Virus record (IMG/VR): IMGVR_UViG_3300025759_000605
Location: 1-26,124 of that record
DNA from: a virus
Strand: one strand, 5' to 3'
Length of the DNA stretch: 26,124 nt
Shown one piece after another: positions 1-26,124 of this stretch. Each line of letters opens with the position of its first letter. The stretch's first letter is position 1. The position numbers were made by a program, and so were the translations under genes. The notes below the pieces were generated by a model that saw nothing but the letters and a program-made list of their open reading frames with translations, did no database searches and was not told the DNA's origin.

Positions 1-51
1 TTCTTTTTTAAATTGCTTCATTGCATACTTGCTTAAGTTTAAGTTATCCAT
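1..51 (-). CDS. 5' end of a leftward gene cut by the window edge
   Basis: Read on the minus strand, an ATG at 49-51 opens a frame that stays open for all 17 codons to the edge. The visible product starts MDNLNLSKYAMKQFKKE. An AGGAG ribosome binding site lies at 61-65, about ten bases upstream, which is strong support for the start. The site sits inside the last codons of the 26-codon gene upstream, whose stop is three bases before this ATG, so the two are probably translated as a pair. The fragment is basic and polar, and too short to assign a function. It faces away from the late operon and is probably an early gene. Confidence 0.6.
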   Translation of the reverse strand, partial: MDNLNLSKYAMKQFKKE

Positions 52-54
52 TTT

Positions 55-135
55 TTACACTCCTATAAATTCAATATAAATAAATACTGATATTAAAATA
101 ATAAATACATATTGGTATAATTCTGATCTAGTCAT
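55..135 (-). CDS. 26-residue membrane peptide, leftward
   Basis: An ATG at 133-135 (minus strand) opens a 26-codon frame ending in TAA at 55-57. A GGAG motif (rc of 143-146) lies seven bases upstream of the ATG. The peptide has a short polar start (MTRSELYQY) followed by a hydrophobic stretch (residues 10-25: VFIILISVFIYIEFIG), enough for one transmembrane helix. The stop is three bases from the next ATG, so it looks like the first gene of a leftward operon. A candidate promoter lies just upstream. The function is unknown; small membrane peptides are common among phage early genes. It could be a chance frame in AT-rich DNA, but the ribosome binding site and spacing argue for a real gene. Confidence 0.5.
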   Translation of the reverse strand: MTRSELYQYVFIILISVFIYIEFIGV

Positions 136-155
136 TTATAATCTCCATTTTGTTA

Positions 156-183
156 ATTATATTTATATCATTAAATGAAACAA
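156..183 (-). promoter_or_regulatory. candidate leftward promoter
   Basis: On the minus strand a perfect -10 hexamer TATAAT (156-161) sits 16 bases from a weak -35 TTGTTT (178-183). The predicted start near 149 is just upstream of the GGAG site of the 26-codon gene. The surroundings are very AT-rich, so a TATAAT by chance is likely, and the position is the main support. Confidence 0.3.
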
Positions 184-238
184 AATATAATTGCAAGTAA
201 AAAAGAATAAAAAAAAATAAATTATTTTATATTAGCTA

Positions 239-267
239 TTGACTATTAATATATATTATCATATAAA
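239..267 (+). promoter_or_regulatory. sigma70-type rightward promoter
   Basis: TTGACT (239-244) and TATAAA (262-267) are separated by exactly 17 bases, each one mismatch from the sigma70 consensus. Transcription would start near 274, giving a short leader with an AGGAG site at 287-291 before the ATG at 300. This is one of the two best promoter matches seen in the window (the other is at 1350). It drives the gene at 300-710 and possibly, through the terminator at 734, the late operon. It implies use of host RNA polymerase at this stage. Confidence 0.65.
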
Positions 268-299
268 GATAATATATTAATTAACTAGGAGTAAATAAA

Positions 300-710
300 A
301 TGGAATTTACACAACAACAAAATAAAAATTTAATAGAACTTAACAACAGATATTATGATTATCATCATAATGGAGCTGAAGGTTTAAATGATGAAGAAAA
401 AGAAAAAAGGCATGAATTAACCTTTCGTAAAAATCTTAAACAAACTTACGGCTTAAGATTACAAGGTGATAATAAATATTTTTACGCTTATCAAATTGCA
501 GAATTTATCGATTGGATAGAACAAAACGGCATAAGACAATATTCTTATGAGGAAATTAAAGAAGTAAGAATTGGTAAATCTTTTTATTGTCACGAAATAA
601 ACATTGTTTTAAAATCTGGCGGAGTTTCTGATTTTAAAAGATTTGATAATATTAAAAGTTTATTAAGTTTTATTGAGGGCTTTAATTCTTGTAAAGATAA
701 TTGGAGATAA
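300..710 (+). CDS. unknown 136-residue protein, monocistronic
   Basis: I do not recognise this protein. It is charged, mostly alpha-helical in appearance at the N-terminus (Gln/Asn/Glu/Lys-rich residues 1-45), followed by a mixed segment with several Tyr and Phe residues (for example DNKYFYAYQIAEFIDWIE near residues 57-74) and a helical C-terminus ending in CKDNWR. There is no signal peptide or membrane segment. The start is fixed by AGGAG at 287-291 and by the promoter at 239-267. A Rho-independent terminator follows at 734-759, so the gene forms its own transcription unit at the boundary between leftward and rightward genes. That position suits an early regulator, host takeover or exclusion protein, but nothing in the sequence proves it. 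Confidence 0.8.
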   Translation: MEFTQQQNKNLIELNNRYYDYHHNGAEGLNDEEKEKRHELTFRKNLKQTYGLRLQGDNKYFYAYQIAEFIDWIEQNGIRQYSYEEIKEVRIGKSFYCHEINIVLKSGGVSDFKRFDNIKSLLSFIEGFNSCKDNWR

Positions 711-733
711 TATTAAATATATAAGATTAATTT

Positions 734-759
734 AAGGGCTATTTATTAGCCCTTTTTTT
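734..759 (+). terminator. Rho-independent terminator
   Basis: An 8-bp perfect stem AAGGGCTA / TAGCCCTT (734-741 and 747-754) with a 5-base loop runs into a T-tract at 753-759. It lies 24 bases after the gene ending at 710 and separates it from the packaging and late genes. Confidence 0.85.
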
Positions 760-778
760 ATGCAATTAAATAATTATA

Positions 779-806
779 TTGATAAAATAAATAATTCTAG
801 TATTAA
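779..806 (+). promoter_or_regulatory. weak candidate promoter before the AT-hook gene
   Basis: TTGATA (779-784) and TATTAA (801-806) are spaced by 16 bases, directly behind the terminator at 734-759 and ahead of the start at 836. The match is modest and the DNA AT-rich. It is listed because this gene otherwise needs read-through of that terminator. Confidence 0.25.
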
Positions 807-835
807 TTATATCAAAGAGTTAAGGAATTAATTAT

Positions 836-1243
836 ATGAAAAAGATAGCAGAAGCAGACAACGTCAACGGCAATTTTGAAAATGCACCAGTAAAAAAGAG
901 GCGAGGTCGACCAGTTGGCAGTAAGTCGAAAGGATCGCCAAAGGTTATTGCACAAAATATCCTCAAGAGACAATTAACGCACGCCTTAAACAGTATGAGC
1001 GATAGAAAGGATAAACCATTGCACCAATTAATTGATAATTACTTAACTGAGGACATAGGTAACATACAAAAGTTTAGCTTCTTATTTCCTAAGGAGAGCA
1101 ATATAGATTTAAAAGGCGGTTCTCTCTTTTCTAATACATTATCAGAAGTTTCAAAACGTATTCAAGATTATAAAAAACCCTCCCTAAAAGAAGCGGACGT
1201 AGTTACAATAGATAATGATATTATAGATATAGAGAGCGATTAA
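836..1243 (+). CDS. AT-hook DNA-binding protein, candidate small terminase subunit
   Basis: The 135-residue product has a strongly basic N-terminal part with an AT-hook-like core (KKRRGRPVGSKSKGSPK, about residues 20-36), which typically binds the minor groove of AT-rich DNA. A helical stretch follows (VIAQNILKRQLTHALNSM) and then an acidic, Ile/Asp-rich tail. The gene lies directly upstream of terL, where tailed phages usually carry the small terminase subunit that recognises packaging DNA. The function is inferred from position and basic charge; no classical TerS fold can be claimed from sequence alone. A purine-rich site (taagga, around 820-825) precedes the ATG. The non-coding stretch that follows would be a natural binding target if it is a packaging protein. 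Confidence 0.75.
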   Translation: MKKIAEADNVNGNFENAPVKKRRGRPVGSKSKGSPKVIAQNILKRQLTHALNSMSDRKDKPLHQLIDNYLTEDIGNIQKFSFLFPKESNIDLKGGSLFSNTLSEVSKRIQDYKKPSLKEADVVTIDNDIIDIESD

Positions 1244-1244
1244 A

Positions 1245-1342
1245 CCCCCCCCTTCTTTATTTGTCGCCCCCTCTACCTGTATATATGTATACCCCCCTCT
1301 CTTAAAAAAATTCCATATATGGTGCTGCTAAAAAAAATTTTT
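1245..1342. other. C-run, palindrome and A-tract stretch between the AT-hook gene and terL
   Basis: This non-coding DNA is unlike the rest of the window. It has C-runs of 8, 5 and 6 bases (1245-1252, 1267-1271, 1292-1297), a perfect 10-base palindrome CCATATATGG (1313-1322), and an A-run followed by a T-run (about 1330-1342), which tends to bend DNA. A further 5-base C-run is at 1421-1425. Its place between a candidate TerS and TerL fits a packaging or recognition site, but this is inference. Confidence 0.5.
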
Positions 1343-1349
1343 CTATATA

Positions 1350-1378
1350 TTGACAAGTCTTGAGAAATCACGAACAAT
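1350..1378 (+). promoter_or_regulatory. candidate promoter for the RNA before terL
   Basis: A perfect -35 hexamer TTGACA (1350-1355) is followed after 17 bases by AACAAT (1373-1378), which matches four of six -10 positions. The predicted start, about 1385, falls two bases before the first arm of an 11-bp inverted repeat. That agreement raises the credibility of a -10 box that is weak on its own. Confidence 0.45.
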
Positions 1379-1384
1379 GCAATC

Positions 1385-1510
1385 ATATGAAATAATTATG
1401 TTGTTTTAGAACAACTATCTCCCCCAAAATAATATCGTTCAAAAAAAATTATTTCATTACTGAAAAGGGAAGGGTGCGTTTTAATTCCATTTTTCGTACC
1501 CTTTTTTTTT
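1385..1510 (+). ncRNA. putative structured RNA or attenuator leader upstream of terL
   Basis: No convincing reading frame occupies this stretch, but it is rich in paired elements. Perfect 11-base arms ATGAAATAATT (1387-1397) and AATTATTTCAT (1447-1457) can pair. They enclose a hairpin GTTGTT-TTAG-AACAAC (1400-1415) and a C-run (1421-1425). A strong terminator (1470-1510) follows. With the promoter at 1350-1378 this makes a transcript of about 125 bases whose 5' end coincides with the long stem. It could be a free small RNA, or a leader that attenuates terL and the late operon by partial termination. Boundaries and function are inferred; no known RNA family was recognised. Confidence 0.5.
1470..1510 (+). 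terminator. Rho-independent terminator 22 bases before terL
   Basis: A 9-bp stem (1470-1478 with 1495-1503, one G-T wobble) of AAGGGTGCG and CGTACCCTT has a 16-base loop and runs into nine T's (1502-1510). No promoter could fit between it and the terL start at 1533, so terL must be expressed by read-through or antitermination. Confidence 0.8.
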
Positions 1511-1532
1511 AAAACAGACATAATGAGTCAGA

Positions 1533-2936
1533 ATGAGTAAAGAACAACTATCAGATATATTAGCAGAATTAGCATTAGACCCAGTTATGTTTGTTGAAAC
1601 AATGCTACAGGTAAAACCTGAAAAATGGCAAAGAGAATTTTTACAAAACGTCATGCAGAACCCAAGATGTGCTGTCAAGTCAGGGCATGGCGTAGGTAAG
1701 ACAGCAGTTTTATCTTGGTTGATATTGTGGTGGGTATTTACACGACACCCTTGCAAGGTTGTCTGCACAGCCAATACTGCTCACCAATTATCAGATGTTC
1801 TATGGGCTGAAGCTCAAAAATGGGCAAGACGTTTGCCTGAGAGTTTTTATTCGCAAATGGATATGAAATCCGACAAAATTAATATTGCAGGTTCGACAGA
1901 CTCGTATGCTGTGGCTCGTGTGTCTCGTAGAGAAAACCCAGAAGCCTTACAAGGTTTCCATTCTGAAAACCTCTTGTTTATTATTGATGAGGCATCAGGG
2001 GTAGATGATAAGATATTTGAGGTAGGTGAAGGTTCGTTATCAACACCAGATGCTAAAGTTGTTATGACTGGCAACCCTACTCGTACATCAGGTTATTTTT
2101 TTAATGCGTTTCATGCAATGCGTGACCGTTGGACTAAAATGACTGTAAGCTGTGCTGACTCATCACAAGTATCAAAAGAATTTATTGAGGATATGAACAT
2201 AAAATATGGTTCTGACTCAAACGTATATAGAGTTAGGGTGCTTGGCGAGTTTCCAAAAGCAGAAGATGACACTGTTATACCACTCTATATGGTAGAAAGC
2301 TCTATAGACAGAGATATATCAGTTGACCCCTATGAACCTGTTGTTTGGGGTTTAGATGTCGCCAATTTTGGCTCTGACAGAACCGCATTGTGTAAAAGAC
2401 GTGGTGCTGAGTTAATAGAGCCTGTACGCACATGGCAAGGTAAAGACCTAATGGAAACAGTAGGTATTGTTATGAATGAGTACGAAATATGTAATTATAA
2501 GGACAAACCAACGGATATAATGGTAGATAGTATAGGTATCGGTTCTGGAGTAGCGTCAAGGCTAACCGAATTGGATTTGCCTGCTAGACCCATACAGGTT
2601 TCCGAAAGTCCTGCTCTAAAAACAAAATATATGCGATTGCGAGACGAGCTATGGTTTAGAGCAAGAGAATGGTTTGAAGGGCGTGATGTACGCATTATGC
2701 AAGATGATAAATTAATAGAAGAACTAATAGCTCCTCGTTTTAAATTTACATCTAACGGAAAAATAAAAGTTGAAGCCAAAGACGAGTTTAAAAAAAGATT
2801 AGGTGGTCGTAGCTGTGACTTAGCTGATGCCTTTTGCCTAACCTTTGCACAACAAGCCTTTACAGCTTCTGCTCGTGGAGGTCATACGCATTGGAATAAA
2901 CCAATACAATATAAGGACAGTTCATGGATTACTTAG
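1533..2936 (+). CDS. terL: terminase large subunit (packaging ATPase and nuclease)
   Basis: This 467-residue protein is the motor that pumps DNA into the prohead and cuts the concatemer. The ATPase domain shows an adenine-binding-type W32-Q33, a Walker A motif SGHGVGKT (residues 50-57) and a Walker B strand LLFIIDEAS (147-155, with D152-E153). The RNase H-like nuclease domain shows acidic residues at D275 (WGLDVANFGSD), D332 (IMVDSIGIGSG) and D429/D432 (CDLADAF). Length is typical of the family. There is no good Shine-Dalgarno before ATG 1533, and a six-codon mini-frame (1523-1540, stop included) overlaps the start, so translation may be weak or coupled. The strong terminator at 1470-1510 lies directly upstream. 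The next gene overlaps the 3' end by 13 bases. Confidence 0.97.
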   Translation: MSKEQLSDILAELALDPVMFVETMLQVKPEKWQREFLQNVMQNPRCAVKSGHGVGKTAVLSWLILWWVFTRHPCKVVCTANTAHQLSDVLWAEAQKWARRLPESFYSQMDMKSDKINIAGSTDSYAVARVSRRENPEALQGFHSENLLFIIDEASGVDDKIFEVGEGSLSTPDAKVVMTGNPTRTSGYFFNAFHAMRDRWTKMTVSCADSSQVSKEFIEDMNIKYGSDSNVYRVRVLGEFPKAEDDTVIPLYMVESSIDRDISVDPYEPVVWGLDVANFGSDRTALCKRRGAELIEPVRTWQGKDLMETVGIVMNEYEICNYKDKPTDIMVDSIGIGSGVASRLTELDLPARPIQVSESPALKTKYMRLRDELWFRAREWFEGRDVRIMQDDKLIEELIAPRFKFTSNGKIKVEAKDEFKKRLGGRSCDLADAFCLTFAQQAFTASARGGHTHWNKPIQYKDSSWIT

Positions 2937-3187
2937 ACGAATTAGAGATAATGTTTACAGAGGAGCAAGAATACGCTGCTGAAAATCCTGTAACTCATGC
3001 TATTTTTATAGGTATGGTAGAAAATTTACAATCTATTAATAAAACTGGTATAGATTGGGAAACAATTTGTGATGTTACATTAGCTTCTGCAGCCTATTGT
3101 TTCTTTAAGAGTGGTGGCTCAGCAGATGAATTTGTTGAAAAACTTACAACAGTTAATATTGCACCAGATAATATAGATATAAATTAG
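2924..3187 (+). CDS. unknown 87-residue acidic protein
   Basis: The start overlaps the end of terL by 13 bases, which implies coupled translation. The product is acidic (MDYLDELEIMFTEEQEY...) and appears helical, with a Cys-containing central segment (TICDVTLASAAYCFFKSGG, about residues 47-65). There is no clear signal peptide or membrane helix. I do not recognise it. It belongs to the packaging/portal block by position. The following gene has a very good ribosome binding site (aggagg, 3186-3191) that overlaps this gene's stop. Confidence 0.75.
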   Translation: MDYLDELEIMFTEEQEYAAENPVTHAIFIGMVENLQSINKTGIDWETICDVTLASAAYCFFKSGGSADEFVEKLTTVNIAPDNIDIN

Positions 3188-3196
3188 GAGGAAAAT

Positions 3197-3310
3197 ATGG
3201 AAAAATTAAAAGACATTCTTAACTATGTTAAGGATCATCAGTGGGATTACGTTGATGCTGCATTAGGCGGTATTATCGGATTACTTTTATTCATCATTAT
3301 AGTGAGTTAG
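3197..3310 (+). CDS. 37-residue single-span membrane peptide
   Basis: The ATG at 3197 follows a strong AGGAGG site (3186-3191) at good spacing. The 37-residue product has a charged, aromatic N-terminal half (MEKLKDILNYVKDHQWDYVDAAL) and a hydrophobic C-terminal helix (residues 23-36, rich in Ile/Leu, ending IIIVS). This is a small N-in or N-out single-span membrane protein of unknown role. It sits between packaging and portal genes, an unusual place for a membrane peptide. The ribosome binding site and absence of overlap support it as a real gene. Confidence 0.7.
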   Translation: MEKLKDILNYVKDHQWDYVDAALGGIIGLLLFIIIVS

Positions 3311-3314
3311 AATC

Positions 3315-3419
3315 ATGCAAAGAAGTCAAATATTAGCTATGGAAAGGGAAGTTAAAAAACCTGCTCCTAAAAAAACAGAAAAAACTTCCGAAAAAAAGAA
3401 AACAACCAAAAAAGGTTAA
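3315..3419 (+). CDS. 34-residue Lys-rich peptide
   Basis: A 34-codon frame starts at ATG 3315, four bases after the previous stop, and ends three bases before the portal start. The N-terminus is ordinary (MQRSQILAMEREVKKP), and the rest is a Lys/Thr-rich tail with about 13 lysines. It resembles the other tiny basic proteins at 21723-21991. No Shine-Dalgarno is clear, so translation may depend on coupling with the upstream gene. A role in binding DNA or in the portal vertex is possible but unsupported. Confidence 0.5.
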   Translation: MQRSQILAMEREVKKPAPKKTEKTSEKKKTTKKG

Positions 3420-3422
3420 ATA

Positions 3423-5429
3423 ATGGATAAGTTAGAATTTAATGCTTTAGTGCGTAATGAGATTGAAAACGCATTAGGGTATTATGACTCAGAATATGGT
3501 ACAGACCGAATAACTGCCATGAATTATTATATGGGCGAAGATTTCGGTAATGAACAAGAAGGTCGTTCTCAAGTTGTTACAACAGAGGTTGCCGACACTA
3601 TTGAGTTCATTATGCCTAGCCTTATGCGTACTTTCACACAGACAGATGAATTTGTAAAATTTATGCCTCGTCAACCTGAAGATGTAGAAGGTGCTAAACA
3701 AGCAACATCATACGCAAATTATGTTTTAAACTGTCAGAATAACGGATTTGTTATACTGCATAATTTTTTTAAAGATGCGTTGTTACAAAAACTAGGCGTT
3801 GTAAAAGTGTATTATGATGAGACAGAAGAAGCCCAAGAAGAAGAATATACTGGGTTATCTGATGACGAGCTAACATTATTACTACAAGACCCTAATGTTG
3901 AGATAGTATCACAAAATACAGAAGAATATGGTGAAGAAGGTGTTGATGAGATGGGTATGCCTATGTCAGATTACTCTGTTTCCCATGATGTTGTAATAAA
4001 ACGTATGTCTTATGGTGGTATGATTAAAGTTGATAATATTCCGCCTGAAGAATTTTTAGTGTCAAAACGTGCTGCGTCAATAGAAGATGCAGACTTTGTA
4101 GCTCACCGCACAACTATGAAAGTTGGTGATCTTATACAAATGGGTTATGACAGAGAATTAGTAGAAAAATACGCAGGATATACTGAGTTAGACACAAGTT
4201 CAGAAGTACAAAATCGCTTTGAAGATGTAGAAAGCAGTGATGCTACCGATTCTAGCGATATGTCTATGCGTGATGTATTGGTTGTTGAATCTTATATTAA
4301 GTCAGATTATGACGGAGATGGTGTTGCTGAGTTACGCAGAGTTGTAACATTAGGTAGCGGTTTTGAAATAGTCGAAAACGAAGCCTTTGACCATGTACCA
4401 TTCGCTTGTCTATCACCAATATTAATGCCACATAGATTAGTTGGCAGAAGTATTGCAGAACTTATTATGGATTTACAGTTAATTAAATCTACTGTTCTAC
4501 GTCAATTACTAGACAATATATATTTAACAAACAATGCTCGTGTAGCTGCTGTAGAAGGTCAAGTAAATCTTGATGATTTATTAAATTCAAGAGCAGGTGG
4601 TATTGTTCGTATGCGTCAGCCAAATGCAGTGCAAGTATTGCAACCTCCTATGGTTGGTCAAAATGCTTTTAGTTTACTACAGTATTTAGACGAAATTAGA
4701 GAACAACGCACTGGTTTATCAAAAGCCTCTATGGGTCTTGACGCAGATGCGCTACAAAGCACAACAGCTACTGCGGTTGCTGCACAAATGAGTGCTGCAC
4801 AAGGTAAAATTGAAATGATTGCAAGAGTGTTTGCCGAGACAGGTGTTAAACAACTGTTTAGACTTGTGCTTACATTATGCTTACATCATGGCAAGAAAGA
4901 ACAAATGATACGTCTTAACAATAAGTTTGTGCCAATAGACCCTTCTAATTGGAAACATGAGTATGATTTATCTGTTAATGTAGGGTTAGGTTCTGGTCAA
5001 ACTAACGAAAAAATGGCGTTCCTTGCACAAATGGCACAGAAACAAGAACAGATATTACTTCAAATGGGTGCTGAGAACCCATTAGTAGATTTACAGCAAT
5101 ATAGAAATACCCTTGCTGAGCTTGCAAGTATGGCAGGATTTAAAGATGCAACAAGGTTCTTTAAAAATCCAGAAGATACGCCTCCGCAACCACAACAACC
5201 TCCGCCCCCTAGTGAAGCTGAGATGAAGATGCAGTTTGAACAACAAAAATTCCAAGCTGAATTAGAATTGCAAAAGGCTAAACAAGATGCAGAACTTGCG
5301 TTAAAACGTGAAGAACTGCAAATGAAAATGCAAATACGTCAAGAAGAATTACGTTATGAAGCACAGTTAAGAGGATTTGAACAACAAGTTGGTGGTAAGC
5401 CATCTACTAATTTACCGAGAGTTGAGTAA
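3423..5429 (+). CDS. portal protein
   Basis: The 668-residue product has the size, composition and position (after TerL, before scaffold and capsid) of the dodecameric portal through which DNA enters and leaves the head. The N-terminus (ALGYYDSEYGTDRITAMNYY) and the middle (SIAELIMDLQLIKSTVLRQLLDNIYLTNNARVAAVEG) resemble large portals of podoviruses such as P22-type and SU10-type. The C-terminus has a Pro/Gln-rich linker starting near residue 586, then a long Glu/Gln/Lys coiled coil to residue 650, which fits a barrel or core-contact region. The stop overlaps the next start as TAATG, so downstream translation is coupled. Confidence 0.92.
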   Translation: MDKLEFNALVRNEIENALGYYDSEYGTDRITAMNYYMGEDFGNEQEGRSQVVTTEVADTIEFIMPSLMRTFTQTDEFVKFMPRQPEDVEGAKQATSYANYVLNCQNNGFVILHNFFKDALLQKLGVVKVYYDETEEAQEEEYTGLSDDELTLLLQDPNVEIVSQNTEEYGEEGVDEMGMPMSDYSVSHDVVIKRMSYGGMIKVDNIPPEEFLVSKRAASIEDADFVAHRTTMKVGDLIQMGYDRELVEKYAGYTELDTSSEVQNRFEDVESSDATDSSDMSMRDVLVVESYIKSDYDGDGVAELRRVVTLGSGFEIVENEAFDHVPFACLSPILMPHRLVGRSIAELIMDLQLIKSTVLRQLLDNIYLTNNARVAAVEGQVNLDDLLNSRAGGIVRMRQPNAVQVLQPPMVGQNAFSLLQYLDEIREQRTGLSKASMGLDADALQSTTATAVAAQMSAAQGKIEMIARVFAETGVKQLFRLVLTLCLHHGKKEQMIRLNNKFVPIDPSNWKHEYDLSVNVGLGSGQTNEKMAFLAQMAQKQEQILLQMGAENPLVDLQQYRNTLAELASMAGFKDATRFFKNPEDTPPQPQQPPPPSEAEMKMQFEQQKFQAELELQKAKQDAELALKREELQMKMQIRQEELRYEAQLRGFEQQVGGKPSTNLPRVE

Positions 5430-7402
5430 TGTCAAATTTAGATGACCAAACATTAGAAATACTTGCTGGTTTAAACGCTGCACAACCATCAACGCAGCAA
5501 GTAGATTACTCAGGTTTTATGCAAGATTTTCAACCTGTATTAAATCAACCTAATTATTTTGTTCCACAACAAGGGTTATTACAAAATACACCTACATTAG
5601 ACACATTGTCAGATTTAGATGTTATGCAACAAAGACCACAAGTTGTTACAAATATGCTTGACCAATACCCAACACTTGAAAGCGACTTTCAACGAAGTTT
5701 TGCAGTTAGTCCTGACACATTTAATATGAATGTTTATCAACCATTGCCTTATGATGCTAATTATTTTGGTAGTCTTGTGGGAGGTGATGGAACAATAGAT
5801 ACATCAATAAATGCCGCTGATTTAATTGGTGCTGGTTTGTTAGGTAAAGCTGCTATAGATGCTGTTAAAGGAGATGACGGCACTACAACAACTGAAACAG
5901 ATTCTACAAATTTAACAACAAATGATGTTGTTAGCCCTATAACGACTATATCGACAGGTGTAGAAAATCGAAATGTTATTGAAAAAGTTACGCCTAAAGG
6001 TGATGAAATTTTTCCAGAAGATAGAATAAAAATTCAAATTGATGATAATATTACAAACACAAATACAGAAATAATTCCTACAACTGGTGATATTACTATG
6101 GATTCACCACAATTTGGTAATGTAGATAGAGATTTATCTGATGCCGAAAAATTACAAGAATTATCTGATGCTGGTTATACACCAAATCAATCTTTAGATA
6201 TTTTAAATGCTTTTAATACTGGTGTATTATCAGCAGACGCATTTGCAAATGCTATAAAAACAGGTGTAGCTAAACCTTTCGGTTCAGAAATTTTTGATGG
6301 TGTAAGACCTGATACATCTGGTTTAACAGTTACAACAGGCACTAATGTTTCAGATAATATAAAACCTACTCTTACAAATACAAGTGATGTTACGCAAATT
6401 GACCAATCTTTAGGTGATAAAGTGCAAGGCGGTTTATCAGATTTTTTTAATACTGAGCTAACATCAGGTATTGGTGAAGCTGGAACATATTTAGGTGATG
6501 TTACTAATGTAACTGTTGGCGAAGCATTATCTGGTATTGGCGGTCTGTTATCACTTGCTGATATGGTAGATGATGCAAATGTTGGAAATACTTTAGGAAC
6601 AGCAGCAGGTTTATCTGGATTTGGTTTATTTGGTGATACTGCAGCAAGTTTTGCTCCAGCTTTAGGAGCAGGAGCTTTAATAGCAAGTTTAGCAGGTCTT
6701 GGACAACCAGACCCTTCAAATGAAGCAGGTTTTGCACAAGTTGATACTAATTCTAATGATGTAACTCCATTTGGTATGGAAGGTGATAAATTTAATCAAG
6801 AAAATGTTAATCAATCAACTTCTATTGCTAATGCAATGAATAATGTTGTTAGTAATATTACTGGTAATTATGGTTTAAAAACAGAAGGTGATATTTTAGT
6901 ACAAACAGGTGAACGTGACCCATTAAATATTACTTTTGGTGATATGTCGGAAGAACCAACAATAAATAATAGATTAAATTATAATACAAAAGAAGGTGAT
7001 ATTTTAAACACAACTGATGATGTAAGTAGATTTTATTATACTGGACAAGCTGGAAATGATGGTTCTGCTTTAGTAGATAATATTGTAAAAGGCACAAATC
7101 TATTATCATTAAAAGCAGTAGCTAATGATGAAGATACGATTAACATGAAAGATTTTAGACTACCTGCATTTTCAGCAGATAAAGTAAAAGATCAATATTT
7201 AGACATGGGTCTTGATGAAACTGCCGCTAATGCCTTAACAAGTGCTTCTCGTAGTGGGAGTGCTGCAACATCAGAGTTGTTAGGTGGTTTATTAGTTGCA
7301 AATACAACAAATGAAGATTTATTCCTAACAGACGCAGAAAAAACATCATTGCTAGAAAAAGGTTACACAGAAGAACAACTTAATGCAATATTATATGGAT
7401 AA
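5429..7402 (+). CDS. unknown 657-residue virion candidate with UBA-like repeats
   Basis: I do not recognise this protein as a named family. The N-terminal 110 residues are Gln/Pro/Tyr-rich and probably disordered. A short hydrophobic segment (INAADLIGAGLLGKAAIDAV) is followed by Thr/Asn/Asp-rich sequence. A Gly/Ala-rich apolar region follows at about residues 365-430, which could contact membrane. Three short segments look alike: about 234-262 (DAEKLQELSDAGYTPNQSLD), 585-608 (YLDMGLDETAANALTSA) and 631-657 (DAEKTSLLEKGYTEEQLNAI). They share the Gly-turn-helix look of UBA-like bundles. Placement between portal and scaffold, with apolar Ala/Gly patches, suggests an ejected or internal head protein. 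It starts within the portal stop (TAATG). Confidence 0.75.
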   Translation: MSNLDDQTLEILAGLNAAQPSTQQVDYSGFMQDFQPVLNQPNYFVPQQGLLQNTPTLDTLSDLDVMQQRPQVVTNMLDQYPTLESDFQRSFAVSPDTFNMNVYQPLPYDANYFGSLVGGDGTIDTSINAADLIGAGLLGKAAIDAVKGDDGTTTTETDSTNLTTNDVVSPITTISTGVENRNVIEKVTPKGDEIFPEDRIKIQIDDNITNTNTEIIPTTGDITMDSPQFGNVDRDLSDAEKLQELSDAGYTPNQSLDILNAFNTGVLSADAFANAIKTGVAKPFGSEIFDGVRPDTSGLTVTTGTNVSDNIKPTLTNTSDVTQIDQSLGDKVQGGLSDFFNTELTSGIGEAGTYLGDVTNVTVGEALSGIGGLLSLADMVDDANVGNTLGTAAGLSGFGLFGDTAASFAPALGAGALIASLAGLGQPDPSNEAGFAQVDTNSNDVTPFGMEGDKFNQENVNQSTSIANAMNNVVSNITGNYGLKTEGDILVQTGERDPLNITFGDMSEEPTINNRLNYNTKEGDILNTTDDVSRFYYTGQAGNDGSALVDNIVKGTNLLSLKAVANDEDTINMKDFRLPAFSADKVKDQYLDMGLDETAANALTSASRSGSAATSELLGGLLVANTTNEDLFLTDAEKTSLLEKGYTEEQLNAILYG

Positions 7403-7418
7403 TTAAAAAGGAGAAAAA

Positions 7419-7676
7419 ATGGAAAACGAAGGTAAATTAAGACAAGACATAGATAGAGGTGAAAAAGCACAAGCTCTATTACGAAACGAAATTCTTATCG
7501 AGACTTTTGATTTTCTTGAGAAGCAGTACCATGAAGCATGGGCAAATTCTTCTGTAGATCAAAACGAAGCTCGTGAAAAAGTTTTTATGATGTTGCAAAA
7601 CTTACAAACTGTTAAGCAACACATAGAAAGTGTGGTCATCACTGGCAAGTTTGCTAATGACCAATTAACTAAATAA
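7419..7676 (+). CDS. unknown 85-residue helical protein
   Basis: A GGAG site (7411-7414, within aaaaggagaaaa) precedes the ATG. The product is small, hydrophilic and almost entirely helix-forming (RGEKAQALLRNEILIETFDF and EKVFMMLQNLQTVKQHIESV), and may form a helical hairpin or coiled coil. It lies between a probable virion protein and the scaffold. Small helical genes at this place are frequent in marine podoviruses, but I cannot give a function. It could be a head assembly helper or minor head protein. Confidence 0.75.
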   Translation: MENEGKLRQDIDRGEKAQALLRNEILIETFDFLEKQYHEAWANSSVDQNEAREKVFMMLQNLQTVKQHIESVVITGKFANDQLTK

Positions 7677-7709
7677 GACCAAGCGTAAGCAGTCTAACAG
7701 GAGAAAAAC

Positions 7710-8753
7710 ATGACAGACGACAACCCAACTGGGAACGAACCTATCAACATGGCGGAAGCCGCAAGCCTACTTCTTAACAGGGTGGAATCAGAAGATAATC
7801 CAGAACCGAATCAAGAGGTAAATCAACCAGAAACAGAGACAGAAGAAGAAGTTGAAGTTTCTGCTACAGATACAGAAGAACCAATAAGTGAAGAACCTGA
7901 TGAGGCACTTGAAGCTGTTGAGGAAGATGTATCGGAAGAATTAGATGAAGAAGTAGTATCTGAAGATGAAGCTGAGGAATACGAGGAACAAGAATACTTT
8001 ACTGTTAAAATTAATGGTGAAGAACAAGATGTTACCCTTGATGAACTAGCTGCAGGATATTCAAGACAATCTGATTATACTAAAAAGACAACTGAGGTAG
8101 CTAGTCAAAGAAAAGAAGTTGAACAGTTACAAGCAGAACTTTTACAGGAGCGTCAAGCTCTGCAACAAGGTTTACAGCAGTTGAACCAGCAGTTGACATC
8201 ACAAACATCAAACGAGCCTACGAAAGAATACTGGGATCAGCTTTATCAAGATGACCCATTAGACTATGTAAAGCAACGTGATGATTGGCGTGATAAAAAA
8301 GAACAATTAGCACAAGTTAATGCTGCACAGCAGCAAATAGCACAGCAACAAGCTCAAGAACAACAAGTAGAGTTTCAAAAACACTTGGCTCAAGAGCAAC
8401 AAAAGTTAGTAAAGGCAATTCCTGAATGGAAAGACCCTAAGAAAGCTGAAGCTGAAAAAGCTAATATGATAACATGGGCAAAGAGAGCAGGATTTACTGA
8501 CCAAGAGTTAAGTCAAGCCTCAGACCATAGAGCTATTGTTACAATGCGTAAGGCGTACTTATTTGACCAACTTCAAAACGAGAAACCTCTTGTTAAGAAG
8601 AAAGTTAGAAAAGCACCAAAGATGACAAAGGGTGGCAAACCAACTACTGCAAATGACCTTAAAAAGCGAAAGGTTGACAAAGCCTTAAATAAACTTTCTA
8701 CAGTTCAATCTATGGATTCGGCTGTGGATTATCTTTTAACAAAAAATAGCTAA
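7710..8753 (+). CDS. capsid scaffolding protein
   Basis: The 347-residue product has the typical three-part build of a scaffold. First is a very acidic N-terminus (about residues 25-90, mostly Glu/Asp). A conserved patch FTVKINGEEQDVTLDELAAG followed by SRQSDYTKKT comes at about 95-130. Then there is a long Gln/Glu coiled coil (about 130-250) and a basic C-terminus (KKKVRKAPKMTKGGKP onward) suited to contacting the capsid protein. It lies directly before the major capsid gene and after a good ribosome binding site (caggag). Scaffolds guide prohead assembly and then leave or are degraded; no protease gene is visible nearby. Confidence 0.9.
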   Translation: MTDDNPTGNEPINMAEAASLLLNRVESEDNPEPNQEVNQPETETEEEVEVSATDTEEPISEEPDEALEAVEEDVSEELDEEVVSEDEAEEYEEQEYFTVKINGEEQDVTLDELAAGYSRQSDYTKKTTEVASQRKEVEQLQAELLQERQALQQGLQQLNQQLTSQTSNEPTKEYWDQLYQDDPLDYVKQRDDWRDKKEQLAQVNAAQQQIAQQQAQEQQVEFQKHLAQEQQKLVKAIPEWKDPKKAEAEKANMITWAKRAGFTDQELSQASDHRAIVTMRKAYLFDQLQNEKPLVKKKVRKAPKMTKGGKPTTANDLKKRKVDKALNKLSTVQSMDSAVDYLLTKNS

Positions 8754-8770
8754 CTAAGGAGAATACCCCA

Positions 8771-9715
8771 ATGGCAACTTATAAAACAGCAAATGCTATA
8801 GGTGAGAGAGAGGACTTATCAGACGTAATTACTCGTATCGACCCAGCAGAAACACCGATTTTTTCTAATGCGAAAAAAGAAGTAACAAGTGGAGTTTTCC
8901 ACGAATGGCAAGTACAAGAACTAACAGCAGCAGCAGACGACAACTATGTTGCAGAAGGTGCTGACTATTCGTATGTAAACCCAACAGCAACAACTAGACT
9001 TGGCAATTATCATCAAATCTCAGTACAAGCAGCATCAGTTTCTGGTACTTTAGATGCAGTTGATAAAGCAGGTAGAGATAAAGAAACAGCTTATGTGAAA
9101 GTTCTTAAAGGACTAGAGCAACGTAGAGATATTGAAAAAGCTCTCGTTAAAAATGAAGCTCGTGCTGCATCAGACCCAAGAAAAGCAGGTAAGATTAGTT
9201 CATACATGACTAACGTAAGTCTTGTATCACCATCTACAACACCTACTGGTGATGGTACTGACGTATCTGACAAAGCAGGTACTAATGCAGCTCTAACTCT
9301 TGCTAAAATTGATACAGCAATGAAATTAGCTTACGAAGATGGCGGACAACCAGATATTCTAGTTGTTTCACCAGCTAACAAAGTAGCTTTTTCTGACCTA
9401 TCATCAGGTTCAGTTGCAACTAACCAAATAACAATGACAGCTCCAAAAGAAGCTGCAATCATTGGTAGCGTTAGTTTATATCTAACTGATTTTGGTCAAT
9501 TATCTGTTACTATTGACAGACAAATGCCAAATGACACAGTATTCTTGATGGATTCTGACTATTATGCAGTTGGACATTTACCAAATAGAATGTTCTCAGT
9601 TTCAGATGTAGCACCTACAGGTGATGCAACTAAATTTAGCATTGTGTCCGAGTGGACTTACATTACTAAAGCACCTAAAGCTCACGCTATGGTCACAGAC
9701 TTAAGCACATCTTAA
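8771..9715 (+). CDS. major capsid protein (SU10/DUF5309-like)
   Basis: The 314-residue protein starts MATYKTANAIGEREDLSDVI and continues with ITRIDPAETPIFSNAKK, EWQVQELTAAADDNYVAEGA and a later segment on NKVAFSDL, a pattern I associate with the DUF5309 (SU10) major head protein family of HK97-fold capsids. The order scaffold then capsid then adaptor agrees. It has a strong AAGGAG ribosome binding site (8756-8761) and is followed by a perfect terminator hairpin, as expected for the most abundantly made protein. Codon use looks slightly richer in GC-ending codons than the flanking unknown genes, again consistent with high expression. Confidence 0.93.
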   Translation: MATYKTANAIGEREDLSDVITRIDPAETPIFSNAKKEVTSGVFHEWQVQELTAAADDNYVAEGADYSYVNPTATTRLGNYHQISVQAASVSGTLDAVDKAGRDKETAYVKVLKGLEQRRDIEKALVKNEARAASDPRKAGKISSYMTNVSLVSPSTTPTGDGTDVSDKAGTNAALTLAKIDTAMKLAYEDGGQPDILVVSPANKVAFSDLSSGSVATNQITMTAPKEAAIIGSVSLYLTDFGQLSVTIDRQMPNDTVFLMDSDYYAVGHLPNRMFSVSDVAPTGDATKFSIVSEWTYITKAPKAHAMVTDLSTS

Positions 9716-9725
9716 TAGTGTTTAT

Positions 9726-9754
9726 GGGGAGTAGGGAAACCTACTCCCTTTTTT
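9726..9754 (+). terminator. terminator behind the major capsid gene
   Basis: A perfect 9-bp stem GGGAGTAGG / CCTACTCCC (9727-9735 and 9740-9748) is capped by a GAAA tetraloop and followed by six T's (9749-9754). It starts 11 bases after the capsid stop. Genes on both sides run the same way, so it probably lowers transcription into the tail genes relative to the capsid, or stabilises the 3' end of a capsid message. Confidence 0.88.
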
Positions 9755-9767
9755 ACAAGGAATAAAA

Positions 9768-10094
9768 ATGGCAAAAAAGATTTTAAATTACGACCCAATA
9801 CAGAAAAAAACTACTTATTTTCATGGTGGTAATGACGGACAACATTATGTTTCCGTTGAACAAAACACAGACAATATTTTAAAGTTAGCAAAAGACAAGA
9901 GCATAGATTACAAACCTTATAGCTTAACTGGCAATACACAAAAGCATCAACAACATGTTGCCGAGCTACCTGCTAACCTTTACTTTGATTTAGTTGAAAA
10001 ATTAGGAGACCCAAAGCATAATAAAAAAGCATGGGCAAGATGGCTCAACAACCCAGACAACAAATTTTTTAGAACAGGCGGTGGAAATATATAA
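9768..10094 (+). CDS. unknown 108-residue protein after the capsid gene
   Basis: This small basic protein begins MAKKILNYDPIQKKTTYFHG and includes a helical C-terminal half ending KAWARWLNNPDNKFFRTGGG. It lies just behind the capsid terminator and overlaps the adaptor gene start by one base (TAATG), with aagga as ribosome binding site. I do not know a named function. Position between capsid and adaptor suggests a head decoration or head-completion role. There is no membrane segment or signal peptide. Confidence 0.75.
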   Translation: MAKKILNYDPIQKKTTYFHGGNDGQHYVSVEQNTDNILKLAKDKSIDYKPYSLTGNTQKHQQHVAELPANLYFDLVEKLGDPKHNKKAWARWLNNPDNKFFRTGGGNI

Positions 10095-10714
10095 TGGCAA
10101 TATCTACTTACGCAGAACTTAAAACATCAATAGCTAATTTTTTAGCACGAGATGATTTAACAAATGAAATAGATGATTTTATTGATTTAGCTGAAAGTCG
10201 TATATCTCGTGAATTAGAAACACGCTCACAAGATACACGAACAACACTGACAACTACAGCAGATAATGCTTATGTGTCTTTGCCAAGCGATATGCGTACT
10301 ATTCGTAATGTTAAAGTTATGAACAATCCAAGAATTACATTAAGGTATTTATCACCTTTACAAGTTAAAAAAGAATATTCAACAACAGCTACAGGCTGTC
10401 CTAAAGTTTATAGTGTTATCGGTGATAATTTATTCTTAGCACCTATACCTGACGCAACATACGACATAGAACTAACCTATAAAGCCTCTGTAAGCTCTCT
10501 CAGCGACAGTAACACTACAAATACTATATTGACACGCTATCCTGATTTATACCTCTATACGAGCTTATTTCACGCTTATACGTTTTTGTTAGACGAACAA
10601 AGAGCAACACAATATGAAGCACTAATACAAACTATATTACAACAAATCAGAGTAGATGATGAAAAAGGTAGTTATGGTGTTGGTTTAGAAATGCGAAGTG
10701 TATATGGAGAATAA
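10094..10714 (+). CDS. head-tail adaptor protein (SU10-adaptor-like)
   Basis: The 206-residue protein starts AISTYAELKTSIANFLARDDL and continues with IDDFIDLAESRISRELE, a helical opening characteristic of phage adaptor proteins of the SU10 and gp4/gp11-like kind. The middle is beta-rich (YVSLPSDMRTIRNVKV, YSVIGDNLFLAPIPDATYDI), and the end is helical (YPDLYLYTSLFHAYTFL). Such adaptors form the ring between portal and tail nozzle. Neighbours agree: capsid upstream, nozzle candidate three bases downstream. The start is coupled to the stop of the preceding gene (TAATG). Confidence 0.88.
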   Translation: MAISTYAELKTSIANFLARDDLTNEIDDFIDLAESRISRELETRSQDTRTTLTTTADNAYVSLPSDMRTIRNVKVMNNPRITLRYLSPLQVKKEYSTTATGCPKVYSVIGDNLFLAPIPDATYDIELTYKASVSSLSDSNTTNTILTRYPDLYLYTSLFHAYTFLLDEQRATQYEALIQTILQQIRVDDEKGSYGVGLEMRSVYGE

Positions 10715-10717
10715 ATA

Positions 10718-12196
10718 ATGGCAATGAATACACCTTTTGGCGAATGGTTGCCTGACCAGCCTGATAACACTAGCGGAGTGACAACTGCAAAAAATGTTAT
10801 TCCTGCTGCACGAGGTTATCGTGGCTTACAAGATTTATCGCAATACAGTAATGCTGCCGACAATAGATTAAGAGGTATCTTTGCAGCTAAAGACGATAGT
10901 GGTGATCCTAAGATATTTGCAGGTGATGTAACAAAACTATATGAGTTTACTAAATCTAACTCTAATTTAACAAATATATCTAAAACAGGTAACTACACAT
11001 CATTAGGTGATGAAGATATATGGAAGTTTATAGACTTTAGTGGTTTTGTTATTGGTGCATCAGGACACAACAATGTACTACAAGTATATGATAATGGTAC
11101 AAGTTCATTATTTGCTGACATATCTGGTAGCCCTGCAGCTAAACATATAGCGGTTGTTCGTGACTTTGTATTTACTGGTAATGTTAAATATGGCGGTACA
11201 GCTTATCCTAATCGTGTTTATTTTTCTGCTCTAGCTTCACACACAGGTTGGACAATAGGTACAGACCAATCTGATATACAAGATATATTTGATATGGGTG
11301 ATATTACAGGTATTGTTGGTGGCGAATCTGCAACTATATTGTGTGAAAGAGGTATTGTGCGTGGCTCTTACGTTGGTACACCACTTATATTCCAATTTGA
11401 CAAAGTGCAAACAGGGTTTGGTTGTAACTATCCTAACTCAGTAGCAAATGTTGGTGAGACTGTATTTTATCTATCAGATGATGGATTTTATCAGTTTGAT
11501 GGACAAAGAAGTACACCAATAGGTGCAGAAAAAGTAAATCGTTTTTTCTTTGATGATTTTACTATACGAAACAAAGGTAGAATATCTACTGCTGTTGACC
11601 CTACAGAACAAATAGTTGTGTGGTCATATACATCAGGTAGTTCTAATGATGATACGCCTGACAGACTATTAATATATAATTATGCGTTACAAAGATGGTC
11701 ATATGCAGAATTAGATTGTGAGCTTATATCACCATTTATGACTATTAATTATACATTAGAAGAATTAGACGCTATTAGTACATCAATTGATGGCTTGCCT
11801 GCCTCACTTGACTCATCAATATATATAGGTGGTCAATTTATATTTGGTGGTGCTAAAGATAAAAAGTTACACACGTTTAGTGGTATAAATAAAGAAGCAC
11901 TTATAGAAACTGCTGATTTAGATACATCTAATGGTCGAGCAAGTGTTATAACCAATGTCATACCTTATGTAGAAATAGTAGGAGGTACTACACCTAGTAT
12001 TACCGCACAAGTATCATCAAGACTTAGACAAGTAGATGAAGATAGTTTTGGTACAGCAAGTTCATTAAATGATGATGGATATTGCAATGTTAGGTCAAAT
12101 CAAGGTAGGTATCATAAAATAAGATTAAATGTATCAGGCACTTGGAAGTATATTCAGGGTGTCGAAATAGAGGCAAAAACAACAGGTAAAAGATAA
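10718..12196 (+). CDS. tail nozzle or tail stabilisation protein, beta-propeller candidate
   Basis: The 492-residue product begins MAMNTPFGEWLPDQPDNTSG and then VTTAKNVIPAARGYRG, an opening shared by short-tail proteins of podoviruses (T7 gp12-type nozzle and P22 gp10-type stabilisation proteins). It is beta-rich with repeated short strands and turns such as DDGFYQFDGQRSTPIGAEKV and TPDRLLIYNYALQRWSYAEL, which fits a propeller. It follows the adaptor closely, as expected for the next ring of the tail. The precise family is not certain, but a structural short-tail component is very likely. The next ATG begins one base after its stop. Confidence 0.82.
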   Translation: MAMNTPFGEWLPDQPDNTSGVTTAKNVIPAARGYRGLQDLSQYSNAADNRLRGIFAAKDDSGDPKIFAGDVTKLYEFTKSNSNLTNISKTGNYTSLGDEDIWKFIDFSGFVIGASGHNNVLQVYDNGTSSLFADISGSPAAKHIAVVRDFVFTGNVKYGGTAYPNRVYFSALASHTGWTIGTDQSDIQDIFDMGDITGIVGGESATILCERGIVRGSYVGTPLIFQFDKVQTGFGCNYPNSVANVGETVFYLSDDGFYQFDGQRSTPIGAEKVNRFFFDDFTIRNKGRISTAVDPTEQIVVWSYTSGSSNDDTPDRLLIYNYALQRWSYAELDCELISPFMTINYTLEELDAISTSIDGLPASLDSSIYIGGQFIFGGAKDKKLHTFSGINKEALIETADLDTSNGRASVITNVIPYVEIVGGTTPSITAQVSSRLRQVDEDSFGTASSLNDDGYCNVRSNQGRYHKIRLNVSGTWKYIQGVEIEAKTTGKR

Positions 12197-12511
12197 ATGG
12201 TAGATAATCAGTTTAGAAAATTACCTTATCAGGGTGGCGACCCAAGACTTGTGGCAGAGATTGTAAATCGCACAATAGATGGTGGTTTAAATTCTACTGG
12301 TAAATTTACAGCAATAGCACATTCTACAACGACTACAGTTAATGATGAAAGAGTAGGTGAAAATAGTGTTATATTATTTATGCCTCATTCATCTGGAGCT
12401 GCACAACATATAAATCATTTTTACATGCAAACTGTTAATAATGGCTCTTTTGTTGTTGCTCATCAAAACTCAGGAGATAGTCAGGTTTATAGTTATGTCA
12501 TCATTGGATAA
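12197..12511 (+). CDS. small tail or fibre-associated beta protein
   Basis: The 104-residue product begins MVDNQFRKLPYQGGDPRLVA followed by a linker and a compact beta domain (RVGENSVILFMPHSSGAAQ, then NGSFVVAHQNSGDSQVYSY and a final VIIG). The ending resembles the C-terminal domain seen in many small phage tail proteins, in which a strand of the form 'F.I.H.N....R.F.YV.IG' closes the fold. Its place right behind the nozzle gene suits a tail-tip or fibre-attachment protein. The following gene overlaps the last 17 bases, indicating coupling. Confidence 0.75.
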   Translation: MVDNQFRKLPYQGGDPRLVAEIVNRTIDGGLNSTGKFTAIAHSTTTTVNDERVGENSVILFMPHSSGAAQHINHFYMQTVNNGSFVVAHQNSGDSQVYSYVIIG

Positions 12512-12857
12512 ACAATCGTGGCTAAAGTCACGCCAGTATATTTTAGACGCATTAAAAAGAGGTATTGATTCTCATAGCGAAAAAGATGTATTCTATGCAA
12601 TAGCACGAGGTGATGCACAACTTTGGACTGGTCAAAAGAGTGCTTGTGTTACGGAGATAGTAACATACCCTAACTTTAAATCTATACGATTTTGGTTAGC
12701 AGGTGGTGATTTAGAAGAATTAAAAGAAATGGAACAACCTATTTGCGAATGGGCAAAATCTATTGGTTGTAAAAACGCACAAATAATTGGTCGCAAAGGG
12801 TGGTCAAAAGTAAAAGATTATAAAGAAGTAGGTACAATATCAATGAGGAGTATATAA
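12495..12857 (+). CDS. GNAT-like small virion-region protein
   Basis: I place the start at ATG 12495, giving 120 residues (MSSLDKQSW...). An in-frame ATG at 12441 would add an 18-residue hydrophobic extension that lies within the previous gene and has no ribosome binding site. The pattern of strand (CVTEIVTYPNFKSIRFWLAGG), helix (LEELKEMEQPICEWAKSIGC) and then IGRKGWSKV resembles degenerate acetyltransferase-fold proteins that many podoviruses encode between tail and internal virion genes. A clear acetyl-CoA binding loop is not visible, so catalysis is doubtful. The stop overlaps the next start (TAATG). Confidence 0.65.
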   Translation: MSSLDKQSWLKSRQYILDALKRGIDSHSEKDVFYAIARGDAQLWTGQKSACVTEIVTYPNFKSIRFWLAGGDLEELKEMEQPICEWAKSIGCKNAQIIGRKGWSKVKDYKEVGTISMRSI

Positions 12858-13597
12858 TGAGTTTAGGTGGATCAGAGCAAACAGGAGTACAGACAACAAC
12901 ACAGTTGCCTCCTTCGTATGTATTACCGCAATTAGCTTATGGAGCAAATGAAGCACAAAGATTGTATAGTACAGGTACTGGTTTTGGTTATTATCCAGAA
13001 AATACAGTAGCAGGTTTTAGTCCAGAACAACAAATGGCTATGAATTTGCAAACGAATAGAGCATTATCTGGAAGCCCTATAACAAGAGAAGGTCAATCAT
13101 TAGGTTTAAGCACGTTGCGTGGTGATTTTTTATCAGGCAATAATCCTTATTTTAAACAAGCTGTATTAGACCCAATCACACAAGATGTACAAGGTTATTT
13201 TAGTAGAGCAGGTCGTCTAGGTTCTGGTGCTAATCAAGATGTATTAGCTCGTTCACTTGCAAAACCATTAATGCAAAATTATGAAAACGAAAGACAAAGG
13301 CAAAACGCTATGTTAGCTAATGTACCTGCTCTTGCTAACCAAGATTTTACTGATTATGCAAGATTAGCAGCAGTTGGTTTAGATAGACAACAACAAGCAC
13401 AAAGACAGATTGAAGCTAATAAAGCTCGTTTTGATGCTTTACAAGCTGCACCACAACAAAGATTAGGAACTTTCTTAGGAAATCTTAATGCTGCTGCAGG
13501 AACAGGTATGACACAATCAAAACCTATATATGAAAATAAAAATGCACAGGCTTTATCAAATACAGCAACTTTACTTAGTATATTAAAAAGTCTTTAG
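12857..13597 (+). CDS. candidate ejection protein, 246 residues
   Basis: The protein is Ala/Gln-rich with a probable helical build. It opens SLGGSEQTGVQTTTQLPPSY and continues with YVLPQLAYGANEAQRLYSTG, TVAGFSPEQQMAMNLQTNRA and GYFSRAGRLGSGANQDVLAR, segments typical of DNA-transfer or internal virion proteins of podoviruses. A coiled-coil stretch (DRQQQAQRQIEANKARFDAL) follows near residue 175. It is the first of three consecutive candidate ejection proteins, matching the usual three-protein set (P22 gp7/gp20/gp16 or T7 gp14/gp15/gp16), which leave the virion ahead of the DNA and cross the envelope. The assignment rests on composition and order. Confidence 0.7.
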   Translation: MSLGGSEQTGVQTTTQLPPSYVLPQLAYGANEAQRLYSTGTGFGYYPENTVAGFSPEQQMAMNLQTNRALSGSPITREGQSLGLSTLRGDFLSGNNPYFKQAVLDPITQDVQGYFSRAGRLGSGANQDVLARSLAKPLMQNYENERQRQNAMLANVPALANQDFTDYARLAAVGLDRQQQAQRQIEANKARFDALQAAPQQRLGTFLGNLNAAAGTGMTQSKPIYENKNAQALSNTATLLSILKSL

Positions 13598-13606
13598 GAG
13601 TAAAAT

Positions 13607-15175
13607 ATGAGTTTGTTAGTAAACCAAAACGAAGAAGAAAAAAAGAAAGGTTTAGGCGGTCTATTAGGTAATTTAGACAGTCAAAGTTTATTAGCTTTTG
13701 CTGCTTCGTTACAAGAACAAGCTGCTCCTTCTACAACACCACAAGGCGGTTTAAGATTAGCTGCACCTATGTTGGCATACAAACAAGCGAATGAACAACA
13801 AAAACAAAAACAGGCTTTAAATCAATTATTTGAAGCTAGAGGCATACCTACTGATTTACCAACTGATGTTGCATTAAAATTATTAGGAAATAACAGACAA
13901 ACAAAACCAAGCTTTCAAACATTTCAAAATACATCATCTCAGCAAATAAATATAGGTGGGCGAATTATTGAACCTAATGGTACTTTTAATATAGACTCAA
14001 ATACATTTTATGACCCACAAAATCAAAATATAGTTAATGCTTATAATGAAGGGTTAATAAAGCCTTATAAAAATGAAAATCAGCAAACTAAAGCTATAAG
14101 CATTAAAGATTTTAGAAACACAAGTGCAAATCCTATAACTATTAATGGCAGAGTAATTCAACCAAATCAAGCATTTCAATATGATATTAATAGACCAACA
14201 GATGATTTTCAAAAATACTTTGGAGAAGGAGCTATAAATATTTTTGAACCTGTTGCAGTAGATACAGAGCCAATGCGTGTTACTAATTTATCAGATAAAG
14301 ATGTAACATTAGCAGATGGTACAACAATAAAAGGTGGAGCAACAACATCAATATTACAATCACAATTTGCACCTAACCAAAAATTGTTTAATGATGGAAC
14401 ATTGTATAGAGTGGGTGAGGGTAGGGAAGTTCAACCTATGACTTTTATTGACCAGAATGGTAACAGATATGATAGTTTTGTGAAAGATGGTAGAAGGTTA
14501 ATAACTGATGCAAGTGGTCGTCAGGTACCATTAAGTGGATTTATAGAAAAAAATAAAGATTTAAAATTAAAACCAACAACTACTACTGAAATTGGCAAAG
14601 CAACTATACCTGCAACAGATTTAGTAAAACAACAAGACCAATTAATAGCTGATAGAAATAAATTACAGGCTCTTGCAGAATATGCTAGTAATGTTGAAGG
14701 TTCACAACAAGGTCTTGCGTTTTCTATTGGCAATATAACATCTAAATTACAAACTTTTGCTGGTCGAGAAGCAGATAATATAGAAAAATTATATAGAGGT
14801 CGTTTAAGTGAAAACCAAATACAGTCTTTAATAGGTAGATTTAGACTTGAAGTTGTTGGTGGTGGTGTAATGACTGAAAAAGACGCAGAAAGAGTTTTAA
14901 TGGCTTTAGGTGGAGAAGCTGGTGCATTTAGAGATAAAGCTGTTGTTGATAGATTAATTAGAGATATTTTTGAGAGAAGTTGGAATAGCTATAATGCACA
15001 AGTTAGAACTTTTAATAAAACGATAAAGAACCAAAGACAAACAGACCAATTTAGAACATTTGAAACATTTGATACTGTTGATGATATGTATAATACATTA
15101 TTTAAAGAAGCTGATGAAAAATATAGCATAAATACTGAGTTAGATGAAACATATCCTCTATTACCCCCAGCTTAA
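13607..15175 (+). CDS. candidate ejection or internal virion protein with three internal repeats
   Basis: The 522-residue product is Gln/Asn/Thr-rich. Residues 1-100 are helical and Ala/Gln-rich (LLAFAASLQEQAAPSTTPQG). Three similar units of about 50 residues follow at roughly 106-154, 168-214 and 223-269. Each unit has N-[TL]-S, a strand, G-R or G-T, [IV]-x-[PG], and ends in '(N/G)(E/D)G' plus a strand. The remaining part is helical. The gene is the second in a row of three large proteins between tail and fibre genes, which suits an ejection protein, but the repeats could instead be binding modules. Its ribosome binding site overlaps the upstream TAG stop (TAGGAGTAA). Confidence 0.7.
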   Translation: MSLLVNQNEEEKKKGLGGLLGNLDSQSLLAFAASLQEQAAPSTTPQGGLRLAAPMLAYKQANEQQKQKQALNQLFEARGIPTDLPTDVALKLLGNNRQTKPSFQTFQNTSSQQINIGGRIIEPNGTFNIDSNTFYDPQNQNIVNAYNEGLIKPYKNENQQTKAISIKDFRNTSANPITINGRVIQPNQAFQYDINRPTDDFQKYFGEGAINIFEPVAVDTEPMRVTNLSDKDVTLADGTTIKGGATTSILQSQFAPNQKLFNDGTLYRVGEGREVQPMTFIDQNGNRYDSFVKDGRRLITDASGRQVPLSGFIEKNKDLKLKPTTTTEIGKATIPATDLVKQQDQLIADRNKLQALAEYASNVEGSQQGLAFSIGNITSKLQTFAGREADNIEKLYRGRLSENQIQSLIGRFRLEVVGGGVMTEKDAERVLMALGGEAGAFRDKAVVDRLIRDIFERSWNSYNAQVRTFNKTIKNQRQTDQFRTFETFDTVDDMYNTLFKEADEKYSINTELDETYPLLPPA

Positions 15176-15186
15176 AAGGCAAAAAC

Positions 15187-17007
15187 ATGAAAAAAAGATT
15201 TTTAGTTAATAACAAAACAAAGAAAAAAGTAGTTATATATGTTCCTGATAGTTGGGAAAAAAAATATGGAACATTAGATAAAGATAACAAAAATGGATTT
15301 AACTCTAATGAAGAAAGAGAAGCATTATTACAAGTATTAAAATTATCTAAAAATAACAAAGCACCTAATGGATATTTTGTGTCAAAAGGTCATTTTGAAG
15401 ATTTTAAAAGAAGCATACAAAATATGCCTGAATCTTTTGGTCAATTAGCAGTAGATTATAGTAATATAGTTTTACACCCAATACAAACCGCAACAAGCGT
15501 TTATAAATTAGGTAAAGGTGTATTAGAGTTAGTAATTCCAGATTATGTATATAAATCAGACGATCAAGATTTAGCTATTGAATTAGGTAATTTTTTTAAA
15601 AATAGATATGGTTCATTAACAGGTTTAAGAAAAACAATGGTAACAGACCCTGCTGGTTTTCTTGCAGATGTAAGTATGATATTTACTGCTGGAGCAAGTG
15701 GAGCAGCTAAAATACCATCACTTGCAAAACACGCTGAAAAATTAAATAATTTAGCACAAAAAAGTAATTTGATTGACCCTCTTATTGCCTCTGCTACAGG
15801 TGTAAAAAATATTGCAAAAGGTGCAATTAATAAAACACCAGATATTCTTGGTTTTCCATCAGGGGTAGGTGGTGACGCATTAAGAATAAGTTATCAAGCT
15901 GGTCGTGAAGGAGGTAAAAATCAAAAAGTTTTAACTGAAAACATGAGAAACCAAAATCCAAACGCTTACGAAAATATGGCAGATTTACTTAAATTAAAAT
16001 TAAAACAGCATAAAGATTTAAAACAAGCAAATTATAAAGAAGGTATGGGTTCACTATTACTAGGTACAAAAACAATACCTCAACCTGAATTTAACAAAAT
16101 AATAGATGATATAATAAAAAATTTAGATGAATCTACAACTTTTAAAGGTAAAAATAAACCTAAAGAAAGAATAATACCAAGCGATTTACCAGTAAGTCCA
16201 AGAGTAGATAAGATACCAGAAAAAGGTATAGATATGCTTAGAAATGAAAAAGGTATTACTGCAATTAATGATATAAAAGATTTATTAAAAGAATTTAGGT
16301 CAAATCCAAATTTTCATACTGTAGAGTCTTTAGATGTATTAAAAGGAATGATTGACGACTTATATCCTTCAAGAGCAGCAGGTGAATTAGGTAATTATAC
16401 AGAAAGTTTAATTGCTCAAACAAGAAACAAAATTAAAAATAAAATTGTTGAAATAGAACCAGCGTATGCAGATGTAATGGCGGTTTATGAACAAGCTCAT
16501 CAACTAGAAAAAGAACTTATGAAAGCATTTGCAGTAAATAACAAGGCATCAATAGACCAATTATCAAGAAAATTATTTCAAACATTAAGAAATAATCAAA
16601 ATACAAATTTTGGCTCAAGATTAAACACATTAAAACAATTTGATACTGCAGGAGAATTACAAGCTGCTGCAGCTGGTCTTGTCTTGCAAAGTCCAACGCC
16701 TTTAGGTTTTAGAGGTGCTGGTGCAGGTTTGACTGGTCTTTATGGAGTTTCAGCTGGTTTAACTGCACCAGCATTAGGTTTATTAGCAGCGTCAAGTCCA
16801 AGATTAATGGGTGAAGCAAGTAATTTAGCAGGTAGAATTGCTGGTACTGTTAATCAAATGTCACCACCACCACAAGTAACAGGTTTATTAGACGCAATAC
16901 CAGAAAATATAAGACAAGGTGTTTCTGATACAACAGGAATTTTAAAAAGACCTTTAACGGATTTAACTCTATTGGAAGCTAGAGCAATAGAAGAAGAAAA
17001 TAACTAG
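15187..17007 (+). CDS. candidate large ejection protein, 606 residues
   Basis: The protein begins with a very basic stretch (MKKRFLVNNKTKKKVVIYVP). A mixed N-terminal domain follows, then amphipathic and apolar segments (TDPAGFLADVSMIFTAGASG, about residues 155-175). The middle is helical, Lys-rich and long (about 255-500). The C-terminus has an Ala/Gly/Leu-rich apolar region (AAAGLVLQSPTPLGFRGAG to LLAASSPRLMGEASNLAGR, about 495-560). Long helical proteins ending in a Gly/Ala-rich apolar region, placed before the fibre, are usual for ejection proteins that line the channel across the periplasm. No lytic transglycosylase motif is evident. The stop TAG is fused to the ribosome binding site of the fibre gene. 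Confidence 0.68.
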   Translation: MKKRFLVNNKTKKKVVIYVPDSWEKKYGTLDKDNKNGFNSNEEREALLQVLKLSKNNKAPNGYFVSKGHFEDFKRSIQNMPESFGQLAVDYSNIVLHPIQTATSVYKLGKGVLELVIPDYVYKSDDQDLAIELGNFFKNRYGSLTGLRKTMVTDPAGFLADVSMIFTAGASGAAKIPSLAKHAEKLNNLAQKSNLIDPLIASATGVKNIAKGAINKTPDILGFPSGVGGDALRISYQAGREGGKNQKVLTENMRNQNPNAYENMADLLKLKLKQHKDLKQANYKEGMGSLLLGTKTIPQPEFNKIIDDIIKNLDESTTFKGKNKPKERIIPSDLPVSPRVDKIPEKGIDMLRNEKGITAINDIKDLLKEFRSNPNFHTVESLDVLKGMIDDLYPSRAAGELGNYTESLIAQTRNKIKNKIVEIEPAYADVMAVYEQAHQLEKELMKAFAVNNKASIDQLSRKLFQTLRNNQNTNFGSRLNTLKQFDTAGELQAAAAGLVLQSPTPLGFRGAGAGLTGLYGVSAGLTAPALGLLAASSPRLMGEASNLAGRIAGTVNQMSPPPQVTGLLDAIPENIRQGVSDTTGILKRPLTDLTLLEARAIEEENN

Positions 17008-17016
17008 GAGTAAAAC

Positions 17017-20000
17017 ATGGCAAAAACGAAAATATCACAGTTTGATGCAACCGCAGCAAATAATACTGACCTAAATAGTATTAGTATTGCTGAAGGTACA
17101 GCACCATCTAATATTAATAATGCTATTCGTGAACTTATGTCACAACTTGCCGATCTTAATTTAGGCAATGAAGTATTATCTACTCTTAAAATAGACAATT
17201 TACACCTAGATGGTAACACTATTGTTACTTTAGATACTAATGGTGACCTAAACCTTACTCCTAACGGCACAGGAGCTGTTACTATAGCTAAAGCAGACAT
17301 CAATGGTGGTGCAATAGATGGAACACCTATTGGTGCGTCTAGTGCAAGCACAGGAGCTTTCTCTACTTTATCAGCTTCGTCTACTGCTAACTTAGGTTCT
17401 ACTGTAACAATATCAGGTGGTAATATAGATGGCGTTATAGGTGCAAATACTCCTGCAGCTATTACAGGTACAGTTATTACTGCTAATACAAACTTTGCTG
17501 GAGATATCACAGGTAATGTAACAGGAAATGTCACAGGCAACCTAACTGGTAATGTAACAGGAAATGTAACAGGAAATGTAACAGGTGATGTTACAGGAAA
17601 TATTACAGCGTCAAGTGGTACATCAACATTTAACAATGTGACCATAAATGGCACACTTGATATGGATAGTACAACCTCACTAACAATTACAGGACTTGCC
17701 ACGCCCTCTAATCCTACAGATGCAGCTACTAAAAACTATGTTGACACCGAAGTATCAGCATTGGTTGACTCCGCACCTGCAACATTAGATACTCTTAACG
17801 AATTAGCTGCAGCATTAGGTGATGACGCTAGTTTCTCAACAACTGTAACAAATTCAATAGCTACTAAACTACCTCTTGCTGGTGGTACTATGACAGGTGA
17901 TATAAACGCTAATTCTAATACTGTTAGCGGATTAAAAGCACCATCATCTGCAAATGACGCTACAACAAAAACTTATGTAGATACAGCAGACGCACTAAAA
18001 CTTAATTTAAGTGGTGGTACAATGTCAGGTGACATTAATGCAGATAGCAATAAAGTGACAAATCTTGCTACACCAACAAACACAGGTGACGCAACAAGTA
18101 AATCTTATGTTGATAGTATATTAGGTTCAGCAACTTCTGCGGCTGCATCAGCCTCTGCTGCTGCAACTTCGGCAACTTCTGCCGCAACTTCTGCTACTGC
18201 TAGTGAAAATTCCAACATTGCTTCGGCTGCAAGTGCTGCTTCTGCTGCTGCATCATTAGATAGTTTTACAGATATATATTTAGGTGAAAAGTCATCAGCA
18301 CCAACAGTTGACAATGATGGTGACGCTTTAGTAACAGGTGCGTTATATTTTAATACATCATCAAATCAATTATTTGTTTGGAGTGGTTCTGTATGGACAC
18401 AAGCTGCGTTTACAGCAAGTGGATTTTTAAGTGCTAGTAATAACCTATCAGATGTTGATAGTGCATCAACAGCAAGAACAAATTTAGGATTAGCTATTGG
18501 TTCAAATGTACAAGCTCATGACGCTGATTTAGATGCTCTTGCAGGACTAACATCTGCTGCTGACAAAGGCATACAATTTACAGGTAGTGGCACTGCAGGA
18601 ACTTATGATTTAACAAGTGCAGGTAAAGCCTTATTAGATGACGCAGACGCTGCAGCCCAAAGAACAACATTAGGGTTAGGTAGTGCCGCAACATTAACTG
18701 CAGGTACATCAGCTAATAACCTTGTACAATTAGATGGCTCTGCCAAGCTACCAGCAGTCGATGGTTCAGCATTAACAGGCTTAGCATCAGGTGGTACTGT
18801 AAACATGGTTGCAGACGGTGCTATTGCTATTAGAAAACCAGTTATACTTACTGCAACAGGTAAAGCAAAAGAGGTTGCTGAAACAGCAGGAGAAAGTAAT
18901 TTAGATAATGGAAACTATCTAGGCATATCTGCTGAAGCAATATCCGATACTGCTACAGGTAAAATAAATGTTATTGGTGGTACAAGCACAGGACATTCTT
19001 CTCTTACTATTGGCAACCATTACTTTACAAATGGTGCAGGCACTATTGGATTAACAGGTAGTTCTACAGGAGAACAATATGTAGGTAGGGCTATTTCAGC
19101 AACAGAAATACAATTATTAGAAAACGAAGGTTATCTATATGGTACTGCAGAAGGTGCAGTAACGGCAGGTAAACCTGTAATGGTAGAAACTGATGGTGAA
19201 TTTAAACAAATAGGAAATGACTCTACAGCAGTTTCTTATTCTGTGGGTTCACAACAAACGATAAAAGATACAGATACTGTTCAATCTAATGGTATTACAT
19301 ATGATGAAGCATTAGGTTATTTTGTAGTATTTTATCAAGAAGTAAGTAGCTCAAGTTTTGGGTATGGAAGAACATATACTGAAAGCAGTAAATCATTTAC
19401 ACTTTCACAAAGTTTAGGAGCATTTCATAATAGCACTACTGTAATTCTTGATAGTGTTTATGTTGGAAATAGCACTCATGTTGTTTTTTATAAAGATAAT
19501 AATGATTATCTAGCAGCAAGGGCTGTTACAATAGCTAGTGATGGCACAGGTACTTATGGAACAGAAAATATTTTATTAAGTAGCACAATAGAAAAATATG
19601 GAAGTGCTTATTATGATACTAGCAAAAGTGCTGCTGTAGTATGTTATACAACAAGTACAGCTCAAGCAATGGCAATTACTGTTTCAGGCACAACTATTAC
19701 AGCAGGTACAGCAGTTAGTTCAGGAGATGCTCCATCTGGTTCATATAACACTCATCAACATCATGCAACTGTTTATGATGAAACTAATAATATAGGTGTT
19801 TGGGCGTATGAGGGAGTATATCTTGGTGTGCGTACAATAAGTTTAAGTGGAACAGGGAATAGAACAATAACACTTAATACAAGAACTTGGGCTGTTAGTG
19901 CAGGTGGTTTATCTCCTACAAAAGATAGTTTTGCTTATGACCCTGTTTCTGAAAAATGTTTTTTAATGTATGTTGATGAAGCTAATACCGATATAGATGG

Positions 20001-20601
20001 AGTAGTTATAACTGTATCAGGAACAGATAATACTGTAAGTGCAGGCACTCCTGCTGAAATAGATGCACATAACCCTTTTACTGGAAATTTTAGAGGTGGT
20101 ATTGCAGCTAGTGGTTCTGCTCAAGGTGGTATATCTATTTTTTGGAAAAATGATAACACTTATATTAGAGGTGCTGTTGCTACAATAAGCGACACAAGTT
20201 TTTCTGTTGCTAATTCAGCAGATTTAAATTCTGAAGCTATTGACTCACATCAAATGAGTGTAGCTTACAAAACTACTACTAGAAGTAATTCAGTAATTTA
20301 TGTATCAAGTGCAAGTGATGAATTAGAGCAAGTAACTCATGTTCCAAATGGAACAGTTACAGAAACAAATATGCCAAGTGATGGAGAAAGTTATATAGGT
20401 ATAGCCACAAAAACAGTTGCAGACGATGCCCAAGCCGAAGTTGCAACATTTGGGCAAATTGATGCTCAACAAAGTGGACTTACAGCAGGACAAAAATATT
20501 TTGTGCAAGATGATGGTAGTTTAGGAACAAGTGCAAGTTCTACAGCAACAATGGTAGCAGGAAAAGCATTGTCTGCTACAAAATTATTAATTAGTGAATA
20601 A
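17017..20601 (+). CDS. tail fibre / receptor-binding protein, 1194 residues
   Basis: This is the longest gene here. Residues 1-45 (AKTKISQFDATAANNTDLNS onward, to AIRELMSQL) form a virion-attachment-like head. Residues 163-198 hold nine tandem [ND]-[VIL]-T-G units. About 222-366 hold three copies of the fibre module '[LT]GGTM(T/S)GDIN...ATPx..DA(A/T)(T/S)K.YVD', common in phage fibres. About 369-415 is an Ala/Ser linker. A beta domain at about 596-702 is repeated at about 709-748 plus 1124-1194. A propeller-like region (about 749-1122, many 'x-V-V-x-Y' strands) sits between the two halves of the second copy. The role is receptor binding, probably through the propeller. A TAGGAGTAA ribosome binding site supports the start. 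Confidence 0.9.
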   Translation: MAKTKISQFDATAANNTDLNSISIAEGTAPSNINNAIRELMSQLADLNLGNEVLSTLKIDNLHLDGNTIVTLDTNGDLNLTPNGTGAVTIAKADINGGAIDGTPIGASSASTGAFSTLSASSTANLGSTVTISGGNIDGVIGANTPAAITGTVITANTNFAGDITGNVTGNVTGNLTGNVTGNVTGNVTGDVTGNITASSGTSTFNNVTINGTLDMDSTTSLTITGLATPSNPTDAATKNYVDTEVSALVDSAPATLDTLNELAAALGDDASFSTTVTNSIATKLPLAGGTMTGDINANSNTVSGLKAPSSANDATTKTYVDTADALKLNLSGGTMSGDINADSNKVTNLATPTNTGDATSKSYVDSILGSATSAAASASAAATSATSAATSATASENSNIASAASAASAAASLDSFTDIYLGEKSSAPTVDNDGDALVTGALYFNTSSNQLFVWSGSVWTQAAFTASGFLSASNNLSDVDSASTARTNLGLAIGSNVQAHDADLDALAGLTSAADKGIQFTGSGTAGTYDLTSAGKALLDDADAAAQRTTLGLGSAATLTAGTSANNLVQLDGSAKLPAVDGSALTGLASGGTVNMVADGAIAIRKPVILTATGKAKEVAETAGESNLDNGNYLGISAEAISDTATGKINVIGGTSTGHSSLTIGNHYFTNGAGTIGLTGSSTGEQYVGRAISATEIQLLENEGYLYGTAEGAVTAGKPVMVETDGEFKQIGNDSTAVSYSVGSQQTIKDTDTVQSNGITYDEALGYFVVFYQEVSSSSFGYGRTYTESSKSFTLSQSLGAFHNSTTVILDSVYVGNSTHVVFYKDNNDYLAARAVTIASDGTGTYGTENILLSSTIEKYGSAYYDTSKSAAVVCYTTSTAQAMAITVSGTTITAGTAVSSGDAPSGSYNTHQHHATVYDETNNIGVWAYEGVYLGVRTISLSGTGNRTITLNTRTWAVSAGGLSPTKDSFAYDPVSEKCFLMYVDEANTDIDGVVITVSGTDNTVSAGTPAEIDAHNPFTGNFRGGIAASGSAQGGISIFWKNDNTYIRGAVATISDTSFSVANSADLNSEAIDSHQMSVAYKTTTRSNSVIYVSSASDELEQVTHVPNGTVTETNMPSDGESYIGIATKTVADDAQAEVATFGQIDAQQSGLTAGQKYFVQDDGSLGTSASSTATMVAGKALSATKLLISE
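17503..17610 (+). repeat. nine 12-base tandem units coding for [ND]-[VIL]-T-G
   Basis: Nine in-frame 12-base units of the type aatgtaacagga follow each other inside the fibre gene, three of them almost identical (around 17551-17586). They code for a Thr-Gly-Asn-Val zigzag, expected to form a regular beta-helical or triple-stranded shaft. Such exact repeats can change copy number by slippage, and so could change fibre length. Confidence 0.85.
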
Positions 20602-20611
20602 GGAGTAAACA

Positions 20612-20869
20612 ATGCAAACTATAGTAAGGAACGAAACTAATGTTAGTTTATATTTATATGGTGATAATAAAACAATTAGTATTGGTTCAAACTCTACAAC
20701 AGTAAGTGATGGTGGTACACTTGAATTAATTATTTCAGATTGTAATAGTAGCAACGCAACATTACATACAAGTGTAGAAAATAAATCAGATTATGTTGGT
20801 TCTAAATATAAATATGATGGTTCTACATGGTCAAACAATGAAAATTATGTTGAGCCTAATGATGCCTAA
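20612..20869 (+). CDS. small beta-rich protein after the fibre gene
   Basis: The 85-residue product starts MQTIVRNETNVSLYLYGDNK and is made of short alternating strands with Ser/Thr/Asn, ending in KYDGSTWSNNENYVEPNDA. It has an AAGGAG site fused to the fibre stop (gaaTAAGGAGTAA). The Tyr-Asp-Gly-Ser-Thr-Trp ending resembles short motifs in tail fibre proteins, so a fibre accessory or attachment role is plausible, but there is no named family that I can give. The next gene starts inside its last codons. Confidence 0.7.
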   Translation: MQTIVRNETNVSLYLYGDNKTISIGSNSTTVSDGGTLELIISDCNSSNATLHTSVENKSDYVGSKYKYDGSTWSNNENYVEPNDA

Positions 20870-21029
20870 ACCAACAACCGCAACTGTAAACCAAAAAATT
20901 GATGACCATGTTGACGCTTGTTCATCTAGGTATGAGGCAATAGATAAAAGACTGTACAGAATAGAAGCTATTATGATTGGTGCAAGTGCATCATCTATAG
21001 GCTTATTGTTAAAGATAGCGTTTACCTAA
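20862..21029 (+). CDS. XhlA-like coiled-coil plus membrane helix peptide, holin-helper candidate
   Basis: I place the start at ATG 20862 (or the ATG at 20859), overlapping the preceding stop. A longer frame back to 20793 would lie entirely inside the previous gene. The 55-residue product has a soluble coiled-coil half (NQKIDDHVDACSSRYEAIDK followed by RLYRIE) and a C-terminal apolar helix (AIMIGASASSIGLLLKIAF). This is the build of XhlA-type peptides associated with phage lysis, with the coiled coil in the cytoplasm and the tail in the membrane. The resemblance is by architecture only. It begins the lysis and accessory block. Confidence 0.6.
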   Translation: MPKPTTATVNQKIDDHVDACSSRYEAIDKRLYRIEAIMIGASASSIGLLLKIAFT

Positions 21030-21030
21030 G

Positions 21031-21444
21031 ATGTCCACAAAAATTGGTTTGCAGGGAGAACTTTTAGCTAGTTCTGTCTTGCAAGGCTATGGAATTGATA
21101 ATGACCTTGTTGGAAAAGATGGTTATGATTTATTAGCATGGTTAGAACAAAAACCAATACGAGTACAAGTTAAAGCTACAAAAAAGGCTCATATAGATCG
21201 TGGTAAAACTGTTGCACGATACAATTTTCAAACTAATTATGGTGGGCAAAAAACACCAATATCTAAAGTACAATGCGATATGTTAGCTTTAGTTGCCCTA
21301 GATAGACGTACCATACACTTTATGCTACCTGAAAACCTTACATCTACGAAAAAAATATATGAACAACAGATGACTTTAGAAAACGAACAGATGACATTCT
21401 CAGAAGTTTTTGATACATTAAGAAGAATGTGTACTTGTTCGTAG
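21031..21444 (+). CDS. PD-(D/E)XK endonuclease-like protein
   Basis: The 137-residue product matches the small PD-(D/E)XK nuclease pattern: E10 in the first helix (IGLQGELLASSVLQGYG), D33 in VGKDGYDLLAW, and a second strand IRVQVKAT with Q46-V47-K48. The order E, D, QxK with a Gly-Tyr-Asp-Leu strand is seen in resolvase-like and group I intron endonuclease-like families. It may cut branched DNA (debranching before packaging) or host DNA. It lies one base behind the XhlA-like gene, with no obvious Shine-Dalgarno. The stop overlaps the next gene's ribosome binding site (TAGGAG). No HNH or intron is near. Confidence 0.75.
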   Translation: MSTKIGLQGELLASSVLQGYGIDNDLVGKDGYDLLAWLEQKPIRVQVKATKKAHIDRGKTVARYNFQTNYGGQKTPISKVQCDMLALVALDRRTIHFMLPENLTSTKKIYEQQMTLENEQMTFSEVFDTLRRMCTCS

Positions 21445-21452
21445 GAGTAATT

Positions 21453-21713
21453 ATGGCAAAAGACCCAAGATTAGCAAGAGCTGGAGTAAGTGGATATAAT
21501 AAACCAAAACGCACCCCTAAACATAAAACAAAAAGTCATGTTGTTGTTGCTAAAGATGGAAATAAAGTAAAAACAATTCGTTTTGGTCAGCAAGGTAAAA
21601 CTGGTGACAGAACAATGACAAAAAGAGCAAAATCATTTAAAGCACGACACGCAAAAAATATAGCTAAAGGTAAAATGTCTGCAGCTTACTGGGCAAATAA
21701 AACTAAATGGTAG
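21453..21713 (+). CDS. DUF6321-like small basic protein
   Basis: The start is taken at ATG 21453, supported by TAGGAG at 21442-21447; an in-frame ATG at 21429 would add eight hydrophobic residues inside the previous gene. The 86-residue product (MAKDPRLARAGVSGYNKPKR, then HKTKSHVVVAKDGNKVKTIR, and a final KNIAKGKMSAAYWANKTKW) has a highly conserved-looking pattern that I associate with the phage family DUF6321, whose function is unknown. It is strongly basic with a short beta core, consistent with nucleic acid binding. It opens a run of three small basic proteins. Confidence 0.75.
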   Translation: MAKDPRLARAGVSGYNKPKRTPKHKTKSHVVVAKDGNKVKTIRFGQQGKTGDRTMTKRAKSFKARHAKNIAKGKMSAAYWANKTKW

Positions 21714-21722
21714 GAGCAATAG

Positions 21723-21881
21723 ATGAGTTTATATAGAAACATTAATAAAAGAAAAAAAGCTGGAACAAGTCGTTCTAAGAAAAAATCAACCATATCTGCA
21801 AAGGCTTATGCAAATATGAAAGCTGGTTTCCCAAACAGCAAGAAAAATAAAGCCAAAAAAAAACGTAAATCTAAAAAATAA
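21723..21881 (+). CDS. 52-residue Lys-rich protein
   Basis: The ATG at 21723 follows TAGGAG at 21711-21716, where the upstream TAG stop is part of the site. The product is extremely basic: a start MSLYRNINKRKKAGTSRSKK, a short less charged stretch (TISAKAYANMKAGFPNS), and a Lys-rich tail. There are about 19 lysines in 52 residues. No fold is apparent. It would bind nucleic acid or membranes non-specifically. With its neighbours it may be a DNA-neutralising component of the virion, or be expressed late for another purpose; both are inference. Confidence 0.75.
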   Translation: MSLYRNINKRKKAGTSRSKKKSTISAKAYANMKAGFPNSKKNKAKKKRKSKK

Positions 21882-21892
21882 AGGAGAAAGAT

Positions 21893-21991
21893 ATGCCTTA
21901 TGGTAAAGGAACGTATGGCTCTAAAAGAGGCAGACCACCAAAAAAGAAAGCTATGAAAAAGATGGGTACTAAAAAGAAAAAGAAAAAATGA
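21893..21991 (+). CDS. 32-residue Lys-rich AT-hook-like peptide
   Basis: The ATG at 21893 lies after a strong AAGGAG site (21881-21886) that overlaps the previous stop. The product starts MPYGKGTYGSKRGRPPKKKA and ends in a run of lysines. The core KRGRPPKKK is a close match to the AT-hook, as in the gene at 836-1243. Its stop overlaps the holin start (ATGA), which would couple this peptide to holin translation. The function is unknown. Confidence 0.7.
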   Translation: MPYGKGTYGSKRGRPPKKKAMKKMGTKKKKKK

Positions 21992-22449
21992 TTAGTCTTT
22001 TAGGTAGTTTACTAGGATTTGGTACTTCTTTCTTGCCAAGCGTCTTAGGTTTCTTTGAAAAGAAAGCTAAATTTAAACAAGACTTACTTATGCTTGAGGC
22101 AAAGGCAAAATATGCCGAACAAATGTCTAAGTATAAAATACAAGAGCTAGATGCAGAAGCCGATATAGCTGAAGCAAAAGCTATTTATGCTCATGCCGAG
22201 CAACTTTCCAAAAACAATTCCTCTAAATTTATAGGTGCTTTACAGGCATCAGTACGCCCAGTTATTACTTATTTATTGTTCTCTGTGTTTGCTTTTGTTA
22301 AAGTTACACAGGTTTATATAGCCATACAGCAAGGTGACGACCCATTAGAAGGTGTAGTAGCTGCATGGGATATTGAAACACAAAGTATGTTTTCAGCAAT
22401 CATTGCTTTTTGGTTTGGGAATAGAATGATGAAAAGAAATGGATCATAA
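21988..22449 (+). CDS. 3TM holin (GTA-holin type)
   Basis: The 153-residue protein has an apolar N-terminal segment (ISLLGSLLGFGTSFLPSVLG, residues 2-21). A long charged helix follows (about 24-85, FEKKAKFKQDLLMLEAKAKY onward), and then two more apolar segments (about 88-112, VRPVITYLLFSVFAFVKVTQ, and about 126-142, TQSMFSAIIAFWFGNR). The motifs SVRPVITYLLF and the ending WDIETQSMFSAIIAFWFGNR fit the 3TM holin superfamily found in gene transfer agents and many marine phages. Holins set lysis time by making holes in the inner membrane. The start overlaps the stop of the Lys-rich peptide. The following HTH gene starts within its last codons. Confidence 0.88.
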   Translation: MISLLGSLLGFGTSFLPSVLGFFEKKAKFKQDLLMLEAKAKYAEQMSKYKIQELDAEADIAEAKAIYAHAEQLSKNNSSKFIGALQASVRPVITYLLFSVFAFVKVTQVYIAIQQGDDPLEGVVAAWDIETQSMFSAIIAFWFGNRMMKRNGS

Positions 22450-22606
22450 AGTATTTTGCAAATTAATAGTAAAAACTGGAACATCAAAAACAGAATTAAT
22501 GCAAAACTGTGGTGTTTCTAAAATAGCTATAAATGGAATGATTAAAGGCACAGCTCCTGTTCCAGACAGCGTTCAACATTATCTTGTAAATAAACTTAAC
22601 GCATGA
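22439..22606 (+). CDS. 55-residue HTH protein, Cro/XRE-like
   Basis: An ATG at 22439 opens 55 codons to TGA at 22604-22606, overlapping the holin end by 11 bases in another frame. The product (MDHKVFCKLIVKTGTSKTEL, then MQNCGVSKIAINGMIKGTAP) fits a helix-turn-helix: helix TKTELMQNCG, turn, recognition helix VSKIAINGMIKG, in the manner of XRE/Cro folds. The protein is short for the family but can hold the four central helices. The ribosome binding site is weak, and coupling to the holin seems likely. A DNA-binding protein inside a lysis cassette is unusual. It might repress late or host genes, but no operator is known. Confidence 0.65.
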   Translation: MDHKVFCKLIVKTGTSKTELMQNCGVSKIAINGMIKGTAPVPDSVQHYLVNKLNA

Positions 22607-22637
22607 TATTATTCTTTCTACAAATATAGGTAATAAA

Positions 22638-22775
22638 ATGAAGAATATTATAATGGCAGTTTTTGTTTTAGCACTCATAACAGGTTGTGCTAGTTCTAAC
22701 ATTGGTATTAATGCTAACGTACCAGAAAGCCAAAAAGTAAAAATATTAATTGAGACTGAACCAAAGTCTGAATAA
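22638..22775 (+). CDS. 45-residue lipoprotein, o-spanin-like candidate
   Basis: The N-terminus MKNIIMAVFVLALITGCASS has a short basic start, an apolar core and a lipobox I-T-G-C at residues 14-17, so signal peptidase II would release a 29-residue lipidated peptide (from C17) to the outer membrane or periplasm. Small lipoproteins next to holins are often outer-membrane spanins or Rz1-like. Here no obvious inner-membrane spanin partner was seen, and the mature peptide lacks a Pro-rich stretch. The next gene starts at the last base of its stop (TAATG). Confidence 0.7.
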   Translation: MKNIIMAVFVLALITGCASSNIGINANVPESQKVKILIETEPKSE

Positions 22776-23338
22776 TGCAAGTACCACAGGTATGTCACTT
22801 AAAACAGTGTTTAACTGACGCTGAGATAAATACAATATTGGAAGCAGTAGAAAAGATACCTTCGCAAGATGGAGGTCTTACAGGTGGCGATAATAAAGCG
22901 TATAGAAATGTTGATGTAAAGGCTTTTGAGGCTAACAACAAAGAGTTAGAATTTGTTGCTAGTTTTATTGCTGAATTTACGGAGACTGTTAATGACACTT
23001 ACTGGGGATTTGACATCAAAGGTTTTGCCGAGCCACTACAGTTTCTTACCTATGGAGTAGGTGGTAAATATGACAGTCACATGGATATTAACTGGCAAAA
23101 TTTAAAGACAATGCGACCCAATAGAAAAATTACAACTATTATACAGTTAAGCGATACAGAAGATTACAAGGGTGGCGATCTTAAATTAGATGTTGATAAT
23201 GAAGATGATTTTGTCATACCAAGAGATAAAGGTGATATAGTTTGTTTTCCTAGCTTTTTAATGCATAAAGTTTATCCTCTTACATCAGGTGCTCGACATT
23301 CTATTGTGTCTTGGTTGTCAGGCGACTCTTGGAAATAA
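22775..23338 (+). CDS. 2-oxoglutarate/Fe(II) oxygenase (prolyl 4-hydroxylase-like)
   Basis: The 187-residue protein has the complete facial triad of 2OG-Fe(II) oxygenases: H102 and D104 in KYDSHMDINW, H164 in SFLMHKVYPL, and the 2OG-binding R174 in SGARHSIVSW. The GGDLKLD segment (about 133-139) and FVIPRDKGDIVCFPS strand (146-160) are typical of the P4H/PKHD branch. It may hydroxylate a protein (for example a virion or host protein) or a small molecule; the substrate cannot be told from sequence. It is coupled to the lipoprotein gene and ends the late operon, its stop touching the stop of the leftward operon with no base between them. Related oxygenases occur in many cyanophage and marine phage genomes. 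Confidence 0.9.
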   Translation: MQVPQVCHLKQCLTDAEINTILEAVEKIPSQDGGLTGGDNKAYRNVDVKAFEANNKELEFVASFIAEFTETVNDTYWGFDIKGFAEPLQFLTYGVGGKYDSHMDINWQNLKTMRPNRKITTIIQLSDTEDYKGGDLKLDVDNEDDFVIPRDKGDIVCFPSFLMHKVYPLTSGARHSIVSWLSGDSWK

Positions 23339-23632
23339 TTATCTTTTACAATCCTCATAAACAGCTTGATATTTATTAACAAGTTCTGGCTTTCTTATTT
23401 GTATTTCTCGTATGCCATGAATAACACTTGTATGATCTTTGTCATACTTATTGCCAATCTCAACTAAACTTAATATTGAGTTTGTTTTTAATAAATTAAA
23501 TATTAACCATCTAGCTATGGACAGTTCTTTTACCCTTCTGCGTGATATTAAATCAATAGACGATACATTAAAATCATCACATATCTTTTCTATCGTCTTA
23601 TCTAAACAATCTTTATTTCTTAATTTGTTCAT
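23339..23632 (-). CDS. free-standing DnaA domain IV (DNA-binding domain)
   Basis: The 97-residue protein consists of little more than the C-terminal domain of the DnaA initiator: a helical N-terminus, S30-R31-R32-R33 and SIARWLIFNLL (residues 38-48), and the signature IGNKYDKDHTSVIHGIREI with D66-H67-T68 (DHT.V), which reads DnaA boxes in the host protein. AAA+ ATPase domain III and domain I are absent, so it cannot act as a full initiator. It might bind DnaA boxes to compete with or mimic host DnaA, or mark a phage origin. It is the last gene of the leftward operon and overlaps the DUF3310 gene by 20 bases. Confidence 0.9.
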   Translation of the reverse strand: MNKLRNKDCLDKTIEKICDDFNVSSIDLISRRRVKELSIARWLIFNLLKTNSILSLVEIGNKYDKDHTSVIHGIREIQIRKPELVNKYQAVYEDCKR

Positions 23633-23843
23633 TTTCGTGAATAGCCCTATCTATATAGAATTTAGCTTTTTTTAAATCTTGTTCAAAATTTCCTTTTTTA
23701 GTACATCTCCACACATATTTACTTGCATTACCAAGACAATAAGCAATAAAACCTTTTGCTCCTAACATAGCTCGTATGGAGTCTAAAGCCTCTAACTTAT
23801 CGCCTTGATAATGTGGAGGGTTGTTTACTAAATCTTCTTCCAT
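23613..23843 (-). CDS. DUF3310 protein
   Basis: The 76-residue product has the signature of DUF3310: NNPPHYQG near the start, EALDSIRAMLG, and then FIAYCLGNASKYVWRCTKKG followed by DLKKAKFYIDRA. This family is widespread in phages, near replication genes or fused to nucleotide kinases, and its molecular role is not settled. It starts directly at the end of the SSB gene, with no base between, and overlaps the DnaA domain IV gene downstream. The order suggests co-expression with the replication proteins. Confidence 0.88.
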   Translation of the reverse strand: MEEDLVNNPPHYQGDKLEALDSIRAMLGAKGFIAYCLGNASKYVWRCTKKGNFEQDLKKAKFYIDRAIHENEQIKK

Positions 23844-24194
23844 TTAAAAAGGAATGTCGTCATTTGGCTCAACGCTTGATGGTGCAGCAGATTGTTGGTC
23901 TTTTTTTGCATGAGACACTACATTACCAATTTCTACTTTTAACGTAGCATTAGCATCACCATCTTTTTTAACGTAAGAATTTATACCTGAGATTTTACCA
24001 AATACAGTTACTGGCATACCTTTGCTCAACCAAGATAAACTTTCACCATACTTACCCCAAACAGCACAATCATTATAAATAACTGTTTCTTTGTTAATGT
24101 TTGAAGCAACTGTAAAATTTAATACAGATGTTTCGCCAACATTTTTTAGTTCTGGATCGTTAGCAATATTACCAGTAATATTATATGAGTTCAT
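23844..24194 (-). CDS. ssb: single-stranded DNA-binding protein
   Basis: The 116-residue protein opens MNSYNITGNIANDPELKNVG and has an OB-fold pattern (VLNFTVASN, IYNDCAVWGKYGESLSWLSK, MPVTVFGKISG, TLKVEIGNVVS). It ends in the acidic tip DDIPF, the docking tail by which bacterial-type SSBs recruit partners. The body is shorter than host SSB (about 100 residues of OB plus a short linker). A GGAG site lies just upstream. Together with the annealing protein and the exonuclease upstream it completes a recombination/replication set. Confidence 0.92.
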   Translation of the reverse strand: MNSYNITGNIANDPELKNVGETSVLNFTVASNINKETVIYNDCAVWGKYGESLSWLSKGMPVTVFGKISGINSYVKKDGDANATLKVEIGNVVSHAKKDQQSAAPSSVEPNDDIPF

Positions 24195-24213
24195 ATTTTT
24201 CTCCTATAGTTAA

Positions 24214-24825
24214 TTAAACTCTATCTTCAAGAGCAGTCTTTCTGCTCGCAAAAATTCCTCTTACATAATCAGTATGACTTGACTCTTTTATTTTAATAGC
24301 ATTATCAATAGCCCAATTATTTAATTCTTCTGTTGATGTAATATTGTTAATAGCTATTTCAAAACCTTCTTTTTCTAATTTATCTGCATGACTATCTTCA
24401 TCAACATAATCATCTTTTGGTAGTTCTTGTTTTGTTTCATGTGAAACATTATCAGGTGGTAAATCCTCACCCTTGTATATAAACAAGCCATAACCAAACA
24501 TACCTAAACATTTAACAAGACCTCGCTGAAAAGCTGTATTAATTTGAAAGGCATTGGGTTGTGGAACAGGTTTGTTTTTATAATCTAATATGGGAAACTC
24601 CTCTGTAAGAGTTCTACCTTCTATAGTAATAGAAACTGACACAAAACCATCTATATCACTTAATTTTTTAGTAAAAGTAACATCTGGATAAGCCCTGCTT
24701 ACATGATCCCATGCAGTAGCCCATGATATATAATTAAACTGACCTTTTTTATCTATATCTTTTTTATCAATCTTAATGGTACTTAATGTTTCAAACACTG
24801 TGCCTTTAGTCATCTTTTTCTCCAT
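24214..24825 (-). CDS. single-strand annealing protein, Sak3/DUF1071 family
   Basis: Residues 8-125 carry the DUF1071 (Sak3) pattern: FETLSTIKIDKKDIDKKGQF-NYISWATAW, then VSVSITIEGRTLTEEFPILD, FQINTAFQRGLVKCLGMFGY and GLFIYKGEDLPP. Such proteins anneal complementary single strands during phage recombination, usually with an exonuclease and SSB. Both occur here, upstream and downstream. The C-terminal 80 residues are polar and helical. An in-frame ATG five codons in (24813) is an alternative start. A GGAG-like site (gaaaaatggagaaaa) precedes it, and the start overlaps the end of the gene upstream. Confidence 0.88.
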   Translation of the reverse strand: MEKKMTKGTVFETLSTIKIDKKDIDKKGQFNYISWATAWDHVSRAYPDVTFTKKLSDIDGFVSVSITIEGRTLTEEFPILDYKNKPVPQPNAFQINTAFQRGLVKCLGMFGYGLFIYKGEDLPPDNVSHETKQELPKDDYVDEDSHADKLEKEGFEIAINNITSTEELNNWAIDNAIKIKESSHTDYVRGIFASRKTALEDRV

Positions 24826-25000
24826 TTTTAATTCTTGTTAAAGTTCTCATGTGGTCATCTTCCCCAACAGCTTTCCACTTACCACCCCAATCTCTTTCCA
24901 TTCTTCTTTCTTTTTCACGCCAGTGTTTTTCCCAAGAAAACTCACCATATTTATCTAATAATTGTTGTATAACAACGTGGAATTTTTTATCCTTGTTCAT
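24806..25000 (-). CDS. unknown 64-residue charged protein (start reassigned)
   Basis: The frame is open back to an ATG at 25102 (98 residues), but that start has no ribosome binding site and would overlap a separate gene (24987-25121). The ATG at 25000 has an AGGA site a few bases upstream, within gtacaggaaaccag, and overlaps the end of that gene by 14 bases. From there the product is 64 residues, MNKDKKFHVVIQQLLDKYGE then FSWEKHWREKERRMERDWGG, highly charged and Trp-rich, helical, ending in RIKNGEKDD. The family is unknown. It overlaps the annealing protein gene, so a link with recombination is possible. Confidence 0.6.
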   Translation of the reverse strand: MNKDKKFHVVIQQLLDKYGEFSWEKHWREKERRMERDWGGKWKAVGEDDHMRTLTRIKNGEKDD

Positions 25001-25121
25001 CTGGTTTCCTGTACCAACTTTTAGTTTCTTGGCAATACCATGAGTTTTCATACCTCTTTGGTCTATGACTATATTTTTTACCTTTAGCGTTCTTTCTGCC
25101 ATCTATTAATCTTTTTGCCAT
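24987..25121 (-). CDS. small basic 44-residue protein hidden under an overlapping frame
   Basis: A minus-strand ATG at 25121 overlaps the stop of the 64-residue gene upstream as TAATG, the same junction used between other genes of this window. A GAGGAAG ribosome binding site lies at the right distance. The product begins MAKRLIDGRKNAKGKKYSHR and has Trp/Tyr/Cys residues in its second half (RYENSWYCQETKSWYRKPDE), ending at TAA 24987-24989. It is strongly basic and unknown. It competes with a 34-codon N-terminal extension of the gene at 24806 in another frame. The junction and ribosome binding site favour this reading, but it is unproven. Confidence 0.5.
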   Translation of the reverse strand: MAKRLIDGRKNAKGKKYSHRPKRYENSWYCQETKSWYRKPDEQG

Positions 25122-25315
25122 TACACTTCCTCAACTTCTGCTGTCATAGGCATGTGTAAAATAATATGTTTTGCTTTCATTGGTGGCATATCCCAATAAT
25201 CTTCTTTAGCCATTTCTAATGCTTGCTCTGGTTTCCATGCTGTAAATTTTTTTTGAATTGTAATAGTTTGATTTATAGTCACGTTATATTTTTTTGGTTT
25301 AATTACTTTAGCCAT
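25121..25315 (-). CDS. unknown 64-residue protein
   Basis: The product starts MAKVIKPKKYNVTINQTITI and has a beta-like N-terminal half, then a helical stretch (TAWKPEQALEMAKEDYWDMP) and a strand KHIILHMPMTAEVEEV. The combination of a basic start, strand pair and 'W.pe.Al..Ak' helix resembles small phage proteins built like a dsRBD or ferredoxin-type alpha/beta unit, but I do not recognise a family. It overlaps the exonuclease gene by 13 bases upstream and is coupled by TAATG to the 44-residue gene downstream. Confidence 0.7.
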   Translation of the reverse strand: MAKVIKPKKYNVTINQTITIQKKFTAWKPEQALEMAKEDYWDMPPMKAKHIILHMPMTAEVEEV

Positions 25316-26124
25316 AGTTTTTTTGCCTTATCTTCTAGTTCCTTACCTAAATTCCAATAAAAATCACCCTCAAAATCAGGTATATCTAAAACACTTATAG
25401 GATCGTCTATCATTAATAATGATTGTCTTGTTTTAGCTTTTTTAATCATAGCTTTAGAATATCTTTCCATATTCTCAAAAGACATATCTTCACAATTTTC
25501 AGGGTGAAATACTTTAGCTTTGTTTTTATTGCCAACAATAATAATAGGATAATATTCTCTGTTCATAGCTTCCCAATACACAGTAATTTGCTCTAAATAT
25601 GTTATACGAGGCGAGACAGGAATAGAGGCAACGGAAAACCCTCTATTCCCATCTTTTTTTACAGCACCTAATCTTGGTTGGAGCGTCTTGTACTCTATTA
25701 TAGTTTTTGGATTATTAACTAACATATCGGCATATCCAATAATAGGTACAACCAATCCTTTCGGTTGCCATAAAATTTGTTGTTCAAAATTACCTTCTAA
25801 AAACGTTTTGTGTTTTGTTTCTTTATAATCATCTCCACGTCTTTCTTTTAATACATTAATAGTAGCATCAAGCATATTTTGTGCAGTAAAAGGTGCGTGT
25901 TCTTTGCAGCCAATCATTTTAATTTTATCGTTTTCATTAACAGGTATATGATTATCAATTACATTACCTATTTCATCAAAGATTAAATCTATTGTTTCTT
26001 GGTCATACTCAAAACTGTTAGGATTTACATTTTGTAAAGATAAATCTAGTGCATCATGTATTGCAGTTCCTGATGTAGCTGGTACACCAAACTCTATTTT
26101 TTTTCTTTCTTCAGATGTAAGTTT
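25303..26124 (-). CDS. RecB/Cas4-like PD-(D/E)XK exonuclease, 5' end beyond the window
   Basis: The frame is open without a stop from 25303 to the window edge, at least 273 residues; the ATG at 25915-25917 is internal. The part upstream of that Met (KLTSEERKKIEFGVPATSGT then AIHDALDLS) includes a 'SGTAIHDAL' motif, the early helix with His found in RecB-type exonucleases. The catalytic core follows as GYADML (D of motif II) and IIEYKT (E-x-K of motif III). A Tyr-Gln-like helix (YLEQITVYWEAM) occurs later. It probably degrades one strand at double-strand ends, handing over to the Sak3 protein and SSB. The start is outside the window. Confidence 0.85.
   Translation of the reverse strand, partial: KLTSEERKKIEFGVPATSGTAIHDALDLSLQNVNPNSFEYDQETIDLIFDEIGNVIDNHIPVNENDKIKMIGCKEHAPFTAQNMLDATINVLKERRGDDYKETKHKTFLEGNFEQQILWQPKGLVVPIIGYADMLVNNPKTIIEYKTLQPRLGAVKKDGNRGFSVASIPVSPRITYLEQITVYWEAMNREYYPIIIVGNKNKAKVFHPENCEDMSFENMERYSKAMIKKAKTRQSLLMIDDPISVLDIPDFEGDFYWNLGKELEDKAKKLWLK

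Follow-up and report, generated by a model that had tools for sequence, protein, structure and literature searches.

Gene setting of the leader

The window, a virus record of 26 kb (26,124 nucleotides) that was analysed over its whole length, carries terS, terL and the genes for an SU10-like portal and a major head protein on the + strand, while SSB and Sak genes lie on the - strand at its right end. The elements discussed below are all on the + strand, in and around the 289-nt intergenic region before terL:

836..1243, + strand: putative terS (small terminase subunit), upstream of the leader unit, with homologues at the same position in G001, G002, G003 and G009
1350..1378, + strand: late promoter, with TTGACA as -35 (1350-1355), a 17-nt spacer and AACAAT as -10 (1373-1378); predicted start at about 1385
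1365..1371, + strand: invariant AAATCAC in the -35/-10 spacer, a candidate antiterminator loading site (putative function)
1387..1397, + strand: 5' arm of stem P1, ATGAAATAATT, beginning 2-3 nt past the predicted start; covariation in five lineages
1400..1415, + strand: nested 6-bp hairpin P1a, GTTGTT-TTAG-AACAAC; clade A only, with G-C to G-U changes that keep the pairing in L014 and L023
1418..1425, + strand: P1 loop motif TCTCCCCC, CU-rich and single-stranded; in alignments CTCCC is kept in clades A and B
1447..1457, + strand: 3' arm of P1, AATTATTTCAT; covariation
1460..1467, + strand: mini-hairpin CU-GAAA-AG, from sequence comparison; too short for testing alone
1470..1510, + strand: P2 hairpin and U-tract, an intrinsic terminator 22 nt before terL; dG -11.8 with the U-tract
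1533..2936, + strand: terL, large terminase subunit, the first late-operon gene (PHROG phrog_2 terminase large subunit, E 9.7e-50)

The putative terS has no match above cut-off in Pfam or PHROG. Between it and the promoter, at 1244-1312, lies a C-run tract followed by TGTATATATGTATACC, a candidate cos/pac site. The C-run element is also found upstream of terL in L353-L381, L392, L062 and L072, takes the form C8...GGGGCGG followed by TATATATGTATATACC in distant relatives, and is conserved close to terS/terL also in phages that lack the leader.

A sequence-only reading of this DNA had proposed a TTGACA -35 with AACAAT 17 nt on, perfect 11-nt arms at the predicted start and a 9-bp terminator with nine T's ending at 1510, and direct reading of the sequence bears out each of these. 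The P2 stem pairs AAGGGTGCG (1470-1478) with CGTACCCTT (1495-1503) around a conserved CCATTTT loop, and two of the nine T's (1502-1510) lie inside the stem. With regard to the arms, shuffling adds its own support: when the intergenic region was shuffled, perfect 11-nt inverted repeats with loops of at most 60 nt arose in 13 of 1000 cases, and in 2 of 2000 if the repeat had to start at the predicted +1. The fold of 1385-1515 reaches -28.5 kcal/mol, compared with -16.3 +/- 3.2 in dinucleotide shuffles (z = -3.9), none of the 200 being as stable. The 6-bp hairpin proposed at 1400-1415 is also there, limited to the window's own clade. It is thus confirmed that promoter, arms, nested hairpin and terminator are all present and are unlikely to have come together by chance. 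No open frame crosses the leader on either strand, in agreement with the claim that no convincing frame covers 1385-1510, and the suggested comparison with Rfam, run on the whole window, returned 0 matches above the gathering threshold.

A leader RNA conserved by pairing

Relatives were collected by a TerL scan of IMG/VR, which was repeated from two other queries. The scan returns one cluster at 81% identity or more (clades A and B), followed by a gap down to below 60%, and the more distant phages with 56-58% TerL identity are referred to as clade C. The TerL of the window groups with that of all these relatives and has no relative among GTDB genomes; the nearest isolate by TerL, C72C1, is not close (59%), and a blastn search against phages gave no match.

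Among about 50 IMG/VR relatives the arm sequence differs completely between lineages and the pairing is maintained, which indicates, on comparative grounds, that the leader is a real structured RNA. Compensating changes in the arms had been set beforehand as the observation on which this would stand or fall, and they were found, P1 having changed in at least five lineages with its pairing kept. Throughout clades A and B, P1 starts between +1 and +3, after a TTGACA/AAATCRC promoter. As MAFFT failed to register arms of differing lengths across clades, P1 was assessed by arm swapping and by a hand alignment. The latter, with 10 columns that carry double-sided changes and keep their pairing, was built to pair, so that the swap constitutes the independent evidence: the native assignment of P1 arms ranked first of 120 permutations (-80.9 compared with a derangement mean of -44.8), as did that of the P2 arms (-99.5 compared with -57.2). 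Furthermore, RNAalifold identified P2 from a plain, structure-free MAFFT alignment, in which it covaries; 6 of its 12 pairs have changed on both sides, and 95.6% of cells are paired, against 82% when shuffled and 51-68% when slid. The mini-hairpin varies as CC-GAAA-GG in L017 and as CCUUGCAAGG or ACCUCUUGAGGU in clade B. When a covariance model is trained on clade A alone, it recovers the L029 element of clade B in the corresponding position (E 0.002) and scores the other clade B elements weakly; the window, G001 and G002, all members of its own clade, have one match each. The leader RNA is thus a family that covariation supports and that Rfam does not contain.

Two further pairings were considered and discarded. 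A pseudoknot between the P1 and P2 loops can be drawn in clade B with 7-9 complementary bases (AAAAUGG/CCAUUUU; shuffle p 0.01-0.2 per lineage), and nothing of the kind appears in clade A (p 0.19-0.90). An antiterminator pairing of CUCCC with GGGG, on inspection, is not conserved.

The leader unit is present in single copy, fixed before terL. In clade A and L026 it lies 3' of terS and the C-rich tract, and in L029, L038, L031 and L040 promoter, RNA and terL are still together although a different sequence precedes the promoter. Since the unit stays with terL while its upstream surroundings change, it would be part of terL transcription rather than a terS-adjacent packaging site. Packaging sites are often located between terS and terL, and this position is what speaks for a DNA element, be it a cos/pac site or a cruciform. 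Such a reading is nonetheless highly improbable, given the G-U pairs and the fixed start relative to the promoter, which indicate RNA, the several clade B phages that keep the unit in a different upstream neighbourhood, and the separate C-run element, which is a better candidate for the packaging site.

The constancy of the CTCCC loop amid varying stems raises another alternative, that of a trans-acting phage sRNA of about 125 nt whose CU-rich loop would pair with Shine-Dalgarno sequences, read-through into terL being incidental. The loop recalls the CCUCCUCCC loops of rhizobial anti-SD sRNAs, which also show a conserved CU-rich loop amid variable stems; those RNAs, however, are bacterial, act in trans and carry several loops each (PMC3927594). 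A single-copy unit fixed before terL is not what this alternative would lead one to expect, and no discrete 3' end is expected in clade B, which has no U-tract. We consider it unlikely, slightly more so than the put-like reading discussed below.

Promoter, terminator and gene order

The TTGACA -35 is invariant and the spacing is kept in all clade A and B relatives, with a weak -10, and such a promoter occurs just once in each genome tested. Promoter-like sites overall are no commoner than chance (29 compared with 25.8), and the promoter claim therefore rests on conservation. Matches to the promoter pattern outside the clade, in DNA pattern scans, were coding-region or other chance matches only. 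The region of the start is AT-rich, which leaves -10-like matches there uninformative as signs of a promoter-proximal sigma-dependent pause. Within the -35/-10 spacer AAATCRC is the sole stretch conserved in both clade A and clade B, and by analogy it is a plausible candidate for an antiterminator loading site, at the position of the lambda QBE and the GafZ ZBE.

No promoter was found in the 22 nt from the terminator to terL, and any promoter that feeds terL in the window must pass the terminator. The late strand of the window carries few strong intrinsic terminators, only three (734-754, 1470-1503 and 9726-9749), and in near-complete clade A and C genomes the terminator before terL is among one to three. 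The third of those in the window, at 9726-9749, lies directly 3' of the major head protein gene, within the late operon.

In clade C a strong intrinsic terminator is found 22-63 nt before terL, and the same order recurs with unrelated leader sequences: a TTGAC promoter, a stem near +1, a CU-rich stretch, an intrinsic terminator and terL. An arrangement in which an intrinsic terminator separates the late promoter from the late genes is thus seen in the window and in clades A and C, but not in clade B. It follows from this anatomy that, in clades A and C, any upstream transcription entering terL must cross a terminator. Clade B (G003) keeps the promoter and P1/P2 but has no U-tract after P2, whose end lies 6-17 nt upstream of the terL start. 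Termination there would accordingly be non-canonical, and the conserved role of the RNA may be another one; the retention of the structure without the U-tract leaves room for an RNA-borne function.

Two alternatives draw on clade B. The leader could act after transcription, by protecting the 5' end of the late mRNA, controlling terL translation or directing processing, and would then not switch transcription at all. Stems at the 5' end are known to stabilise mRNA, and the closeness of P2 to the terL start in clade B would suit such a role; the strong U-tract terminators of clades A and C are, however, hard to explain without transcriptional gating, and this alternative seems distinctly unlikely. 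The other is a factor-independent antitermination RNA, a leader that modifies RNA polymerase as HK022 put does, with the terminator only partial. In its favour, conservation is stronger for the RNA structure than for the terminator, clade B having P1/P2 without the U-tract, and the stem lies at +1, much as putL, a structured RNA with two stem-loops, lies just downstream of its own phage promoter (PMC9378689). Nevertheless, put sits in early operons, measures about 70 nt and acts without protein (PMC9378689), and a candidate protein is encoded in the same genomes as the leader. This alternative, too, is rather unlikely.

A DUF6456-like candidate antiterminator

The known Q families PF03589 and PF06530 are absent from the records searched, the window record being incomplete, and a search with PF06323 gave no match in the records, nor in the controls. 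Comparison of near-complete genomes instead revealed an early gene of about 160 aa in clades A and B and in both clade C genomes compared. Encoded on the late strand 5' of terL, at a distance of 1.4-2.9 kb in clades A and B, it is, terS apart, the only common non-structural late-strand gene upstream of terL when clades A and B are set against both clade C genomes. The clade C proteins score above the PF20057 (DUF6456) cut-off in 7 of 19 records (7 of 16 members), the clade A members themselves do not match PF20057 and are linked to DUF6456 by homology via clades B and C, and the same search of control genomes gave a match in Caulobacter only.

In the AlphaFold model of the clade A protein the C-terminal part is confident, and its top 12 matches are sigma region 4, the best with Z 7.3 and 1.7 A over 62 residues, below the Z of 8 advised by the tool; Foldseek alone gave no significant match to the model. 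This clade A member is thus predicted to carry a sigma region-4 domain at its C-terminus, as published for GafZ. Queried with the DUF6456-like proteins, tblastn found nothing in 50,697 phage records, and no solved structure or NCBIfam name was found for them. DUF6456 is the annotation given to GafA homologues (PMC9638019, PMC9765227). GafZ, a homologue of the C-terminal part of GafA, has been demonstrated to act as an antiterminator: it bypasses terminators and binds between -10 and -35, at a palindrome that it requires (PMC11150451).

The near-complete relatives without the DUF6456-like protein (G010, G019 and C72C1) are also without a terminator before terL, with the exception of G020/G021, where the terminator is present and the protein was not detected. 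Records that start less than about 1.6 kb before terL, the window included, are not scorable for this gene; the window's own phage probably carries it, the contig ending before its expected place.

On the - strand of the window, 23339-23632 encodes a 97-aa protein made up solely of DnaA domain IV (PF08299). The N-terminal domain of GafA is DnaA-like, but the PF08299 gene is also found in relatives without the DUF6456 protein.

A probable attenuated late-operon leader

The region is probably a control leader of the late operon, gated by its terminator and likely read through with the help of a GafZ-like (DUF6456) antiterminator. As anatomy, the leader with its terminator is well supported; that a DUF6456-like protein regulates it is a hypothesis with strong, though indirect, support. 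Between the two options offered by the sequence-only reading, the evidence favours a leader in which a terminator gates terL and the late operon, its order recurring in distant phages; a phage small RNA is compatible with it as the default product of the gated unit.

The host sigma-70 RNA polymerase would start at about 1385 and transcribe P1 at the extreme 5' end, the CU-rich loop, the mini-hairpin and P2. In the window's clade, P2 and the U-tract would then terminate transcription, presumably at about 1510, leaving by default an RNA of about 125 nt, with terL and the late operon of about 20 kb off. Late in infection, RNA polymerase would read through into terL: a phage-encoded GafZ-like (DUF6456) protein would load at the promoter, plausibly on AAATCRC, and render the polymerase resistant to terminators, in the manner of Q at lambda pR'.

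Such a leader is most likely of the lambda pR'-tR' kind. In common with lambda pR', 6S RNA, tR' and Q, there are a late promoter, a short RNA and an intrinsic terminator to be read through, as well as a candidate regulator gene upstream (in relatives) and an invariant -35/-10 motif that is a candidate counterpart of the QBE. The differences are that neither of the two known Q families was found in the records searched, PF06323 being uninformative, that the phage leader has a covarying 5' stem, and that its terminator lies directly before terL. The control of gene transfer agents (GTAs) by GafY/GafZ in Caulobacter and GafA in Rhodobacter shares with these phages a DUF6456 family protein with a predicted sigma-4-like domain, and AAATCRC stands where GafZ binds, between -10 and -35, to bypass terminators (PMC11150451). 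Unlike in the GTAs, this is a free phage, the terminator precedes the first gene rather than following it, and no GafY partner was identified, the DnaA domain IV protein not tracking the DUF6456 gene. A literature search for terminase-linked RNAs or put/Q parallels yielded nothing useful.

A bolder version, which we put forward as tentative and on balance unlikely, is that the phage switch is a cousin or ancestor of the GTA switch, in which a GafZ-type (DUF6456) antiterminator would work with an undescribed leader RNA inside the antitermination complex. The RNA is placed in the complex because clade B keeps it after U-tract loss.

The leader would offer a concrete, testable late switch for abundant uncultured marine phages and a possible role for phage DUF6456 proteins, which are of unknown function in PHROGs. 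It would also link GTA regulation to phages, as GafZ, the antiterminator of domesticated particles, would have working free-phage relatives, each with a target promoter and a terminator next to terL.

Other genes of the window and its relatives

The tail fibre encoded at 17017-20601 of the window contains consecutive GN(V/L)T repeats (TGNVTGNVTGNLTGNVTGNVTGNVTGDVTGN), and its homologue differs greatly in size among relatives, from 851 to 1986 aa. The early operon of G003 (clade B) includes a Mom-like DNA modification protein (L346:15895-16593, PF25680, E 2.6e-67). Two large early ORFs of 624 and 305 aa lie on the - strand of G001 (L347:13187-15061 and 15049-15966), the shorter one being Asn/Thr-rich, and both are conserved in clades A and B.
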